Shown here in pieces: positions 1 to 64,000 of a DNA stretch of 64,000 bases (the first letter of the stretch is position 1; each line of letters opens with the position of its first letter). Made by a program: the position numbers and the translations under genes. Where the stretch lies: NCBI GenBank assembly GCA_016187925.1, contig JACPIS010000039.1:62001-126000 (forward strand). The letters run 5' to 3'. Below the pieces are notes generated by a model. That model searched no databases and was not told the DNA's origin. It worked only from the letters and a program-made list of their open reading frames with translations. Origin of the DNA: Opitutia bacterium. GTDB taxonomy: Bacteria; Verrucomicrobiota; Verrucomicrobiia; Opitutales; Opitutaceae.

Positions 1-1
1 C

Positions 2-607
2 GAGGCGCGCGCACTGGCGCGCGGCACCCGGGCCGCGCTCGCCTGCGCGGAACTGGCGCGGCGTGATCCGGATTTCTTCGCGCCGAATGACGCTGATCCC
101 TCCCTCCTGCCCACGGTCGATCTCGAAGTGGCGCTGGCCGGCAACCTGACCCCCCAGCAGGTGGCGTGGCGCACGTGGGAAACCGGACCACTTGTAGCAC
201 CCGCTATCCCACCGGTACCGCCGACCTGGGCGGCCATCCGGGCACGACCGCAAAATACCCGCGCCGCGGTGGAGTTCGACGTCTTTCATCTGCCCGCTCC
301 GGTCTCGGATGGCGGCCGCCCGTATTTCCCGCGCATGGCCCTGATGGCCGACGGCGAGAGCGGCTACATCTACGCGGCGGAAATGACCGGTCCTCAGTGC
401 CCTTGGACCGACCTGGTGGTCGCGGCCTGGAGCAAGGCGCTGGGCACAGCGCAACGGCGTCCCGGCGTCATCGCCATCCGGCGTCCCGAGTGGATTTCCA
501 CACTGACCCCGCTCGCGGCGCAACTCGGTATCACGCTGGAGCTGCGCGACGAGCTGCCGTTCATCGACGAGGCGGGCGCATCGCTCGCTCGCTTCGGAAT
601 GCGTTGA
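2..607 (+). CDS. Hypothetical protein, 5' truncated by window edge
   Basis: The reading frame is open from the first bases of the window to a TGA at 605-607, so about 201 C-terminal residues are visible and the true start lies outside. An internal GTG at 128 is possible but the upstream frame (rich in Ala, Arg and Leu) reads as protein. The C-terminal part contains GGRPYFPRMALMADGESGY and a region ending in RPGVIAIRRPEW, which resembles the DUF6930-type domain; this is a tentative recognition. No signal peptide or membrane segment is visible. The next gene follows on the same strand after 19 bases, so the two may be co-transcribed. Confidence 0.6.
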   Translation, partial: EARALARGTRAALACAELARRDPDFFAPNDADPSLLPTVDLEVALAGNLTPQQVAWRTWETGPLVAPAIPPVPPTWAAIRARPQNTRAAVEFDVFHLPAPVSDGGRPYFPRMALMADGESGYIYAAEMTGPQCPWTDLVVAAWSKALGTAQRRPGVIAIRRPEWISTLTPLAAQLGITLELRDELPFIDEAGASLARFGMR

Positions 608-626
608 ACCCGAGGGCGCGAGTCAC

Positions 627-1619
627 ATGCAGCGCGCATCGCGATTTCAGGTTTCCGACCACTGCGACGGCCGGCGGTTTTTCAATCCACCCGGTCAGCC
701 CCAGGCCCGCTCGTTCTGGCAACTGCCGCGCTGGTGGTATCAGCAGACCGTGCTCGGACACGGCACCGCCTGGCCGAAGCAGCTCCCGCCGCCGCGCCGC
801 CCGCAACTGCCCGCCCGCGTGCCGCCGGGACAGGTGGCGGTCACGTTCATCGGCCACTCGACCTTCCTGCTGCAATTCGCGGGGCTGACCGTGCTGACCG
901 ATCCCGTCTTCGCGACCTACGCCGGTCCGTTCGGTCGGCTCGGGCCGCGCCGCGTCCGCCCGCCGGCCCTGAAGTTGGAAGAGCTGCCGCCGGTGGACGT
1001 CGTGCTCTTCAGCCACAACCACTACGACCACCTCGACCTCGCCACGTTGCGGTGGCTCGCGCGTGAGCGCCGGCCGCGATTCGTGACTTCGTTGGGCAAC
1101 AAGCCCTGGCTGGAGGCGCGCGGCGTGACGAACGTCGTCGAACTCGACTGGTGGCAAGCCGCCGACGCTGCTCCCGGGCTGCGCGTCACCGGCACACCCG
1201 CGCAGCACTTCGCCGCCCGCGCGCCGTGGGACCGTTGCCGCACGCTCTGGAACGGATTCGCACTGCACACGCCGCATGGCGCGGTGTTCTTCTGCGGTGA
1301 TTCCGGCTGGGCGCCGCATTTTGCCGAGCTCAACCGCCGGTACGGCGCGCCCGATCTCGCCCTGCTGCCCATCGGCGCCTACGAGCCGCGCTGGTTCATG
1401 ACGCCCGTGCATATGAATCCCGACGAAGCCGTCCGCGCGCACCTGGCCCTCGGGGCGCGCCGCTCGCTCGGCATGCACTTCGGCACCTTCCAGCTCACCA
1501 ACGAAGGCATCGACGCACCGCTGCAAGCGCTCGCGGCGGCGCGAAAGACGCACGGTGTGGCGGCGGACGCCTTCGACACGCTGGACTTCGGGGAAACGCG
1601 GCTGCTGGTGCTGCGCTGA
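627..1619 (+). CDS. MBL-fold metallo-hydrolase, NAPE-PLD-like
   Basis: A 330-residue member of the metallo-beta-lactamase fold close to N-acyl-phosphatidylethanolamine phospholipase D and UlaG-like lactonases. The zinc motif HNHYDH sits at residues 130-135, preceded by the family signatures FIGHSTFLLQ (about 74-83) and TDPVF. Further metal ligands fit CGDSGW (about residue 225) and MHFGTF near the C-terminus, with the NAPE-PLD-like PIGAYEPRWF before it. Family members cleave phospholipid or lactone-phosphate substrates; the actual substrate here cannot be told from sequence. No clear signal peptide, so probably cytoplasmic or peripherally membrane-associated. The ATG at 627 gives a full-length family member. 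Confidence 0.88.
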   Translation: MQRASRFQVSDHCDGRRFFNPPGQPQARSFWQLPRWWYQQTVLGHGTAWPKQLPPPRRPQLPARVPPGQVAVTFIGHSTFLLQFAGLTVLTDPVFATYAGPFGRLGPRRVRPPALKLEELPPVDVVLFSHNHYDHLDLATLRWLARERRPRFVTSLGNKPWLEARGVTNVVELDWWQAADAAPGLRVTGTPAQHFAARAPWDRCRTLWNGFALHTPHGAVFFCGDSGWAPHFAELNRRYGAPDLALLPIGAYEPRWFMTPVHMNPDEAVRAHLALGARRSLGMHFGTFQLTNEGIDAPLQALAAARKTHGVAADAFDTLDFGETRLLVLR

Positions 1620-1700
1620 TCCGCGCCCGCGGCAACAGGCTTGCCTCGTTTTCGCTACCGCGTATCCGTTTTGGCCGCGGGCCGCCTCCTTCCCTTCGCC

Positions 1701-2948
1701 ATGAAACTACCCTTGATTGCGCTGCTGGCGCTGTCGCTGGCGGGCAATGCCGTCCTCGCCTATCTCGCCTTTTCACCCACCCTGGTCCAACCGGCCGCTC
1801 CATCCGTCGTCCCACCGGCCTCCGCCACCCGCCGGACAGAATCAGGGACGCCCCACGCGGTCGCCGCGGACACGCCGGCCAGGGCCGCCGCGCCCGCCCC
1901 CGGGGCGAAGTGGCGCTCGCCCCGCTCCGATCACGAGATCCACGCGCTCGTCGCGGACCTTCGTTCGGCGGGTTTTCCGGGTGCGGTCGTGCGCGCCGTC
2001 GTTAACCAGTTGCTGGCCGAACGCTACGCCGCGCTGCAACCCGATGCCTCCCTGCCGTACTGGAAACGCGGCTTCTCCAATCCCGAGTTGCTCGACGCCC
2101 AGCAGGCGCTCAACCGGGAGAAGCAAAAGGAGACCGATGCGCTGCTGGGCCCGGACGCGCGCCCCTCCGCCGTGCTCGACGCCCCCACCCGCGAGCGCCG
2201 CTACGGCACGCTCAACGACGAGCAGGTCGATGCGGTCGTGAAGATCGAGCACGACTACAACGATGTCCGCACGAAGCTGAATGCGCAGCGCGAGAACGGC
2301 GCGCCGGGCCTCAACAATCTCATGCAGCAGATGGCCACGCTCGAAAAAGAAAAGGCCGCCGATCTCGCCGCGGTGCTGAGCCCGGCCGAGCTGGAGCAAT
2401 ACGAGATGCGCAACTCCCAGACCGCCTCCCGGCTGATAAATTACCTGGGCAAAGTAGATCTCAACGAGAGCGAGTATGCCGCCGTGTACCGCCTGCAAAA
2501 ATCCTTCGATGACGCCAACCCCCAGCAGGCGATCTCCTCGCCCGCCGCCTACGCCCAGCGCCAGGCCGCGACGCTGGCCGCAAGCGAGCAGATCCGCACG
2601 GTGCTGGGCGAGGACCGGTTCTACAAATATGCCGAGGCCGCGGATTTCGCCTACGCCAATGTCGCGCGTTTCGCCGCCAAGTATCCCGCCATCACCCCCG
2701 CGGTGAGCTATCAGGTTTACCAGCTGCAAGCCGAGTTGCAGCGGGTCATGCTGCCGCCCGCGGGCGGGGGTGGTCCGCCGAATGCGGCGCGGATCCAGGA
2801 GCTGCGCACCCAATCCGATGCGGCCAACCAAAAGCTCGAGGCGCTGATCGGCCCCGAGGCCGCCGAAGCTTATCGGAAGGACGGCCTCGGCCGTGTTTTC
2901 GGGGCGTTTCGCAACCAACCGCGACCGGCGAGTCCGACCGGCGGTTGA
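1701..2948 (+). CDS. Hypothetical membrane-anchored or secreted protein
   Basis: A 415-residue protein. I chose the ATG at 1701 over an in-frame TTG at 1641 because it places a classic hydrophobic N-terminus (MKLPLIALLALSLAGNAVLA) at residue 1. Pro/Ala-rich residues follow to about residue 70, then a long charged, helical region with repeated Gln/Glu/Lys-rich segments (for example LNREKQKETDALLG and MATLEKEKAADLAAVLSPAE). This pattern resembles secreted, helix-rich proteins that are common in Verrucomicrobiota, but I recognise no named domain. It converges with the next gene, whose stop is 18 bases away. Confidence 0.75.
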   Translation: MKLPLIALLALSLAGNAVLAYLAFSPTLVQPAAPSVVPPASATRRTESGTPHAVAADTPARAAAPAPGAKWRSPRSDHEIHALVADLRSAGFPGAVVRAVVNQLLAERYAALQPDASLPYWKRGFSNPELLDAQQALNREKQKETDALLGPDARPSAVLDAPTRERRYGTLNDEQVDAVVKIEHDYNDVRTKLNAQRENGAPGLNNLMQQMATLEKEKAADLAAVLSPAELEQYEMRNSQTASRLINYLGKVDLNESEYAAVYRLQKSFDDANPQQAISSPAAYAQRQAATLAASEQIRTVLGEDRFYKYAEAADFAYANVARFAAKYPAITPAVSYQVYQLQAELQRVMLPPAGGGGPPNAARIQELRTQSDAANQKLEALIGPEAAEAYRKDGLGRVFGAFRNQPRPASPTGG

Positions 2949-2965
2949 GGCGGGCGCCGGTCTCT

Positions 2966-3799
2966 TCAGCGCTGGTGCCCGGTGTGCCCGTCGGACGGAC
3001 GATCCTTGGGCGGCTCCTGCGTGCGCGGACGGTTGCGGTATTCGGCGCCGCGGCGGATGTCGTTCCTCATGTCTTCCTCCGACATGCCCTTGTCGATGAT
3101 CTGATTCCGGTAGTGGTCGAGGCCGCGCGCGTCGGGCTCGCGGCCGAGCAGGTCGCGGTAGGCGCGAGCGATCATGGCGTTCACCACCGGGCCGCGGTAT
3201 TCTTCGCTGCGGCGGAGCGCGTCGCGCACCATCTGCTCGGTCCAGCCCTGGTCGATCATGCGGCTGCGGAAGGAGCGCAGCCCGGACTCGTCCGGCGCGC
3301 GCTGCAAAATGTCCTGATAGGCGCGCCGCACGATCTTGGTGGGGTCGCCGCCGCTCCAACCCGGCCGGCCGCCGTCGCCCGGGCCGCGCTCAGGCCCGTG
3401 CTCCGGACGGCGGCCCTCGACGCGCACGGAGGATATCTGGTCGTTCCACGAAAGCGGACGGTCGAGCAGGCCGAGATCGGCGAGGTTGCGCACATCGCGC
3501 GTCACCCGCAGGACGTCGCCGCGGTAACGGGCGTCGAGGAAGAGCCGGGCCTCCGCGCCTCGCTCGACGCGGATGGACGAGACACGGTCGTTGGCGCGCC
3601 GGCCGTTGTCGAAGTTCACGTGTTCGAGGTTGTCGAGCGACTCGCCGGGATGCAGCACGATGGCGCCGCCGCGGAAATCGGACTTCTCATAGAGGATGAC
3701 ATGCGGGCCGTCGGGGCAGTATTCGCCGGCCTCGTGATTCGCGCGGGCCGGCGGCAGAACCGTCGCGCCGAGGGCGAGGAGGAGCATCACGCGGTTCAT
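2966..3799 (-). CDS. Beta/gamma-crystallin-like protein with two DUF4214-type repeats
   Basis: A 277-residue exported protein with signal peptide MNRVMLLLALGATVLPPARA. Residues about 30-125 hold two beta/gamma-crystallin-like Greek-key motifs (VILYEKSDFRGGAIVL and ARLFLDARYRGDVLRV), often Ca2+-binding folds. After a Gly/Pro/Arg-rich linker, residues about 160-260 contain two copies of a helical repeat with the pattern YQDILQRAPDESGLRSF and YRDLLGREPDARGLDHY, each followed by a WTEQMVRDALRRSEEY-type segment. That pattern is the DUF4214 signature seen in surface and secreted proteins. The tail is polar and Pro-rich. It lies 31 bases downstream of nadB on the same strand and may be read through from it, without obvious functional connection. 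Confidence 0.8.
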   Translation of the reverse strand: MNRVMLLLALGATVLPPARANHEAGEYCPDGPHVILYEKSDFRGGAIVLHPGESLDNLEHVNFDNGRRANDRVSSIRVERGAEARLFLDARYRGDVLRVTRDVRNLADLGLLDRPLSWNDQISSVRVEGRRPEHGPERGPGDGGRPGWSGGDPTKIVRRAYQDILQRAPDESGLRSFRSRMIDQGWTEQMVRDALRRSEEYRGPVVNAMIARAYRDLLGREPDARGLDHYRNQIIDKGMSEEDMRNDIRRGAEYRNRPRTQEPPKDRPSDGHTGHQR

Positions 3800-3830
3800 G
3801 CCGGTGAGACGAACATCCGGTGGGTTTTAT

Positions 3831-5387
3831 TCAACTTTCTTCGACCACGTAGTGGCAGCCCTTGCTCACGGGGTTCAGCGCGGCGGCATACACGACGAGG
3901 AGGGCGGTCTGCACGGCGTTGCGCAGCTCGATGAGGTCGCGCGTCGGCCGGCAGTCGCGGTAGAAGGCTTGGATGTCCTCGCGCAGCTCGAGCAGGATGC
4001 GGCGGGCGCGGGCCAGCCGCCGCGGCGAGCGGATGATGCCGGCGTAGTTCCACATCGTCTGCTGGATCTGCTCGAGATCCTGGCGCACGAGCAGCGGATC
4101 GGGCGACTTGTCCGGGCTGCGCCACTCGCGCGGCACCGGCAGCCGGAAATGGTTGGCGCGCAGCTCGGCGATGTCGGCCTGCGCGGTGGCCCTGGCGCTG
4201 ACGACGCACTCGAGCAGGGAGGTGCTGGCGAGGCGGTTGGCGCCATGCAGACCGGTGCAGGCGGTCTCACCGATGGCGTTGAGATGGCGGACGTTCGTCC
4301 GGCCGCGCAGATCGGCGTGTACGCCGCCGCAGGAGAAATGCGCCGCGGGCACCACCGGGATGCGCTCGCGCGTGATGTCCACGCCCTCGGCCAGGCATCG
4401 TTCATAAATGCCCGGGAAACGTTCGCGGATGAACTCCGGCTTCAGCGCCGACAGGTCGAGATAGACGCAGAAGTCGCCGGTGTGCGCGAGGTGCTGCCGG
4501 ATGGCGCGGGCCACCACGTCGCGCGGTGCGAGCGAGCCGCGCGGGTGCGCGCCGTCCATGAAGCGGCGGCCGGCCGCGTCGACCAGCACGGCGCCTTCGC
4601 CGCGCAACGCCTCGGTGATGAGGAAGGGCTGCGCGCCCTTCTTGAAAAACACCGTCGGGTGGAACTGCACGTATTCGAGGTCGATGAGCCGCGCGCCGAC
4701 GCGGTAGGCCATCGCCACGCCGTGGCCGACGCTGCCGGGCTGGTTGGTCGTGTGCAGGAAAATCCCTCCCAGGCCGCCGGTCGCGAGGATCGTTTTTTTC
4801 GCCACGAAGGCGGCCACCTCGCCGGACGCCGTGTCGAGCGCGTAGCAACCGAAGCAGGTCAGCGGCTCGTAGCGGTCGCGCGGATCCTCGGCGTTGTGCG
4901 AAAGCGTGAGCAGGTCGATGGCCGCGCAGCTGCGCCGGCGCGTGATGCCGGGCGTGGCATCGACGCGGCGGGCGACGGTTTCGAGGATCGCGTGGCCGGT
5001 CGTGTCCTTGTGGTGGATGATGCGGCGGGAGCTGTGCCCGCCCTCGCGGGTCAAATCGAGCCCGCCCGACGGCTCGCGGTCGAAATCCACGTGCAGCGTG
5101 TCGAGCAACAGCTCCTTCACCACGGCAGGGCCTTCGCGCACGAGCTGGTCGACGGCCGCGGGATTGGCCACGCCGGCGCTGGCCTCGAGGATGTCGCGCG
5201 CGAGTTGCTGCGGATCGGGCGAGGTGTCGTAGATGATGCCGCCCTGCGCGCGGTCGCTGTTGGCCTCGAGTGGTTCGCCGAGCGAAAGGAGTTCGACCTT
5301 CAATCCCGCCGCGGCGGCGTGCAAGGCGTAGGCCGAGCCCGCGAGCCCGGCACCGATGACGAGGCAGTCAGTCTGGATGGTCTTCAT
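3831..5387 (-). CDS. nadB: L-aspartate oxidase
   Basis: Flavoprotein of 518 residues that oxidises L-aspartate to iminoaspartate, the first step of de novo NAD synthesis. The N-terminus has the FAD-binding dinucleotide fold VIGAGLAGSAYALHAA (residues about 11-26), then the family motif DRAQGGI. The succinate-dehydrogenase/fumarate-reductase flavoprotein core carries GGLGGIF, EYVQFHPTVFF and the ALRGEGAVLVD segment; the helical C-terminal domain ends with RDLIELRNAVQTAL. Length is typical of NadB. It is the last of the three nad genes (nadA-nadC-nadB), 27 bases after nadC, so probably one transcript. Confidence 0.95.
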   Translation of the reverse strand: MKTIQTDCLVIGAGLAGSAYALHAAAAGLKVELLSLGEPLEANSDRAQGGIIYDTSPDPQQLARDILEASAGVANPAAVDQLVREGPAVVKELLLDTLHVDFDREPSGGLDLTREGGHSSRRIIHHKDTTGHAILETVARRVDATPGITRRRSCAAIDLLTLSHNAEDPRDRYEPLTCFGCYALDTASGEVAAFVAKKTILATGGLGGIFLHTTNQPGSVGHGVAMAYRVGARLIDLEYVQFHPTVFFKKGAQPFLITEALRGEGAVLVDAAGRRFMDGAHPRGSLAPRDVVARAIRQHLAHTGDFCVYLDLSALKPEFIRERFPGIYERCLAEGVDITRERIPVVPAAHFSCGGVHADLRGRTNVRHLNAIGETACTGLHGANRLASTSLLECVVSARATAQADIAELRANHFRLPVPREWRSPDKSPDPLLVRQDLEQIQQTMWNYAGIIRSPRRLARARRILLELREDIQAFYRDCRPTRDLIELRNAVQTALLVVYAAALNPVSKGCHYVVEES

Positions 5388-5414
5388 CGCGGGCGGGATC
5401 GATCCGGGGCGGCG

Positions 5415-6260
5415 TTACTTTTTGCGCGCCGGCTGGAGATCCAGGCTGAGGTCGGCGGCGATCGCGGAGTGGGTGAGCGCGCCGATGCTGATGACGTCGA
5501 CGCCGGGCACCGCGTAGTCGCGCAGCGTCTCGAACTTCACGCCGCCGGACACCTCGACCGTCGCGCGGCCGGCGATGAGCTTTACCGCGGCGCGCACCTG
5601 CGCGGGCGTCATGTTGTCGAGCAGGATGACATCGGCCCCGGCGCGGCAGGCCTCCTTCACCTCGGCGGTGGTCTTGGCCTCGACCTCGATCTTGGCCAGA
5701 TGCGGCGCGGCGGCGCGGCAGAGCCGCACGGCCTTGGTCAGGGAGCCGGCGGCGGCGATGTGGTTGTCCTTGATGAGCACATGCTCGCCGAGCGAGCTGC
5801 GGTGATTGCAGCAACCGCCGGTGCGCACGGCGTATTTCTCAAGGGCGCGCCAGCCGGGCGTGGTCTTGCGTGTGTCGACGATGCGTACGCCGGTGCCCGC
5901 GACGGCGTCGGCGTAACGGCGTGCCTGCGTCGCGACGCCGCTGAGGCGCTGGAGGAAATTCAACGCGGTGCGCTCGGCCGTGAGCAACGCCGCCGTGGGG
6001 CCTTCGAGGCGCAGGACGGCCGCGCCCTTTTTCACGCGGTCGCCATCGCGGGCGAGCGGCGAGACCTTGATCGCCGGGTCGACGCGCGTGAAGACGAGCG
6101 CGGCGACATCGAGGCCGCAGATAACGAGGTCCTGCTTGGCGTCGATGATGGCGCGGCTGCGGTGCCTCGGCGGGAAAATCGCGCGGCTCGTGACGTCGCC
6201 AAGGCCGGCGTCTTCCTCCAGGGCGAGATCGATCAAGTGGTCGGTACGGGGTGTGAGCAT
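5415..6260 (-). CDS. nadC: Nicotinate-nucleotide diphosphorylase (carboxylating)
   Basis: Quinolinate phosphoribosyltransferase, 281 residues: converts quinolinate and PRPP to nicotinate mononucleotide, CO2 and pyrophosphate. Visible signatures are the N-terminal LALEEDAGLGDVTSRAIF, the catalytic VDTRKTTPGWRALEKYAV and the GGCCNHR segment, KIEVEAKTTAEVKEA, and the barrel-end ADVILLDNMTP followed by VEVSGGV. The length fits the family. It sits between nadA (59 bases upstream, with a perfect inverted repeat in the gap) and nadB (27 bases downstream), completing a contiguous aspartate-to-NaMN pathway. Confidence 0.96.
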   Translation of the reverse strand: MLTPRTDHLIDLALEEDAGLGDVTSRAIFPPRHRSRAIIDAKQDLVICGLDVAALVFTRVDPAIKVSPLARDGDRVKKGAAVLRLEGPTAALLTAERTALNFLQRLSGVATQARRYADAVAGTGVRIVDTRKTTPGWRALEKYAVRTGGCCNHRSSLGEHVLIKDNHIAAAGSLTKAVRLCRAAAPHLAKIEVEAKTTAEVKEACRAGADVILLDNMTPAQVRAAVKLIAGRATVEVSGGVKFETLRDYAVPGVDVISIGALTHSAIAADLSLDLQPARKK

Positions 6261-6277
6261 GGGAATCGGGTGGTGCC

Positions 6278-6306
6278 GAACATGTCACCCATTAAGTGAC
6301 ATGTTC
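6278..6306. promoter_or_regulatory. Perfect inverted repeat between nadA and nadC
   Basis: Arms GAACATGTCAC (6278-6288) and GTGACATGTTC (6296-6306) are perfectly complementary around the 7-base centre CCATTAA. There is no T-run on either side, so it is a poor intrinsic terminator. It is 18 bases upstream of the nadC start and 13 bases beyond the nadA stop. It could be an operator, an mRNA-processing hairpin, or an internal promoter element. The core TGTCA-N9-TGACA recurs in the gap before the ECF sigma gene at 55302-55318. Confidence 0.6.
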
Positions 6307-6319
6307 TCGGAGCGCGGGG

Positions 6320-7378
6320 TCAGTCCTTCGGGGCGAGTTCGAACATCCGTTCGATGCAGCGGGCGGCGCGGCGGCGGATGTCCTCGTCGAGCGTGACGAT
6401 CTGCTCCGGGCGCGGGGCGCGCAGGGCGTCGCGCACTTTCTCAAGCGAGTTGAGCTTCATGTAGGGACAGAGCCGGCAGCCGCCGATGAAATGTTTCTCG
6501 GGCGCCTCGACCTGCAGGCGGCCGACGAGCCCGCACTCGGTGAGCATGAGGAAATAGGGCGCGGTCGTGGTCTTCACGTATTTCATCATCGCGCCGGTGC
6601 TGCCCACGAAATCCGCCGCCGCCGCGACCTCCGGCGTACATTCGGGATGGGCGACGACCTTCAGCCCGGGAAAGCGGACGCGCGCCTCGGCGACGGAGGC
6701 GGCGTCGAAGACATCGTGCACGATGCAGGTGCCGTCGGAGGTGATAATCTCCTTGTCCACGCCGCGGCGCTTGAGTTCGTTGCGGAGGTTATCGCCCATC
6801 AGCCGGTCGGGCACGAAGAGGATGCGCCGCTGCGGCAGCTGCGCGACGATGTCGTAGACGTTGCCCGAAGTGACGCAGACGTCCGACTCGGCCTTCACGT
6901 CGGCGGTGCTGTTGATGTAGCAGACCACCGCGGCGTCGGGATACGCGGCCTTGAGCCGGCGGAGTTGTTCGCCGGTGAGCGAATCCGCCAGCGAGCAGCC
7001 GGAGCCGCGGTCGGGCACGACGACGGTGGCGTGCGGGCTGAGGATTTTCGCCGTCTCGGCCATGAACACGACGCCGGCGAACACGATCTTCTTCGCCTGC
7101 ACGTCGCGCGCCTTGAGGCTGAGGAAGTAGGAGTCGCCCTTGAAGTCGCCCACGCCGTAGATGATCTCCGGCTCGACGTAGGAGTGCGTGAGGATGACGG
7201 CGTCCTGCTCGCGCTTGAGGCGGTTGATCTCGAGGGTCAGCGGCGCGATGCGGCGGCAGGTGTCGATGTTCCACTGGCGGCCCGGCTCGCAGTCCACGTG
7301 CAGGAGCGCACGGAAGAGGCGCTCGGCCTCGGTTTCGAGTTCGGCAGGGGGAAGGGTGGCAAGGGCGGTGGCTTCCAT
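6320..7378 (-). CDS. nadA: Quinolinate synthase
   Basis: Condenses iminoaspartate with dihydroxyacetone phosphate to quinolinate using a [4Fe-4S] cluster. The ATG at 7378 gives 352 residues (MEATALATLPPAELETEAER...); an in-frame start 13 codons upstream seems less likely. Signatures include the repeated-fold segments DAVILTHSYVEPEIIYGVGD and IVFAGVVFMAETAKILSP. The three cluster cysteines fit VVCYINSTAD, AHPECTPEV and GCRLCPYMKLNSL. It is of the longer NadA type with an N-terminal extension. It is first in the nadA-nadC-nadB operon, and the divergent alpha/beta hydrolase starts 137 bases away. Confidence 0.95.
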   Translation of the reverse strand: MEATALATLPPAELETEAERLFRALLHVDCEPGRQWNIDTCRRIAPLTLEINRLKREQDAVILTHSYVEPEIIYGVGDFKGDSYFLSLKARDVQAKKIVFAGVVFMAETAKILSPHATVVVPDRGSGCSLADSLTGEQLRRLKAAYPDAAVVCYINSTADVKAESDVCVTSGNVYDIVAQLPQRRILFVPDRLMGDNLRNELKRRGVDKEIITSDGTCIVHDVFDAASVAEARVRFPGLKVVAHPECTPEVAAAADFVGSTGAMMKYVKTTTAPYFLMLTECGLVGRLQVEAPEKHFIGGCRLCPYMKLNSLEKVRDALRAPRPEQIVTLDEDIRRRAARCIERMFELAPKD

Positions 7379-7515
7379 CGGAAAAGGACAAACTACACCG
7401 GACCGGCGCGGCGTCAAAGCCGCACACGGGGCGGCATGGTCACGGTTCCGGGGTTGTCATCCCGCAAGCCGCTCCCTCATGTTCCGCCTGTTCGTCGACC
7501 GGTCACGCCCGAAGC

Positions 7516-8370
7516 ATGAGCAAAATAATCCAGCAACACATCTTAGCCGAGGATGGGCACGCGCTTGCCGCCCGGTTTTATCTCCCCGCCGATCCGCCGC
7601 GCGGCGCCGTGCTGGTGGTGCCGGCGATGGGTTGCGCCCAAGCCTACTATGCGCCCTTGGCCAACTGGCTGGCCGCGCAAGGCTATCTGGTCGCGACTTT
7701 CGACTACCGCGGCATCGGGCTCTCCCGCCGGGGCAGTCTGCGGGGATTCGCGGCGGACATCATGACCTGGGCCCGGTTCGATTGCGGCGCGATGGTGGCG
7801 GAGCTCGGCCGCCAGGCGCCGGAGGTGCCGCTCTATTGGATCGGCCACAGTCTCGGCGGCCAGATCTTCCCGTTCGTCCCCGGCCGCGAACGCATCCGGA
7901 AGATGGTGACCGTCGCGACCGGCAGCGGTTACTGGCGGGAAAACTCCCCGGCCTTGCGGCGCATGGTGTGGTGGCTGTGGTTCGTCGTCGTGCCGGTGGT
8001 CCTGCCGCTCGCCGGATATTTTCCCGGCAAAAAGCTGCGCAAGGTCGGCGACCTGCCGAAAGGCGTGATGGCCCAGTGGCGGCGCTGGTGCCTGCATCCG
8101 GACTATGCCGCCGGCGCGGAGGGCGCGGACGTCCGCGCGCAATACGCGGCGGTGCGCACGCCGATCACGTCGCTCTCTTTCACCGACGATGAGATGATGT
8201 CGGCGCGGAACATCGAATCGATGCACTCCTTCTACACCAACGCTCCGCGCCGGATGCGCCGGCTGGCCCCGGAGGAAGCGGGCGTGGCGCGCATCGGGCA
8301 CTTCGGCTTTTTTCGCCGGGAATTCCGGGAGACGCTGTGGGCCGGCCTGCTTCTGCCCGAGCTGACCTGA
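7516..8370 (+). CDS. Alpha/beta hydrolase (COG4757-like)
   Basis: A 284-residue alpha/beta-hydrolase. The nucleophile elbow GHSLGG is at residues 110-115 (Ser112), after the oxyanion-region segment VVPAMGCAQAYY (34-45) and the strand/helix FDYRGIGLSRRG. The C-terminal His lies probably in IGHFGFFRREFRE. The middle part, with WRENSPALRRMVWWLWFVVV and PLAGYFPGKKLRKVGDLP, matches the uncharacterised family of predicted hydrolases COG4757/UCP037442. Substrate unknown. It is divergent from nadA and convergent with the small membrane protein that follows (6-base gap). Confidence 0.85.
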   Translation: MSKIIQQHILAEDGHALAARFYLPADPPRGAVLVVPAMGCAQAYYAPLANWLAAQGYLVATFDYRGIGLSRRGSLRGFAADIMTWARFDCGAMVAELGRQAPEVPLYWIGHSLGGQIFPFVPGRERIRKMVTVATGSGYWRENSPALRRMVWWLWFVVVPVVLPLAGYFPGKKLRKVGDLPKGVMAQWRRWCLHPDYAAGAEGADVRAQYAAVRTPITSLSFTDDEMMSARNIESMHSFYTNAPRRMRRLAPEEAGVARIGHFGFFRREFRETLWAGLLLPELT

Positions 8371-8376
8371 ACGCGG

Positions 8377-8643
8377 TTATTTCCCGGCCGGATGCCGCTG
8401 GCGCCAATCCGCCAATTGCCGGCGGGCCTCGTCCAGCTGTGTGGCGATGCGCCCCTTCATCTGTTCGTCCCAGTGCTTTTCGGCCGCGTGCTGCTGGCGT
8501 TCCTCCAACCAGGCAACGTGCTTTTGCAGCCGCTCGATTTCCTGGGCGGGCCGGCGCGGGGCGTTGCGCACCTGCAGCCACGTCAGCCCGAAAATGAGGA
8601 TGGACGTGAAGGTGACCAGGAGGATGGCAAGTGCCTCGGGCAT
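8377..8643 (-). CDS. Small single-pass membrane protein with coiled coil
   Basis: An 88-residue protein starting at the ATG 8643 (MPEALAILLVTFTSILIFGL). Residues 1-21 form one transmembrane helix; the rest is a charged amphipathic helix (EIERLQKHVAWLEERQQHAA) likely to form a coiled coil facing the cytoplasm. The look is that of phage-shock-PspB-like or uncharacterised envelope helper proteins, but it is not recognisably PspB. A longer start 14 codons upstream is possible but lacks a membrane-friendly N-terminus. Confidence 0.6.
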   Translation of the reverse strand: MPEALAILLVTFTSILIFGLTWLQVRNAPRRPAQEIERLQKHVAWLEERQQHAAEKHWDEQMKGRIATQLDEARRQLADWRQRHPAGK

Positions 8644-8767
8644 GGCGTGGTGCCGCGAAACTGCCCGTCCCGGGGCGGCCGGCAAGGGCGTTGCGCCGCC
8701 CGATCACCCTATGAAGTTTCCCGCACGCAGGCCATAAGTCGGCCCTCCGCAGGATCGCGCGCCCGGC

Positions 8768-9154
8768 TCAGCCGACTTGGTAGATTTGGATCAGGTTGCC
8801 GCAGGTATCGGCAAAGATCGCCAGCTTCACCGGTCCGGCGGCCGTGGGCTCCATCGTGAACTTCACGCCCTGTGCTTTCAGGCGCTTGGCCTCCGCGGCG
8901 ATGTCGTCCACCTCGAAGGCGGTGAGGGGGATGCCTTGCTGGAAGATCGCTTCCTGAAACACCTTCGCGGCCGGGTTGGCATTGGGCTCGAGCACGAGCT
9001 CGACGTCGGGATGGCCGTCCGGCGACACGAGCGTGAGCCAGCGGAATTCACCCATAGGGATGTCCTTGCTCTTCTTGAAGCCGAGCACGCGGGTGTAGAA
9101 GTCGAGGGCCTTGTCCTGCTGGTTGACGAAGATGCTGTTCAGTTTGATTTTCAT
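8768..9154 (-). CDS. VOC (glyoxalase/bleomycin-resistance) family protein
   Basis: A 128-residue vicinal-oxygen-chelate domain protein. It starts MKIKLNSIFVNQQDKALDFY and shows the pattern FYTRVLGFKKSKDIPMGEFRWLTLVSP, PDVELVLEP, then GIPLTAFEVDDI and AIFADTCGNLIQIYQ. The final E-to-Q at the usual glutamate ligand position (NLIQIYQ) suggests altered metal binding. Members range from glyoxalases to ring-cleavage enzymes and resistance proteins, and the reaction cannot be assigned. It lies 72 bases downstream of an AraC-type regulator on the same strand, a pairing common for this VOC subgroup. Confidence 0.88.
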   Translation of the reverse strand: MKIKLNSIFVNQQDKALDFYTRVLGFKKSKDIPMGEFRWLTLVSPDGHPDVELVLEPNANPAAKVFQEAIFQQGIPLTAFEVDDIAAEAKRLKAQGVKFTMEPTAAGPVKLAIFADTCGNLIQIYQVG

Positions 9155-9226
9155 GCGGGGAGTGGGGGCGGATGCAGACCAAGGCTAGCAGATGCGGGTG
9201 GCGGGTGCTTCTTCGAAATTGCGGAG

Positions 9227-9640
9227 TTAACGGGAAATCCGCCCCATCAGGGTGAAGCAGCCGGGAATCAGCTCCGCGGGCAGTCGCGGCGAGCGTTGGC
9301 CTTTCGTCCCATGGCGCCGTTGAAACGCCGCCGGCGAGACACCCACGCGTCGCTTGAAGAGGGAGCTGAAGCTGCCGACGCTGGAAAAACCCACTGCCAT
9401 GCAGACCGCCGTGACGGAATAGTCGGACAAGATCAGGAGCTGCTTGGCCTTCTCGATCTGCGTGCCCGACTGGCATTGGTGCGGCGTCTCACCGAACACC
9501 GACTTGTAGAGGCGGATGAAGTGATACAGCGAGACGCCCGCCTCGCGGGCCACCGCCGGAATCGACTTGGGGCATTCCTCCAAATCGCGCAGTGAATCCC
9601 GGGCCCGGCAAAGGCGGAGCAGCAGTTCCTGATGCAGCAT
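9227..9640 (-). CDS. AraC-family transcriptional regulator (HTH only)
   Basis: A short AraC/XylS-type regulator. The ATG at 9640 (MLHQELLLRLCRARDSLRDL) gives 137 residues; a longer in-frame start at 9754 adds a basic, low-complexity stretch that looks non-coding. The double helix-turn-helix is complete: SIPAVAREAGVSLYHFIRLYK, then GETPHQ, and TAVCMAVGFSSVGSFSSLFK with GVSPAAFQRR. No ligand-binding domain is present, so control is presumably by expression or by an unknown partner. It probably regulates the VOC gene that follows 72 bases downstream. Confidence 0.88.
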   Translation of the reverse strand: MLHQELLLRLCRARDSLRDLEECPKSIPAVAREAGVSLYHFIRLYKSVFGETPHQCQSGTQIEKAKQLLILSDYSVTAVCMAVGFSSVGSFSSLFKRRVGVSPAAFQRRHGTKGQRSPRLPAELIPGCFTLMGRISR

Positions 9641-9764
9641 GCCTGTTTTTGTCCGCCGGCTGCTTCGCCTGCAATCACCCGGTCGTTCTTCCCAAGACAC
9701 CGGCGCAAAAAAGCGCGTCCCAATTGGACCGCGCCGGTTCGTTGCGGGTGGCAACAGGGGAAGC

Positions 9765-11270
9765 TTACACCTTCAGCTGCGGGCGGGTGGCCTCGGGCCA
9801 GTCGACGTGGAAGAACTTGCCGCGCGGGGCGTCGGTGCGCTCGTAGGTGTGGGCGCCGAAGTAGTCGCGCTGCGCCTGGAGCAGGTTGGCGGGCAGGCGG
9901 GCCGAGCGGTAGCTGTCGTAGTAGGCGAGGGCGGACGCGAACGTCGGCGCGGGCACGCCGCACTCGGCGGCGAGGGCGACGACCTTGCGCCAGTTGGCCT
10001 GCGCCTTCTGCACGGTCTTGTTGAAATACGGGTCGAGGAGCAGGTTCGCGAGGTCGGGCTTCCGGGCGTAGGCCTCGGTGATCTTCTGGAGGAACGCGGC
10101 GCGGATGATGCAGCCGCCCCGCCAGATCTGGGCGATCTCGCCGAAGTGGAGCGTCCAGTTGTATTCCTTCTGCGCGGTGCGCATGAGCTGGAAGCCTTGG
10201 GCGTAGGAGCATATCTTGGAGCAGTAGAGCGCGTCGTGGATGGCCTGCACGAGCGCCTTCTTCGAGCCGCGGTATTTCTTGCCCGGGCCCTTGAGGATCT
10301 TCGCGGCGGCGACGCGCTCGTCCTTGATGGCGGAGATGCAGCGGGCGAACACGGACTCGGCGATCGTCGGGGCGGCGACGCCCATGTCGAGCGCGTTGGT
10401 CGAGGTCCACTTGCCGGTGCCTTTCTGGCCGGCGGTGTCGAGGACGACGTCGACGAAGGCCTTCCGCTTCGTCTGCGGATCCTTCTGTTTCAAAATGTCG
10501 GCGGTGATCTCGATGAGGAAGCTGTCGAGCGCGCCCTTGTTCCATTCAGAGAAGATGTCACCCATCTCGGCGGGCTTGAGGCCGAGCAGGCCGGACATGA
10601 GGGCGTAGGCCTCGCAGATCATCTGCATGTCGCCATACTCGATGCCGTTGTGGACCATCTTCACGTAGTGGCCCGCGCCGTTCTCGCCGATGTAGGCGGT
10701 GCAGGGCACGCCGCCGGTGACGGGCTGGCCGGGCTTGGCGCCGGGGATGGGCTTGCCGGTCTTCGCGTCGACCTTGGCGGCGACGGCCTCCCAGATGGGC
10801 TGCAATTCCTTGAACGCCGCCGGATCGCCGCCGGGCATGAGCGACGGGCCGAAGCGCGCGCCTTCCTCGCCACCGGAGACGCCGGAGCCGATGAAGCGCA
10901 GGCCCTTTTCGCGCAGGGCCTTTTCGCGGCGGATGGTGTCGGTCCAGAGCGCGTTGCCACCGTCGATGATGATGTCGTTTTGCTCGAGCAGCGGCACGAG
11001 GCCGTCGATGACGGCGTCGGTGGCCTTGCCGGCCTGGACGAGGATGACGATCTTGCGCGGGCGGGAGAGGGAGCGGACGAATTCCTCCAGGCTCTTCGCG
11101 CCGACGAGGCCGCCGGGCGTGGCGGGGTGGTCGGCGACGAACTTCTCGGTCTTCTCGACCGTGCGGTTGTAGACGGAAATCTGGAAGCCGTGGTCGGCGA
11201 TGTTGAGCGCGAGGTTCTGGCCCATCACGGCGAGCCCCACGAGGCCGATGTCGGAAAGCGGTTTTGCCAT
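9765..11270 (-). CDS. gnd: 6-phosphogluconate dehydrogenase, decarboxylating
   Basis: Oxidative pentose-phosphate enzyme converting 6-phosphogluconate to ribulose 5-phosphate, CO2 and NADPH. The ATG at 11270 gives 501 residues ([20 protein letters not shown]). The N-terminal Rossmann motif [13 protein letters not shown] is followed by [24 protein letters not shown], the substrate motif [21 protein letters not shown] and the catalytic [19 protein letters not shown]; the C-terminal signature [14 protein letters not shown] and the end [11 protein letters not shown] are present. It is about 20-30 residues longer than the E. coli type through small insertions. No zwf or pgl gene is adjacent. Confidence 0.96.
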
Positions 11271-11336
11271 AGGAGCCGGCACGCTAGGCGGCGCTCCGGC
11301 AAAGACCAATCGTAATTATGTCCTAACCCGCTTGTA

Positions 11337-11648
11337 TCAGGGCTTCGGGTTCGACTGCTGCTTCTGCGAATAAGAGCCGGCGCTCGGGAAGAACGGGGCG
11401 ATGCGCTGGACGATGGGCGTCATCCACTTGGGCTCGTTGCGGTTGTAGACCCAGGAGAAGAACACGACGGTCACGACCACGAAAACGATCACGCCCAGCA
11501 CGATTTTGTTCATGCGGGCGATCTTGCGCAGGACGACGATGACGATGATGAACGCCGCGATGCCGATCCCGAGTTTCAGCCAGGTGGCCGGCGGGATCTG
11601 CTTCATCGAATCGACAGCGGAGGTCGTGGCGGCGATGGGCAGGAGCAT
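11337..11648 (-). CDS. Small two-helix membrane protein
   Basis: A 103-residue hypothetical inner-membrane protein. Two transmembrane helices are clear: about residues 25-40 (WLKLGIGIAAFIIVIVVL) and 47-66 (KIVLGVIVFVVVTVVFFSWV). A polar C-terminus follows (IVQRIAPFFPSAGSYSQKQQ). No recognised family. It lies upstream of gnd on the same strand with a 66-base gap, so co-transcription is possible. Confidence 0.7.
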   Translation of the reverse strand: MLLPIAATTSAVDSMKQIPPATWLKLGIGIAAFIIVIVVLRKIARMNKIVLGVIVFVVVTVVFFSWVYNRNEPKWMTPIVQRIAPFFPSAGSYSQKQQSNPKP

Positions 11649-11747
11649 AGGGAACGGGTTAAGCGGAAACGCCCCGGAGACGAGCTGATTCTGGCCAGAC
11701 CCGGGACTTTAACCACTGTTTCGCCATTCGGCGGCGGCCAGCGCCGC

Positions 11748-12632
11748 TCAGATGTAGCGGGCGGAGATGCCGAGGTAGTCGAGCAACCAGGCTTCTTTCC
11801 AGATGCGGAAACGCCCCTCGGGGGTGATCTTGCCGTGCTCCTCGCGCTCCGTGTGCGGCAGCAGGAAACCAAGCTCGGTGTTGAGCTGCTCCATGAGCTG
11901 CTGGTGGCGGTTGAGGTCGTCGAGCGGGTCGCCTTCCCACGGCACGGCCGTCTCGCCGGCGCGGCGCATGCGGCGGAGGTGATAGTCGACCAAGCGCGGC
12001 AGCGCGCGCCGCCACGGGCTGCGCTCGACGAACCAGTTTTCCGGATAGAAGCCGCCGAACGGCAGGAAGAAGTTATCCGTCACGTAGCGCCGGCCGCTTT
12101 GCGTCTCGGAGGCGAGGCTGTAGCAGACGGTGATGGCGCCGCTGTCCTGCGGCAGGAACGCCACCTGCAGGCGCACGGTGCGGTCGGGGCTCTGATAGAC
12201 CGAGACGCGCAGCCAGATGCCGCCGCCGACCTCGGCCTTGAGCGCCTGCACGGTCGTGTAGCGGTGGTCGCGCAGCCAGTCGCGCACCCGGAGCAGCCGC
12301 CGGTGCGTGGGCCACTCGTCGCCGCTGGTGTTGACGGCGAATTTCGGAAACAGCGGCAGCGGGCTGAGGCTGATCGCCGATACGCGCAGCCAGTTGTAGC
12401 CGGACTCGGCGAGGAACCACACCAGGAACGCCCCCGCCGCCACCACCCAGAACGGCCGGTCGATCCAGTCGAAGCGGTCGCTCGTCTCCGCGAAAAACAG
12501 GGCGAAGAGCATCCAGCGGAGCCAGCGGATCGGGATGGCCAGCAGCGGCGAAGCCACCCGCAGGTTCACGTAGAACAGGATGAGCAGGAGCGTCGCCGCG
12601 GGGGCGAGAAACAGCGAGAGTGTTTCCGACAT
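11748..12632 (-). CDS. Hypothetical membrane protein downstream of dnaN
   Basis: A 294-residue protein from the ATG at 12632 (MSETLSLFLAPAATLLLILF). Two or three N-terminal hydrophobic segments span about residues 5-25, 35-50 and 60-80. A large soluble domain follows, with LRVRDWLRDHRYTTVQALKA, VSVYQSPDRTVRLQVAFLPQ and the C-terminal LLPHTEREEHGKITPEGRFR. No domain recognised. It begins 43 bases after dnaN on the same strand and may share its transcript. Confidence 0.75.
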   Translation of the reverse strand: MSETLSLFLAPAATLLLILFYVNLRVASPLLAIPIRWLRWMLFALFFAETSDRFDWIDRPFWVVAAGAFLVWFLAESGYNWLRVSAISLSPLPLFPKFAVNTSGDEWPTHRRLLRVRDWLRDHRYTTVQALKAEVGGGIWLRVSVYQSPDRTVRLQVAFLPQDSGAITVCYSLASETQSGRRYVTDNFFLPFGGFYPENWFVERSPWRRALPRLVDYHLRRMRRAGETAVPWEGDPLDDLNRHQQLMEQLNTELGFLLPHTEREEHGKITPEGRFRIWKEAWLLDYLGISARYI

Positions 12633-12675
12633 GACGGGAGGGGGGGCGCGGTGCACCGCGCGGGGATGACGCGGC

Positions 12676-13803
12676 TCAGCTCAGCCGCACCGGCATGATG
12701 ACACACACGAAGCTCTCCAGCGTCTTGAAGACGCCGGGGCTGACCTCGTCCTTCACCTCGAAGAACACCTCGTCCTTCGTGAGGGCCCGGAGCGGGTCCA
12801 TGATGAATTGCGGGTTGAACGCCACCTGCAGCTCGGGGCCGCTGTACGAGATGGCCATCGATTCATGGGACTCGCCGAAATCCGGCGAGGAAGCGGTGAT
12901 CTCGAGGAGGTTGGCGCCGAGCTTCACCTTCACCGAGTTGGATTTCTCGGAGGTGACGAGCGCGGCGCGGTGCACGCATTGCAGGAACAGCTCGCGCTCG
13001 AGCTTGATGCGTTGGTGCGTCTCCTTCGGGATGACCTGCTGGTAATTCGGATAGTTGCCCTCCACGACCTTCGAGAACAGGTAGATGCTGTCGCTCAGGC
13101 CGGAGTTGCTGTCCTTGTTCGTCTCGATCTGGAACGACGCGCGGCGGTCGTTGAAGGCGATCTTGAGCTTGTCGCCCTTGCCGAGGAGGCGGAGCAGCTC
13201 GGCCACGGTCTTGGCGGGGAGGATGATGGCGCCGGCGCCGGCCGCGGGGACGTTCATTTCCTTCGAGACGAGCGCAAGGCGGCGGCCGTCGGTGGCGACG
13301 AGCGAGAGCTTGCCGTCCTTGAAGTTGAAATAGACGCCGTTGAGGATGTAGCGGGTCTCGTCGGTCGACTGCGCATACGCGACATTGCCCAGCATCGTGG
13401 CCAGTTCGCCCTGCTCGAGCGAGTGGCTCTTGTCGTCGCCGGTGTCGGGCAGCTTAGGGAACTCCTCGGCGCCGATGCCCATGATTTTGAAATGCGAGCC
13501 GCCCGACGCGATCTTGACCTGGTGGTTGGCGCCGGCGTCGACCGTGACGTCGACGTTGGGCAGCTCGCGCACGATGGTGGCGAGGCGCTTGACGGGCAGG
13601 GTGACACTGCCGCCCTCCTTGACCTCCGCCTTGATCTTGCAACGGATGCCGAGATCGAGGTTGGTCGTCGAAAGGGAGATCTGGTCCTTTTCCGCCTCGA
13701 TCAGCACGTTGCTCAGGATGGGCATGGCCGCCTTGGAGCCCACGACATTGAGGACCTGGGCCAGGCCGTTGCTGAAGTGGTCGCGATTGATCTTAAATTT
13801 CAT
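12676..13803 (-). CDS. dnaN: DNA polymerase III subunit beta (sliding clamp)
   Basis: Ring-shaped processivity clamp of the replicative polymerase. The ATG at 13803 gives 375 residues ([20 protein letters not shown]), which matches the usual start and length. Family landmarks: [30 protein letters not shown], the second-domain [20 protein letters not shown] with [11 protein letters not shown], and the C-terminal [17 protein letters not shown] ending VCVIMPVRL. It is not adjacent to dnaA or recF in this window, so it is not in the classical origin arrangement. The 195-base gap upstream is relatively AT-rich and holds a plausible promoter. Confidence 0.96.
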
Positions 13804-13877
13804 CGGGCGGGGTGTCGTTTCGGTGTTTTTCCCAGACAAGAGATAGATACTAAGGATTCAATAAGGAAGTATCCGTA

Positions 13878-13905
13878 TTATTATGGTCTGCGAATATCAG
13901 TGCAA
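13878..13905 (-). promoter_or_regulatory. Candidate sigma-70-type promoter for dnaN
   Basis: On the minus strand TTGCAC (13905-13900) and TAATAA (13883-13878) are separated by 16 bases. They stand in the AT-rich part of the 195-base gap between pssA and dnaN, about 75 bases upstream of the dnaN start. The gap also has a DnaA-box-like TTGTTCACA at 13982-13990 (one mismatch to TTWTNCACA). The match is only moderate, so this is a suggestion. Confidence 0.35.
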
Positions 13906-13998
13906 CCGGCGTTTTTCCGAGCGAACGGCGGGGGCCAAACCGCTGCGAGCAAAACCTGAATAACGACGAATAAGCCGCGGGTTGTTCACAGGAAAAAG

Positions 13999-14916
13999 TT
14001 ATTCGGAAGTTTCCGGCCCGTTTTCCTGTCGCATCTTCACAACCTTGCGACGCAGGGCGCGCATCTGGGCGTGGCGGACGCCGCGCTGGTAGTGGGCGAA
14101 GAGGCCGTAGGCGATGTAACCGAGGAAAATGAAGAAGAAGGCGACCTCCTGGAGCCGCCAGAGCGCCGCAATCACGACGAACACGATCACAAAGGTCCGG
14201 AAGCGCGTCTTGGTCTCCCAGTTCACCTGCTTGAAGCTCGGGTAGCGGATGGTGCTGACCATGAGCATCGAGACGAGCAGCAGGAGGAACGGCAGGCCGA
14301 GGGCCCACTGGCGCAATTCGCGGGCGTTGGCGGCCATGTTCAGCAGCAGCAGCACCAGCGTGGCGACCGTGCCGGCCGCCGCGGGGATGGGCAGGCCGAC
14401 GAAATCCTTGCTCGACTCCGCCTCCGCGCGGTGGAGCAGCGGGTTCGTGATGACGTTGAAGCGCGCCAGCCGCACGGCGCCGCACAGCAGGTAGACGAAG
14501 GCGATGAACCAGCCCAGCTCGCGGAACCACTGGTAATCGCCCTGCGGCGCGAGGATCAGGAAGAACACCATGAGCGCCGGGGCGACGCCGAAGGACACGA
14601 CGTCCGCCAGCGAGTCGAACTCCGCGCCGAAGAGCGAAGTGCGCCCGCCCATGCGCGCCAGCCGGCCGTCGAGCGAGTCGAAGATGACCGCCGCCAGGAT
14701 GCACCACACCGCCTGCGTGTAGAGCGCGGTGGGCGACAAACCCGAGTGCAGCTGGGCGTACTCGCCGGCATCGGTGATGAGGCGCGCTTGGATGCACTTG
14801 ATGACCGCGATGAAGCCGCAGAACAGGTTGCCGGCCGTCATCAGGTTCGGCAGGAAGTAAATGCGGCTCGCCGTGGTGACGTTGTAGGGATTGTCGCGTT
14901 GCTCGAGATCGGACAT
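13999..14916 (-). CDS. pssA: CDP-diacylglycerol-serine O-phosphatidyltransferase
   Basis: Integral membrane enzyme of 305 residues making phosphatidylserine from CDP-diacylglycerol and serine, the entry to phosphatidylethanolamine. The CDP-alcohol phosphotransferase motif DG-x2-AR-x8-G-x3-D-x3-D is complete in DGRLARMGGRTSLFGAEFD followed by SLAD (about residues 88-110). Several hydrophobic helices follow, for example LVLLLLNMAAN, FLLLLVSMLMV and TFVIVFVVIAALW. A basic C-terminal tail (HAQMRALRRKVVKMRQ) is cytoplasmic. The RelE/ParE-fold gene ends 19 bases upstream on the same strand and dnaN starts 195 bases downstream. Confidence 0.93.
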   Translation of the reverse strand: MSDLEQRDNPYNVTTASRIYFLPNLMTAGNLFCGFIAVIKCIQARLITDAGEYAQLHSGLSPTALYTQAVWCILAAVIFDSLDGRLARMGGRTSLFGAEFDSLADVVSFGVAPALMVFFLILAPQGDYQWFRELGWFIAFVYLLCGAVRLARFNVITNPLLHRAEAESSKDFVGLPIPAAAGTVATLVLLLLNMAANARELRQWALGLPFLLLLVSMLMVSTIRYPSFKQVNWETKTRFRTFVIVFVVIAALWRLQEVAFFFIFLGYIAYGLFAHYQRGVRHAQMRALRRKVVKMRQENGPETSE

Positions 14917-14935
14917 GGCCGGGGGGGAGGCAGCG

Positions 14936-15286
14936 TTACTTGGTCAGGCCTTCGAGGTATTTCCAGAACTTGTTGTTCTGCTCGAAGAGCTGCTGCTCGG
15001 ACACCGGCAGCTTCAGGCGGAAGACGGCGTCCTCCAGCGAATCCTTGTGCAGGATGTAGTGCGTGTGGAGCTTGTCGTCCTCGACGGTGAAGTAGAACCG
15101 GAACTCCCCGGCGCGCAGCCGGTAGAAATCCTTGCCGGCGCGGTGGAACTTGCCGAGCGGCTCGCGCGGGTGCGCGAGATCGGCCGGCCGCACCTTGCTG
15201 ATGGGTTCGATGGCCTCGAGCTGGGCCAGCTTGTCGAGCTTGTTCAGCTCGCGCATGCTCTGCTCGGAAAAAGTGACTTGATACAT
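14936..15286 (-). CDS. RelE/ParE-fold protein without an antitoxin neighbour
   Basis: A 116-residue protein starting MYQVTFSEQSMRELNKLDKL. The order of an N-terminal helix pair followed by strands FYRLRAGEFRFYFTVEDDKL and HTHYILHK fits the RelE/ParE ribonuclease/gyrase-toxin fold; the segment KFHRAGKDFYRLRAGEFR is the typical core. The C-terminus continues for about 35 residues (FEQNNKFWKYLEGLTK), longer than most toxins. No antitoxin-like ORF lies next to it: pssA follows 19 bases downstream and the divergent ilvA upstream. It may be a domesticated RelE-fold protein with a housekeeping role. Family assignment is by pattern only. Confidence 0.65.
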   Translation of the reverse strand: MYQVTFSEQSMRELNKLDKLAQLEAIEPISKVRPADLAHPREPLGKFHRAGKDFYRLRAGEFRFYFTVEDDKLHTHYILHKDSLEDAVFRLKLPVSEQQLFEQNNKFWKYLEGLTK

Positions 15287-15438
15287 GGCGGAGGTCGCGG
15301 GTGGAAGCAGGGTTATGCCTCGCGAAAACCGTCTCTAACTTTCCCCCTGCTGTCAGCAACGTTAATCACCGCCGCGGCGGCCGCATCGGTGTTGCGCGGG
15401 GCGGGACGGGCGCTACAACCGGCGCAAACGATCACCCC

Positions 15439-16653
15439 ATGCCCGTTACCCTTGCTGACATCCGCGCCGCGCGCCGGCGCATCGCCGGAGGCGTCACTGT
15501 TTCACCCTGCCCGGAATCCATCCCGCTCTCCGAGATCACCGGCGCGCACATCTACTGCAAACTCGACAACCTGCAGCGCACCGGCTCGTTCAAGGAGCGC
15601 GGCGCGCGCAACGCGCTGCTGAGGCTCACCCCGGCGCAGAAACGGCGCGGAGTCGTGGCCGCCTCGGCCGGCAACCACGCCGCCGCGCTCGCCTACCACG
15701 GCAAGCTCCTCGGCGTGCCCGTGACCGTCGTCATGCCCGACTACGCGCCGCTCATCAAGGTGAGCACCTGCAAGCGGCTCGGTGCGCGCGTGCTGATCCA
15801 GGGGCGCGATTTCACCGAGGCCCGCGCCCACGCGGACACGCTCGTGGCCGGCGAAGGCCTGGCCTACATCCATGGTTTCGATGCGCCCGACATCATCGCC
15901 GGCCAGGGCACCATCGGCCTGGAGATCCTCGAGCAGGTGCCCAAGGCCGACGCCATCGTGTGCCCCGTGGGCGGCGGCGGCTTGCTGGCGGGTCTGTCCC
16001 TCGCGGTGAAATCCGTCCGTCCGCGCGTGAAGGTCATTGGCGTCGAGAGCACCGCCACGGGCAACCTCACCGCCGCGCTCAAGGCCGGCCGGCCCGTCCT
16101 GATGCCGCGCCGGCCGACCCTGGCCGACGGTCTCGCCACGCTCACCGTCGGGGAAAACGCCTTTTCCCTCATCCGTCCGCGTGTCGACCGGGTGGTGCGG
16201 GTCGGCGAGGATTGGATCGCGCTCGCCATCCTCCGCATGGTTGAGATGGAAAAAACGGTCGTCGAAGGCGCCGCGGTCACGCCACTCGCCGCGATGATGG
16301 CCGGCCTGCTGCCGGAGCTGAAGGGCAAGCGCGTCGTGCTCGTCACCTGCGGCGGCAACATCGACCCTGCCATCCTCAGCCGCATCATCGAGAAGGGCCT
16401 CGTGCGCGACGGCCGCATCACGCGCTTCACCGCCATCATCAGCGACCGCCCGGGCGGTCTCGCCGAGCTCACGCGCGTCATCGCCGACAGCGGCGCAAGC
16501 ATCAAGGACATCGAGCACGACCGCGCCTTCAGCGGCCCCGACGTCTCCGCCGTCAACGCCGTTTGCACGGTCGAGACGCGCGATCACGCCCACATCCGCG
16601 AGCTGCATCGCGCCCTGCGGCGGCACGGTTTCCCGGTCATCGTGGCCAAGTGA
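15439..16653 (+). CDS. ilvA: Threonine ammonia-lyase with C-terminal ACT domain
   Basis: PLP enzyme of 404 residues deaminating threonine to 2-oxobutanoate. The ATG at 15439 (MPVTLADIRAARRRIAGGVT) is the natural start, since upstream codons in frame are low-complexity. The PLP lysine lies in RTGSFKERGARNAL, followed by AASAGNHAAALAYHG, the phosphate loop VGGGGLLAGLSLAV and VTCGGNID. Residues about 330-404 form one ACT domain (FTAIISDRPGGLAELTRVIA). The ~400-residue, single-ACT form is shared by biosynthetic and biodegradative enzymes, so the symbol is chosen by probability. No other isoleucine gene is nearby. Confidence 0.88.
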   Translation: MPVTLADIRAARRRIAGGVTVSPCPESIPLSEITGAHIYCKLDNLQRTGSFKERGARNALLRLTPAQKRRGVVAASAGNHAAALAYHGKLLGVPVTVVMPDYAPLIKVSTCKRLGARVLIQGRDFTEARAHADTLVAGEGLAYIHGFDAPDIIAGQGTIGLEILEQVPKADAIVCPVGGGGLLAGLSLAVKSVRPRVKVIGVESTATGNLTAALKAGRPVLMPRRPTLADGLATLTVGENAFSLIRPRVDRVVRVGEDWIALAILRMVEMEKTVVEGAAVTPLAAMMAGLLPELKGKRVVLVTCGGNIDPAILSRIIEKGLVRDGRITRFTAIISDRPGGLAELTRVIADSGASIKDIEHDRAFSGPDVSAVNAVCTVETRDHAHIRELHRALRRHGFPVIVAK

Positions 16654-16770
16654 TCGGACCCGGATGGCGGAATCAGGATTGCGCCGCGGACGGCAACGGC
16701 TTCAAAACCGGAGAATGCGTCCCGGAATGAACCGCGGGCGAAATCCCCGGTCCATCCGCTCCGCGCTTCG

Positions 16771-18309
16771 ATGAATTCAACTCCCGCCACCCCCTTCCGC
16801 CCTGCCGGCCGCCCGGTTTCCGTCCGGCAACGCGGTGCATGGACGGCGGCCGCGGCCGGCCTGCTGGTTTTGACGGGCTGCCAGACTTACAGCGAGCAGA
16901 CGCGCGGTTTCGCCGAATCCCTCCGGGGCGGAGATCTGCCGGCTGCGGTGGACGAAATCGACCGGCAGGCGAACCGCAGCGCCGGCACGAAGGACGAGGT
17001 CGTCTACCGGCTGGAGCAAGGCGCCACCCTGCGCGCGGCGGCGCTGGCCGGGCCGGCCGTCATGGCGCCCGCGGCCGAACCGACCGGCGTGCGCGCAGGC
17101 TATTACCGGCGTTCGCTGGCGGCCTTCGACCAGGCCGACGACCGGATCAGCCATTGGGAGAGAGAGGCGCGGATGAAACTCGGCGCCGAGACCAGCGCGC
17201 TGCTGACCAACCAGGCCAATCTACCCTATCGCGGCCGCTCCTACGACAAGGTGATGCTGAACACCTACAAGGCGCTCGATTACCTCGCACTCGGCGACCG
17301 CGACCGCGCGCGCGTCGAGCTCAACCGCGCCCTGCAACGGCAGCGCGACGCTGTGGAGGAAAACGCCCAGCGCATCGCCGCCGCGCAGGACGAGGCGGCC
17401 CGCGCGCGCACCGGCGGCCTGGCGGACGAGCAGGGCAACGCCATCGCTTACGACGTCGAGAAAGCGCACGCCGACGCACGGACCGGCGCGGCGCTGCAGG
17501 CGCTGCTCGAGCGCTCGACCGGCGCGCTCCGCCCCTACGGCGATTACGTGAACCCCTTTGCGGTGTTTCTCGACGGCCTGTTTTTCACGCACCTCGGCGA
17601 AAACGGCTCCGACTGGGAGCGCGGCCGCAAGTCCCTCGAGCGCGCGGCCGCCCTCGCGCCCGACAATCCCTACCTGCGCGACGACCTGGTCGCGGCGGCG
17701 CGCGGCGAGCCCGGCCGCGGCCTGACCTACGTCATCTTCGAGACCGGCGCGGCTCCGCGGCGCGTGGAGGAGAGGATCGATATTCCCACCTTCCTCGTGT
17801 CGAACCGGCTGCCGTACATCAGCGCGGCGTTCCCGCGGTTGGAGTTCGACGGGGATTTCGCCCCGGTGCTGGCCATCCGGGCCGACCAGCGCGAACACCC
17901 GACCGCATTGGTGGCCAGCATGGACAGCGTGGTCGCAAACGATTTCAAGAACGAGTGGCCGGCGGTCGTGACCAAGACCCTCCTCGGCACCGCCGCCAAG
18001 GCCATCGTGCAGGACGCGTTGCAGGGCCGCCTCAACCACAACACCAACGAGCTGGGACAGGCGCTGGGCTCCATTTTCCTCACCGTGGCCAACGTCGCCA
18101 CCAGCATCGCCGACACGCGCACCTGGACGGCCCTGCCCAAGGAGTTCCACTACGCCCGCCTGGCCACGCCGGGCAGCCGCGAGCTGACCCTGCGCACCAC
18201 CGGCGCGGAAAAGACTATCGCGTTGGAACCCGGCGCGATTAACGTCGTCTATGTGAAATCCAGTGCGAGCGGAGCCCCGCTGCTCGTGTCCCAATTCGTG
18301 CTCAAATGA
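16771..18309 (+). CDS. COG3014-family lipoprotein, first of a lipoprotein triad
   Basis: A 512-residue predicted lipoprotein: lipobox LLVLTGC with Cys37 after a long basic leader. The body is helical and TPR-like (for example YKALDYLALGDRDRARVELN, then RQRDAVEENAQRIAAAQDEA), with the middle part GDYVNPFAVFLDGLFFTHLG. The C-terminus is beta-rich. The architecture matches the uncharacterised COG3014 family. The stop codon overlaps the start of the YcfL-like gene by ATGA (18306-18309), so the two are translationally coupled; an LpoB-like gene follows. In enterobacteria YcfL and LpoB are adjacent, so an envelope or peptidoglycan function for this protein is inferred. Confidence 0.82.
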   Translation: MNSTPATPFRPAGRPVSVRQRGAWTAAAAGLLVLTGCQTYSEQTRGFAESLRGGDLPAAVDEIDRQANRSAGTKDEVVYRLEQGATLRAAALAGPAVMAPAAEPTGVRAGYYRRSLAAFDQADDRISHWEREARMKLGAETSALLTNQANLPYRGRSYDKVMLNTYKALDYLALGDRDRARVELNRALQRQRDAVEENAQRIAAAQDEAARARTGGLADEQGNAIAYDVEKAHADARTGAALQALLERSTGALRPYGDYVNPFAVFLDGLFFTHLGENGSDWERGRKSLERAAALAPDNPYLRDDLVAAARGEPGRGLTYVIFETGAAPRRVEERIDIPTFLVSNRLPYISAAFPRLEFDGDFAPVLAIRADQREHPTALVASMDSVVANDFKNEWPAVVTKTLLGTAAKAIVQDALQGRLNHNTNELGQALGSIFLTVANVATSIADTRTWTALPKEFHYARLATPGSRELTLRTTGAEKTIALEPGAINVVYVKSSASGAPLLVSQFVLK

Positions 18310-18740
18310 AGACTTCCACCACCAAAAACCGACGCCGGCGCGGCCTCTGGCTGGCTGCCGGCCTGGCCGCCTTGCTCGCGGGCTGCGCCACCAACGTCAA
18401 CACCTACGAGAACGCCGACGCGCGCGGCACGCCCAACTACGTCGCCGACAAGCGCATCATCACCGACAACACCCTCGCGGGCACCTTCCGCGTCGTCGCC
18501 CTCAACCAGGCTCCGGTTTCCGGCAACCTCCTGAAAATCCAGGCGACGGTCGAAAACCTGAAGAACAACGCCCGCACCCTGAACTACAAGTTTGAGTGGT
18601 TCGATCAGGACGGCATGGCGGTCGACACGCCCAACGAGACGTGGAAATCCATCCAGCTGCAGGGCCGCGAGACCGGCACCATCACCACCGTCTCGGTCAA
18701 CCCCCGCGCCGTCGACTTCAAGCTCAAGCTCCGCGAGTGA
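18306..18740 (+). CDS. YcfL-like (DUF1425) lipoprotein
   Basis: A 144-residue lipoprotein with lipobox LLAGC (Cys27). The mature part matches DUF1425/YcfL: an immunoglobulin-like beta domain with VSGNLLKIQATVENLKNNAR, LNYKFEWFDQDGMAVDTP, WKSIQLQGRETGTI and the end VNPRAVDFKLKLRE. YcfL is of unknown function but accompanies LpoB. The start overlaps the stop of the COG3014 gene and LpoB starts 12 bases after its stop, making a tight three-gene unit. Confidence 0.85.
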   Translation: MKTSTTKNRRRRGLWLAAGLAALLAGCATNVNTYENADARGTPNYVADKRIITDNTLAGTFRVVALNQAPVSGNLLKIQATVENLKNNARTLNYKFEWFDQDGMAVDTPNETWKSIQLQGRETGTITTVSVNPRAVDFKLKLRE

Positions 18741-18752
18741 TTTTTTAACGCC

Positions 18753-19349
18753 ATGAAACCGATCCCCGCCAAGATTTTTGCCGCCACCACCGCGCTCACG
18801 GCGCTCTTGTTCGCCGGCTGCGCCTCCGAGACGCGCACCGTCGACGCCAAGGGCCCCGAGTCGCTCAACACCTCGGCCATCAACCCGCAGGACTGGGCCA
18901 ACGCCGCCGATCAGCTCACCGGCTCGCTCATCACCTCCGGCGCGCTGGAAAAGACGCCGCACCAGCCCGCCGTGCTCGCGATCGACCGCGTGCTCAACAA
19001 CACGCAGATCCAGGTCGATACCGACTTGCTCATCAAAAAAATCCGCGTCGCGCTCACGCAGACCGGCAAGGTCGCCGTCACGAACACCTTCGGCCTCGGC
19101 GAGCGCGCGACCGTGGCCGAGGAAGCCAAGGCCCTCGATCAGGAGCAGAGCGGCGTGAAGGAAAAGAAGCTCGTGCCCGACTACACCCTTTACGCGAAGC
19201 TCATCCAGCAGACCGACCGCACGAAGGGCGTCTCGCAGGACACCTACGCTTTCCAGATGTCGCTCGTGCAGGTGAAGACCGGCCTGACGGTCTGGGAAGA
19301 CGAGCGCCAGATCGCCAAGCAGACCAAGCGCAAGACGGTCGGCTGGTAA
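18753..19349 (+). CDS. lpoB: Penicillin-binding protein activator LpoB-like lipoprotein
   Basis: A 198-residue lipoprotein with lipobox LFAGC (Cys23). The core AVLAIDRVLNNTQIQVDTDL, LIKKIRVALTQTGKVAVTNT and YTLYAKLIQQTDRTKGVSQD, ending SLVQVKTGLTVWEDERQIAK, matches the LpoB fold (a TolB-N-like domain). In E. coli, LpoB in the outer membrane reaches through peptidoglycan to stimulate PBP1b. The Pro-rich disordered linker of enteric LpoB is absent here, so the reach and partner may differ. An intrinsic terminator follows at 19377. Confidence 0.85.
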   Translation: MKPIPAKIFAATTALTALLFAGCASETRTVDAKGPESLNTSAINPQDWANAADQLTGSLITSGALEKTPHQPAVLAIDRVLNNTQIQVDTDLLIKKIRVALTQTGKVAVTNTFGLGERATVAEEAKALDQEQSGVKEKKLVPDYTLYAKLIQQTDRTKGVSQDTYAFQMSLVQVKTGLTVWEDERQIAKQTKRKTVGW

Positions 19350-19376
19350 GCGACGCAAAGGCTTCGCCCAAAATCA

Positions 19377-19410
19377 CGGCGCACCAAAGCGGTGCGCCGT
19401 TTGCTTTTTA
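19377..19410 (+). terminator. Intrinsic terminator of the lipoprotein triad
   Basis: Stem arms CGGCGCACC (19377-19385) and GGTGCGCCG (19391-19399) around the loop AAAGC, followed by TTTGCTTTTT. It sits 28 bases after the LpoB stop. Confidence 0.85.
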
Positions 19411-19432
19411 ACCTCCGCCCGAAGCGCGCGGC

Positions 19433-19541
19433 TTATTAAGCCGCGCAGATTACAGTGACGCCCGCGCACCAAAGGGTGGGGCGGAGCGACCCGCTCCGCC
19501 GCGCAGGTGGCATCACGATCTCGGCGGACCGGGCCGGTCCG
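19433..19541. repeat. Dispersed intergenic repeat, copy 1 (GCAGATTACA/TAGGGCG type)
   Basis: About 110 bases that match 35943-36054 at roughly 75-80% by eye. Shared blocks are GCAGATTACA, AAGGGT-GGGCGGA-CGAC, CCGCTCCGCCGC and CACGATCTCGGCGGACCG. It contains the hairpin GCGGAGCGACCCGCTCCGC. The gap 19350-19608 between the LpoB terminator and the lipoprotein gene on the other strand holds nothing else recognisable. Confidence 0.75.
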
Positions 19542-19608
19542 CCCGCCCGCGGCCGCCGATTTGCGCGAACATCCATGGGCAACCGCGGCTCCAGCGTTTT
19601 TCGGAGGC

Positions 19609-19953
19609 CTATTTCTTCGGCGGGATTTCGCGGCCGTTCTCGTCGACCTCGACTTCGTACGGCACCTGGATGGTGCGGCCATCGGCGGTGGTCTCGGTCC
19701 GCCAACGACGGACGATGCGATGCTCGTTCTTGAACGGCGCCTGCGCGGAATCAGCCGCGCCCTCGGCGCCGGCGGCCACGGTGCCCGCGACGGTGCCGGC
19801 TACGGCGCCAACCGCGCTGCCCACGGCATGACCGACGGTCACGCCCGGGTTCGCAGGATTGGTGCCGCTTTGCTCAGCGGGGTGGGAGACGCAGCCGGCC
19901 AGCAGACCGGCCGCGCACAAGGGAATCAGGACGGAGGAGAATCGGGTTTTCAC
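19609..19953 (-). CDS. Small lipoprotein with glycine-zipper-like segment
   Basis: A 114-residue protein using a GTG start at 19953, which gives a proper lipoprotein signal: basic start then SSVLIPLCAAGLLAGC with Cys21. A longer ATG start 16 codons upstream would bury the signal. After a short polar stretch comes a Gly/Ala/Val-rich zipper-like helix (AVGSAVGAVAGTVAGTVAAG) and a charged C-terminus (RTETTADGRTIQVPYEVEVD). The general shape recalls glycine-zipper outer-membrane lipoproteins, but no family is assigned. Confidence 0.7.
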   Translation of the reverse strand: MKTRFSSVLIPLCAAGLLAGCVSHPAEQSGTNPANPGVTVGHAVGSAVGAVAGTVAGTVAAGAEGAADSAQAPFKNEHRIVRRWRTETTADGRTIQVPYEVEVDENGREIPPKK

Positions 19954-20021
19954 AGCAGGATGGGACTCGCAAAAGGCTAATCGGTGCCACGCCGCGGGCA
20001 ACTGCCGAAACCCGGCGTTCC

Positions 20022-20035
20022 TTGACCTGGCTCAA
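20022..20035 (+). promoter_or_regulatory. FNR/Dnr-like operator upstream of RIC gene
   Basis: TTGACCTGGCTCAA shows the TTGA-N6-TCAA spacing of CRP/FNR-family sites and the outer flanking bases C and G extend the symmetry. It lies 47 bases upstream of the start of the iron-sulfur repair gene, whose homologues are controlled by NO- or oxygen-responsive FNR/Dnr-type regulators in other bacteria. Confidence 0.6.
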
Positions 20036-20082
20036 GGCGCCGACGGCGCCCACCGGTTAGGGTGACGGCAATCCCCACGCCC

Positions 20083-20808
20083 ATGAACTCCGCCACCGAA
20101 TCCTCGTTCACGCCCGAAACCCGCGTCGGCGACATCGTCGCCGCCCATCCCACGCTCGCGCGCGTCTTTGAGCGCGTGGGCATCGACTATTGTTGCGGCG
20201 GAAAGAAAACCCTCGCCCAAGCCTGCACCGCGCGCGGCCTGGATGCGGCGACCTTCGCCACCCTCCTCGGCGCCGCGGGCACAGCAACCAGCCGCCCGGA
20301 GATCGACCCTGCCGGCCTGTCGCTCGCGCAGCTGGCCGACCATATCGAGCAGACGCACCACGCCTACCTGAAGGCCGAGCTGCCGCGCCTCGTCGAGCTG
20401 GCCGGGCGCGTCGCGCGCAAGCACGGCGAACGCGACCCGCGTCTGGCCGAGGCCGGCGAAACCGTGCGGCAGATCGCCGACGAGATGTTCAGCCACATGC
20501 AGAAGGAGGAGCGCATCCTTTTCCCGCTGGTGCGGCAGCTCGAAGCCGGCACCCCGGGCGGCTTGCCCTGCGGCTCGATCGCGAACCCCATCCGCCAGAT
20601 GGAGAGCGAGCACGACTTCGTGGGGAAAGCCACCGCCCGGCTGCGCGAGCTAACCAACGGCTTCCAGCCCGACGCCAGCGCCTGCAACACCCACCGCGCC
20701 CTGCTGGCCGGCCTCGCCGAATTCGAGGCCGACCTGCACACGCACGTGCACAAGGAGAACAACATTCTCTTCCCGCGCGCCCTGGCCCTCGAAACCGCCG
20801 TGATCTGA
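20083..20808 (+). CDS. Iron-sulfur cluster repair di-iron protein (RIC/ScdA/YtfE)
   Basis: A 241-residue hemerythrin-like di-iron protein that repairs Fe-S clusters damaged by nitric oxide or peroxide. The ATG at 20083 is chosen over an in-frame GTG at 20062. The N-terminal ScdA domain has GDIVAAHPTLARVFERVGID and the signature YCCGGKKTL (Cys37-Cys38). The hemerythrin domain carries its metal-binding His/Glu in HIEQTHHAYLKAELPRL, MFSHMQKEERILFPL, MESEHDFVGKATARLREL and LHTHVHKENNILFPRAL. Cytoplasmic. The FNR-like site upstream fits NO- or oxygen-dependent expression. Confidence 0.92.
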   Translation: MNSATESSFTPETRVGDIVAAHPTLARVFERVGIDYCCGGKKTLAQACTARGLDAATFATLLGAAGTATSRPEIDPAGLSLAQLADHIEQTHHAYLKAELPRLVELAGRVARKHGERDPRLAEAGETVRQIADEMFSHMQKEERILFPLVRQLEAGTPGGLPCGSIANPIRQMESEHDFVGKATARLRELTNGFQPDASACNTHRALLAGLAEFEADLHTHVHKENNILFPRALALETAVI

Positions 20809-20827
20809 GCCGGACAACCCACATGTT

Positions 20828-20857
20828 GACTTTCAACAGGAACATCTGTTGGAAGTC
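20828..20857 (+). promoter_or_regulatory. Imperfect palindrome, probable PadR operator
   Basis: GACTTTCAACAG (20828-20839) and CTGTTGGAAGTC (20846-20857) are complementary at 11 of 12 positions around GAACAT. The second arm covers the likely Shine-Dalgarno region of the PadR gene (ATG at 20861), so binding would block its own expression, as is usual for PadR repressors. Confidence 0.6.
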
Positions 20858-20860
20858 CAC

Positions 20861-21202
20861 ATGAACGATACCGACCGCACCGACCTGCTCCAGGGCACGC
20901 TGGATCTGCTCGTCCTGAAGACCCTCGCCACACTGGGGCCGCAGCACGGCTTCGGCATCGCTCGGCGCATCGAGCAGGTCTCGGGCGGCTCGGTGCTGCT
21001 CAACCAAGGCACGATCTACCCGGCGCTCGTGCGCCTTGAGGAGCAGGGCTGGATTGGCTCGGAGTGGGGTGTGAGCGACAACAACCGCCGCGCCCGCTTC
21101 TACTCGCTGACCGCCGCCGGCCGGAAGCAATTGAAGGAAGAGGTCGCCAACTGGCAGCGCGTCACCGCGCTCGTCGACGCCGTACTCGCGGCGGAGTCGT
21201 AA
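20861..21202 (+). CDS. PadR-family transcriptional regulator
   Basis: A 113-residue winged-helix regulator. The start MNDTDRTDLLQGTLDLLVLK is the classic PadR N-terminus; an upstream in-frame TTG at 20849 is less likely. The rest reads LATLGPQHGFGIARRIEQVS, LNQGTIYPALVRLEEQGWI and RRARFYSLTAAGRKQLKEEV, the subtype paired with ADOP permeases in Acidobacteria and Verrucomicrobia. The permease follows 20 bases after the stop, so it is the presumed target along with its own gene. Confidence 0.92.
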   Translation: MNDTDRTDLLQGTLDLLVLKTLATLGPQHGFGIARRIEQVSGGSVLLNQGTIYPALVRLEEQGWIGSEWGVSDNNRRARFYSLTAAGRKQLKEEVANWQRVTALVDAVLAAES

Positions 21203-21222
21203 TTTTGCAACCCCGCCACGCC

Positions 21223-23922
21223 GTGAAACTCTGGACCAAACTCAAGCACCTCCTCGGCCGCCGCGGCCGCGTCGCGCGCCTCGAGGAGGAAATGCGCCAC
21301 CACATCGAGCAGCTCACGGAAGAAAATGTCCGCCGCGGACTCGACCGCATCGAAGCGCGCCGCCAGGCGCACCTCGCCTTCGGCAACGTGCTCGCGACGC
21401 GCGAGGAATCGGAAGACGCGCTCGGTTGGCCGACGCTCGAGGCGTGGGTGCACGATCTGCGCGTCGCCAGGCGCAGCCTCAGCCGCCGGCCGGCGTTCGC
21501 CCTCAGCCTCGTTGCCGTGCTGATGCTCGGCAGCGGCGCCACGGCTGCGGTGTTCTCGCTCGTGCGCGGCGTGTTGCTCGAACCGCTGCCGGTGTCGCGA
21601 CCCGAGGAACTGCACCTCGTCACCGCACCGCACGGCGAACCGTTCGAGCTGAGCGGCCCGACGATCGACCGCCTCAACCGCGAAGGTCCGCTCGCCGGAC
21701 GCGTCGCCGGTTACTCTTCCACCGCCCGCGCCGCGCTGCGCCTTGCCGGCGCACCGGCGCAGCCGACGAGCTTGCAGTTCGTCTCGGGCGACTTCTTTCC
21801 GGCGCTCGGCGTCGCCGCGTCGCGCGGGCGGCTGCTCGCCGCGGCGGACGACGCGCCCGGTGCGCCGCAGGCCGTCGCGGTGGCCTCGCACGCCTTCTGG
21901 CAGAAAAAACTCGGGGGTGCGGCCGACGTCGTCGGTCGCATGCTCGATCTCAACGGCCAGAGCGTGATGATCGTCGGCGTGGCGCCGGAGTCGTTCAACG
22001 GCCCCTCCCTCGGCGAGACGGCGGAACTCTGGCTGCCGCTCGGCCTGCACGCGCCGCTGCGCTGCCGCCCGTCGGCGTGGACGATTTCCGACGGCCCGAT
22101 CCCGCTCGAGGTGTGGCGCCGGGCCGACAATGTCGCGTGGCTCTCCGCACTCGTGCGCCTGCCCGCCGCCGCCACCGGCGCACCGGGTGCGATTGAGGCC
22201 GCGTGGCGCCCGCAGCTCGAGGCCGCGCTGCGCATCGTCACCGAGCCGAAGCTCGCGCAGGATTTCCGTGCCCGCGTGCCGCGCCTCGTGCCGAGCCCGC
22301 AGGGCTATTCTTCCACCCGCGACGACTTCCGCCGCGTCGGCCTGACGCTCACGCTGCTCGTCGCGTCGGTCGTGCTTGTGACCGCCGCCAATTCCGCGAC
22401 GCTGCTCCTGCTGCGCGTGCTCTCGCGCGGACGGGAAATGGGCGTGAGGCTCGCGCTCGGCGCGGGCCCGTGGCGGCTCGCGCGCGCGGCACTGTTGGAG
22501 GGCGTGCTGCTGGCGCTGCTCGGCGCGGCCGGCGGCGTGTTGCTGAGCCTGTGGCTGACGCCGGTGCTCGCCGCCTGGCTGGTGCCGCAGGCCGTGAGCA
22601 GTCTCCCGGGCGTCGACTGGCAACTCCTGGGCGCGCTGGCGGCGTTCACGGTGCTGCTCGGTCTCGCGATCGGCGCCGCTCCCGCGTGGCTCAGCGCGCG
22701 TCTGTCACCGCAGAGCGTCCTGCAACAACGCGTGCTCGGCGCCGGCGGCTCGCTCAGGCTCGGGCGCGCCCTTATCGTCGCGCAGCTCGCGCTCTCGGTG
22801 ATGCTGATCTCGATCGCCGGCGCGCTCGCACTGGACCTCCGGCGCGTGCTGTCGGCCCACCCGGGCTACGCCCGGACAAGCGTCGTGCAGGCCTTCTTCG
22901 ATCTCGATGCCGCGCACATTCCGTTGGAGCGGCAGGAAGCGGTGCTCGAGCACCTCCGCGCGGCGGCGCGCGAACTGCCGCCGGTGCGTGCGGTGGGCTT
23001 TGCGGCCAGCGGCGTGCTCAGCGGCAGCCGCTCGCGCAGCGGCACGTTCTTCCGCGGCGAGGGCGTGAACCAGCCGACGGGCAACGTCCAGCACGAGAGC
23101 GTGGACGGCGGGTATTTCGACGCGATGGGCATGCGCCTCGTGCGCGGCCGGACGATCGCGCCCACGGACGGCCGCGACCATCCGCCGGTGGCGGTCATCA
23201 GCGAACGGCTGGCACGCGAGGTGTTCGGCAACGCCGACCCGATCGGCCGGCGTTTCGGCTTCGACCAGAACGCCACCGACGGCGACCGCGAGATCGTCGG
23301 CCTCGTCGCCGATGCGCGCGTGAACGGTGTGCGCGAGGAGCCGCCGGCGATCATCTACACGGTGCTGTCGCAATGGCAGTCGCGTCCCGCGTGCCTGGTG
23401 GTGCGCGTGGTCGGCGACGGCGCCGCGGCGCGGGTGGCGCTGCAGAAGCAGATTTCGGCCGCGGAGCCCGGCCTTTTGTTCACGCGCTGGGCGACGCTCG
23501 AGGAGCGGGCGCAGCGCTGGGTCAGCAACGACCTCGCCACCGTGCGCCTGACGGCGGGGTTTGGCGCGCTCGCCACGTTGCTCGCGGTGGTCGGCGTGCT
23601 AGGTGCGCTCGGCTACCTGGTGGCGAGCCGCTCGCGCGAAATCGCGGTGCGGCTGGCGATCGGGGCGGAGCCGGCGCGGGTGTCGCGGGACATCGTGCGC
23701 GACGCGCTGGCGCTGGGGTTGACGGGTTCGGCGGCCGGGATCGGGTTGGCGGCCTTGCTGCCGCACGTGCTTGGTTCCTGGATGATGGCCGGGCTGACGG
23801 CGGACTGGCGGGCGATTGCCGCCGCGGCGCTGACCGGGCTGCTGGCGGCCTTCGCAGGCGGGCTGATGCCCGCGCGTCGCGCCGCCAAGGTCGACCCCCT
23901 TGTTTTGCTGCGGGCCGAGTAG
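21223..23922 (+). CDS. ADOP-family ABC transporter permease (MacB/FtsX type)
   Basis: An 899-residue permease from a GTG at 21223; the frame is open further upstream but overlaps PadR there. The N-terminal prefix domain (EEEMRHHIEQLTEENVRRGL) is the hallmark of ADOP permeases. Then come a MacB-type periplasmic core (FSGDFFPALGV-like segment SGDFFPALGVAASRGRLL), FtsX helices (LVASVVLVTAANSATLLLLR; MGVRLALGAGPWRLARAALL), a second periplasmic core (VDGGYFDAMGMRLVRGRTIA) and a final FtsX repeat (IAVRLAIGAEPARVSRDIVR). No ATPase is encoded here, as is usual for orphan ADOP genes. Likely role in efflux or in envelope stress; the substrate is unknown. Confidence 0.9.
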   Translation: MKLWTKLKHLLGRRGRVARLEEEMRHHIEQLTEENVRRGLDRIEARRQAHLAFGNVLATREESEDALGWPTLEAWVHDLRVARRSLSRRPAFALSLVAVLMLGSGATAAVFSLVRGVLLEPLPVSRPEELHLVTAPHGEPFELSGPTIDRLNREGPLAGRVAGYSSTARAALRLAGAPAQPTSLQFVSGDFFPALGVAASRGRLLAAADDAPGAPQAVAVASHAFWQKKLGGAADVVGRMLDLNGQSVMIVGVAPESFNGPSLGETAELWLPLGLHAPLRCRPSAWTISDGPIPLEVWRRADNVAWLSALVRLPAAATGAPGAIEAAWRPQLEAALRIVTEPKLAQDFRARVPRLVPSPQGYSSTRDDFRRVGLTLTLLVASVVLVTAANSATLLLLRVLSRGREMGVRLALGAGPWRLARAALLEGVLLALLGAAGGVLLSLWLTPVLAAWLVPQAVSSLPGVDWQLLGALAAFTVLLGLAIGAAPAWLSARLSPQSVLQQRVLGAGGSLRLGRALIVAQLALSVMLISIAGALALDLRRVLSAHPGYARTSVVQAFFDLDAAHIPLERQEAVLEHLRAAARELPPVRAVGFAASGVLSGSRSRSGTFFRGEGVNQPTGNVQHESVDGGYFDAMGMRLVRGRTIAPTDGRDHPPVAVISERLAREVFGNADPIGRRFGFDQNATDGDREIVGLVADARVNGVREEPPAIIYTVLSQWQSRPACLVVRVVGDGAAARVALQKQISAAEPGLLFTRWATLEERAQRWVSNDLATVRLTAGFGALATLLAVVGVLGALGYLVASRSREIAVRLAIGAEPARVSRDIVRDALALGLTGSAAGIGLAALLPHVLGSWMMAGLTADWRAIAAAALTGLLAAFAGGLMPARRAAKVDPLVLLRAE

Positions 23923-23937
23923 CCTGCCGGCTCGCGC

Positions 23938-24297
23938 TCAGATCCAGTCCGGCTTGGCGACGGTGCGCGGCCCGCCGGCGTTGCCGGTGTTCAGAGTCGA
24001 GGCCGGCTCGAACATCATGATGCAGCACTCGTTCTCGGCCACCGGGCGGTGCTCGACGCCGCGCGGCACCACGAGCAGCTCGCCTTCGTGCAGGTCGACG
24101 TGGCGGTCGCGGAATTCCATCCGGAAGCTGCCCTTCACGACGAGGAAAAGCTCGTCCTCGTGCTCGTGCCGATGCCAGACGAACTCACCCTTGATCCGGC
24201 CCAGCTTCACGTGCTGGCCGTTGAGCTCGGCGATGATCTTGGGGCTCCAATGGGCGGAGAACTGGGTGAATTTTTCGGCCAGGTTGATTTTGTTCAT
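23938..24297 (-). CDS. Cupin-domain protein
   Basis: A 119-residue small beta-barrel protein starting MNKINLAEKFTQFSAHWSPK. The two cupin motifs are visible: VWHRHEHEDELFLVVKGSFR (metal His/Glu in HRHEHEDE) and EGELLVVPRGVEHRPVAEN. It resembles the mannose-6-phosphate-isomerase-like cupins used as binding or auxiliary enzymes. No specific reaction can be assigned. It converges with the ADOP permease (15-base gap). Confidence 0.85.
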   Translation of the reverse strand: MNKINLAEKFTQFSAHWSPKIIAELNGQHVKLGRIKGEFVWHRHEHEDELFLVVKGSFRMEFRDRHVDLHEGELLVVPRGVEHRPVAENECCIMMFEPASTLNTGNAGGPRTVAKPDWI

Positions 24298-24331
24298 GGG
24301 CGGGTAGGGGGTGGCACCATGCTCCAAGCCC

Positions 24332-24351
24332 CGCGGTTTGTCCAAACCGCG
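24332..24351. repeat. Perfect hairpin upstream of the cupin gene
   Basis: CGCGGTTTG and CAAACCGCG around TC, 35 bases before the cupin start. It has no T-run. It could be a regulatory hairpin or an operator; nothing else distinguishes it. Confidence 0.35.
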
Positions 24352-24398
24352 CGGCGCGAAAGCCCGGCACAGCCCCCGTTGGCGGAGGCCGGAGCAGG

Positions 24399-24426
24399 CA
24401 AAAAAAGACCGGCCGCGCGGCCGGTC
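24399..24426 (-). terminator. Intrinsic terminator of the DoxX gene
   Basis: On the minus strand GACCGGCCGC-GCGGCCGGTC (24426-24407) is followed directly by TTTTTTT, 27 bases beyond the DoxX stop. Confidence 0.8.
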
Positions 24427-24452
24427 GGGAAAAGAAAGTGCGACGAAGGGAA

Positions 24453-24908
24453 TCAGTTGCGTGCCAGGGCCGCGTCGACCGACCACCGGCCGCCGCCGAG
24501 GATCACCAGCGCCACGGCGAGGCCGACGGCGAGGAGGAAAAACTCGAGGCCCTCGCCCTTCTGGTTGCCAAACCAGTTCATGAAAAACCCGTTGGCCCGC
24601 AGCTGCCACGCGGCACCGAGCAGGATGACCGCCAGGCTGGCCGCCGCGAAGCGCGTGCCGATGCCGGCAATCAGCATGAGGCTGCCGAAGAACTCGCCGA
24701 GGATCACCAGCGCGCCGATCACCCAGGGGGTGCCGACCGTGCCGGTGAAATAGCCCATCGAGCCCGAGAAGCCGTAGCCGCCGAACCAGCCGAGCAGTTT
24801 CTGCGCCCCGTGGGGGAACATCATGAGTCCGAGCGCCAGCCGCAGGAAGACCGGTGCGAAAGAGTCGCCCGTGGCGACGAGAAGGGAGAGAAGGCTTGAT
24901 AGTTGCAT
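24453..24908 (-). CDS. DoxX-family membrane protein
   Basis: A 151-residue four-helix integral membrane protein of the DoxX/DoxD-like family. Helical signatures: FLRLALGLMMFPHGAQKLLG, the glycine-rich loop WFGGYGFSGSMGYFTGTV, VIGALVILGEFFGSLMLIAG and EFFLLAVGLAVALVILGGG. Family members are linked to thiosulfate/quinone oxidation or to oxidative-stress membrane complexes, but a role here is unproven. Divergent from a MarR regulator; one of the two operators overlaps its start codon (24906-24908), implying direct repression. Confidence 0.88.
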   Translation of the reverse strand: MQLSSLLSLLVATGDSFAPVFLRLALGLMMFPHGAQKLLGWFGGYGFSGSMGYFTGTVGTPWVIGALVILGEFFGSLMLIAGIGTRFAAASLAVILLGAAWQLRANGFFMNWFGNQKGEGLEFFLLAVGLAVALVILGGGRWSVDAALARN

Positions 24909-24916
24909 ACACAACT
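24901..24916. promoter_or_regulatory. MarR operator 1, overlapping the DoxX start
   Basis: AGTTGCATACACAACT is a palindrome with AGTTG and CAACT half-sites. It covers the DoxX start codon. Its centre is 30 bases from that of operator 2, about three helical turns, on the same face of the DNA. Confidence 0.65.
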
Positions 24917-24931
24917 AAGATTGCGCTTTTA

Positions 24932-24945
24932 GTTGCGGATGCAAC
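24932..24945. promoter_or_regulatory. MarR operator 2, between DoxX and MarR
   Basis: GTTGCGGATGCAAC is a perfect palindrome with a 4-base centre. With flanking bases it resembles operator 1 (AGTTGC...CAAC). It sits in the 58-base divergent promoter region, 21 bases upstream of the MarR start. Confidence 0.7.
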
Positions 24946-24966
24946 AAAAATCTCTACCTTGGCGGC

Positions 24967-25455
24967 ATGAAGACCTCCTTGCCCGCCGGACACCTCGATG
25001 CCTGGCGGAAGTATTACACCTCGTTCTGGCGCGTTTTTGCCGCCATCGAGGCCGACCTTTCCGCCGCCGGACTGCCCTCGCTCAGCTGGTATGATGTGCT
25101 CTACGAGCTCTACCTGTCGCCCGACCACCACCTGCGCATGTGCGAGCTGGCCCGCAGCGCCCTGCTCAGCCGCAGCGGGCTGACGCGGCTGGTCGACAAG
25201 CTGGAGAAGGAAAAACTGATCGAGCGCAAATCCTGTCCGAGCGACGGCCGCGTCTACCACGCGCAATTGACCGCCAAGGGCGTGGAAACCCTCCGCAAGA
25301 TCTGGCCGGTCTACCGGGCGGGCATCGCGAAGTATTTCGCCAGCCAGCTGACCGAGGCCGAGGCGCGCGACATCGAACGCTCGCTCGCCAAGATCGCCGC
25401 TTCGCTCGAATCCGTGGCCGAAACCGCGGGCGCGGCGGAATGCGAGAAGGATTGA
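24967..25455 (+). CDS. MarR-family transcriptional regulator
   Basis: A 162-residue dimeric winged-helix regulator. The core shows LSWYDVLYELYLSPDHHLRM, CELARSALLSRSGLTRLVDK and the wing ERKSCPSDGRVYHAQLTAKG, which is the classic MarR DxRxxxxxLT motif (SDGRVYHAQLTAKG). The C-terminal helix EAEARDIERSLAKIAASLES forms the dimer interface. It most likely represses the divergent DoxX gene and itself through the two operators described above. Confidence 0.92.
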   Translation: MKTSLPAGHLDAWRKYYTSFWRVFAAIEADLSAAGLPSLSWYDVLYELYLSPDHHLRMCELARSALLSRSGLTRLVDKLEKEKLIERKSCPSDGRVYHAQLTAKGVETLRKIWPVYRAGIAKYFASQLTEAEARDIERSLAKIAASLESVAETAGAAECEKD

Positions 25456-25477
25456 AACGTCTGCGGCGCCCTGCCGC

Positions 25478-25924
25478 TCAGTTGTGCCCGCCGGCACCGC
25501 GGACCCAGTCCGTCAGCAGCTTCTTCTCGGCGTCGGTCAGCACGGCGTCGCGATGCGTCCAGGTGTAGGAAGGCAGGGGCATCCCGTTATCCGCCACCTC
25601 CTCGGCGACCTCCTTGAGTTTCTTCGCCTGCCGCTTGGCAGCGTAGCTGCCGAACTCGGAGAAATTGAGGTGCTTCTTCCCGTCGTTCACATGCCACGCC
25701 AGCCACCAGCCGACCGGCTGCACCTCGGCATACCACGGATAGCGCGTTTGGTTCGAGTGGCAGTCGTAACACGCCTTCGCGAGCACCGCCTCCACCTCGG
25801 CCGGCACCGGGTGCTGGCGGCCGATGAAGGCGGGGCCATCAATCGCGCCGGAATTGCGCGCCGGACGCACCAGCTGTGCGACCAGGAGGAGTACGAACAG
25901 ACCAAGGAGGACTTTTTTGAGCAT
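25478..25924 (-). CDS. Haem-binding domain protein (single CxxCH)
   Basis: A 148-residue membrane-anchored c-type haem protein. Residues 1-19 form an N-terminal membrane helix (LLGLFVLLLVAQLV), and the haem motif CYDCH is at 52-56, followed by SNQTRYPWYAEVQPVGWWLA. This is the Haem_bd (PF14376-type) family. Downstream is FSEFGSYAAKRQAKKLKEVA and a C-terminal MPLPSYTWTHRDAVLTDAEK. Location periplasmic side of the inner membrane; it could act in electron transfer or as a haem sensor. The M48 peptidase gene ends 22 bases upstream on the same strand, so it may be the last gene of that operon. Confidence 0.88.
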   Translation of the reverse strand: MLKKVLLGLFVLLLVAQLVRPARNSGAIDGPAFIGRQHPVPAEVEAVLAKACYDCHSNQTRYPWYAEVQPVGWWLAWHVNDGKKHLNFSEFGSYAAKRQAKKLKEVAEEVADNGMPLPSYTWTHRDAVLTDAEKKLLTDWVRGAGGHN

Positions 25925-25946
25925 GAAGGAAAAATGAGCGATCGGA

Positions 25947-26774
25947 CTAATTCTTCGTCGCAGCGGAATCTTCCGCGGCGGACGCGGGGGCCTCGGCCGG
26001 CAGGCGCTTGATGCGCTCGGCGAGCGGCGGGTGGCTGGAGAAAACCGTCTTCGGGTCACCGCCGCGCTCCCGCAGGGTCTCGAGCACGGCGCGCAGGCTG
26101 CCCGGGGCATAGCCGGTCACGGTCGCGAGATCGTGGCCGGTGCGGTCGGCGGCGTATTCGGTCTGCGGGTCGAAGCCCTTCTCGAACAGCGTCTGCGTGA
26201 TCTTGGTGACGCCGAGGTCGAACTGCTTCAACTGCGCGTCGGCCTTCCGCATGTCGCTGCTGCGCTGCGAAACCTGGCTGCCGAGGCCCGACAGGAACTC
26301 GCTGCGCTCGACGATGTGCAGCGCGTGCTTGCCTGTGATGTGGGCGATCTCGTGCCCGAGCACCGCGGCCAGCCGGTCGTCGTCGGGGCAGAGTTCGTAG
26401 AGCCCGCGCGTGATGAACACGTAGCCGTCGGGCGCGGAGAAGGCGTTGACCGTGTCCGAATCCAGCACGCCGAAGCGCCACGTCAGCTCGGGCCGGTCGG
26501 AGTAGCGGGCGAGAGCGCGGCCGAGCAGGTTCACGCGGTGCACGGTTTCCTCGTCGCGCACGAGGCCGCCGTATTTGCCCACGACCTCGAGCGCCACGGA
26601 GTCGCCGATGATGCGCTCCTCGGCGGGACCGATGCCCGCCACGCCCTTGAACATCTTGCCGGCGTCCTTGGCGGTATCGAGGGCCTTGGTGAGTTTGCCG
26701 AAATCGAATTGCGCGTGCAGCCACGGGGCGGCGGCCAGCGCGAGGAACAGAAGCGGAGAGCGGTGGATTTTCAT
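25947..26774 (-). CDS. M48-family metallopeptidase (BepA/LoiP-like)
   Basis: A 275-residue zinc peptidase with signal peptide MKIHRSPLLFLALAAAPWLH. The zinc motif HEIAH is at 141-145 (LAAVLGHEIAHITGKHAL), with the preceding NAFSAPDGYVFITRGLYE and the third ligand in EYAADRTGHDLA. A C-terminal region (DPKTVFSSHPPLAERIKRLP) has the typical HPP segment. Periplasmic quality-control or outer-membrane assembly protease is the usual role. Its start overlaps the stop of the SH3 gene by ATGA (26771-26774), so synthesis is coupled. Confidence 0.92.
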   Translation of the reverse strand: MKIHRSPLLFLALAAAPWLHAQFDFGKLTKALDTAKDAGKMFKGVAGIGPAEERIIGDSVALEVVGKYGGLVRDEETVHRVNLLGRALARYSDRPELTWRFGVLDSDTVNAFSAPDGYVFITRGLYELCPDDDRLAAVLGHEIAHITGKHALHIVERSEFLSGLGSQVSQRSSDMRKADAQLKQFDLGVTKITQTLFEKGFDPQTEYAADRTGHDLATVTGYAPGSLRAVLETLRERGGDPKTVFSSHPPLAERIKRLPAEAPASAAEDSAATKN

Positions 26775-27274
26775 CGGTATTCCCCCTTCTTCTGCGCCTG
26801 CAAAAACTGCTCCACGTCGTCGGGCGTGACCTTCTGCGCCTCGGCCAGCAGCCAGGCCAGGTCGTCGCGGGCGTTGGTCAGGTTGCGGCGCTGGGCGTAG
26901 GCCTCGGCGTCGGGCGTCAGCGGGCGCGCGGCCGCGGTGGCGCTGGTCTCGCTGGCCTTGAGGCCGAGCGCATCGGCCCCCTTGCCCTCGGCGGGCTTGG
27001 CCTCCGCCAGATTGCCGGCGAACACCCAGCCGGCGGCCTGTTCGTCGCTCACGTGCAGCCAGGCGCCCTGGGTGTCGTCGATCTTCACCTTGCGGCCGTA
27101 GCCGAGCTTGCCGACGGAAGCGGCGAGCGGCCGCGGCTCGGCCAGCAGCGTGGTTTCGACGCGTTTGGTGTAGGCGAAGCCGCCGGCGAGCAGACCGGCC
27201 TCGAGCGTGACGGCCGCGGCGGCGAGCAGACCGGCCGGCAGCCACCAGCGGGGAACAGGTGTAGGGTTTTTCAT
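26771..27274 (-). CDS. SH3-domain membrane protein
   Basis: A 167-residue protein with an N-terminal transmembrane or signal segment (WWLPAGLLAAAAVTLEAGLL). Residues about 40-90 read as a bacterial SH3-like domain (VGKLGYGRKVKIDDTQGAWL, HVSDEQAAGWVFAGNL). The C-terminal part, KASETSATAAARPLTPDAEA and ARDDLAWLLAEAQKVTPDDV, is helical. SH3b domains often bind peptidoglycan or partner proteins. Both ends overlap neighbours by ATGA (27271-27274 with the cyclase, 26771-26774 with the M48 peptidase). Confidence 0.82.
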   Translation of the reverse strand: MKNPTPVPRWWLPAGLLAAAAVTLEAGLLAGGFAYTKRVETTLLAEPRPLAASVGKLGYGRKVKIDDTQGAWLHVSDEQAAGWVFAGNLAEAKPAEGKGADALGLKASETSATAAARPLTPDAEAYAQRRNLTNARDDLAWLLAEAQKVTPDDVEQFLQAQKKGEYR

Positions 27275-29334
27275 TTGGTCTTCAGGGTCAGCACCGGCTC
27301 CCAGTCTGCGCCGGGTGGAAGCAGCTTGAACGTTTCCGCCTGCGATTGCAGCGCAATTGTCACCTCGTCCTCCGGCGAAAATGTCCGGGCGCGGGCAAAC
27401 GCGTCTTCCGCCTCGGCGAAACGCCGCGCCGTGAAATGCGCGTAGCCGGCGCGGTAGGCGGCGAGAAAGTCCCGCTGCGCCGGCGTCAGGGCGCCGGGCG
27501 CGCCGACCAGCTCGTGCACCTCGACGGCGGTCTGCTTGCCCTTCACGCGCAGGCGCGTGAGCGGCCGCGTGGCGAACTTGCCCTGCACCAGCCGGGCGGT
27601 CTCCTCGCCGAGCAGGATGCTGGTGCCGAATTCCTTGTTCGCGCCCTCCAGCCGCGAGGCGAGATTCACGGCGTCGCCCATGACGGTGTAATTCCGTTTC
27701 CGCGCCGAACCGAGGTTGCCCACGATCATCTCGCCGGTGTTGAGCCCGATGCGCACCTCGAGCTTCACGCCGACCGACGCGTAGCGCGCGTTGATGCCGT
27801 CGAGGGCGCGCACGGCCTCCAGTGCCGCGGCGCAGGCGGCCGCGGCGTGGTCGGCCTGCGCCTGCGGCGCGCCGAAGACCGCCATGACGGCATCGCCGAT
27901 GTACTTGTCCACATAGGCGCCATGCCGGTGCAGACACTCGCTCGTCTCGTCGAGGTAGGCGTTGACGATCTCGACCATCCGCTCGGGTTCGTCGCGCAAT
28001 TTTTCGGACAGATCAGTGAACCCCACCAAGTCGGAGAAAAACACCGTGGCCACGCGCCGCTCGCCGCCGAGCCGGATCGAGCCGGGCTCGCGCACCAGCC
28101 GGGCGACCACCGCCGGATCGACGTAGGCACCGAACATCGCCTGGATCTCGCGCTTGCGTCGCTGCTCCGCCCAGAAATTCTCCGCCACCACGCCGAGCAA
28201 CGTCAGCACCGCCGCGGCGACCGGCGTCGCCGGCGCGAGGAACCAGCCGGCCGACAGTCCCGCGTAGGACACCGGCAGCAGCAGTGCGCAAAATCCAACC
28301 ACGCTCCAGACAGGCGCCGTGATGCCCGGTCGACGGCCGGCCAGCACGAGCAAACCCGCGGCGGCGAGCGCCGCCAGCGCCAGCGAAGCGCTTCGCGGCA
28401 GCGGCGTGATGAAGCCGCCGGCGACGAGGTTGGTCCACGCCGTCCAGTGCAGCAGCACGCCGGGTTCGAGTTCGCCCACCGGCATCGGCTTCACGTCGAA
28501 CGTGCCGCTGACGTTCGTGCCGACGAACACCGTCCGCCCGCGCACGAGATCGAACACCGCGCCCGTCAAGCGCGGCTCGGCGGCCAGCGCCCGGGCGAAA
28601 CCCTCCGGTGAAAAGTCCGGCGTCACCTGGCTCAGACGGTCCACGATGGGCAGACCGGCGATGATGAAATGCCCCGCGGGCACCAACGGCACGCCTCGCG
28701 CCGCGATTTGTTTCAAACCGCCGTGCCAGCGCAACAATCCGCCGTCGTCAGCCGGCGGCGCCGGAAAAGCCGCGGCCGCCAGCGAGCCGCGTACCGGGTA
28801 GGAGCGCGCCACGCCGTCGCTGTCGGGATGAAACTCCACTCCGCCGCTCCGCGTTTGCCGAAAAAACTCCGCATGCGCCTGCCGGAAGGCGGCGTCCCAG
28901 AAGACTGGCTCCTGTTTTTGCGTGCGCCCTAGCACCGTCTGCCGCGCGGCGGCGGCCGTGGCGGCGAGCAGCAGGTCCTGTTCAGCCGACTCTGATTGGT
29001 CGAAGAAAGTGAAATCCACCACGATCCGCTCCGCCCCGGCCCGGTCGAGCGCGGCGATGAGTGCGGCGAACGCGGCGCGCGGGAACGGCCAGCGCATCGC
29101 GTAGGGTTCGCGTCCGAGCACGTCCATCGTCTGCTGGTCCACGAGCACGAGCGCGGAGTTGCTCGGCATCGGCGGCGGGCGCAGCGGATGCCGGCTGGCC
29201 GCGTCGAGCAACGCCCGGTCCAGCGCCGCATCGAACGGCGAGACATGGAACGCCAGCACCAGCACCGCCACCGGCAGCAGCCAGGCCCGGCGGAGCAGGG
29301 GGCGATTGGTGGCAGAAGAGGACAACCCCGCCAT
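27271..29334 (-). CDS. CHASE2-domain class III adenylate cyclase
   Basis: A 687-residue membrane cyclase. After an N-terminal helix, residues about 40-290 form an extracytoplasmic CHASE2 sensor (ALVLVDQQTMDVLGREPYAM; FFDQSESAEQDLLLAATAAA). Transmembrane helices span about residues 298-385, then the catalytic domain starts near residue 425. Metal aspartates lie in FFSDLVGF (about 430) and KYIGDAVMAVFG (about 474); the Lys in KYIGD and TVMGD (about 548) indicate ATP preference, and NLASRLE holds the transition-state Asn/Arg. The tail, RAGYAHFTARRFAEAEDAFA, is TPR-like. It heads the coupled operon with the SH3 and M48 genes. Confidence 0.93.
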   Translation of the reverse strand: MAGLSSSATNRPLLRRAWLLPVAVLVLAFHVSPFDAALDRALLDAASRHPLRPPPMPSNSALVLVDQQTMDVLGREPYAMRWPFPRAAFAALIAALDRAGAERIVVDFTFFDQSESAEQDLLLAATAAAARQTVLGRTQKQEPVFWDAAFRQAHAEFFRQTRSGGVEFHPDSDGVARSYPVRGSLAAAAFPAPPADDGGLLRWHGGLKQIAARGVPLVPAGHFIIAGLPIVDRLSQVTPDFSPEGFARALAAEPRLTGAVFDLVRGRTVFVGTNVSGTFDVKPMPVGELEPGVLLHWTAWTNLVAGGFITPLPRSASLALAALAAAGLLVLAGRRPGITAPVWSVVGFCALLLPVSYAGLSAGWFLAPATPVAAAVLTLLGVVAENFWAEQRRKREIQAMFGAYVDPAVVARLVREPGSIRLGGERRVATVFFSDLVGFTDLSEKLRDEPERMVEIVNAYLDETSECLHRHGAYVDKYIGDAVMAVFGAPQAQADHAAAACAAALEAVRALDGINARYASVGVKLEVRIGLNTGEMIVGNLGSARKRNYTVMGDAVNLASRLEGANKEFGTSILLGEETARLVQGKFATRPLTRLRVKGKQTAVEVHELVGAPGALTPAQRDFLAAYRAGYAHFTARRFAEAEDAFARARTFSPEDEVTIALQSQAETFKLLPPGADWEPVLTLKTK

Positions 29335-29416
29335 GCAAGCGGACGCGCCGCCGGGTGACAAGCGGGCAAAGCCCGCCGGAAGAAACGAAAAGGTTACGAT
29401 GCGAACGTGCTGGGCC

Positions 29417-30007
29417 TTACTTCGCCGCCTCACCCAGTGCTTCGCGCACGAGGCCGGCGATGGCGGGCGGCAGTGCGAGCCCGAGCGCGAGCTGCTGGCC
29501 GCGCGGGCTCATCTTTTTCCACGTCTTGCGCAGGATATCGACGAACTTCTCGCGCGGGTAGTCGGTGTGCTGCGCCGCGAAATCCGAAATCTCGTTTTCC
29601 AAAAACACGAGGCAGGCCGCGTCCTCCAGCGCCTGCGTGCCGGGGTTGGTCTTGAGCGCGGTTTTCGAGACCCACGTGTAAGCCTCGTCGGCTTCGGCGG
29701 CGGGCACGCCGGCCAGCAGCAGCAGCTCCTTCGCGCGGGCGGCCTGCTTGACGTAGAGCGACTGGCGCCACTTGAGGTAGCCGGCCTTGCCGTCGGGGAA
29801 CGTCGTGCGCGGCACGCTCCAGCGTTCGAGATGCTGGCACCGCGCGGCGAGCCGGAGCAGCGGCGTGGGCTCGGCGGCGGCGCGCGCGGCCCACGCCTCC
29901 ATGCGGTCGGCGTAGACGAGCTCGGCGGACCGGCCGTCGGCGCCGCGTTTCGGGTCGGCGGCGTGGGCGGCGTCGATCAGTTCGCGGGCGCGGGCGTAGG
30001 CATCCAT
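29417..30007 (-). CDS. DUF4202-domain protein
   Basis: A 196-residue cytoplasmic protein from the ATG at 30007 (MDAYARARELIDAAHAADPK). It carries the DUF4202 pattern: VYADRMEAWAARAAAEPTPL, LAARCQHLERWSVPRTTFPD, GKAGYLKWRQSLYVKQAARA and ACLVFLENEISDFAAQHTDY. The conserved His, Glu and Asp residues suggest an HD-like metal-dependent fold, which is an inference. Function unknown. Confidence 0.88.
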   Translation of the reverse strand: MDAYARARELIDAAHAADPKRGADGRSAELVYADRMEAWAARAAAEPTPLLRLAARCQHLERWSVPRTTFPDGKAGYLKWRQSLYVKQAARAKELLLLAGVPAAEADEAYTWVSKTALKTNPGTQALEDAACLVFLENEISDFAAQHTDYPREKFVDILRKTWKKMSPRGQQLALGLALPPAIAGLVREALGEAAK

Positions 30008-30152
30008 GCCGCCGAGTGTGGCCGCCCGGGCGCCGCCCGCAAGCGGCGGCTCGCGGCCGGGCGGCCGTATGTCACACCGCGCGGTTTCGCCGCCCAAACG
30101 TCGCCAAGATATGCATAGGAACGCACCGCGCGCCGTGTTAGCTTTGCCGGGT

Positions 30153-30596
30153 ATGAAAATGCCATCGCTCGCCGAACTCATTCCGATCCTGCAGCTGTCC
30201 ATCGGCCCGGTCATCCTGATCTCGGGCGTCGGACTGCTGCTGCTGACTCTGACGAACCGGTTTGGCCGGACGATCGACCGAGCGCGGCTCCTCGACCATC
30301 AGCTGGCCGAGCAACCCGGCGCGGCGGACGCGGGGCGCCTCCGCACGCAGATCGCGATCCTGATGCAGCGCGCCGGCATCCTGCGCGTGTCGATCACGCT
30401 CGGGGCGGTGACCGTGCTGCTCGCGGCGGTGCTGATGCTGATGCTTTTCGTGGCGGCGTGGTTTCGGCTGGAGCTCGGCTGGATCATTGCCGGCATCTTC
30501 TGCGCGGCGCTGGTCTGCCTCATCGGCGCCATGCTCGCCTTCATGGGTGACATGCACCTCGCCCTCGCCGCCATCCGGCTCGAAGTGAAGGAGTGA
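30153..30596 (+). CDS. DUF2721-family membrane protein
   Basis: A 147-residue protein from the ATG at 30153 (MKMPSLAELIPILQLSIGPV). Three hydrophobic segments: IGPVILISGVGLLLLTL, the mid SITLGAVTVLLAAVLMLMLF and LGWIIAGIFCAALVCLIGAM. The conserved region between the first two helices, NRFGRTIDRARLLDHQLAEQ, is the family hallmark. Function unknown. The degenerate glyS-tail repeat begins 13 bases after its stop. Confidence 0.85.
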   Translation: MKMPSLAELIPILQLSIGPVILISGVGLLLLTLTNRFGRTIDRARLLDHQLAEQPGAADAGRLRTQIAILMQRAGILRVSITLGAVTVLLAAVLMLMLFVAAWFRLELGWIIAGIFCAALVCLIGAMLAFMGDMHLALAAIRLEVKE

Positions 30597-30609
30597 GACT
30601 GACGCGAGG

Positions 30610-30685
30610 GCAGTAGACCTGCTCTTCGAGGACATGGAACAGCTCCGCCCCGATGATGCGGCGCTGCTGCAGCGAGTCGCACTCG
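30610..30685 (-). repeat. Degenerate glyS 3'-end copy, the most distant (D)
   Basis: On the minus strand this reads ECDSLQQRRIIGAELFHVLE then EQVYC. The true C-terminus of the synthetase is [20 protein letters not shown] then EQVY and stop, so about 24 codons align, in the same orientation. The stop codon is mutated to TGC. Homology ends near 30685. It is the longest copy and marks the left border of the 3.2-kb atypical region. The 188 bases to the start of the 408-aa gene hold no convincing gene. Confidence 0.8.
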
Positions 30686-30877
30686 CCTCCGCCCGGCATA
30701 CGCCCGGCCGCGCGGCCCCCGCGTCGTCCTGCGCGACGGTCTCCCCGTTCGTGCTGCGGCTGCGCGTCTTCACCGCGCAATTCATCGTCTTCCTGCTCTA
30801 CTGCGCGGCGAGGGCTGAGGTGATGGGGTTTGCAATGAACACTCGCCAGGCGGACGCGAGTTTCCACACTAACGAGC

Positions 30878-32104
30878 ATGGCTTGGCGTATCGACGAGCA
30901 AGTGATTCGCGGCGAGATCGACAACCGCACGCGCGGGCGCGTGATCGGGCGTATTTGGCTCGTGGACCGCGCCGAACCGGTGGAGCTGGATTTACAGGGT
31001 AATTGCTGGCGCGATCTGGCAGGACGGCGACTGGAGTTCGTGAATCTGCACCCGCAACCGGGACTCGCGGAGGGTTTTGTCCCGCGGCAGACGGGTGTTG
31101 CGGGAGATATCACGGCGTCGCGCAAAGTGAAGGTGCCGGACATCCCGATCAACGAAATCGGCGACTACTACGCAGCGAAAAAGCAGTTCCCGTGGCACTG
31201 GGGTAATTCGCTTTATCTTGAGTGGTTCAACGAGCGCAACGGCCGCATTGTGATCGAAAGTGCGACGTTTGGGCTGACGGTCGTCGGCGAACCGGCCTGG
31301 GAAATGACGGCGGAGGAGGAGATCGAGCAACGCAAGTCCAACGGTGCAGCGCTGACGGGCTTCATGGATCGTCTCGGCGAAGCGGCGAACGCAGCGGACC
31401 ACGAAGAAAAGGACGATGAACCTCCGGAATGGGATGAAAAGCCGCAGACCGAGGGGGAAGCCGAAGACCAGCAGGCGCGGAGCGATCTGTTGGTAGATCG
31501 CGTCCAGGCGCGCATGGAACGCGAAGGTGCCGCTGCCGACCTTGCGCGCATCACAGAGGAGGAAATCGCGCGCCTGCGTCGGGAGCGGGGGGAGCCCGAG
31601 CCTTCACCTGAGCAACGTGCACGGAACGCCGAATGGATGGAGGAAATGAACCGCGCCGCGGCGGAGGCGGAGCAAAATCCGGATCCGGCATTAGAAGAGC
31701 AACGCGACGGGCAGCATCCGCTGGCTGAACGCGCCTTTGAATTCACGCTACAGTTGCATCAGCAGGCTGAAACCGAAGGATGGCTGCGCAAAAACGCCGG
31801 CCCGGAGCACCCGGTGGCCGAATTGGTGAACGCAACGAGTTGCGCGGGAGCCAAACTAGCCGGCGCGCTGAATGGCCGAGACTGGCCACCTGAGCTGGAA
31901 TTATGCGCCAGTGTAATCGTTCGCCTCAAGCGCGCGCGCGGCTACCTCGACGATGCGTTACGGGCGACCGAGTCGTGTCAGGAAGAAAAACTCATCGCAC
32001 CGGCGCAGCTCGGTCCGATTGTCGTCGAGCTGGTCGATCTCGCGCGGGACACGGACGAACTCATCACAGAGCTACGTGCCCGCTTAGAGCGGGGCGTGGA
32101 CTGA
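30878..32104 (+). CDS. Unknown 408-residue acidic protein in the glyS-tail island
   Basis: A cytoplasmic-looking protein with no signal or membrane segment. Residues 1-130 form an ordered domain with many aromatics (VIGRIWLVDRAEPVELDLQG; AKKQFPWHWGNSLYLEWFNE; GRIVIESATFGLTVVGEPAW). Residues about 155-290 are highly charged, rich in Glu, Asp and Arg and probably coiled coil (ARITEEEIARLRRERGEPEP). The C-terminal 120 residues are helical (HPLAERAFEFTLQLHQQAET; LCASVIVRLKRARGYLDDAL). I recognise no family, though similar hypothetical proteins seem lineage-specific in Verrucomicrobiota. It lies between degenerate glyS-tail copies D and C. Confidence 0.75.
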   Translation: MAWRIDEQVIRGEIDNRTRGRVIGRIWLVDRAEPVELDLQGNCWRDLAGRRLEFVNLHPQPGLAEGFVPRQTGVAGDITASRKVKVPDIPINEIGDYYAAKKQFPWHWGNSLYLEWFNERNGRIVIESATFGLTVVGEPAWEMTAEEEIEQRKSNGAALTGFMDRLGEAANAADHEEKDDEPPEWDEKPQTEGEAEDQQARSDLLVDRVQARMEREGAAADLARITEEEIARLRRERGEPEPSPEQRARNAEWMEEMNRAAAEAEQNPDPALEEQRDGQHPLAERAFEFTLQLHQQAETEGWLRKNAGPEHPVAELVNATSCAGAKLAGALNGRDWPPELELCASVIVRLKRARGYLDDALRATESCQEEKLIAPAQLGPIVVELVDLARDTDELITELRARLERGVD

Positions 32105-32264
32105 CGGGGCCGGCGAGGGCGGGCCCAGACCATAGTTAAGAGCCCATCTGGATATCGCCTGCCGATGGGTAGAGGGAACCGCCAAGGCTGACGCACTCGT
32201 TGTCGTCCCGGTGGGCCGCGGCGCGGCGGTCCCAGCGGTCCCGCCCTACCTCAGCAGTATTCGC

Positions 32265-32312
32265 TCAGTAGACCCGCTCGGCGAGGTGGGCGATAAGTTC
32301 GGCGATGTTCAC
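32265..32312 (-). repeat. Degenerate glyS 3'-end copy (C)
   Basis: On the minus strand this reads VNIAELIAHLAERVY and stop, against [14 protein letters not shown] and stop in the true gene. It has the same orientation as glyS and the same stop. It lies immediately after the Fic gene stop, overlapping it by 3 bases, and the gap 32105-32264 upstream contains only a TAGGGCG-like segment (GGGTAGGGCG-type on the minus strand near 32245). Confidence 0.7.
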
Positions 32313-33475
32313 GGTGACTCTGCGCCTTCATTCAGGGCGCGGAGATACTCGGCATAGGCGAAGACGCGATTGCGGGCGTAGCCGGTGATTTCGCGCACGA
32401 TGCCCTGATCGATCATCAAGCGCAGGGCGGAGTTCGCGGTCGGCGCGCTAAAACCGTGGTGAGCTACGAGACGCGGCACCGTGATGACCGGCTTGTGCTG
32501 GAGAACAGCGTGGAGTTTCAGCGCCGACATGCCTTTGCGGCCGAGCGCGTGCAGCCGGTCGCGATCGGCTTGGAAGCGGCGGAGGAGGCGGGAGGCGGTC
32601 TCGCCGGCTTGGTTGGCCGTCTCCTCCACTCCGGCGAGGAAGAAATCGATCCACGCTTCCCAGTCGCCGTGGGTGCGGACACGCTGGAGGAGGTCGTAGT
32701 AGGCCGTGCGGTGCTTCTTCAGGTAGAGGCTGAGATAGAGCAGCGGCTCGGGGAGTTTTTTGTCGTGGCAGAGGAGAAGGGTGACAAGCAGGCGCCCGAT
32801 GCGGCCATTGCCGTCGAGAAAGGGGTGGATGGTCTCAAACTGCGCGTGAGCGAGTCCGGCGCGGATGAGCGTGGGCAGTGATTCGTTGTGAAGGAATTTC
32901 TCGAGATCGCCCATGCACTCGAGGACGTGAGTGGGCGGAGGCGGGACGTACAGCGCGTTGCCGGGGCGCGAGCCGCCGATCCAATTCTGCGACGTGCGAA
33001 ACTCGCCCGGTTGCTTTTCGCTGCCGCGGCCTTTCTGCAGCAGGACACCGTGGATTTCCTTCAGCAAACGGAGTGACAGGGGAAAGCCTTCGCGCAGACG
33101 GGCGAGGCCGTGCTCCATCGCCGCGACGTAGTTCGAGACTTCGACCACGTCGTCCATCGGCACGCCAGCGACGGCGTCGTTCTCAAAAAGCAACAGCTCG
33201 GAAAGGGACGATTGCGTGCCTTCGATTTGGGAGGACAGCACGGCTTCCTTGCGAACGTAAGAATACAAAAAGAGCTGCGGATCGGGTAGCAGGCTAGTGA
33301 CGCCCGCGAGCTTGCCAAGAGCAACAGTGGCGCGCTCCTTGAGAAGCATGTTCGACTGCACCGGCGGGGCGGGTGGCAATGGATACGGAATGAAGGCGGA
33401 GCACTTCTCACCGACGAAGGAGATGGGGAGCAGGATGCCAGAGGGACCGCGATCCATGTTTAAAGAAAACTCCAT
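32309..33475 (-). CDS. Fic-family AMP-transferase with inhibitory helix and HTH
   Basis: A 388-residue class II-type Fic protein. The catalytic motif HPFLDGNGRIGR is intact at residues 217-228 and the N-terminal autoinhibitory motif SSQIEG at 81-86 fits [S/T]xxxE[G/N]. The C-terminal 100 residues form a winged helix (VITVPRLVAHHGFSAPTANS, ALRLMIDQGIVREITGYARN), which suggests DNA binding and autoregulation. The start could be 33475 or MDRGPSG at 33457; the latter has a GGAG 12 bases upstream. Fic enzymes AMPylate target proteins; the target is unknown. AT-rich palindromes lie directly upstream. Located between glyS-tail copies C and B. Confidence 0.9.
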   Translation of the reverse strand: MEFSLNMDRGPSGILLPISFVGEKCSAFIPYPLPPAPPVQSNMLLKERATVALGKLAGVTSLLPDPQLFLYSYVRKEAVLSSQIEGTQSSLSELLLFENDAVAGVPMDDVVEVSNYVAAMEHGLARLREGFPLSLRLLKEIHGVLLQKGRGSEKQPGEFRTSQNWIGGSRPGNALYVPPPPTHVLECMGDLEKFLHNESLPTLIRAGLAHAQFETIHPFLDGNGRIGRLLVTLLLCHDKKLPEPLLYLSLYLKKHRTAYYDLLQRVRTHGDWEAWIDFFLAGVEETANQAGETASRLLRRFQADRDRLHALGRKGMSALKLHAVLQHKPVITVPRLVAHHGFSAPTANSALRLMIDQGIVREITGYARNRVFAYAEYLRALNEGAESP

Positions 33476-33477
33476 TG

Positions 33478-33504
33478 GCTTAATTATGGAAGTCTTAATT
33501 AAGC
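33478..33504. promoter_or_regulatory. AT-rich palindrome upstream of Fic, box 1
   Basis: GCTTAATTA and TAATTAAGC around a 9-base centre. It is a probable operator for the Fic winged-helix domain or another regulator, abutting the start codon at 33475. It is a direct-repeat partner of box 2 at 33518-33546 (shared CTTAATTATGGA and TTAAGCGA). Confidence 0.6.
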
Positions 33505-33517
33505 GAACGTCGACATT

Positions 33518-33546
33518 CTTAATTATGGATTCCCTTGGTTAAGCGA
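33518..33546. promoter_or_regulatory. AT-rich direct repeat upstream of Fic, box 2
   Basis: CTTAATTATGGA then TTCCCTTGGTTAAGCGA, a degraded second copy of box 1 with a start-to-start offset of 39-40 bases. The pair is far lower in GC than the surrounding DNA. Confidence 0.55.
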
Positions 33547-33631
33547 GCTTGTCCAACGAAAAGAGGGGGATGCGTGCCGGGTGGAACGCATTTATTTCAA
33601 TGTGCTTAGAGTGTAGCCGCGGGCGGGTGCA

Positions 33632-33654
33632 GAGCGCATTGGGTCAATGCGCTC
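33632..33654. repeat. Palindrome in the Fic-glyS gap
   Basis: GAGCGCATTG and CAATGCGCTC around GGT, a perfect hairpin inside the 315-base gap 33476-33790. The gap also holds the Fic operators, glyS-tail copy B and a CCCGC-AAGG-GCGGG hairpin near 33755; no gene is seen there. Confidence 0.6.
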
Positions 33655-33696
33655 CACCTTTCCGGCGTAGCGCAGGCGTCCGCGCCACAAGAGCGA

Positions 33697-33744
33697 TCAA
33701 TAGACCTGCTCGGCGAAGAGGGCGAAGAGTTAGGCTTCGGTGAC
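33697..33744 (-). repeat. Degenerate glyS 3'-end copy (B)
   Basis: On the minus strand this reads VTEA, a stop, then LFALFAEQVY and stop, against [15 protein letters not shown] and stop. It has the same orientation as glyS, with one in-frame stop. It lies 94 bases from the intact glyS end, with a short GGGACTACGG-type hairpin region between them. Confidence 0.7.
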
Positions 33745-33790
33745 CGGCCTTCGTCCCGCAAGGGCGGGACTACGGTCCGGCAAGTGCGCT

Positions 33791-35332
33791 TCAGTAGACT
33801 TGTTCGCCCAGAAGCTGGAACAACTCCGCCTCCGTGATTCGACGCTGCTGCATCGAGTCGCGTTCGCGGAGGGTGAAGGTGTCGCCGGGCTTCTCGATGG
33901 TCTCGAAGTCGATCGTGACGCACCACGGGGTGCCGGCCTCGTCCTGGCGGCGGTAGCGTTTGCCGATGGCACCGCCGTCGTCGTATTGCACGGCGTAGCG
34001 CTGCTTGAGTTTTGCGTAGAGGGCCTTGGCGCGGGTGGTGAGCTGCTCCTTGTTCTTGAGCAGCGGGAGCACGGCGACCTTGACCGGCGCGATGCGCGGC
34101 GAGAGGCGGAGCACGGTGCGTTGCTCGACGTTGCCCTTCTCGTCCTTCACGTCCTCGACGGCGTAGCCGGCGGCGAGCACGGCGAGGAAGATGCGGTCGA
34201 CGCCCACGGCGGGCTCGATGACGTGCGGCACGACCTTGGCCTTCGTCGCTTCGTCGAAATACGTCTGCGGCACGCCGGAGAACTGCTGGTGCTGCTTCAG
34301 GTCGTAGTCGGAGCGCGCGGCGATACCCCAGAGTTCCTGCACGCCGAACGGATACCGGAACATGATGTCGACCGTGCGGCGCGAGTAGAACGCGAGTTTC
34401 TCCTTCGGGTGCTCGTGCAGCGAGAGGTGCGACTCGGGCAGGCCGATGGACTTGAGCCAGTCCTGGCACCACTTCAGCCACTCCTCGTGGCAGGCGAGCC
34501 AGTCGGCGTCGGGGTGGATGAAGTATTCCATCTCCATCTGCTCGAACTCGCGCGAGCGGAAGATGAAGTTGCGCGGCGTGATCTCGTTGCGGAAGGACTT
34601 GCCGATCTGCGCGAGGCCGAAGGGCAGCTTCACACGCGTGGTGTCGATCACGTTGCGGAAGTCGACGAACATGCCCTGCGCCGTCTCGGGACGGAGGTAG
34701 GCGACGGACGAGGAATCCTTCAGCGCGCCGACGTTCGTCTCGAACATCATGTTGAAAGCGCGCGGTTGAGTAAGGGTTCCCAATTTCTTTGCGTCGGGCC
34801 CAAGGCACAAAGGCAATTCGTCGGGCTTTACCTCGGTGAATTCTTTGAGCTCGCTATGGACACCGCCGCTTTGCTCTCGATCGAGAATTTTAAATATCAG
34901 GTATTGGATTCTTTTATCGAGTGCTTTGAGGAGTTCATCATGCGCGGCCTCTTGAACGACGAGGTAGCCGAGAGTGTTGCCATCATGATCAGAAAATTTC
35001 GAATAGTAGAGTTGATCCGCTCGATATCGAAGTTTGGTTTCACTGCAGTCGACCAGCGGGTCGGTGAAGCCGGCGACGTGGCCGGAGGCTTCCCAGACCT
35101 TCGGGTGCATGATGATGGAGGTCTCGAGGCCAACGATGTCGTCGCGGCGGTGCACCATGTCGCGCCACCAGGCGTCGCGGATGTTGCGCTTCAGCTCCAC
35201 GCCGAGCGGGCCGTAGTCGAAGAATCCGTTCAGGCCGCCGTAGATCTCGGACGACTGGTAGATGAAGCCGCGGCGCTTCGCGAGCGACACGAGGGCTTCC
35301 ATGAGGTTGGAGGATTCGGCGGGAGTGGACAT
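33791..35332 (-). CDS. glyQS: Glycyl-tRNA synthetase (class II, dimeric type)
   Basis: A 513-residue enzyme charging tRNA-Gly. Signatures: [63 protein letters not shown]-type motif 2 [20 protein letters not shown], motif 3 [14 protein letters not shown] and the anticodon-binding domain [14 protein letters not shown]. Residues about 97-180 are encoded by a GC-poor stretch (about 46% over 34801-35040 by counting, against about 65% around it), and the usual CxxC/CPxCG zinc residues are reduced ([22 protein letters not shown]). Three degraded copies of its 3' end lie downstream. Confidence 0.95.
34790..35045 (-). other. Low-GC internal segment of the glycyl-tRNA synthetase gene
   Basis: Four lines of 60 bases from 34801 to 35040 count 30, 24, 34 and 22 G+C, that is 46%, inside a gene otherwise near 65%. 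The encoded residues (about 97-180) contain [20 protein letters not shown] and [20 protein letters not shown]. This suggests a recombined or acquired segment, or an insertion with different codon use. Confidence 0.7.
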
Positions 35333-35473
35333 GGGAGGAAAAGGACGGAGGGACGGTGAACCGTCAGCAGCCGACGAGTGAAGGCCCCCGCCCCGGCGCG
35401 GTCAATGCCGGGCTTGGTCATGGCGCACTTCGCGCTTGCGGGCGGGGCGGGGCGGGCAACGGTGGGCATCCCC

Positions 35474-35938
35474 ATGAAAGCCTCGTTCACCGCGAAGGAA
35501 TACCGCCAGCTCCTCGAACTCGTCCACCTCGGCATGTGGGCCGTCACCGCCTACCAGGGCGAGGAGACCGCCGCGGCCAAGCGCTACTTCGCCCTCGACC
35601 AGCGCCTGATGGAGCTGGCGACCGAGATGGGCTGCGCCGACCTCGTGGAGGAACGCGACGACGGCACGCTCCAACCCGCGCCCAAGCTCGCCGAGGACGA
35701 CCGCATGCGGGAGATCCAGAGCGAGTTTCAGAACGACGTCTTTTGGCACGAGCTGGTCAACCGCCTCGCGGACCGCGACCTCGCCGGTGCGCAGGCCAAG
35801 CGCGCGCTGGAGACGCCCGGCGTGGATGCGCCGCCGTCGAACGAAGAGCAGCTCAAGAAACTCGAGGAGCGTTACTGGGACGAATTCGAGAAGAACGACC
35901 TCGCCAACGTCGTCGTCCTGCGCGGCGGCCGGGGCTGA
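35474..35938 (+). CDS. Hypothetical cytoplasmic protein
   Basis: A 154-residue protein from the ATG at 35474 (MKASFTAKEYRQLLELVHLG). An earlier in-frame ATG at 35378 would add a low-complexity leader. Helical and charged: MWAVTAYQGEETAAAKRYFA, LDQRLMELATEMGCADLVEE, DDRMREIQSEFQNDVFWHEL and EEQLKKLEERYWDEFEKNDL. No domain recognised. It is divergent from glyQS by 141 bases. Confidence 0.72.
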   Translation: MKASFTAKEYRQLLELVHLGMWAVTAYQGEETAAAKRYFALDQRLMELATEMGCADLVEERDDGTLQPAPKLAEDDRMREIQSEFQNDVFWHELVNRLADRDLAGAQAKRALETPGVDAPPSNEEQLKKLEERYWDEFEKNDLANVVVLRGGRG

Positions 35939-35942
35939 ACGC

Positions 35943-36054
35943 GGCCTATTGGGCCTCGCAGATTACACTTACACTCGCGCCACGAAGGGTAGGGCGGAAC
36001 GACCCGCTCCGCCGCATGGGTGGTAGCACGATCTCGGCGGACCGGACCGGCGAC
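35943..36054. repeat. Dispersed intergenic repeat, copy 2 (GCAGATTACA/TAGGGCG type)
   Basis: Matches 19433-19541: CGCAGATTACA, GAAGGGTAGGGCGGA, ACGACCCGCTCCGCCGC and CACGATCTCGGCGGACCG. It begins just after the hypothetical gene stop. Confidence 0.75.
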
Positions 36055-36124
36055 GAGTGCGCCAGCCTCGGCGGTCAGCCCTACCACGGCAGCCTGCGCA
36101 AAATTTCCTTGGATTTTTGGGGCT

Positions 36125-36219
36125 AACCACGAAACACACGAACGACACGAAAGGGCCCCGGGGCTGGCGACCGCATTCTGCCGGTGCCGGTTTTCGTGTG
36201 TTTGGGGTGTTTCGTGGTG
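36125..36219. repeat. Long palindrome of the CACGAAACACACGAA type
   Basis: Left arm AACCACGAAACACACGAACG (36125-36144) continued by ACACGAAA, right arm TTTTCGTGTG-TTTGGGGTGT-TTCGTGGTG (36191-36219), complementary with a few mismatches around a 38-base GC-rich centre. It ends 12 bases before the stop of the next gene. Similar elements are common in environmental genomes. Confidence 0.75.
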
Positions 36220-36231
36220 ACCCGTCCGGAC

Positions 36232-36711
36232 TCAGTATTTCACGCCCGCCTTCTTGTAGATGAAGTGGAGCAGCCACGCCGGGCCGATAAGCAGGAAGAC
36301 GATGTCGTGGAAGAACGACGGCTTCTTGCCCTCGATCTTGTGGCCGATGAACTGGCCGATCCACGCCAGCACGAAAAGGATCAGGCTGCTCTTCCACACG
36401 GGAAACGGGCAGGCGATGGCGTGCCACTCGATGAGCACGTAGCACACGCTGATGAAGAAAAACACGCCCACCGCCAGCGGCACGGACAACCGCAGATAGA
36501 ACAGCAGGACCGCGAACGCGGCCGGCAGGGTCCAGGTGAACCACGGGGCGGCATCCTCCAGCGCCTCCGGCACCGGGATCGACCAGATCAGGCCGAGCAC
36601 GCAGCAAAAGATGGTGGGCACGCAGATCCAGTGGATCAGCTCGTTGGTGTCGTTCTGGTGGCTCTCGCCATATTCGGCGAACCACTGGTCGGCGGTCTTG
36701 CGGGCGCTCAT
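36232..36711 (-). CDS. Mpo1-like (DUF962) membrane protein
   Basis: A 159-residue membrane protein from the ATG at 36711 (MSARKTADQWFAEYGESHQN). The signature HQNDTNELIHWICVPTIFCC (His for metal binding) and the four hydrophobic helices (FAVLLFYLRLSVPLAVGVFF; SSLILFVLAWIGQFIGHKIE; IVFLLIGPAWLLHFIYKKAG) match Mpo1/YGL010w. The yeast protein is a dioxygenase of 2-hydroxy fatty acids in alpha-oxidation; the bacterial members are uncharacterised. Confidence 0.9.
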   Translation of the reverse strand: MSARKTADQWFAEYGESHQNDTNELIHWICVPTIFCCVLGLIWSIPVPEALEDAAPWFTWTLPAAFAVLLFYLRLSVPLAVGVFFFISVCYVLIEWHAIACPFPVWKSSLILFVLAWIGQFIGHKIEGKKPSFFHDIVFLLIGPAWLLHFIYKKAGVKY

Positions 36712-36800
36712 GGGGGTGGGGTGGAACACATCATGCGGGAACCCCCGGGGCACCTCAATGCGGATTTGCGGTCCCAGTGAACTCCGCCCACATTCCCGCC

Positions 36801-37364
36801 ATGAAATTTTCCCGCCTGCTCCTGTTCGCCCTCGTTCTCCCGCTGGCCGCCCTCGCGGCCGACCGCACGCTCAAGGTCGACAAGACCCGCTCCTTCGTGG
36901 ACGTGGACGGCAAGTCCACCCTCCGCGACTTCAGCGGACGCCTCGACACCTACGACGCGCGGCTGATGGTCGACGACGCCGGCAAGATCAAGGGCGCGAC
37001 GCTCGCCTTCAAGTTCACCGACCTCAAGACCGGCGACAAAGGGCGCGATGCCGACATGATCAAGTGGCTCGGCGGCGGCACCCCCGAAGGACGCTTCGAA
37101 CTGGGCATCCTCGCCCTCGCGCCCGACGGCCAGGGCCAGGTCACCGGCAAGCTCACCTTCCACGGCCAGACGCAACTCGTCGAGTTTCCCGTCAATGTCC
37201 TTCGCGCCGACGACACGTACACCATCACCGGCGAGACGGTGGTGAACTACACGAACTGGGGCCTGAAGATCATCCGCAAGCTGGGCCTCGCGAAGGTCGA
37301 CCCCGAAGTGAAGATCCGCTTCAAGTTCATCGCGACCCCGCCCGAGCCGCTGCCCGGCAACTGA
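36801..37364 (+). CDS. YceI-family periplasmic protein
   Basis: A 187-residue protein with signal peptide MKFSRLLLFALVLPLAALAA. The mature part is a YceI lipocalin-like barrel: TLKVDKTRSFVDVDGKSTLR, LDTYDARLMVDDAGKIKGAT, RDADMIKWLGGGTPEGRFEL, VTGKLTFHGQTQLVEFPVNV and YTNWGLKIIRKLGLAKVDPE. YceI barrels bind polyprenyl or other amphipathic molecules. It converges with the his operon end; a TAGGGCG-type hairpin lies between. Confidence 0.9.
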   Translation: MKFSRLLLFALVLPLAALAADRTLKVDKTRSFVDVDGKSTLRDFSGRLDTYDARLMVDDAGKIKGATLAFKFTDLKTGDKGRDADMIKWLGGGTPEGRFELGILALAPDGQGQVTGKLTFHGQTQLVEFPVNVLRADDTYTITGETVVNYTNWGLKIIRKLGLAKVDPEVKIRFKFIATPPEPLPGN

Positions 37365-37380
37365 GCCGGGCCCTTAATTG

Positions 37381-37405
37381 TAGGGCGGGATCGCCTGATC
37401 CCGCC
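37381..37405. repeat. TAGGGCG-family hairpin between yceI and hisIE
   Basis: TAGGGCGGGATC and GATCCCGCC around GCCT. No T-run. It is in the convergent gap and may serve as a transcription barrier for both strands. Confidence 0.55.
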
Positions 37406-37433
37406 GCGACTAAACCCAGCGCCGGGGCCTCCG

Positions 37434-38045
37434 TCACTTCTTCGGCGCGTGGCGTTTTTCCAAGACGGCCACGGCGTCGGCGAGCGTGAGCTTCTTCACG
37501 CGCAGCAGCACGATGAGGTGATAGAGCAGATCGGCCGCCTCGCCGGCGAATTCGGCGGGCTTGGCGCTCAGCGCGGCCAGCGCCGTCTCGACGCCCTCCT
37601 CGCCGACCTTCTGGGCGACGCGCGCGACGCCCTCCTTGGCTAGGCGCACCGTGTAGCTGGAGGTGTCACCGCCCTTGAGCCGCGCAGCCACGACCTGGTC
37701 GAGGTGCGCGAGAAAACCCGTGCCGCTCGCGCCGCCGTCGCCGAAGCAGCTCACGGTGCCGCGGTGACAGGTCGGACCGTCGGGCCGCGCCCGGATGAGC
37801 AGCGTGTCGTGGTCGCAATCGGCCTCAAGGGCGACGACGCGCAGGAAATTCTTCGACGACTCACCCTTGGTCCAGAGCCGGTTCTTCGTGCGGCTGAAGA
37901 ACGTGACCTTCTTCGTGCGCAGCGTGCGCCGCAACGCGTCGGCGTTCATGTAGCCGAGCATGAGCACCTGTTGGGTGGCGGCGTCCTGTACGATGGCGGG
38001 CACGAGGCCGCCGGTTTTCTTCCAGTCGATCTTCGGGAGTTTCAT
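37434..38045 (-). CDS. hisIE: Bifunctional phosphoribosyl-AMP cyclohydrolase / phosphoribosyl-ATP pyrophosphatase
   Basis: A 203-residue fusion for steps 2 and 3 of histidine synthesis. Residues 1-110 are the cyclohydrolase (VLMLGYMNADALRRTLRTKK, TFFSRTKNRLWTKGESSKNF, metal ligands in ALEADCDHDTLLIRARPDGP with TCHRGTVSCF). Residues about 115-203 are the pyrophosphohydrolase (KVGEEGVETALAALSAKPAE and FAGEAADLLYHLIVLLRVKK). This is the last gene of the his operon. Confidence 0.95.
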   Translation of the reverse strand: MKLPKIDWKKTGGLVPAIVQDAATQQVLMLGYMNADALRRTLRTKKVTFFSRTKNRLWTKGESSKNFLRVVALEADCDHDTLLIRARPDGPTCHRGTVSCFGDGGASGTGFLAHLDQVVAARLKGGDTSSYTVRLAKEGVARVAQKVGEEGVETALAALSAKPAEFAGEAADLLYHLIVLLRVKKLTLADAVAVLEKRHAPKK

Positions 38046-38087
38046 GAGAGAGGGTTGATTACAGGGGGAACGAACGACCGCAGGTCG

Positions 38088-38176
38088 ATGGAGGGCTCGG
38101 CTCCCGCCGAGCCGCGGCCCAGCGGCCCCTCGACCGGCTCGGGGTCTTGAGCGTGTCGAACGGAGAGCTGGGCCTT
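38088..38176. repeat. TGGAGGGC palindrome with a TCGAC element inserted (hisF-hisIE gap)
   Basis: TGGAGGGCTCGGCTCCCGCC then GAGCCGCGGCCCAGCG matches the element at 39014-39067. At the centre it is interrupted by CTCGACCGGCTCGGGGTCTT-GAGCGTGTCGAACGGAG, a second palindrome of the TCGAC/CTCAGGG family. The first palindrome then resumes with AGCTGGGCCTTCCA. This is one repeat nested in another. Confidence 0.75.
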
Positions 38177-38209
38177 CCAAAGGATCGGTTGGGCATTCGG
38201 GTTCATAAA

Positions 38210-38977
38210 TCAGGTGCGGACGACGACGCCCTCGCGGGCGAGGTAGGCCTTGAGGGCCGGGATGGCGATGGTGCCCTTGTGGAATACCGATGCGGCGAGC
38301 GCGCCGTCGACGCCGGTCTCGCGGAACACGTCGCGGAAATGCTCCGGGGCGCCCGCGCCGCCCGAGGCGATGAGCGGGATGGTGAGCACGGCGCGCACGA
38401 GCTGCAGTTGCGCGAGGTCGTAGCCCTGCCGCACGCCGTCCTGGTTCATGCAGTTGAGCACGATCTCGCCGGCGCCGAGCCGCTGCGCCTCGCGGGCCCA
38501 GTCGACCGTGCGCCAGCGCGTGGCGCGCGTCTTGTCCGGGTCGCCGGTGTATTGCTTCACGAAGTAGTCGCCGTCCTCCGCGCGGCTGTCGATGCCGACG
38601 ACCACGCATTGCGCGCCGAACTCCGCAGCGAGCTCGCCGAGCAGTGCGGGATTCTCCAACGCGGGCGAGTTGAGCGAGACCTTGTCGGCGCCGCTGTGCA
38701 GCAGCCGGCGCGCGTCGTCGAGCGAACGGATGCCGCCCGCCACGCAGAAAGGGATGTCGATGACCTGCGCCACGCGCGTGACCCAGTCGGCCGAGACCGT
38801 GCGGCCGTCGCTGCTGGCGGTGATGTCGTAGAACACGAGTTCGTCGGCGCCCTCGTCGCGGTAGCGCTGCGCGAGCTCGAGGATGTCGCCTACATCCTCG
38901 TGCTGGCGGAACTGCACGCCCTTGACGACGCGGCCGTCGCGTACGTCGAGGCAGGGAATGATGCGGCGGGCTAGCAT
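38210..38977 (-). CDS. hisF: Imidazole glycerol phosphate synthase cyclase subunit
   Basis: A 255-residue (beta/alpha)8 barrel that takes ammonia from HisH to make imidazole glycerol phosphate and AICAR. The ATG at 38977 gives [20 protein letters not shown], the canonical N-terminus with the first catalytic Asp (CLDVRDG). The second Asp is in [14 protein letters not shown]; phosphate loops are [20 protein letters not shown] and [12 protein letters not shown]. An in-frame ATG five codons upstream is possible. It is in the his operon after hisA. Confidence 0.96.
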
Positions 38978-39013
38978 GGGAGAAAATTCCAAACGCCAAG
39001 GGTTTGGTGCAAA

Positions 39014-39067
39014 AATGGAGGGCTCAGCTCCTGCTGAGCCGCGGCCCAGCGGGATCTGGGCCCTCCA
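39014..39067. repeat. TGGAGGGC palindrome in the hisA-hisF gap
   Basis: ATGGAGGGCTCAGCTCCTGC then TGAGCCGCGGCCCAGCGGG and GGGCCCTCCA. The outer arms TGGAGGGC/GCCCTCCA are complementary, with inner hairpins. Homologous to the copy at 38088-38176 but without the insertion. Confidence 0.75.
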
Positions 39068-39080
39068 GGGATGTAAGCGG

Positions 39081-39809
39081 TCAGCACGACAGCGCCTCCT
39101 TCAACGTGAATTTGTTTTCGTACAGCGCACGGCCGACGATCGCGCCGGCGGCGCCGGTGGTCTGCAGCGCGCGCAAGTCGTCGAGCGACGATACGCCGCC
39201 CGAGGCCTGGATCTGCAGCGCGGGGAACTGCGCGGCGAGTTGCGCGTAGAGCGCGGCGTTCGGCCCGGTGAGCTTGCCGTCGCGGCTGATGTCCGTGCAG
39301 AGCACGTGCACCAGGCCGGCGGCGAGGAAGTCCCGGAGAAAACCGTCCAGCGCGACGCCCGTGCTCTCCTGCCAGCCGACCGCGGCGATGCGCGGCGTGC
39401 CGTCGGCATCGAGCCGCACGTCGGGCGAGAGGATGAGGCGTTCCGGGCCGAATTGCTGCAGCCAACCGCGCACGAGTTCCGGCTGTTTCACGGCGAGGCT
39501 GCCGACGATCACGCGCTGCGCGCCGGCGGCGAGCAACGCCGCCACTTGCGCCGCGTCGCGGATGCCGCCGCCCGTCTGAACGCGCAGGCCGCTCTCGCGG
39601 GCGAGCTTTTCCACGAGTGGCGTCTGGCGCTTGGCGGGGTCCTTCGCGCCGTCGAGATCGACGACGTGCAGCCAAGTCGCGCCGGCGGCGGCGAAGCCTC
39701 GCGCCACGGCGAGCGGATCGTCGCCGTAGCTCTTCTCCTGGTCGAAACGGCCCTCGGTCAGCCGCACCACGCGGCCGCCGCGCAGGTCGATGGCGGGATA
39801 AATGATCAT
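39081..39809 (-). CDS. hisA: ProFAR isomerase
   Basis: A 242-residue TIM-barrel isomerase: 1-(5-phosphoribosyl)-5-[(5-phosphoribosylamino)methylideneamino]imidazole-4-carboxamide isomerase. It starts [20 protein letters not shown] with the first catalytic Asp in AIDLRGG; phosphate-binding loops are [20 protein letters not shown] and [34 protein letters not shown] holds the second catalytic Asp. Length is typical. Between hisH and hisF, with a large compound repeat upstream. Confidence 0.96.
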
Positions 39810-39824
39810 GAGTCCTTCCCTTCT

Positions 39825-40049
39825 GTCATCGCGAGCCCGGCGAAACCGGGCGTGGCGATCCAGCCAGGGCGTGTATTCAAACCCGGTTTGTCATCCTGAG
39901 CGGAGCGAAGGATCCACGGCATCGAAGGCCAGATCGCGAGCGAAAGGATGGATTCTTCACTTCGTTCAGAACGACGGGTTGAGTTGATGGGTGAGGTTTG
40001 AAGACACACCCCAGATGAGTTGCGTCGTCGCGGCGCGCCTCGCAATGAC
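39825..40049. repeat. Compound palindrome (outer element) in the hisH-hisA gap
   Basis: Outer arms GTCATCGCGAG (39825-39835) and CTCGCAATGAC (40039-40049) are complementary with one mismatch. Nearer the centre GTGTATTCAAACC and GGTTTGAAGACAC also pair with one mismatch. The centre is occupied by a separate inner palindrome at 39890-39975. Confidence 0.8.
39890..39975. repeat. Inner GTCATCCTGAG palindrome nested in the outer element
   Basis: Left arm begins GTCATCCTGAGCGGAGCGAA and ends GGATCC at 39915; right arm begins GGATTCTTCACTTCGTTCAG and ends AACGAC at 39975. The same family occurs at 44518-44599 before hisD, and related sequences are widespread in bacterial genomes. Confidence 0.8.
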
Positions 40050-40065
40050 AGGAAAACAAAAACGC

Positions 40066-40659
40066 TCATACCGGCATCTCCAAAAAATTCTTCAACAGCT
40101 GCGCGCCGGCGGAGCCGGAGCGTTCGGGGTGGAATTGCACCCCGGAGAAATTGCCGCGCTGCACGACGGCGGCAAAGGCCGTGCCGTGCTCGCAGCTGGC
40201 GAGGGTGAAATCGTTCACCGGCCCGGCGTAGCTGTGCACGAAATAAAACCGCGCCTCCGGCGCGATGCCGGCGAGCAACGGTGTCGCGCGGCGGACGGTG
40301 AGCGTGTTCCAGCCCATGTGCGGCACGGTGATGCCGGGCGACTCGGGCAGCAGTGCGACGCGCCCCGGGATGAGGCCGAGCGAGGCGGTGTCGCCCTCGG
40401 CGGATGAATCGAACAGCAGCTGCATGCCAAGGCAGATGCCGAGCACGGGCTGCGTCAGGCCGCGCACACACTCGACGAGGCCCTTGGCGTGCAGGCGCTT
40501 CATGCCCTCCTGCGCCGAGCCGACGCCCGGCAGGATGACGCGCTCCGCCGCGCGGATGACGGCCGGATCGGCGGTGAGCTCGCTTTGCACACCGAGCCGC
40601 GCGAGCGCGAAGCGCACCGAGGCGATGTTGGCGCCGCCACTGTCGACGATGGCTAGCAT
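40066..40659 (-). CDS. hisH: Imidazole glycerol phosphate synthase glutaminase subunit
   Basis: A 197-residue class I glutamine amidotransferase delivering ammonia to HisF. The ATG at 40659 gives MLAIVDSGGANIASVRFALA. Catalytic Cys in LGICLGMQLLFDSS; His and Glu in the C-terminal GVQFHPERSGSAGAQLL. The oxyanion strand is ILPGVGSAQEGM. An in-frame start 12 codons upstream lies in repeat-derived DNA and is unlikely. It is between hisB and hisA. Confidence 0.95.
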   Translation of the reverse strand: MLAIVDSGGANIASVRFALARLGVQSELTADPAVIRAAERVILPGVGSAQEGMKRLHAKGLVECVRGLTQPVLGICLGMQLLFDSSAEGDTASLGLIPGRVALLPESPGITVPHMGWNTLTVRRATPLLAGIAPEARFYFVHSYAGPVNDFTLASCEHGTAFAAVVQRGNFSGVQFHPERSGSAGAQLLKNFLEMPV

Positions 40660-40665
40660 GGGAAT

Positions 40666-40769
40666 AAATTCCAAAACCCAAATGCCAAACTCCAAGGTTC
40701 GCGAGCGAGGTCATCTGAAGGTGAGCGGTGATTCTTAGGCATTTGGAAGTTTGGGATTTTTGGAATTTT
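40666..40769. repeat. AATTCCAAA palindrome in the hisB-hisH gap
   Basis: Left arm AAATTCCAAAACCCAAATGC-CAAACTCCAA; right arm GGCATTTGGAAGTTTGGGAT-TTTTGGAATTTT. They are complementary with few mismatches. A second hairpin CCCGCCGCAGGCGGG follows at 40770-40784, directly after the hisB stop. Distinctly AT-rich. Confidence 0.78.
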
Positions 40770-40785
40770 CCCGCCGCAGGCGGGA

Positions 40786-41850
40786 TTACAGGACACCCTT
40801 CGTGCTGGGCACGTCGCGGCTCTCGCCGCGGGCGAGGGCAGGGCGCAGCGCGCGGCCGAAGCTCTTGAAAAGAACCTCGATCATGTGGTGAGTGTTCTCG
40901 CCCTTCACCGTCATGTGCAGGGTCGCGCCGAGCGTCGTGCTGAGCGACTGGAAGAAGTGCGGCACGAGCTCGCTCGGCAGTTCGCCGACATTCTCGCGGG
41001 GAAATTTCCCCTCGAAGACGAACCACGGCCGCCCGCTCAGGTCGAGGGCGACCTGCGCGAGCGACTCGTCCATCGGCATGACGAAGCCGTAGCGGCCGAC
41101 GCCGCGCTTGTCGCCCAGCGCCTGCTTGAGCGCCTGGCCGAGGGCGAGGCCGACGTCCTCGACGGTGTGGTGCTCGTCGATCGCGAGGTCACCCTGGCAC
41201 TGGATGCTCAGGCCGATGCCGGCGTTGCGCGCGATCTGGTCGAGCATGTGGTCGAAGAAACCGAGGCCGGTGGCGAGCCGCGCGGGCGCGGGGGTGTCGA
41301 GGTCGACCGACACGGAAATCTTCGTCTCCTTGGTCTGGCGGCTGACGGTGGCGCGGCGCGGGGCGTCGACGAGCAGGCGGGCGATCTCGGTCCAGCCGAG
41401 CGCCTCGCGGTGGTAGCGCAGGCTGCGGATGCCGAGATTCTCGGCGAGCTGCTGGTCGGTCTCGCGGTCGCCGATGACGAGCGATTGCGTGCGGTCCCAG
41501 TCGGTGGCGCGCAGGTAGTCGAGCACGAGGCCCGGCTTGGGCTTGCGGCAGTCACAGCGGTCGGCCGCGGTGTGGGGGCAGACGCGCACGGCCTCGAAGG
41601 TGAGGCCCTGCGAGCGCAGCACACCGATGAGGAGATTCTGCAATGGGCGGAACTCCTCCTCGCGGAAACTCGGCGTGCCGAGGCCGTCCTGGTTGGTGAC
41701 CATGACGAAGGTGTAGCCGGCATCCCGCAGGCGGAGCAGCACCGGGATGGTGTCGGGCTCGAGCTCGAACTTGTCGAGGCGGTCGATCTGGAAATCGGCC
41801 GGCTCGTGGATGAGCGTGCCGTCACGGTCGAGGAAGAGGATTTTTTTCAT
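40786..41850 (-). CDS. hisB: Bifunctional histidinol-phosphatase / imidazoleglycerol-phosphate dehydratase
   Basis: A 354-residue fusion for steps 6 and 8. The N-terminal 165 residues are a HAD-type phosphatase (FLDRDGTLIHEP; MVTNQDGLGTPSFREEEF; zinc Cys/His in VCPHTAADRCDCRKPKPGL; IGDRETDQQLAENLG). The C-terminal part is the dehydratase (LGFFDHMLDQIARNAGIGLS; DLAIDEHHTVEDVGLALG; LHMTVKGENTHHMIEVLFK). The fused form is more typical of gammaproteobacteria and some Bacteroidota, which makes it a useful lineage marker here. The ATG at 41850 gives MKKILFLDRDGTL. Confidence 0.95.
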   Translation of the reverse strand: MKKILFLDRDGTLIHEPADFQIDRLDKFELEPDTIPVLLRLRDAGYTFVMVTNQDGLGTPSFREEEFRPLQNLLIGVLRSQGLTFEAVRVCPHTAADRCDCRKPKPGLVLDYLRATDWDRTQSLVIGDRETDQQLAENLGIRSLRYHREALGWTEIARLLVDAPRRATVSRQTKETKISVSVDLDTPAPARLATGLGFFDHMLDQIARNAGIGLSIQCQGDLAIDEHHTVEDVGLALGQALKQALGDKRGVGRYGFVMPMDESLAQVALDLSGRPWFVFEGKFPRENVGELPSELVPHFFQSLSTTLGATLHMTVKGENTHHMIEVLFKSFGRALRPALARGESRDVPSTKGVL

Positions 41851-41866
41851 GGCTGGCCGGAAGGAA

Positions 41867-41937
41867 TGTGGGAGGGGCTTTAGGCCCCGACGTTGAATGT
41901 GCGGGTCGCCGAGTCGGGGCGTAAAGCCCCTCCCACA
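41867..41937. repeat. TGTGGGAGGGGCTTTA palindrome in the hisC-hisB gap
   Basis: Left arm TGTGGGAGGGGCTTTAGGCC then CCGAC (41867-41891), right arm GTCGGGGCGTAAAGCCCCTC then CCACA (41913-41937), nearly perfect, with a 21-base centre. Related elements (GTGGGAG-GGCTTTA type) are widespread intergenic repeats in other phyla. Confidence 0.8.
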
Positions 41938-41958
41938 ACCGGACAAAGCAAGACGGGG

Positions 41959-43083
41959 TTAGACACGGGAAAGAACCTCCAGGGTGGCGTTGTTCTCTGC
42001 GGCGGTGCCGACGGTGATGCGGATGGTGTTGGGCACGTCTTTGGTGCGGTCGCGCCAGATCACCCCGGCGGCGCGACCGGCCGCCATGACGCGCGCGGAG
42101 TCGGACACGGCCACGAGCAGGAAGTTGGCGTCGCTCGGCCAGATTTTCTTCACGGCGGGCAAAGCGGCCAGCGCGGCCGCCAGCCGGGTGCGCTCGGCCA
42201 CGAGCGTGCGGATCGACTCGCGCGCGGCGGCCTGGGCGTCGGGCGTGAGTGCCGCCAGCGCGGCCTGCAACACCGGCGTCGGGATCGGATAGGGGGCGAT
42301 GATTTTCTGCAGCACGCCGATGACGGCCGGGTGGGCGAGTGTCGTGCCCACGCGGGCGCCGGCGAGGCCGTAGGCCTTGGACAGCGTGCGCAGCACGACG
42401 AGGTTCGGATGGGCGGTGATCTCGGCGGCGAGGCTCGGCGCGCCGGAGAAGTCGACGTAGGCCTCGTCGACCACGACGACGGCGCGGCCGGCGAGTTCGC
42501 GCACGATGCGCAACACGGCGGAGCGTTCGAGCAGCCGGCCAGTCGGGTTGTTCGGCGAGCAGAGGAAAACGAGTTTCACGGCCGGCTCGGCCCGGACGGC
42601 GGCGAGCACGGCGTCGGCATCGAGTGCGAAGTCGCGCTCGCGCACCAGCGGCACGGTGACGAGCCGTGCGCCCTGGATGCCGGCGGCGACGGCATACATG
42701 CCGTAGGTCGGCGGCGTGGCGAGGATGGCGTCCTGTCCGGCGCGGCAAAACGCGCGCAGCAGCAGGTCGATGCCCTCATCGGAGCCGCGGGTCACGAGCA
42801 CCTGCGCAGGTGCGACGCCGTAGAGCGCCGCGAGCAACGCCACGAGTTCGGCGGGCTGCGGCTCGGGATAGCGGTTGAGATTCAACCGGCCATCCTTCGC
42901 CGAGGCTTCAGAGGGCAAAGACGCGGCCGGCGTCTTTGGGCTCTCGTTGGCATCGAGCCAGACCCTTCGACTGGGCTCAGGGCGGGCGCCGTCCGCCACG
43001 GCCTCCTTGCGGGCCGAGCTGTAAGGCGTGAGCGCGAGGATCTCGGGCCGGACGAGCGAAAGGACGGAGTCGACGGGGTTCAT
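41959..43083 (-). CDS. hisC: Histidinol-phosphate aminotransferase
   Basis: A 374-residue fold-type I PLP enzyme. It starts MNPVDSVLSLVRPEILALTP. Key residues: LDANESP (substrate), LNRYPEPQP, SDEGIDLLLR, the PLP Tyr/Asn segments, PNNPTGRLL, VVDEAYVDF and the PLP Lys in LRTLSKAYGLAGARVG. It is about 20 residues longer than usual near the N-terminus: residues 33-40 (ARPEPSRR) are encoded by a dispersed TCGAC/CTCAGGG repeat and residues 49-61 by a perfect small palindrome. The reading frame is kept, so the gene is probably functional. Confidence 0.94.
   Translation of the reverse strand: MNPVDSVLSLVRPEILALTPYSSARKEAVADGARPEPSRRVWLDANESPKTPAASLPSEASAKDGRLNLNRYPEPQPAELVALLAALYGVAPAQVLVTRGSDEGIDLLLRAFCRAGQDAILATPPTYGMYAVAAGIQGARLVTVPLVRERDFALDADAVLAAVRAEPAVKLVFLCSPNNPTGRLLERSAVLRIVRELAGRAVVVVDEAYVDFSGAPSLAAEITAHPNLVVLRTLSKAYGLAGARVGTTLAHPAVIGVLQKIIAPYPIPTPVLQAALAALTPDAQAAARESIRTLVAERTRLAAALAALPAVKKIWPSDANFLLVAVSDSARVMAAGRAAGVIWRDRTKDVPNTIRITVGTAAENNATLEVLSRV
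42916..42938. repeat. Perfect palindrome inside hisC
   Basis: CAAAGACGC and GCGTCTTTG around GGCCG, lying between the LDANESP and LNRYPEPQP motifs of HisC, where homologues are usually much shorter. Read on the coding strand it gives SPKTPAASLPSE. Confidence 0.6.
42966..42988. repeat. TCGAC/CTCAGGG dispersed repeat inside hisC
   Basis: TTCGACTGGGCTCAGGGCGG-GCG matches the intergenic copy at 50557-50578 (TTCGACAAGCTCAGGGCGGG then CG) except for one extra base and two changes. On the hisC strand it encodes ARPEPSR, in frame. Confidence 0.7.
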
Positions 43084-43098
43084 GAACGGATTGAAAGA

Positions 43099-43165
43099 GG
43101 GTAGGGCGAGGCGTTCCCGCCGAGCCGCGACGCAGGACGGCTCACCCGGAGGGTTCGCCCTACCC
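43099..43165. repeat. TAGGGCG-family palindrome in the hisD-hisC gap
   Basis: GGGTAGGGCGAGGCGTTCCC-GCCGAGCCGCG on the left and CGGCTCACCCGGAGGGTTCG-CCCTACCC on the right. Outer arms GGGTAGGGCGA / TTCGCCCTACCC are complementary. A related single arm is at 50673-50701. Confidence 0.78.
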
Positions 43166-43207
43166 GCGCTGGCGCGCGAAGGAGCGTCGGGGATGACGAT
43201 AGTGGCG

Positions 43208-44509
43208 TCATTTTTTCAAGGCATCGAGCCGCACGCGGACGGCGCGCTGGTGGGCGGCGAGGTTCTCGGCGAGCGCGAGGCGTTCGACCACGGGGCCGAG
43301 CCGGCGCAAGCCGCGCGGCGAGGCCTCCTGCACCGTCATGGTGCGCTGGAAATCAGTCAGGCCGAGGCCGCTGCAGGCGCGCGCCCAGCCGTAGGTGGGC
43401 AGCACGTGGTTGGTGCCGCTGGCGTAGTCGCCGAGCGACTCGGGTGTCCACGCGCCGAGGAACACCGAGCCGGAGGTCGTGATCAACGGCAGCAGCGCGC
43501 GCGGCGATTTCACCTGCAGGATGAGGTGCTCTGGCGCGTAGGCGTTGGCGATGGCCGCGGCCTCGTCGGTCGAGGCGGCGAGGAGGACGCGGCTGGCGGC
43601 CAGCGCGCGCTGCGCCACGGCGGCGCGGGGCAGCGCGGCGAGCTGGCGCGCGAGCGCGGTGCGCACGCGGGCCGCAAATTTTTCGGAGAAAGCGACCAGC
43701 ACGACCTGCGAGTCCGGGCCGTGCTCGGCCTGCGAGAGCAGGTCGGCGGCGACGAACGCGGGCTCGGCGGAGTTGTCGGCGATGACCATCACCTCGGACG
43801 GGCCGGCCGGCAGGTCGATGGCGGCGCCGGCGGCGTCGCGCGAGACCTGAAGCTTGGCCTCGGTGACGAACGCGTTGCCCGGGCCGAAGAGCTTGTCGCA
43901 CTTCGGCACGCTGGCGGTGCCGTAGGCGAGCGCGGCGATGGCCTGCGCGCCGCCGAGCTTGAACACCTCGGTGATGCCGCACAGCCGCGCGGCCTGGAGG
44001 ATCCACGGGCTGACGCGACCGTCGCGCCCCGGCGGGGTGCAGAGCACGCGGACGGGATTGCCGGCGAGCTGCGACGGCACGCCAAGCATGAGCGCGGTCG
44101 AGAACAGCGGGGCGCTGCCGCCCGGCACGTAGAGGCCGACGCGGCCGACGGGGCGCACGACCTTTTCGCACACCACGCCCGGCATCGTCGCTACGCGCAC
44201 CGCGGCCGGCTGCTGCGCGGCGTGGAAGCGGCGCAGGTTGCGGCAGGCGGTGCGCAGCGCGGCGCGGTCGGCGGCCGAGAGGGACTTCTCCGCGGCGGCG
44301 AACTCCGCCGCGCCCACCCGGAGGGACGACAGGCGGGCGCCGTCGAACTTCGCCGTCAGGCGGCGGAGGGCGGTGTCGCCGTGGCGCCGGACGTCGGCGA
44401 TGATGCGCGCGACGGCGGCGGCGACCTGCGGGCGCGCGGCCTGGGCCGGGCGTTGCAGGGCGGCGGCGCGCTGGCGGGCGGAGAGTTTTTTCCAGACGAG
44501 GGATTTCAT
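43208..44509 (-). CDS. hisD: Histidinol dehydrogenase
   Basis: A 433-residue zinc enzyme making the two final NAD-dependent oxidations to histidine. Signatures: GRVGLYVPGGSAPLFSTALM, AQAIAALAYGTASVPKCDKL, FGPGNAFVTEAKLQV, AIDLPAGPSEVMVIADNSAE, LLSQAEHGPDSQVVLVAFSE and the YAPEHLILQVKSPR region with metal His, plus TNHVLPTYGWARACSGL near the end. Length is typical. It follows hisG with a GTCATCCTGAG-type palindrome in the gap. Confidence 0.96.
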   Translation of the reverse strand: MKSLVWKKLSARQRAAALQRPAQAARPQVAAAVARIIADVRRHGDTALRRLTAKFDGARLSSLRVGAAEFAAAEKSLSAADRAALRTACRNLRRFHAAQQPAAVRVATMPGVVCEKVVRPVGRVGLYVPGGSAPLFSTALMLGVPSQLAGNPVRVLCTPPGRDGRVSPWILQAARLCGITEVFKLGGAQAIAALAYGTASVPKCDKLFGPGNAFVTEAKLQVSRDAAGAAIDLPAGPSEVMVIADNSAEPAFVAADLLSQAEHGPDSQVVLVAFSEKFAARVRTALARQLAALPRAAVAQRALAASRVLLAASTDEAAAIANAYAPEHLILQVKSPRALLPLITTSGSVFLGAWTPESLGDYASGTNHVLPTYGWARACSGLGLTDFQRTMTVQEASPRGLRRLGPVVERLALAENLAAHQRAVRVRLDALKK

Positions 44510-44517
44510 GTCAGCGT

Positions 44518-44599
44518 GTCATCCTGGGCGGAGCGAAGGATCCAAGCCGGTGGCTGCGGGCGAACGCACTACTGGATTCTTCACTTCGTTCAGAATGAC
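44518..44599. repeat. GTCATCCTGAG-family palindrome in the hisG-hisD gap
   Basis: Left arm GTCATCCTGGGCGGAGCGAA-GGATCC (44518-44543); right arm GGATTCTTCACTTCGTTCAG-AATGAC (44574-44599). It belongs to the same family as the nested inner element at 39890-39975. Confidence 0.8.
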
Positions 44600-44616
44600 A
44601 GGATAGACGGATTTGC

Positions 44617-45528
44617 TCACAGCATCATCTTTTCGATGGGGAGGACAAGGATGCTGCTCGCGCCGGCCTTCTTGAGGGACTCCATCGTCTCCCAGAAGAC
44701 GGCTTCCTGGCAGACGGCATGGAGAGCGACCTTGGAGTCGTCGCCGGCGAGCGGCAGGAGGGTGGGGTTCTCGGAGCCCGGGAGGAGTTTCTTGATCTCG
44801 GCCAGCGCGGCCTTGGGCGCGTGGAGCATGATGTACTTGGCCTCGGCGGCGAGCTGCACGCCGTCGGTGCGGCGCAGCAGGATCTCAAGGGCGTGGGTCT
44901 TGACGGGGTTGAGCGGGCGGTCGCCGCGGATGAGGACCGCGGTGCTCTTGAAGATGGTCTCGACGGCGCGGAGGCGATTGGCCTCGAGGGTGGAGCCGGT
45001 GGCGACGAGGTCGCAGATGGCGTCGGCGAGGCCGAGGCGCGGGGCGACTTCGACGGAGCCGCTGAGGTAGACGATGTCGGCCTGCAGGCCCTGCGCGGCG
45101 AAATAGCGGCGGGTCAGCTGCGGGTAGGTGGTGGCGATGCGCAGGCCCTGGAGGTCCTGCGGGCCATTGTAGGCGCGCTCCTCGGGGAGGGCGAGGGCGA
45201 GGCGGCAGCCGCCGAAATCGAGTTCGCGCTCGACGGTGTAGGCGTGGCCGTTGCCGGCGGAGCGGCGTTCGAGGGCGGACTCCTCGAGGACGTTGGTGCC
45301 GACGATGCCCAGGTCGCAGACGCCGTCCATGACGAGCTGCGGGATGTCGTCGTCGCGGACGAAAAGGATGTCGATGGGGAAGTTCTCCGAGTGCAGGAGC
45401 AGTTTTTCCTTGGGGGCCTTGACCTTGATGCCGCAGCGGGCGAGCAGGCCGAGGGAATCAGTGGAGAGCCGGCCGCTCTTCTGGATGGCGAGGCGGAGGC
45501 GGTCTTGAGGCGGAGTGGTGGGAGGCAT
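44617..45528 (-). CDS. hisG: ATP phosphoribosyltransferase (long form)
   Basis: A 303-residue enzyme for the first committed step, ATP + PRPP to phosphoribosyl-ATP. The ATG at 45528 gives [20 protein letters not shown] with the PRPP motif following LAIQKSGRL. Catalytic-core landmarks are [36 protein letters not shown] and [19 protein letters not shown]. The extra C-terminal segment, [20 protein letters not shown], is the ACT-like regulatory domain of the long HisG, which binds histidine. It is the first structural gene of the his operon, preceded by a leader peptide and attenuator. Confidence 0.95.
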
Positions 45529-45620
45529 GGGAGGAGTGGGAAAGTTGAGAGCGGGAGGAGAGTTGAGTGGAGCGAAACCGGGAGCGGTGGCCGGGTGGCG
45601 GGAGCGCGGGACCGGGAAAC

Positions 45621-45652
45621 GAAAAACCCCGGCGGGAGTGCCAGCCGGGGTT
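45621..45652 (-). terminator. his attenuator terminator
   Basis: On the minus strand AACCCCGGC-TGGCACTCCC-GCCGGGGTT is followed by TTTCG with more T residues (TTTTT overall at 45621-45625). It lies between the leader peptide and hisG, 93 bases before the hisG start, and is the attenuator of a translation-coupled system. Confidence 0.85.
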
Positions 45653-45693
45653 AAGAAACTTGATCGTTCATCACCACGAGAAGGCACATCCAG

Positions 45694-45713
45694 GCCTTCC
45701 CGCGCGGGAAGGC
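45694..45713 (-). promoter_or_regulatory. Leader-region hairpin of the his attenuator
   Basis: GCCTTCCCG-CG-CGGGAAGGC, a perfect palindrome whose 5' arm begins at the leader stop codon. It is placed as the pause or anti-antiterminator stem; a ribosome stalled on the His codons would alter folding here and relieve the downstream terminator. Confidence 0.65.
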
Positions 45714-45745
45714 TAGGTGGCGTGATGATGATGGGTGCGAATCAT
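45713..45745 (-). CDS. hisL: Histidine operon leader peptide
   Basis: A 10-codon ORF reading [10 protein letters not shown] then TAG, with four consecutive His codons (CAT, CAT, CAT, CAC). It is followed by the hairpin at 45694-45713 and the terminator at 45621-45652, then hisG. This is the classical ribosome-mediated attenuator layout: when charged His-tRNA is scarce the ribosome stalls on the His codons and antitermination follows. The gap 45529-45867 holds no other gene. Confidence 0.88.
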
Positions 45746-45867
45746 GGAATGAATCGGGCTCCAGCGAAGCCGCAGTGACCGGGAGCCCGCAAGAATTTTC
45801 TTTAACCGGTTGCGTCCCGGCCCGCCGGTTGGTTTACCCTAAATCCCTCGTCGGCAACGACCGGGTC

Positions 45868-47031
45868 ATGAGTTCACCGACCGCAGATCCAATTCGTCAT
45901 AACGCAGACTGGCGCGAGGAATTCCAGCCCGCCGGGCTGGTCCTGGCCTCGGCCACGCTGGCGGTGGCGGCGACCTACGCGTATTTTTTGGTCTTCGCAC
46001 AGTTCGGTTTTCTGAAGGCCGTGACGGCGGCGGTCGGCGAAGGCGACGGGCTGCTGCGCGCGATTCTGGCCGTGATGGGTTGCGGCGGCATCGCGGGCAG
46101 CGCGCTCATGGCGTGGCGCTATCAGGAAAAACAAAGCCAGCCGCTGCTCATGGGCTCGTTGCTGGTTTGCGCGGCGGCCGCGGGCCTGACGCTCAAGGTC
46201 CGCGCGCCGGCGGGGTTGTTCGTCGTGGCGCTGCTGACGGGGCTGGGCACCGGCGGTCTGACGGTGGCGCTGGCGGCCACGCTCCGCCGGGCAGTGGGCG
46301 GGGCCTGGCTGGGCACTTGCCTCGGCGTGGGCACCGGGCTGGCGTATGCTTTCAGCAATGTGCCCGCGGTGTTCGAGGCGGGTCCGACCGGCCAGGCGCT
46401 CATGGCCATCGTGGCGGCCTGCGCCGGGGTCGTGGCGGTGCAGGGATTGGATTTGCGGGCACCGCCGCAGATTCCCGCCGGGGTGGACTATCAACCGATC
46501 GGGGTAACGGCCTGGGTGCTGATTTTTCTCGTGCTGGTGGGAGTGGACTCGGCGGCCTTCTACGTCATCCAGCACACGCCGGCGCTGAAGGCGGAGGCTT
46601 GGTCGGGCAGCGGCCGGCTCTACGCCAACGCCCTCGTGCACCTGCTGGCCGGTGTGCTGGCCGGCTACGCGCTCAACCAGCGGGCCGTGGGGCGCACCGT
46701 GCTGGCGGCCACGGTGATGCTGCTCACGAGCTGCCTGCTGATCGACCGCGACTACGCGGCCTTCGGCAAGACGGCGCTGCTCTATCCGGCGGCAGTCTCC
46801 ATTTATTCGACGGCGCTGGTCTTCTACCCGGCGCGGCACGGGCGGCCGGCGCTCGCGGCGCTGGTCTACTCGGTCGCCGGCTGGGGCGGCACCGCGCTCG
46901 GCATCGGCCTGGCGCGCGACCTGAACACCGTGCCGCGCGGGTTCATCATCGCGGCCGGGCTGGTGGTGGCCGGCGCGCTGGGGGTGCGGCAATGGGCGCG
47001 GCAAAGGGCGAAAGCTGCATTGAACCGTTAG
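45868..47031 (+). CDS. MFS-like multi-helix membrane transporter
   Basis: A 387-residue membrane protein from the ATG at 45868 (MSSPTADPIRHNADWREEFQ). About ten to twelve hydrophobic helices: for example LVLASATLAVAATYAYFLVF, PLLMGSLLVCAAAAGLTLKV, VALLTGLGTGGLTVALAATL, VTAWVLIFLVLVGVDSAAFY and VLAATVMLLTSCLLIDRDY. The conserved GTGGLTVALAATLR resembles the MFS signature. Divergent from the his operon leader. Substrate unknown. Confidence 0.78.
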   Translation: MSSPTADPIRHNADWREEFQPAGLVLASATLAVAATYAYFLVFAQFGFLKAVTAAVGEGDGLLRAILAVMGCGGIAGSALMAWRYQEKQSQPLLMGSLLVCAAAAGLTLKVRAPAGLFVVALLTGLGTGGLTVALAATLRRAVGGAWLGTCLGVGTGLAYAFSNVPAVFEAGPTGQALMAIVAACAGVVAVQGLDLRAPPQIPAGVDYQPIGVTAWVLIFLVLVGVDSAAFYVIQHTPALKAEAWSGSGRLYANALVHLLAGVLAGYALNQRAVGRTVLAATVMLLTSCLLIDRDYAAFGKTALLYPAAVSIYSTALVFYPARHGRPALAALVYSVAGWGGTALGIGLARDLNTVPRGFIIAAGLVVAGALGVRQWARQRAKAALNR

Positions 47032-47055
47032 GCGCGGGAGTTTAACGCTGAAGTC

Positions 47056-49059
47056 TTGCACACGCCGCCCACCCGTTTCGCCTGGTTCCACCGCCAATTG
47101 CCGCGCCGCCACGGCGGGTTGATTTTGTTTTTCGCGATCTTCGTCGCGCTCTCGTTCGTCACGCGCGTGGCGCTGCTGCTCAAGGCGGCGCACGAGGTGA
47201 CGTGGAATCCCAGCCTGCTGGCCGCGTTCGGCTGGGGTGTCGTGTTCGATCTCGGCGCGGCGGCGTTCGCCTCGCTGCCGCTGACGGTCGTGCTGACGCT
47301 GCTGCCGGCGCGGTTCTTCACGTGGCGCTGGGCGCAGTGGCTGTCGCTCTTCACCGGCTTCGCGATCATCTATGCGTTGCTCTTCGGCCTGGTGTCGGAG
47401 TGGACGTTCTGGGACGAGTTCGGGGTCCGGTTCAACTTCATCGCGGTCGACTACCTCGTCTACACGAAGGAAGTGGCGGGCAACATCCAGGAGTCCTACA
47501 ACCTGCCCGCGATCCTCAGCGGCGTGTTTGCGGTCGCGCTGTTGATCCACTGGCTCATGTGGCGCACGACGTGGCCGGCGCGCTGGCTCACGGCCCCGGC
47601 GGCGCCCGCCAAGGCGCGCTACGCGGCGGGCGCGTGGTGGTTCGCCGGCGCGCTGCTCTTCGGCGGCCTGCTGTCGGGCGAGTGGCTCCCGGATTTCAAA
47701 AACAACTTCAACCGCGAGATCGGGAAAAACGGCGTCTGGTCGCTCTTCGAGGCGTTCAAGGCCAACCGGCTCGATTTCGACGATTTCTACCCGACGATGC
47801 CGATGGCCGCCGCGTTCCAGCGCGTGCAGCAGAACCTCGTGCTCGACGGCTCCACGCTCCTGCGCCCCGGCGAGGAGGACACGCTCCGCCTCGTGCAGAA
47901 CGACGGCCCCGAGCTCCGGCCCAACGTCATCCAGATCACGGTCGAGAGCCTCAGTGCGGATTTCCTCAGCATCTTCAACCGCGCGTCGAACCTCACGCCC
48001 CACCTCGCCGAGATCGCGGCGCAGAGCCTCGTGTTCGACAATTTCTACGCCACCGGCACGCGCACCGACCGCGGCATGGAGGCGCTCACGCTCGCCGTGC
48101 CGCCGACGCCCGGCCGTTCGCTCGTGAAACGCCCCTACAACGAGCATCTTTTCACCCTCGGCTCCGTCTTCCGCACGAAGGGCTACGACACCGCGTTCAT
48201 CTACGGCGGCTTCGGCTACTTCGACAACATGAACTATTTTTTCGGAAACAACGGCTACCGCGTCATCGACCGCAACGTCGTGGCGAAGGGCGACGTCACC
48301 TTCGCCAACGTCTGGGGCGCCTGCGACGAGGACCTCTTCCGCTGGACCCTGCGCGAGGCCGACGCCGCGCACGCCGCCGGCAAGCCGTTCCACTATTTCG
48401 TCATGACGACGTCGAACCACCGGCCGTTCACGTTCCCCGAAGGCCGCATCGACCTGCCGTCCAAGACCTCCGGCCGCGCCGGCGCCGTGAAGTACACCGA
48501 CTACGCCATCGGCAAACTCATCCGCGACGCGGCGGCGAAGCCGTGGTTCAAGAACACCGTGTTCGTCATCGTCGCCGACCACTGCGCCTCGAGCGCGGGC
48601 AAGACCGAGCTGCCCATCCAGAATTACCACATCCCGCTCATCATCTACTCGCCCGGCGGCCACATCGCGCCCGGGCACATCCGCGTGCTCACCAGCCAGG
48701 TCGACTACGCGCCCACGCTGCTCGGGCTGCTGCGCTGGACCTACCCCTCGCGCTTTTTCGGCCACGATGTCCGCAAGGTCCGCCCGGAGGACACGCACGC
48801 CCTGCTCGGCAACTACCAGAAGCTCGGCCTGCTCAAGGGCGATGATTTCGTCGTGCTCAAGCCGATCCGCCAGCAGGCCCAGTTCCTCTACAACTGGCAG
48901 ACCTTCGCGCTCGCCGAGCGCCCGCTCAACCCCGCGCTGCGCGACGAGGCCATCAGCTATTACCAGGCGGCCAACCATCTCTACGAGATGCGCGCCTACC
49001 GCGAGATTCCCGCGGACAAAACCGGCGAACTCCGCGCCACCCGCGAAAAAGCGCGCTAA
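47056..49059 (+). CDS. LTA-synthase-type sulfatase (phosphoglycerol transferase family)
   Basis: A 667-residue membrane enzyme. A TTG at 47056 is the likely start because no ATG lies before the first transmembrane helix (GGLILFFAIFVALSFVTRVA). Five helices fill about residues 20-215, then a linker and a large extracytoplasmic sulfatase-fold domain: NVIQITVESLSADFL, NFYATGTRTDRGMEALTLAV (catalytic Thr region), FHYFVMTTSNHRPFTFPEGR, KYTDYAIGKLIRDAAAKPWF and VIVADHCASSAGKTELPIQN. Related enzymes transfer phosphoglycerol or phosphoethanolamine to glycans or lipids. The acceptor here is unknown. Confidence 0.88.
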   Translation: MHTPPTRFAWFHRQLPRRHGGLILFFAIFVALSFVTRVALLLKAAHEVTWNPSLLAAFGWGVVFDLGAAAFASLPLTVVLTLLPARFFTWRWAQWLSLFTGFAIIYALLFGLVSEWTFWDEFGVRFNFIAVDYLVYTKEVAGNIQESYNLPAILSGVFAVALLIHWLMWRTTWPARWLTAPAAPAKARYAAGAWWFAGALLFGGLLSGEWLPDFKNNFNREIGKNGVWSLFEAFKANRLDFDDFYPTMPMAAAFQRVQQNLVLDGSTLLRPGEEDTLRLVQNDGPELRPNVIQITVESLSADFLSIFNRASNLTPHLAEIAAQSLVFDNFYATGTRTDRGMEALTLAVPPTPGRSLVKRPYNEHLFTLGSVFRTKGYDTAFIYGGFGYFDNMNYFFGNNGYRVIDRNVVAKGDVTFANVWGACDEDLFRWTLREADAAHAAGKPFHYFVMTTSNHRPFTFPEGRIDLPSKTSGRAGAVKYTDYAIGKLIRDAAAKPWFKNTVFVIVADHCASSAGKTELPIQNYHIPLIIYSPGGHIAPGHIRVLTSQVDYAPTLLGLLRWTYPSRFFGHDVRKVRPEDTHALLGNYQKLGLLKGDDFVVLKPIRQQAQFLYNWQTFALAERPLNPALRDEAISYYQAANHLYEMRAYREIPADKTGELRATREKAR

Positions 49060-49303
49060 AACAACGCCAGTTGTTTCCCGCCGGGCCAGCGGAAAAACAA
49101 TAAGCCAACCGTCCGAAATCGGACGCGGTAGCACGCGACCGCTGGGCGCGCCGCAAAGAATATGGCGAACAGTCTGGCGGTGCGAAGTGCAGCCGCCTTC
49201 ACGGTCCGTCTATACCGGTGCGGCCGCACGAAAATCAAACCCCCAGGCGGTTGGTATAACACACTTGCCGCGGTAAGATGAGGAGCAAGCGGGCGGGGCA
49301 TGT

Positions 49304-50335
49304 TCACTTGCTGCCGGCTTTCACCGCGGTGACGACATCCCGGATGGCGGCGATGACCGCGGTCGGCGCGTCCAGTTGCAGATGATGGCCGGCTTGGGGA
49401 ACGGCGATAAATCGGCCCCGGCTCGACAGGGCGGCGAGATCTTCCTTCTGGGTTTTTTTCTCCGCGCGCACCCGGCGCTGTTCCTCATCGGTTCCCTGAG
49501 CGTCCCACTCCTTCGCTCCGGCGATGGAAATGAGCGGCCGGTCGCCGAGCTCCCGCGGATGGCTTTGGCGCGATCGATGCAAGTCGCGCAGTTCCTCCGA
49601 CCAGTAGTCGTCCGCGGCGGCGGATAATTTTGGATGATTCAAGAACCAGAGGCGAACGCGCTGCAACTCCGCGGGGAGTTGCGAGAACGGAGACTCGATC
49701 TTGGGCGGGCCAAACATCTGCCGGTTGAAATCGACCTGCTCCAGGTCTTCCTTCGTCGGCGGCTTCGGCGGGCTGGTCCGCAAGGTTTGCACGTCCGGGA
49801 CGGCGCGCTCTTGGGCGAGTTCGCGCACCCGCGCCAGTTTGCCGTTGATGGACAGGACGGTGTTCTCGTGCGTGGCGTCGACCAGCACCACGCCGGCGAC
49901 TTCCGTCGGGTAGTTCCTGGCGTAAACACGGGCGACAAGTCCGCCGACGGAATGGCCCACAAGCACATAGGGCGGCCGGAGGCCCGAGTTGGCCAACGCC
50001 AGGCGCAGCTCGTGCGCTTCCTGTTTCATGCTGCGAGGCGTCGGGCCGGGATCGCTCCAGGCCGATCCCGCCCGGTCGTAGCTGACCGTGCGCACCGTTT
50101 TGGCCACCTCGGACTGAACGAGCACCCAGTCGAACGAAAAATCCCCCGCGCCTGGCAATAGCACGACGGTGGGGCTGCCTTCGCCGAGGACATGGAGATG
50201 CAGGCGATATCCCCCTACATCCACCAGCTGGCCCGGAGGATTGGGTGCGGACTCGTCGGTCGACGAACCGCTAACAGCGGGAAAGCCACTTGCGAGGCAA
50301 AGAAGGACCACCAGGAGGTGTACAGAGCGCGCCAT
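49304..50335 (-). CDS. Secreted alpha/beta hydrolase
   Basis: A 343-residue hydrolase from the ATG at 50335 with signal peptide MARSVHLLVVLLCLASGFPA. Core: YRLHLHVLGEGSPTVVLLPG (oxyanion HG-like PGAGDFSF), VSYDRAGSAWSDPGPTPRSM, the nucleophile VGHSVGGLVARVYARNYP, and the catalytic His in VPQAGHHLQLDAP. A charged insert (RRVRAEKKTQKEDLAALSSR) lies between. Similar proteins are annotated as haloalkane dehalogenase-like or lipase-like; the reaction is unknown. The gap 49060-49303 before it has only a small CGTCCG-AAAT-CGGACG hairpin. Confidence 0.85.
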   Translation of the reverse strand: MARSVHLLVVLLCLASGFPAVSGSSTDESAPNPPGQLVDVGGYRLHLHVLGEGSPTVVLLPGAGDFSFDWVLVQSEVAKTVRTVSYDRAGSAWSDPGPTPRSMKQEAHELRLALANSGLRPPYVLVGHSVGGLVARVYARNYPTEVAGVVLVDATHENTVLSINGKLARVRELAQERAVPDVQTLRTSPPKPPTKEDLEQVDFNRQMFGPPKIESPFSQLPAELQRVRLWFLNHPKLSAAADDYWSEELRDLHRSRQSHPRELGDRPLISIAGAKEWDAQGTDEEQRRVRAEKKTQKEDLAALSSRGRFIAVPQAGHHLQLDAPTAVIAAIRDVVTAVKAGSK

Positions 50336-50556
50336 GATTCGGATAATACCCGATAAGAGGGGGGCGATGGGGCCGATATTTTGGTGGCGGAGAAAGCAGC
50401 CAAAGCAAACAAGACTGCACCGGGCGGGTAAATTATTGAGGGTCTTCGCTGTTTCAAGCGGGTAAAGAAGGAACATACGCCGTCACGGAAAGGAGGTTGA
50501 CCACGAATGGATCCATCTAGGGATGAATCTTCCAAGGAATGCTCCGACGAATCCTA

Positions 50557-50578
50557 TTCGACAAGCTCAGGGCGGGCG
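50557..50578. repeat. TCGAC/CTCAGGG dispersed repeat, intergenic copy
   Basis: TTCGACAAGCTCAGGGCGGG then CG, the intergenic homologue of the piece found inside hisC at 42966-42988 and, in variant form, nested at 38125-38165. Confidence 0.7.
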
Positions 50579-50672
50579 TCCCTGCCACTGGGTTTCGGAG
50601 CCGGCTCAGCGAAAGTTTCGCCGATGGGAGAAACGCATTTGAGGCTTCCACGCTGCATGAAACGTTCTCAGG

Positions 50673-50701
50673 AGCGGCTCGTCGGGACGACTCGCCCTAC
50701 C
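50673..50701 (-). repeat. TAGGGCG-family repeat arm
   Basis: On the minus strand GGTAGGGCGAGTCGTCCCGA then CGAGCCGCT, very close to the left arm of the element at 43099 (GGTAGGGCGAGGCGTTCCCG then CCGAGCCGC). Confidence 0.65.
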
Positions 50702-50715
50702 GCACGACCAGTTGC

Positions 50716-51831
50716 CTATAGCAGCTCTAGCTGGGTGCCGTCGCCGCGGTTGAGGTCGCCACGGCCGGGCCGGCGAAAGGCCGCGCCCGACAACTCGATC
50801 CACTGCTGGCCCAGCCCGGCGCGCCGCGCGGCCACGGTGAACATCTGCCGGATCTGCTCGGCAAAAATTCCCTGGCCGCGCATCCGGACGCCGAAGGTGG
50901 CATCGTAAAGCTTGCCGCCGCGGATCTCGCGGATGCGGTCGATCACGCGGGCCTTCTTCGTCGGCGCGTGCGTGTCCAGCCAGGCGAGAAACACATCCTT
51001 CACGGAGTGCGGCAAGCGCAGCACGATGTAGCTGGCGGTCTTTGCCCCGGCTTGCGCCACGGCGTCGAGGATGGCCGGCAGCTCGTGGTCATTCAGCCCG
51101 GGGATCACGGGTGAGACGAACACGCCGACGGGAATGCCCGCGTCGGCCAGCATCCGGATGGCGCGCAGCCGGTGCTCAGGGAGGGAGGCGCGCGGCTCGA
51201 GCTTGGTCGCGAGGCTGGCGTCGAGCGAAGTGACCGACACATGCACGGCCACCGCCCGGTGCTCGGCGAGGCGCGCAAGCACGTCGCGGTCGCGTGTGAC
51301 GAGGAAATTCTTCGTGATGACGCCGACCGGCTGGCGGAACTCCGCGCAGACCTCGAGGCAGGCGCGCGTCAGCTTGAAGCGCCGCTCGGCGGGCTGGTAG
51401 CAGTCGGTCACGCCGCTGAGGCCGATAGATTCGGGCCGCCATTTGGGCGCGGAGAGTTCGCGGCGCAGCAGTTCCGGCGCACGGAGCTTGACCAGGATCT
51501 TCGTCTCGAAATCCAGCCCGCTGCTCCAGCCGAGGTATTCGTGGTAAGGCCGCGCAAAGCAGTAGGCGCAGCCGTGTTCGCAGCCGCGGTAGGGGTTGAG
51601 ACCCCAGTGCCGGCCGAGGTCCGGACTGTCGGTGTAGGTGAGCACCGTCTCGGTCGCGTCTTCGTAGAAATTGGTCTGAGGCCGCGGCCGCTCGATCGGC
51701 ACGCCGTGCTCGTCGAATTCCGCGAAGTCCGCATCCGGCTCGACGAGGAGGGGCTCGAAACGGTTGGGCGGGTTGATGGAGGCGCCGCGGCCCGCGATGG
51801 CGGAGGCGGAAGTCGGCGGATGCGGCGTCAT
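50716..51831 (-). CDS. PA0069-family radical SAM protein (SplB-related)
   Basis: A 371-residue radical SAM protein. The iron-sulfur motif CEHGCAYC places cysteines at 84, 88 and 91 (CxxxCxxC), within GLNPYRGCEHGCAYCFARPY. Upstream is NFYEDATETVLTYTDSPDLG, downstream KWRPESIGLSGVTDCYQPAE and VITKNFLVTRDRDVLARLAE, typical of the PA0069 group of COG1533 (spore photoproduct lyase-like). The C-terminal part (GKLYDATFGVRMRGQGIFAE) is characteristic of the group. Substrate unknown. Confidence 0.92.
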   Translation of the reverse strand: MTPHPPTSASAIAGRGASINPPNRFEPLLVEPDADFAEFDEHGVPIERPRPQTNFYEDATETVLTYTDSPDLGRHWGLNPYRGCEHGCAYCFARPYHEYLGWSSGLDFETKILVKLRAPELLRRELSAPKWRPESIGLSGVTDCYQPAERRFKLTRACLEVCAEFRQPVGVITKNFLVTRDRDVLARLAEHRAVAVHVSVTSLDASLATKLEPRASLPEHRLRAIRMLADAGIPVGVFVSPVIPGLNDHELPAILDAVAQAGAKTASYIVLRLPHSVKDVFLAWLDTHAPTKKARVIDRIREIRGGKLYDATFGVRMRGQGIFAEQIRQMFTVAARRAGLGQQWIELSGAAFRRPGRGDLNRGDGTQLELL

Positions 51832-51923
51832 GCGGACAAGTTATCCGCCTGGAGGCGGGCGCCAGTCGGAAAACCGAAGGCGCGCCGGCAGTGCGGGGGA
51901 AAATCCGCGCCCGGCTGCCGCGT

Positions 51924-52679
51924 TCACCACGCCCAGTTGAAGGCGAAGACACCGGACAGGTTGCGTGTGCCGCCCTGATCGGGGTCGGCATTGACCGCGT
52001 CGTCCCACTGGCCGGTGAGCTTGAGCGTGGCGCGCGGGGCGAGTGTGATGCTCAGCTCGGCCTTCGCGCCGTAGTAGCGGTAGGCGTCGCGCCACTTCGG
52101 GCCGGGATCGTCGGGGTCGATGTTCCGGGCATCGACGTGGCCGGCAAACACGCTCCACGTCAGGTCGACCGGCCGGCGTTCGGTCCCGAGCGAAATCGTG
52201 TGCGCCAGCGTGCCTTCGAGGCTGAGCGTTTCCAGCCGGGGGTCGTAATAGACGGTGGCGCCCGCCGTGAGCGGCAGCGCGGCGAGCCACGGCACCTCGC
52301 GCGAGCCACCGAGGGAGAATTCATAGGAATAACGCAGGTCGGTGCCGCGCGCCTCGGGGTAATAGTAGTATTGCGCGCCCGCTTCCCAAGCCGTGCCGTC
52401 CTCCTCCCACGAGTAGAACAGCCACGGATCGAACTCATGCTGTTCGCCCTTGGTCGTCGGCAAGTCGGTCCAGACACCGCCCGACCAGCGGCCGTGCTCG
52501 ATGGTGACGGCGGGTTGTAAAGTCCGGCTGCTCAGCCGCAGGCCGCGGAAAACGTAGGACGTGGCATAGGCGAAATCGGCGCTCACCTTGGTCTCCGCCG
52601 ATTCCTCGGCGGCCAGCGGGACCAGCGGCGCTGCGGCCAGGGCGGCGAAGAGAAGCGGGAGACGGCAAAGCCGGCGCAT
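51924..52679 (-). CDS. TorF-family putative outer-membrane porin
   Basis: A 251-residue exported protein with signal peptide RLPLLFAALAAAPLVPLAAE. Mature sequence is beta-rich with aromatic girdles: VSADFAYATSYVFRGLRLSS is the TorF/Gcw_chp family start, then GVWTDLPTTKGEQHEFDPWL, AGAQYYYYPEARGTDLRYSY and ATLKLTGQWDDAVNADPDQG, ending VFAFNWAW with an aromatic terminus typical of barrels. Outer-membrane channel of unknown selectivity. Divergent from the TPR protein. Confidence 0.82.
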   Translation of the reverse strand: MRRLCRLPLLFAALAAAPLVPLAAEESAETKVSADFAYATSYVFRGLRLSSRTLQPAVTIEHGRWSGGVWTDLPTTKGEQHEFDPWLFYSWEEDGTAWEAGAQYYYYPEARGTDLRYSYEFSLGGSREVPWLAALPLTAGATVYYDPRLETLSLEGTLAHTISLGTERRPVDLTWSVFAGHVDARNIDPDDPGPKWRDAYRYYGAKAELSITLAPRATLKLTGQWDDAVNADPDQGGTRNLSGVFAFNWAW

Positions 52680-52809
52680 GACGCGCAGGGTGGGTCGCCC
52701 CGGTGCGCTTGGCGAGAGCGCTTTGCCGGGCTGATTAAAAGGTCGCCGCCGACCGGGAAAATCCCCGCAATAACCGAACGAATCCACCCGCCCCGTGTCC
52801 CACCGCCGA

Positions 52810-53709
52810 GTGAAAATACCTCCCCTTTTCCGTTTCGCCCTCGGCGCCAGCCTGCTGACGCCCGCGCTCGCCACCGAACCCGCCCAGCCGCCCCACAAGG
52901 ACCACGAGGACGAGGAGGAGCACCACAGCGAGACGCTGGCGGAGAAAACCCTGCGCGACATCATCACGCGGCAGAACGATCTCTTCGCGAAGGCCGCGCA
53001 GGAGGGCGACAACTTCGACGGCGCGCGCTTCCAGGCTGAGGCGCAGGCACTCGCGAGCAGCTACGACGTGCTCATCCAGAAAACCCCGACCTACGCGGCG
53101 GGCTTCGCCGCCTACGGTGTTTTCCTCGGGCGCGTCGGCATGACCAAGCAAGCCGTCGCGATGCTCCTGCAGGCCAACAAACTCGATGCCAGCATCGCGC
53201 TCGTGAAAAACCAGCTGGCCAAGCACCTCTACGAGGATGGCAAACCCCTCGAGGCGCTGCCGTGGATCATGGCCGCCATCGACCTCGAGCCGAAGGAGCC
53301 GCTCTACCACTACCAGCTCGGCACGATGCTGCACGATGCGCGCGACGACTTCCTCCTCAGCGGCAATTTCACCCGCGCCGCGCTCGACAAGACCATGCTC
53401 GAGTCCTTCCAGCGCGCGGCGGACCTGTCCCCGGCCGACCTCTCGCTCGCCTACCGCCACGCCAAGGCCTATTTCGAGACCGAGCCGCCGCGCTACGAAG
53501 AAGTTCTGCCCGTCCTCGACAAACTGGAGGCGCGCGCCACGACCCCCGCCATGAAGCAGCTCCTCCACCTCCGCCGCGCCGAGGCGCTGCTCCGCCTCGA
53601 CCGGCGCGACGAGGCCCGCGCCCAGCTTGATGGCGTCACCGACCTGCAGTTGACCCAGGAAAAACAAACTTTGCTCGACCAGCTCGCGCCGACCGGCGAG
53701 AAGAAGTGA
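52810..53709 (+). CDS. TPR-like periplasmic protein
   Basis: A 299-residue exported protein. I chose the GTG at 52810, which gives VKIPPLFRFALGASLLTPAL as a signal peptide; an in-frame GTG at 52795 adds five residues. A His/Glu/Asp-rich segment (HKDHEDEEEHHSETLAE) follows, possibly metal-binding. Helical repeats: TPTYAAGFAAYGVFLGRVGM, QAVAMLLQANKLDASIALVK, DGKPLEALPWIMAAIDLEPK and AFLLSG-type DARDDFLLSGNFTRAALDK. TPR arrays bind partner proteins. The M50 protease follows 7 bases later. Confidence 0.75.
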   Translation: MKIPPLFRFALGASLLTPALATEPAQPPHKDHEDEEEHHSETLAEKTLRDIITRQNDLFAKAAQEGDNFDGARFQAEAQALASSYDVLIQKTPTYAAGFAAYGVFLGRVGMTKQAVAMLLQANKLDASIALVKNQLAKHLYEDGKPLEALPWIMAAIDLEPKEPLYHYQLGTMLHDARDDFLLSGNFTRAALDKTMLESFQRAADLSPADLSLAYRHAKAYFETEPPRYEEVLPVLDKLEARATTPAMKQLLHLRRAEALLRLDRRDEARAQLDGVTDLQLTQEKQTLLDQLAPTGEKK

Positions 53710-53716
53710 ACCGACC

Positions 53717-54367
53717 ATGGATTTAGACCTTTCCACGCTCCGTACCGGCCTCCTCTACTTCATCGTGCTCGTGTGCAGTCTCTGCATCCACGAGTGGGCC
53801 CACGCCTTCGTGGCCGACAAGCTGGGCGATCACACGCCGCGCCTGCAGGGCCGCGTGACGCTCAATCCGCTGGCGCACATGGACCTCTTCGGCACGGTCA
53901 TTTTCCCGCTCGTCTGCATCTTCGTGCTCAGCGGCGGATTCCTGTTCGGCTGGGGCAAGCCGGTGCTGGTGAATCCCTCCAACTTCAAGAACTGGCGGCG
54001 CGACGACACGCTCGTCACGCTCGCCGGCCCGATGTCCAATCTCGGCCTCGCGGTGCTCGCCGCCGTCATCGGCGGCCTGCTCTACAAGACCGATCCGCGC
54101 ACCACCGAGCTGTTCATGCTCATCATCGGGCTCAACGTCACGCTCGCGGTCTTCAACCTCATCCCGCTCCCGCCGCTCGACGGCGGCCAGGTGCTGCGCC
54201 ACGCCATCCAGATGAGCGACGAGACCTACCTGCGCATCTCGCAGTGGAGTTTTTTCATCCTGCTCCTCGCGCTCTGGCTGCCGCCGGTCCGCTGGGTGAT
54301 CGTGACCACCATGGGATTGGTCGCCTCGCCCATCGTCATGCTCTATCAACTGCTCGCCGGCGGCTGA
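53717..54367 (+). CDS. Site-2 protease family (M50) membrane metalloprotease
   Basis: A 216-residue inner-membrane zinc protease. The zinc motif HEWAH is at residues 25-29 (SLCIHEWAHAFVADKLGDHT) and the third ligand in LIPLPPLDGGQVLRHAIQM. Hydrophobic segments: LLYFIVLVCSLCIH, FGTVIFPLVCIFVLSGGFLF, NLGLAVLAAVIGGLLY and FFILLLALWLPPVRWVIVTT. It is the short, domain-less type. It sits between the TPR protein and PrmB with tight spacing (7 and 16 bases), suggesting one transcript. Confidence 0.9.
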   Translation: MDLDLSTLRTGLLYFIVLVCSLCIHEWAHAFVADKLGDHTPRLQGRVTLNPLAHMDLFGTVIFPLVCIFVLSGGFLFGWGKPVLVNPSNFKNWRRDDTLVTLAGPMSNLGLAVLAAVIGGLLYKTDPRTTELFMLIIGLNVTLAVFNLIPLPPLDGGQVLRHAIQMSDETYLRISQWSFFILLLALWLPPVRWVIVTTMGLVASPIVMLYQLLAGG

Positions 54368-54383
54368 GCCGGTTCCTCCCTCC

Positions 54384-55277
54384 ATGCCGGCCAAGCCCCG
54401 CACGTTAGGCGACTGGCTCCACCGGGCGGAGCGCGCCTATGCCCGGCACAAGGTCGCGCTCGGACAGGTGGCCGTCACCGCGCACGACGAGGCGCTCTAC
54501 CTGCTGCTGCACACGCTCGGACTGCCGCTCGACAGCAAACCGGCCGTGCTGCGCCGCAAGCTCACGGACGACGAGGTGGCGCGCGTGCAGGAGATTTTCC
54601 GCCGCCGGCTGGAGGAGCACGTGCCCGCGGCCTACCTCACGCGTGAGGCGTGGCTTGGTGAACACCAGTTCTACGTCGACGAGCGCGTCATCATCCCGCG
54701 CTCGTATTTCCTCGAGTTGCTGCCGGAGCAGATCCCGCACTGGCTGCCGCCGAAGAAGCCCGTGAAGCGCGTCGTCGACGTCTGCACCGGCTCCGGCTGC
54801 CTCGCCATCCTGCTCGCGCACCAGTTTCCTGCGGCCAAGGTCGATGCCATCGAACTGTCGCCCGGCGCGCTGTCGGTCGCCCGCTTCAACGTCGCGCACC
54901 ACCGCGTGCAGCCGCGCGTGAAGCTCTGGCGCTCCGACGTCTTCGACGCCGTGCCGCCGGCGAAATACGACCTCATCCTCTCCAATCCGCCCTATGTGCC
55001 GACGCGCGAGCTGCGCGCATTGCCCGAGGAATTCAAGAAGGAGCCCGCCATGGCGCTCGACGGCGGGCGCGACGGACTCGACATCATCCGCAAGCTCCTC
55101 CGCCAGGCGCGCGAACGCCTGCAGCCACACGGCATCGTGGTGCTCGAGGTCGGCGGCCTGCGCGCGGCGATGGACCGGGCGTTTCCCGAGCTCGACCTGC
55201 ACTGGCTGCACACCGAAGACGGCGAGGACTGCGTGTGCCTCATCCAGGCGCACCGCCTGCGCAATTGGCCCGGCTGA
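54384..55277 (+). CDS. prmB: Ribosomal protein L3 glutamine N5-methyltransferase
   Basis: A 297-residue SAM-dependent methyltransferase. The N-terminal domain GQVAVTAHDEALYLLLHTLG is PrmB/HemK-like. The catalytic domain has the SAM motif RVVDVCTGSGCLAILLAHQF, VDAIELSPGALSVARFNVAH and the substrate-binding NPPYVPTRELRALPEEFKKE with the NPPY motif near residue 203. PRSYFLELL replaces the PRPETE of PrmC, which supports PrmB over PrmC. It modifies ribosomal protein L3 in other bacteria. Overlaps nothing; the M50 gene is 16 bases upstream. Confidence 0.88.
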   Translation: MPAKPRTLGDWLHRAERAYARHKVALGQVAVTAHDEALYLLLHTLGLPLDSKPAVLRRKLTDDEVARVQEIFRRRLEEHVPAAYLTREAWLGEHQFYVDERVIIPRSYFLELLPEQIPHWLPPKKPVKRVVDVCTGSGCLAILLAHQFPAAKVDAIELSPGALSVARFNVAHHRVQPRVKLWRSDVFDAVPPAKYDLILSNPPYVPTRELRALPEEFKKEPAMALDGGRDGLDIIRKLLRQARERLQPHGIVVLEVGGLRAAMDRAFPELDLHWLHTEDGEDCVCLIQAHRLRNWPG

Positions 55278-55293
55278 GCCCTCCGGCGCGCCA

Positions 55294-55327
55294 GCGGAAG
55301 TGTCATATAATAGATGACACTTTCCGC
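55294..55327. promoter_or_regulatory. Palindrome between prmB and the ECF sigma gene
   Basis: GCGGAAGTGTCAT and ATGACACTT-T-CCGC around ATAATAG: 13-base arms with one bulged T. The core TGTCA-N9-TGACA (55302-55318 or thereabouts) matches the core of the nadA-nadC palindrome. Candidate operator or a hairpin ending prmB transcription; there is no T-run. Confidence 0.55.
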
Positions 55328-55429
55328 CGGGAGCGTCTGCGCGCGGCGGCGAAGAAACGGTCGGCGGCGAGATTCCGGTGGCCAACGGCGGTGGGCTGTA
55401 ATATTCGCACGTCGGAGGGGTTTGATCCC

Positions 55430-56074
55430 ATGGTGGAATACGCCGTCATTTTTCCCGCACTGTCCGAGGAACCTGCCATCTGGCAGGCGCTGGCGGACAC
55501 GCTGGCGGCCGAGGCGGCCGAGGCGGGCGAACCGGCGGAGGCGGATGCCCGGCGGGTGCAACGGCTCGCCGGGGGCGACGAAGCGGCGCTGCAGGAGCTT
55601 TTCGACAAATGGAAGCGGCCGTTGCTCGGCTTCTTCTACCGCTCGCTGGGCTCGCGGGCCGACGCCGAGGACCTGACCCTGGAGGTCTTCGTACGGCTGC
55701 ACCGCTCCGCTGCCCGTTACGAGCCGGCGGCACGGTTCTCCACCTACCTGTTCCACATCGCACATAACCTCCTGCTGAACGAACTGCGCCGGCGCCGGCG
55801 CAAGCCGGCCCAGCCGGCCGCCCCCGCGGCGTTCGACTACCTGGCCGGGGGCGAAGGCGACTCCGCCCGCCGGCTGGCCGAGCTGGAGGAGGTTTTCCAG
55901 CGTGCCCTCGAGCGCCTGCCCGAAAAATACCGCACGCCGCTGCTGCTGGTGAAACAGCAGCAGCTCGACTACCCGGCCGCCGCCGCCGCCCTGCGTCTGA
56001 CCGAGAACGCGCTGCGGGTGCTCGTGCACCGCGGCCGCCAGCTTTTGAAAACCGAAATGGAGGCCTTGTCATGA
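55430..56074 (+). CDS. ECF-type RNA polymerase sigma factor
   Basis: A 214-residue sigma-70-family factor. The ATG at 55430 gives MVEYAVIFPALSEEPAIWQA. Region 2: LAGGDEAALQELFDKWKRPL, RSLGSRADAEDLTLEVFVRL; region 2.4 about YEPAARFSTYLFHIAHNLLL. Region 4: ALERLPEKYRTPLLLVKQQQ, YPAAAAALRLTENALRVLVH and RGRQLLKTEM. The N-terminal 40 residues are an Ala/Glu-rich extension. Its stop overlaps the start of the next gene (ATGA, 56071-56074), a usual sign of a cognate anti-sigma or partner. Confidence 0.92.
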   Translation: MVEYAVIFPALSEEPAIWQALADTLAAEAAEAGEPAEADARRVQRLAGGDEAALQELFDKWKRPLLGFFYRSLGSRADAEDLTLEVFVRLHRSAARYEPAARFSTYLFHIAHNLLLNELRRRRRKPAQPAAPAAFDYLAGGEGDSARRLAELEEVFQRALERLPEKYRTPLLLVKQQQLDYPAAAAALRLTENALRVLVHRGRQLLKTEMEALS

Positions 56075-56454
56075 AACCGACCCGCCGCCCGCCGGATGAA
56101 CCGGAACTGGACCGGCTGCTCGCCAGCCGGTTCAAGGAAACCTCGCCGGCCTTCGAGGCCCGCTGGCGCGACCTGCAGCGCGAGCTGCGCGAGGCCCCGC
56201 CGCCCGCGACCCGGTGGGGCGGTTGGCGCGTGCTGCCCTGGCTCGGCGTGACCGCCGGCCTCGCGGCCACCTGGGCTTTGCTGCTGCACCGGCCAGCGGC
56301 GCCGGCCGTCGGTGAGGGCATTCCGCCCGGGCTGGCGGAGCTGTTCGAATGGGACGAGTCCCTCGCCGCGGCGGTGCCGTTGCTCGACGCCGAGAACCGC
56401 AACGCGCTGCTGAACTTGCCGGTCGAGTCCAACCACGGAGGAACCCAGCCATGA
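56071..56454 (+). CDS. Putative anti-sigma partner, single-pass membrane protein
   Basis: A 127-residue protein overlapping the ECF sigma gene by four bases. The N-terminal part is charged and helical (PELDRLLASRFKETSPAFEA), then one transmembrane helix, VLPWLGVTAGLAATWALLLH, and a short Glu-rich exterior. Position, topology and translational coupling suggest an anti-sigma-like regulator, but there is no zinc (ZAS) motif, so the assignment is by context. The next gene overlaps its end by ATGA. Confidence 0.7.
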   Translation: MKPTRRPPDEPELDRLLASRFKETSPAFEARWRDLQRELREAPPPATRWGGWRVLPWLGVTAGLAATWALLLHRPAAPAVGEGIPPGLAELFEWDESLAAAVPLLDAENRNALLNLPVESNHGGTQP

Positions 56455-56897
56455 AAACCCGCGCCTTCTGTTCATCCGGCCTCGCGGCCGTCGCCCTGCT
56501 CTTCGCCGGCCAGCCGATCCTGCGCGCGGCGCCGCCGGAAGTGCATGAGTTAGCCGCCGTCGAGCAGTTCCTCAACCTGACCGACGCCGAACTCGACCAG
56601 CTGCAACAGGTGATCGCCCGGTTGCGGGCACTCAGCCCCGCGGAGCGCACGGCGCTGCGCCAGGAGATCGTCCGTTATCGCAGCCTGTCCGACGAGCAGC
56701 GCCAGCACCTGCGCCAGGGCTGGGGTTGGACCGACCCCGAGCGGCAGCGGCAATGGCGCGAGATGATGCAACAGGCGACACCGGAGCGCCGTGCGGAAAT
56801 CCAGGTCCGGTTGCAGAGCCTGCCCGCGGCGGAGCGCTTGGCCTACCGCCGGCAGGTGCTCGACGAATACCTGCGCGCCCGTGCCCCCGGAAAATAA
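56451..56897 (+). CDS. DUF3106-like periplasmic helical protein
   Basis: A 148-residue exported protein from the ATG at 56451, overlapping the previous stop by ATGA. Signal peptide: FCSSGLAAVALLFAGQPILR with cleavage near RAAPPE. The mature part is helical and charged, with LTDAELDQLQQVIARLRALS, PAERTALRQEIVRYRSLSDE, RQHLRQGWGWTDPERQRQWR and LQSLPAAERLAYRRQVLDEY. The repeated L-S-P-A/D-E-R pattern resembles DUF3106 and CpxP/Spy-like small chaperones, hence a possible stress sensor for the sigma system. Confidence 0.75.
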   Translation: MKTRAFCSSGLAAVALLFAGQPILRAAPPEVHELAAVEQFLNLTDAELDQLQQVIARLRALSPAERTALRQEIVRYRSLSDEQRQHLRQGWGWTDPERQRQWREMMQQATPERRAEIQVRLQSLPAAERLAYRRQVLDEYLRARAPGK

Positions 56898-56961
56898 CCG
56901 GGCCGGCCGGACCAGGAAAGGCCGGCCCGCGGAGCAGAAAACTGCTGCGAGCCACGGAGCG

Positions 56962-56994
56962 AAAAAAAGCAAAAGCCGGCCTGCCGGCCGGCTT
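56962..56994 (-). terminator. Terminator of the small Gly-rich protein gene
   Basis: On the minus strand the arms AAGCCGGCC-GGCA-GGCCGGCTT (56994-56973) are followed by TTGCTTTTTTTC, 25 bases beyond the stop at 57019. On the plus strand the stem also lies downstream of the ECF operon. Confidence 0.8.
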
Positions 56995-57018
56995 GAAAGG
57001 CGCGCGGGCGACGGTCCG

Positions 57019-57270
57019 TCACTTGTTCGGGCAGTTGGCGCGGGTGCCCGTGCCGTCCTTGGCGCCCTTGCCCGGCGCGGTGGTTTTGCCCGAGCCATCC
57101 TTCAGCGGCGTGCCGGTGGACTTCGGGTTGCCTCGCGGCGTCACGGTCTGGCCGGAGCGGCCGGGGGTGCTGGCGCCGGGCCCGCGGCCGTTACCGCCGG
57201 CGTAGAGAGAAGTGCTCGCCAGGAGGCTCGCGCTGATGAGGACGGACAGGAGGGTGAGTTTGGATTTCAT
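57019..57270 (-). CDS. Small secreted glycine/threonine-rich protein
   Basis: An 83-residue protein with signal peptide MKSKLTLLSVLISASLLAST, cleaved near SLYAG. The mature part is low-complexity, rich in Gly, Thr, Pro and Lys (GNGRGPGASTPGRSGQTVTP; KDGSGKTTAPGKGAKDGTGT), ending ANCPNK. No domain. It may be a surface or stress peptide. A terminator follows at 56962; a short palindrome lies upstream. Confidence 0.65.
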   Translation of the reverse strand: MKSKLTLLSVLISASLLASTSLYAGGNGRGPGASTPGRSGQTVTPRGNPKSTGTPLKDGSGKTTAPGKGAKDGTGTRANCPNK

Positions 57271-57395
57271 GGTTGGTTTCCTTTCACCCACTACCAACCC
57301 CGGCGCCGGGCCGCTATTACCGGCCGGGGCGAAAATCCTGCACCTCGGCGGAGCCGGTGAACCCGCCCGAGCGCCCGGCGCCACCGAACCAAAGT

Positions 57396-57408
57396 AACCT
57401 AGTAGGTT
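57396..57408. promoter_or_regulatory. Short palindrome AACCTAGTAGGTT
   Basis: Perfect 6-base arms around G, 126 bases upstream of the small Gly-rich gene and 25 bases beyond the flavin reductase stop. It may be an operator; evidence is only symmetry and an AT-rich setting. Confidence 0.3.
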
Positions 57409-57432
57409 GCTTGTCGCGCCGGCGGCTCCGGT

Positions 57433-57999
57433 TCAGCGCGCGGCGGCGAAGAAGCGGTCGGCGGCGGCGAGCGAGGGGGCGTGTTGCAACACCTCGCCGG
57501 GCCGGTTGCCGTATCCGAGCAAAAAGCCGCCCCAGCACATCTGCATGTAATCGGCGGTGAAGCGGAGCGTCTGGCTGAGCGGCTCGGCAAAACGCGGATC
57601 GGTATCGCTGCTCACGCTGATGCCCCACAGCGTCCGCTCTTTCATCCGGGGCTTGAAGTCCCAGCCGGGCGCGCGCAGCCACGCGGACCAATGGTCGAGA
57701 TAAAGCTTCGCCGCGGCAGGCAGCGAATACCAGTAGACCGGCGTCACCATCACGAGATCGGTCGCGGCGAGCGTGGCTTCGAGCAGGCGGCGCGCGTTGC
57801 CCTCGACGTGCGGCGCCCACGCCTCGGCCGTGGCGTGCCGGAGATCGGCGAAGACCGGTAGCGGGACATCGGCGAGGTTGATCCACTCTTGGGCAACCGC
57901 CGCGGGCAATTGGGTGGCGGCGCGGCGGGCGAGCTGCTCGGTGTTGCCGTGGGGCCGCGAGCTGGAAACCAGGAAGAGAAATCGGCGAGGGGTGGACAT
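57433..57999 (-). CDS. NAD(P)H-dependent FMN reductase / flavodoxin-like protein
   Basis: A 188-residue flavodoxin-fold reductase from the ATG at 57999 (MSTPRRFLFLVSSSRPHGNT). The phosphate loop SSSRPHGNTEQLARR, LVMVTPVYWYSLPAAAKLYL and the DHWSAWLRAPGWDFKPRMKE region match the NADPH-dependent FMN reductase family (ArsH/Wrb-like). It is the first gene downstream of a cluster of electron-transfer and thiol genes but has its own spacing. Substrate unknown. Confidence 0.85.
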   Translation of the reverse strand: MSTPRRFLFLVSSSRPHGNTEQLARRAATQLPAAVAQEWINLADVPLPVFADLRHATAEAWAPHVEGNARRLLEATLAATDLVMVTPVYWYSLPAAAKLYLDHWSAWLRAPGWDFKPRMKERTLWGISVSSDTDPRFAEPLSQTLRFTADYMQMCWGGFLLGYGNRPGEVLQHAPSLAAADRFFAAAR

Positions 58000-58108
58000 G
58001 AGAGAAAGACGAAGCCGGCTACTGGAGCCGTCTTTCTGTCCGGTGCAAATCACAAGCGCGCCCGGGGCCGGTTGGCGCGGGGGGCCGGGGTGCGGCTGGC
58101 GGGGAAAA

Positions 58109-58486
58109 TCAGGCGGCGGCCGTGGCGGCCGCCTTCCATTTCATCATCGCGCCGGTGAGATTGGCGGAGGCCGCGGCGAAACTGCCGCCGAAGGCCATGC
58201 GCTTCTGCGCGCCCGCCTTGTCGCCGCGGAGCGCCAGGTCGAGCACATTGCCCGCTTCCTGATGAAAGCAGGCGTGCAGCTTTTGCACGTCGCGCCAGTG
58301 GGCGGAGTTGCGGCCGGCGGGCGGCAGGCTGTAGAGCCAGCGGCCGAAGTCGCAGTGGTTGTCCGCGCAGACATCCGCGGCGGACAGGGTGCTTTGGCCC
58401 GTGTCGATGACCGACTGCAGGCGCTGTTTCCATTGGCGATGGGCGCCGATGGCGACCGTCACTTGATCGAAGATTTCGTTGGGCAT
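58109..58486 (-). CDS. CZB-domain (zinc-binding) protein
   Basis: A 125-residue protein from the ATG at 58486 (MPNEIFDQVTVAIGAHRQWK). The chemoreceptor zinc-binding CZB pattern is present: AHRQWKQRLQSVIDTGQSTL, CADNHCDFGRWLYSLPPAGR with the Cys-His-Cys ligands, and HWRDVQKLHACFHQEAGNVL with the His pair. CZB domains sense zinc or hypochlorous acid. It stands alone rather than attached to a receptor or cyclase, so its output partner is unknown. Confidence 0.87.
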   Translation of the reverse strand: MPNEIFDQVTVAIGAHRQWKQRLQSVIDTGQSTLSAADVCADNHCDFGRWLYSLPPAGRNSAHWRDVQKLHACFHQEAGNVLDLALRGDKAGAQKRMAFGGSFAAASANLTGAMMKWKAAATAAA

Positions 58487-58605
58487 GTTGGGAGGAGGTG
58501 ACACGGCGCCGCCCGCGTCGTGGTCACAAGACGTGCCTGAGTGCCTAACGGCACAAAAACCGGAAGCTTTAGCCGGCCGGTCGCCGGCTCACCGAAGCCG
58601 GTCGC

Positions 58606-59016
58606 TCATTTCTTCTCCGCGGGGTCGGAAACCAGCCGCACGGGCAGGCCGGCGGCCTCCCAGTCCTTGAACCCGCCCGCGTTGAGCACGGTGTAGCCCT
58701 TTTCCGCCAGGGCGGCGGCCACCGCGCCCGAGCGCCGGCCGGAGCGGCAGTAAAGGACGATGGTTTTGGCGCCGGCCTTTTCGAGGAAGGGCTTCCAGTC
58801 CTTCTGCGCGCCCTCGAAGTCGCTCTTCGCGAGCAGCACGGCCTTTTCCGCCACGCCGGTCTCGGCCCATTCGGCGGGCTCGCGCACGTCGACGAGCACG
58901 GCCTTGCCGGTGCGGAGGAGTTCGTCCGCCGCCTTCGGCGTGATTTTCGCGACCTCGGTGGCGAGGGCGGAGGAGGCGACGAGGCACGAGAGCAGGACCG
59001 GCAGCAGGCGTTTCAT
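58606..59016 (-). CDS. Periplasmic rhodanese-domain protein
   Basis: A 136-residue exported rhodanese with signal peptide MKRLLPVLLSCLVASSALAT. Core: ADELLRTGKAVLVDVREPAE, WAETGVAEKAVLLAKSDFEG and the active-site loop VLYCRSGRRSGAVAAALAEK, with Cys in the CRSGRRS loop. It accepts or transfers sulfane sulfur. It is the fifth gene of a six-gene minus-strand cluster ahead of the CZB gene. Confidence 0.92.
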   Translation of the reverse strand: MKRLLPVLLSCLVASSALATEVAKITPKAADELLRTGKAVLVDVREPAEWAETGVAEKAVLLAKSDFEGAQKDWKPFLEKAGAKTIVLYCRSGRRSGAVAAALAEKGYTVLNAGGFKDWEAAGLPVRLVSDPAEKK

Positions 59017-59074
59017 GAAAACAGCAGATAAACCCGCGCCCCGGGCCGGGCAAGCGGACAGAAGCCGCGCCGGC

Positions 59075-59728
59075 TCAGTTGGCCCTGGACATCGGCTCGG
59101 TAATCGAAACCCGGATAAGTCCGCGCCAGTCGTAGGCGGAGTAGTTGACGGCCTGGTCCTCCGGGAAATGGCGCGCCACGGCGCTTTGCACGGAGGGCTG
59201 CAGGGAGTCGCCCTTGCCGTGGCAGAGCAGGCAGTGCTCGGTGACGGCGATGGGGCGGTAGACGCGCCACTCCACCGGGGCGTCGGGCGTCTCGACTTTC
59301 TGAAACAACACCTTGGGCGGCGGCTCATCGCCCCCCAGCGATTCGGCGACGAGTTTAAGTGCGGCCATATCCGCCGCGTCGGGTGCGTTGTCGGGATTGC
59401 GGATGCGCAGGCTCGTACGCTTCATGGCGACGACGCGGGGCTTGCCGTCGACGGGGCGCGGCAGTTTGAGATTCTTGAGATGCAGCTCCTCGACGGCGGT
59501 ATCGAGGCCCTGGGTCGTGAGCACGCGTTCCACCTCCATGATCAGCGCGCTGCCGATCCGGTCGATGGTCCGTTCCCCGAGCGTGCGGATGCCGACCTGC
59601 GTGGCGTCGGGATTTTCCACCCAGGAGAATTTCATCGATGGAGCGGCCGGCGCCTCGGCGGCGCTGGCGAGGGCGGTGAAAACACCGCCGGCGATAACCG
59701 CGGCAAGAGGGGTAAGGCGCGCTTTCAT
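59075..59728 (-). CDS. Tll0287-like (DUF3365) haem protein
   Basis: A 217-residue exported c-type haem protein with signal MKARLTPLAAVIAGGVFTAL and cleavage after about residue 24. The haem motif CLLCH is at residues 166-170 in the segment YRPIAVTEHCLLCHGKGDSL. The rest is a PAS-like fold of the Tll0287/DUF3365 family (NPDATQVGIRTLGERTIDRI; LKLVAESLGGDEPPPKVLFQ). Such proteins are redox or gas sensors, or electron carriers. Periplasmic. Neighbour of two rhodaneses and DUF302, all on the same strand. Confidence 0.88.
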   Translation of the reverse strand: MKARLTPLAAVIAGGVFTALASAAEAPAAPSMKFSWVENPDATQVGIRTLGERTIDRIGSALIMEVERVLTTQGLDTAVEELHLKNLKLPRPVDGKPRVVAMKRTSLRIRNPDNAPDAADMAALKLVAESLGGDEPPPKVLFQKVETPDAPVEWRVYRPIAVTEHCLLCHGKGDSLQPSVQSAVARHFPEDQAVNYSAYDWRGLIRVSITEPMSRAN

Positions 59729-59822
59729 GCCGGGAGTATACACCACGGCGACGGCGGCGTCATCCGGCATCGTGCCGCAGCTCCCGGGCGCAGGGGCTGC
59801 CGGCCTTCGCCGGCCCGGGACG

Positions 59823-60032
59823 CTAGGCAGCGGGCGGCTGGCCCTGATCCTTCGTCGCGCACGTGTTCAGTCCGAACGGCAGGTAGGCCGGACAGAAGCG
59901 AAACACGGCGGTCAGCACCGGCAGCAGGCCGATCAGGCCCCACCAGCTTTGAAAATAATAACCGAGCGCGAGCACGAACAGACCGAGAACGAGGCGGACG
60001 ACACGGTCGAGGGTTCCAATATTGGCTTTCAT
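59823..60032 (-). CDS. DUF2892 (YgaP-type) two-helix membrane protein
   Basis: A 69-residue protein, MKANIGTLDRVVRLVLGLFV, with helices LVLGLFVLALGYYFQ and WGLIGLLPVLTAVFRFCPA and the family pattern FCPAYLPFGLNTC. In E. coli YgaP this domain is fused to a rhodanese; here it is a separate gene but lies near two rhodaneses. The Cys of FCPAYLPFGLNTC may exchange sulfur or redox equivalents, which is inferred. Confidence 0.9.
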   Translation of the reverse strand: MKANIGTLDRVVRLVLGLFVLALGYYFQSWWGLIGLLPVLTAVFRFCPAYLPFGLNTCATKDQGQPPAA

Positions 60033-60077
60033 GGGATTTCCTTTTTTGGGGTGATGAGGGAAACAGGGCGCGACGGA

Positions 60078-60557
60078 CTACTTTTGCCGGACGGCGGCGA
60101 GGAACGACTCCTGCTCGCGCGCCACGGGGCCGCCCATGACGGCGGCGACCACGCCGCCGAAGAGCGGCGCGATGAGGCCGGGATTCATGGCACCGACCCA
60201 GACCGAGCCGTCGCTCTTTTCATAGACGGAGATCGTGCAGGGCATGAGCACGGAGACGCGGCGCGCGGTGTCGTCGTTCATGATGCGGGCGGCGTGCTTC
60301 GCCTGGCAGATGTTCACCAGGCGCACGGGGCGCACCGTGCCGCCGCCGTTCTTCGCGATGGATTTCTCCAGCTCGACGACGCTTTGCACGACCCAGCCGG
60401 CGGCGAGGGCGGAGTCGGTCAGGCGTTTCACGGTCTCTTCGAGGCCGTAGGCGCTGCGCTGCTCGGGCAGCATGAGGCGCGGCAGCCCGCGGCGTAGCAA
60501 CCAGACGCAGGTGATGAAAAGAGCGACGATCAGCAGAAGGATGGATAGCGGGGGCAT
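60078..60557 (-). CDS. DUF302-domain membrane-anchored protein
   Basis: A 159-residue protein with an N-terminal helix (ILLLIVALFITCVWLLRR) and a DUF302 domain: LEETVKRLTDSALAAGWVVQ, VNICQAKHAARIMNDDTARR, VSVLMPCTISVYEKSDGSVW and MNPGLIAPLFGGVVAAVMGG. DUF302 proteins are common near sulfur and RND genes, function unknown. Cys residues in ICQAKHAAR and MPCTIS may be reactive. Located in the cluster. Confidence 0.88.
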   Translation of the reverse strand: MPPLSILLLIVALFITCVWLLRRGLPRLMLPEQRSAYGLEETVKRLTDSALAAGWVVQSVVELEKSIAKNGGGTVRPVRLVNICQAKHAARIMNDDTARRVSVLMPCTISVYEKSDGSVWVGAMNPGLIAPLFGGVVAAVMGGPVAREQESFLAAVRQK

Positions 60558-60584
60558 GGCGAGTGGGGTTAAAGGGAGCCGGAT

Positions 60585-60989
60585 TCAGCGCAGGCCGCGG
60601 GGCGTGCAGATGGGCCAGCCCGCGCGGTTCCAGTCGCGCAGCGTGCCGACGTTGATGGCATCGCGGCCTTCCTTGCGCAGGAGCGACGCAGCGAGGCCGG
60701 AGCGGCTGCCGGATGCGCAATAGAGCAGGAGCTGCTTGCCGCGGTGCTTTTCGAGGAACGCGCTCCATTGCTCCCGCGGGCCGTGCAGGTCGCTGAAGGG
60801 CACGAGGGCGGCGGTCTTGGCCACGCCGCCGGCCCACTCGGCGGGCTCGCGGATGTCGACGAGCACGGCCTTGCCGTCTTTGAGCGCGGTCATGGCGGCC
60901 TCGAGGGAGATGCCGGGACGCGCGAGCCGCAGCAAACGGATGATGAAGAACGCGGCGATGCCGGCGGGGAGAAGCAGCAACCAGTTCAT
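60585..60989 (-). CDS. Membrane-anchored rhodanese-domain protein
   Basis: A 134-residue protein from the ATG at 60989 with a transmembrane segment NWLLLLPAGIAAFFIIRLLR and a rhodanese domain (AAMTALKDGKAVLVDIREPA, WAGGVAKTAALVPFSDLHGP, LLLYCASGSRSGLAASLLRK). The active Cys is in the loop CASGSRS. It is a paralogue of the periplasmic rhodanese at 58606-59016. The RND permease ends 10 bases upstream on the same strand. Confidence 0.92.
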   Translation of the reverse strand: MNWLLLLPAGIAAFFIIRLLRLARPGISLEAAMTALKDGKAVLVDIREPAEWAGGVAKTAALVPFSDLHGPREQWSAFLEKHRGKQLLLYCASGSRSGLAASLLRKEGRDAINVGTLRDWNRAGWPICTPRGLR

Positions 60990-60999
60990 GGGCGTGGGA

Positions 61000-63900
61000 T
61001 CAGGGGGTGGTTTCGCAGCGCTCGGGCCCGGGGGTGGGCCGCGGGCGGCCGGCATGCGTCATGTAATAGATGAGCGGTACGGCCAGCGGACTGATGATAA
61101 GGGAAGCGATGGCGCCGAAAAGCAGCGAAATGGCGAGCCCTTGGAAGATCGGATCGGCCAGGATGACCAGTCCGCCGACCACGACGGCCAGGGCCGTGAG
61201 CATCATCGGGCGGAAGCGCACGGCGCCGGACTCGACGCAGGCGTCGCGCAGCGAGCGGCCGTGGCCGAGGCGCAACTCGATGAAGTCGACCAGGATGATG
61301 GAATTGCGCACCACGATGCCGGCGCCCGCCATGAAGCCGATCATGGACGTGGCGGTGAAGAACGCCCCCATGGCCGCGTGCGCCGGCAGGATGCCGACGA
61401 GCGAGAACGGGATGACGGTCATCACGATGAGCGGCGTGGAGTAATTTTTGAACCAGCCGACCATGAGCATGTAGATCAGGATCAGCACGGCGCCGAAGGC
61501 CAGGCCGAGGTCGCGGAACACCTCGAGTGTAACCTGCCACTCGCCGTCCCACTTCATCGCCGGCTCGCGATCGTCGAACGGCATGGTGGAGTTGTGGATC
61601 TTCACCTCCGGACGCGTGCCGCCGAACTCGCGGCCGTCCAGTTTCGCCAGTTCGCGGTTCATCTGGAAAATCGCATAGACCGGACTCTCGACCACGCCTG
61701 CGACGTCGGCCGTGACGTAGGTGACGTTCTGGAGGTTCTTGTGGTAGATGTTCCGCTCGCCGCGGGTGGTCTCGACCGTCACGAGCTCGCGCAACGGCAC
61801 GAGCGGCGCGGCCGGATTCATCTCCGAGCGGACGGGCAGGGCCAGCAGATCGTCGGGCCGGGCCCGCAGCGCGCGCGGCAGCTCGAGCACCACGTTCACG
61901 TCTTCGCGCTCGGCCGGGGCGTGCAGGAGGGTGACCGGATATCCCTGCACCCCCATCTGGACCGTGCGCGCGATGGCGGCCTCGGTGATGCCGTGCAAGG
62001 CCGCCTTGGCCTTGTCGACCCGCAGGATGGTCTTGGGCTGCTTTTCCTCGACATACCAATCGGTGTCCACGACGCCGGCGGTGGAGTGGAAAATCTCCCG
62101 CACGCGCGCGGCGAGCTTGAGCCGGGCCTCCTCGGTCGGGCCGTAGATCTCGGCGACGAGCGTCTGCAGCACGGGCGGGCCGGGCGGCACCTCGGCGACG
62201 GCGACCGCGGCGTCGTAGCGGGCGGCGATGGCGGCGAGGCGCGGGCGGATGCGTTTGGCGATGTCGTGGCTCTGCGCGCTGCGCTCGTGCTTGGGCAGGA
62301 GGTTGACCTGCAGGTCGGCGACGTTGCTGCCGCGGCGCATGAAGTAGTGGCGTACGAGGCCGTTGAAATTGAAGGGCGACGCCGTGCCGGCGTAGACCTG
62401 GTAGTCGCGCACCTCGGGCTCGGTGCGGAGCGCGGCGGCCATCTCGCGGGCGACGCGCGCGGTCTGCTCCAGCGTCGCGCCCTCGGGCAGGTTGAGGATG
62501 ACCTGGAACTCGGACTTGTTGTCGAACGGCAGCATCTTGACCTTCACGGCGCCGAGGCCGACGAGCCCCAGGGCGACGACGGTCAGCGCGGCGACGACGG
62601 CGAGGAAGCCCCAGCGCCAGCCGCGGTGGTCGAGCAGCGGTTGCATGAACCGTTTGTAGAGGCGCGTGAACGCCGTGTCGGGCGTGGCCTCGGCCTCGTC
62701 GGCCGGGGCGTCCACGAACTCGGCGGCGTGCTCGGCGTGCGGGCGGTGGCCGCGGAGGATTTTCAACGCCGCCCACGGGGTGACGGCGAACGCCACCAAC
62801 AGCGAGAAGAGCATCGCCGCGCTCGAGCCGATCGGGATCGGCCGCATGTAAGGGCCCATGAGGCCGCTGACGAAGGCCATCGGCAGCACGGCCGCGATGA
62901 CCGCCCATGTCGCGAGGATGGTCGGGTTGCCCACCTCGTCGACCGCCTCGACCGCGACGCGCAGCAGCGGCTTGTGCCGGCAGCTGGGCAGGCCCATGTG
63001 GCGGACGATGTTTTCCACGACGACGATCGCGTCGTCCACGAGGATGCCGATGGAGAAGATCAGCGCGAAGAGCGTGATGCGGTTCAGCGTGTAGCCGTAG
63101 AGGTAGAAAACCAGCAGCGTCAGGCCGAGCGTGACCGGGATGGCGAGCAGCACGACCAGCGACTCGCGCCAGCCGAGGAAGAGCAGGATGAGGACGGCCA
63201 CGCCGAAGACCGCCAGGCCCATGTGCAGGAGCAGCTCGTTGGATTTCTCGGAGGCGGTCGCGCCGTAGTCGCGCGTGACGGCCACGCCGATCTCGGCGGG
63301 GATCAGCGTGCCCTGCAACGCATCGACCTTGCGCATGACCTCGGCGACGACGTCCACGGCGTTGGCGCCGGGGCGCTTGGCGAGGGAGAGCGTGACGGCC
63401 GCCTCCTCGTCGCCCGTGCCGCCGCGGCCGTAGAGCACGTAGTTGGAGGGTTCCTCGGGACCGTCGATGATCGCAGCGACTTCGCGCAGGTAAACGGGCC
63501 GGCCGGCGAACACGCCGACCACCACGTTGCCGACGTCGCGCGCGTCGCGGAAGAACGTGCCGGTCTGGAGCAACGACTCCTGGTTGGCGGAAGCCAGCGC
63601 GCCGGTGTGCGCCTGGGTGTTGGCCTGCTGCAGCAACGGCACGAGGTAGGCTGGGCTGAGATTGCGCGAGGCGAGCCGCGCCGGGTCGAGCAGCACGCGC
63701 ACCTGCCGGTGGTTGCCGCCGATGAGGTTGGTCTCGGCGACCTGCGGGATGGATTTCACCACTTCCTCGACCTGCGCGGCGACCCGCCGCAGCATGGCGT
63801 GGTCGTAGCGCGTGCTGTGAAAGGTCAGCGCGACCACCGGCACGTCGTCGATCGTGCGGGGCTTGATGAGCGGCGGGGTGACGCCGAGCGGGATGCGGTC

Positions 63901-64000
63901 GTAGTTGGCCTGCAGCTTCTGGTTGAGGCGGACGAGCGCGGCCTCGAGGTCGGTGCCGACCTTGAAACGGACGATGGTGAGGTTCGCACCCGGGCTGGCG
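61000..64000 (-). CDS. RND efflux permease, N-terminus beyond window
   Basis: About 1,000 residues visible; the reading frame runs off the right edge, so the N-terminus is missing. Porter domain: [40 protein letters not shown] and [20 protein letters not shown]-like segments. Helices: [20 protein letters not shown], the TM4 charged motif [20 protein letters not shown] and [20 protein letters not shown]. It resembles CusA/HME or hydrophobe/amphiphile-type RND exporters; the substrate cannot be told from sequence. It heads the cluster of two rhodaneses, DUF302, DUF2892 and Tll0287-like genes. Confidence 0.93.

Follow-up and report, generated by a model that had tools for sequence, protein, structure and literature searches.

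Intragenic REPs have been found in many species, with the highest number recorded for the GTAG repeats of Opitutus terrae, according to Di Nocera et al. 2013 (PMC3733652). These authors argue that many intragenic REPs may be neutral when placed in linkers or loops, and suggest effects for those in repair genes. Two intragenic elements of Rickettsia conorii, RPE-4 and RPE-6, are there classed with the short CGTC REPs. The Rickettsia palindromic elements (RPEs) were first reported as units of about 150 bp, as stated in PMC10969869. Here, we focused our attention on two repeats, R1 and R2, which lie in frame inside the hisC gene of a 64-kb DNA stretch (the window, i.e., the whole stretch analyzed), and on a third one, R3, located just past the same gene.

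Two inserts near the N-terminus of HisC

The hisC gene (41959..43083, minus strand) encodes a histidinol-phosphate aminotransferase of 374 amino acids, as identified from the list of open reading frames, from the TIGR01141 model (337 bits, with a cut-off of 276.55) and from matches to the PDB chains 7szp and 1fg3; both inserts lie inside it. The first-pass annotation had described this HisC as extra-long near its N-terminus, and comparison with relatives having neither repeat agrees, as R1 and R2 together add 18 residues. The R1 insert (42964..42987, minus strand; 24 bp, encoding residues 33-40, ARPEPSRR) was recognized from the HisC alignment and from a repeat match. In the window, the pattern TTCGACN{2,3}GCTCAGGGCGGGCG has two matches, at 42966-42988 in hisC and at 50557-50578, and it had none in 100 shuffles. 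The two copies, 7.6 kb apart, are the same in 20/20 fixed letters and differ in the spacer alone (TGG or AA), so the recurrence of the repeat at the second site, also proposed at first pass, is well founded. This second copy (50557..50578, plus strand) is apparently intergenic, being contained only in a 135-aa stop-to-stop frame without a Pfam match. The hisC form of R1, with a TNN spacer, is unique in this genome; the one further copy with a three-base spacer has CAG.

The N-termini compared were those of 11 genomes (ten of the same genus and G021, of the same family), together with the named records L080 (a Lacunisphaera sp. MAG, Opitutaceae), L081 and L082. The sequence of G004 in this set is cut short further in, and G011 and G012 (weak matches) and L085 (which lacks the N-terminus) were left out of the counts. 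R1 is missing from 14/14 other N-termini of the same HisC type, and set against L080 and L081 it is a precise in-frame insert of 24 bp. Conservation of the extra residues in distant HisC proteins is likewise absent, as both 7szp and 1fg3 have gaps at the R1 position. G021 carries an unrelated five-residue extension at this spot.

The second insert, R2, had been missed by the first-pass annotation. It spans 30 bp (42881..42910, minus strand, with ends placed by alignment to within a few bases) and adds ten residues, and its core, GAAGCCTCGGCGAAGG (42894-42909, minus strand), is found elsewhere in the genome. Directly beside it stands a perfect palindrome (42916..42938), which had been noted earlier and is real, its 9-bp arms enclosing a 5-bp loop. 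R2 occupies the same hisC site in this genome, in its close relatives L080 and L081 (30 bp) and in G008 (24 bp, same place), and is missing from the other 11 of the 15 HisC N-termini aligned. By reading, the palindrome arms are perfect in this genome, L081 and G008, where a C-G pair stands in place of A-T, and contain one mismatch in L080. As RNA, the palindrome/R2 stretch gave raw energies, calculated without shuffles, of -21.9 kcal/mol here and -32.2 kcal/mol in G008, in which the fold consists of two neat hairpins. In the HisC tree, this genome, L080, L081, G005 and G010 are grouped (support 96/98), with G008 outside, and a single clade of the four R2-carrying hisC genes was rejected (p-AU 0.006). 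One gain of R2 followed only by inheritance therefore fails, and the distribution may reflect a separate second entry, exchange through recombination, or an old gain followed by several losses.

The frame and the key residues of HisC are kept, as the first-pass annotation had maintained: the positions that do not vary across an alignment of 30 HisC sequences are retained, including DEAY at 206-209 and K236, which we take to be the cofactor-holding lysine. An AlphaFold2 model built from the same 30 sequences has a mean pLDDT of 90.3, and its core is predicted well. Residues 33-39 are the sole segment of at least three residues with a pLDDT below 50. Since all ten-residue blocks from 21 to 70 lie at 49-63, poor placement extends over the entire region of the two inserts and takes in VWLDANE, and a short helix at residues 59-63, inside R2, falls in this low-confidence region. 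The protein shares 37-46% identity with many gammaproteobacterial and Bacteroidetes HisC proteins, and about 30-41% with the best match of 23 family members from other genera, G021 apart; the comparison suggests that the gene may have been acquired from outside. An Rfam search of positions 41500-51000 returned two matches, both below the gathering score and neither corresponding to a repeat family; one of them resembles the histidine operon leader RF00514 (45618-45731, minus strand; 35.8 bits, under a gathering score of 49).

Copies in other genes and genomes

In this genome, TTCGACNNGCTCAGG occurs nine times, versus one match for the reversed control, and TTCGACN{2,4}CTCAGG 12 times versus three. 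The latter pattern gave 31 versus two matches in G005, and 22 versus 15, near background, in the remaining 11 members of the genus. Across the phylum, a stricter and longer form of R1 (CCTTCGACNNGCTCAGGG) was detected in 33/288 genomes, while the control gave no match, and R1 is also found in the single-contig genome G015. G005 shows a strong amplification of the repeat (31 copies; loci L068-L079), and there some copies look, by reading, like inverted pairs in longer hairpins. Viral contigs contain at least 120 matching stretches, a count made without a control and from which nothing was concluded. The first-pass annotation had called the hisC repeat palindromic, a term that R1 does not bear out: shuffled versions of the hisC copy fold as well as the copy itself (z +0.89), the same is true of the copy at 50557 as single-stranded DNA (z +0.51), and the flanks show no co-variation in this genome (G000; p 0.08 and 0.12) or in G005 (p 0.91 and 0.39).

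The search for further copies within genes was fruitful, as 4/12 R1 copies of this genome lie inside family-matched genes, namely hisC, pdhC (E2), cstA and fmt. Another copy is located in a TonB-dependent receptor frame, upstream of the plug domain (L045). For the remaining seven (L040, L043 twice, L044, L046, L048 and 50557 in the window), no frame that contains the copy has a Pfam match, and these are therefore probably intergenic or in unknown genes. In pdhC, R1 forms a clean in-frame insert of 24 bp, with the junction GGCACC/insert/GGCATC as compared with GGCACCGGCATC in relatives. It is absent in 9/10 genus orthologues found (none was found in G002 and G010), and the tenth, from G005, carries a decayed copy of R1 in this very position. 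When the mitochondrial-type E2 chain 6ct0 is aligned, an eight-residue gap falls here. As a tree of pdhC and hrpA joins G000 with G005, with modest support (85/81), the pdhC copies fit one old insertion, judging from these sequences. In cstA, a clean in-frame R1 insert of 27 bp, with a 3-bp GGC ambiguity at the junction, is absent in 4/4 close orthologues aligned; the other genomes gave distant matches or none, and a PDB search at E 0.001 returned no match. In L166 (G009), a single stop interrupts a CstA-like frame, which may represent a decaying gene or sequencing errors. The fmt copy encodes residues 53-58, just ahead of the start (67-69) of the two PDB alignments printed, and it was set aside as an insert case because these alignments begin past the R1 residues.

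Regarding R2, 55 copies with up to one mismatch were counted in 13 genomes of the genus, versus one in the control, and the exact form was found in 23/80 genomes of the family, with no control matches. Allowing up to two mismatches, GAAGCCTNGGCGAAGG is found at 60 places in this genome versus ten for the controls. Stem pairing was evaluated in the 16 copies that keep the core, among 20 places with zero or one mismatch to GAAGCCTNGGCGAAGG. The outer stems vary by locus and still pair, with 52/80 positions paired versus a mean of 38.7 and a maximum of 51 in 5000 shuffles; restricting the set to CC..GG cores (14 copies) gave 44/70 paired (p 0.0004). Judged from this co-variation, R2 is probably a hairpin of the REP type. 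Taken alone as single-stranded DNA, the hisC copy is no more stable than shuffled sequences (z +1.12), and three other copies gave z -2.42, -0.79 and -1.35, the first alone standing out.

Inside family matches, R2 is found in hisC, a lipoate-ligase-like gene (L050), ybeY (L051) and hrpA (L055), with a clean insert in hisC only. At L062 the repeat precedes an aminotransferase domain, and the other R2-holding frames scanned had no Pfam match. Among the candidates examined, ybeY showed no clear insert in the comparison, and hrpA was rejected as a clean case, as its 22-aa gap relative to the PDB corresponds to linkers that, within the genus, are only 4 aa shorter. An HrpA-like frame with several stops in L197 (G011) also points to a decaying gene or to sequencing errors. 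By reading, R1 stands in place of the R2 hairpin loop in L040 (1485-1525) of this genome, and in L071 (about 1474) and L077 (about 1521) of G005; in such nested copies, both repeats can form one structure. Of the six possible frames, R1 is open in five and R2 in all six, or in five when it contains GTAG. These mostly open frames, together with clean insert lengths of 24, 27 and 30 bp, account for the retained frame, in a sample in which genes broken by further insertions would escape view.

Probable passenger insertions and the competing explanations

The explanation that we favor, with a probability of roughly 0.77, is that R1 and R2 represent two short dispersed repeat families which inserted separately and in frame into hisC, and which are carried there as passengers. 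Each repeat would have entered the 5' part of the gene with a length divisible by three and with the frame in use open throughout, and it is because of these lengths and this readability that HisC would have gained 8 and 10 residues, flanking the conserved VWLDANE segment on either side. HisC is predicted most likely to still work, and the repeats, presumably near-neutral, would be kept because they do little harm. R1 would be a unit of about 24 bp, and in the three nested copies it may serve as the tip of the R2 hairpin. The copies would be products of non-autonomous elements that moved; single-stranded or template-switch events may have driven this, or a Y1/HUH enzyme acting in trans. Sequence identity, presence or absence, clean R1 junctions and the frame were all seen directly; the earlier description of the repeat as mobile is borne out only in terms of presence and absence between species, and movement itself is deduced, as no copy was caught moving. 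Several results count against this explanation. Neither R1 nor R2 could be linked to a transposase in the loci searched (see below), their hisC copies are poor folders as DNA, the flanks of R1 show no co-variation, its looser pattern is close to background in the 11 genomes of the genus other than this one and G005, and the TNN-spacer form stands alone in this genome. Random insertion, moreover, does not predict R2 at one shared hisC site in a pair of lineages that are separated in the tree.

Possible, although doubtful, is that R1 and R2 are REPs moved in trans by the RAYT transposases (IS200-like tyrosine enzymes) of this genome. Eight Y1_Tnp matches are present, seven of them above the cut-off, and 5/7 proteins tested pass the NCBIfam cut-off for REP-associated transposases. 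Moreover, R3, an inverted pair (TGTGGGAGGGGCTTTA..) in the hisC-hisB spacer (41867..41937), folds far better than expected (z -7.93, with 0/200 shuffles equally good) and is also found on both sides of a Y1-transposase (RAYT) gene in L034. R2, in turn, is a probable hairpin with a GNAG motif. However, neither R1 nor R2 was found, at up to one mismatch, within 1.5 kb on each side of the Y1_Tnp matches (0/8 loci). In addition, the GNAG motif of R2 is internal to the stem, with no free end, and reads GTAG in only 5/16 copies and GAAG in hisC, while the clean R1 inserts have no GNAG-like tag. A looser partial pattern that placed R1 near RAYT-like genes was dismissed, as it matched unrelated loci as well. 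The unit of the R3 inverted pair is TGTGGGAGGGGCTTTANGCCCCGA, and G005 also has R3 beside hisC (L005). By reading, each RAYT-like gene in L033, L035 and L036 has a distinct repeat pair on its flanks, which at L033 is GTAGGGCGGGGTCGCTGACCCCGCC.

An extended form of the insertion scenario, which we regard as unlikely, would have R1 and R2 as modules of one frame-neutral hairpin set, repeatedly entering permissive stretches of conserved enzymes across Verrucomicrobiota by a non-RAYT route and at non-random sites. The non-random choice of sites would follow from the same hisC codon position being hit in two lineages. If this were the case, R1 and R2 would constitute a steady source of new peptide loops.

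It is also quite improbable that the inserts are functional, with the peptide or an mRNA hairpin tuning HisC or his expression under selection. In agreement with such a role, R2 is retained in hisC of this genome, L080, L081 and G008, with the adjoining palindrome kept or compensated, and the REP-like inverted pair R3 lies just past the gene. Against it, 11/15 HisC N-termini do without R2 and 14/15 without R1, the hisC copies of both repeats are poor folders in this genome, and both repeats also occur in unrelated genes.

Ordinary variation in loop length, with a chance likeness to a repeat, is highly improbable. The unrelated extension of G021 at the R1 spot would be of this kind, and the linker that holds R2 in hrpA is variable among relatives. 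For R1, however, this is contradicted by the match of all 20 fixed letters to the copy 7.6 kb away, never reached in shuffles, and by the same core in the clean 24- and 27-bp inserts of pdhC and cstA; for R2 in hrpA, loop variation may apply. An assembly or binning artefact, conceivable for a metagenome-derived genome in 48 contigs whose near named relatives are MAGs, has a negligible likelihood, given that the hisC R2 is common to four assemblies and the pdhC R1 to two, that R1 occurs in the single-contig G015, and that the frame is kept in the inserts examined.

Comparison with described repeat systems

Intragenic short repeats are, as a kind, already known. A literature search with the letters of R1 and R2 returned no paper, sequences inside figures not being searchable, and the literature searched gave no description of the present variant, in which R1 measures about 24 bp and the R2 stems differ from locus to locus. 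For Verrucomicrobiota, the sole earlier report found in these searches is PMC3733652. The value of the present case lies in junctions that show conserved genes cleanly with and without very short repeats that entered them. Should the reuse of sites and the matching of stems to loci be borne out, they would constrain how small elements move, and would illustrate one way in which proteins gain loops.

MITEs and ERIC-type elements, as described in PMC10969869, are likewise short non-autonomous repeats able to fuse in frame with genes. They differ from the repeats studied here in that no target duplication is seen at the pdhC junction, and in that R1 lacks clear terminal inverted repeats. RAYT-linked REPs and REPINs resemble R3, an inverted pair whose repeat also occurs on either flank of a RAYT gene, the genome having several RAYTs; R1 and R2 differ in not being found near RAYT-like genes (within 1.5 kb).

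The analogy with RPEs drawn by the first-pass annotation stands in one respect, as these are also non-autonomous repeats lying in frame in unrelated protein genes, and in-frame insertion was found here in hisC, pdhC and cstA. It does not extend to the type first reported, which is palindromic and about 150 bp long, whereas the inserts of this Verrucomicrobiota genome measure 24-30 bp and R1 is hardly palindromic. Regarding the CGTC REPs (8-9 bp stem, 4-5 bp loop), no terminal CGTC tag was found, by reading, on the hisC copies of R1 and R2.

The closest counterparts are the GTAG REPs of O. terrae, a relative of this genome as judged from the near Lacunisphaera record L080. Comparison with these families was based on their description in PMC3733652. 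There, the tag is an unpaired end; in R2, GNAG stands inside the stem, and R1 is tagless and hardly a hairpin, with no unpaired terminal GTAG on its three clean inserts (by reading). Regarding the stem of 5-13 bp that characterizes GTAG REPs, the outer stems of R2 co-vary as a set but the hisC copy folds poorly, and R1 has no such stem. Association with RAYT genes, a further characteristic, holds for R3, and was seen for neither R1 nor R2 within 1.5 kb of the eight Y1_Tnp matches. What both systems have in common is the presence of short repeats, hairpins there and probably in R2, in frame inside unrelated conserved genes.
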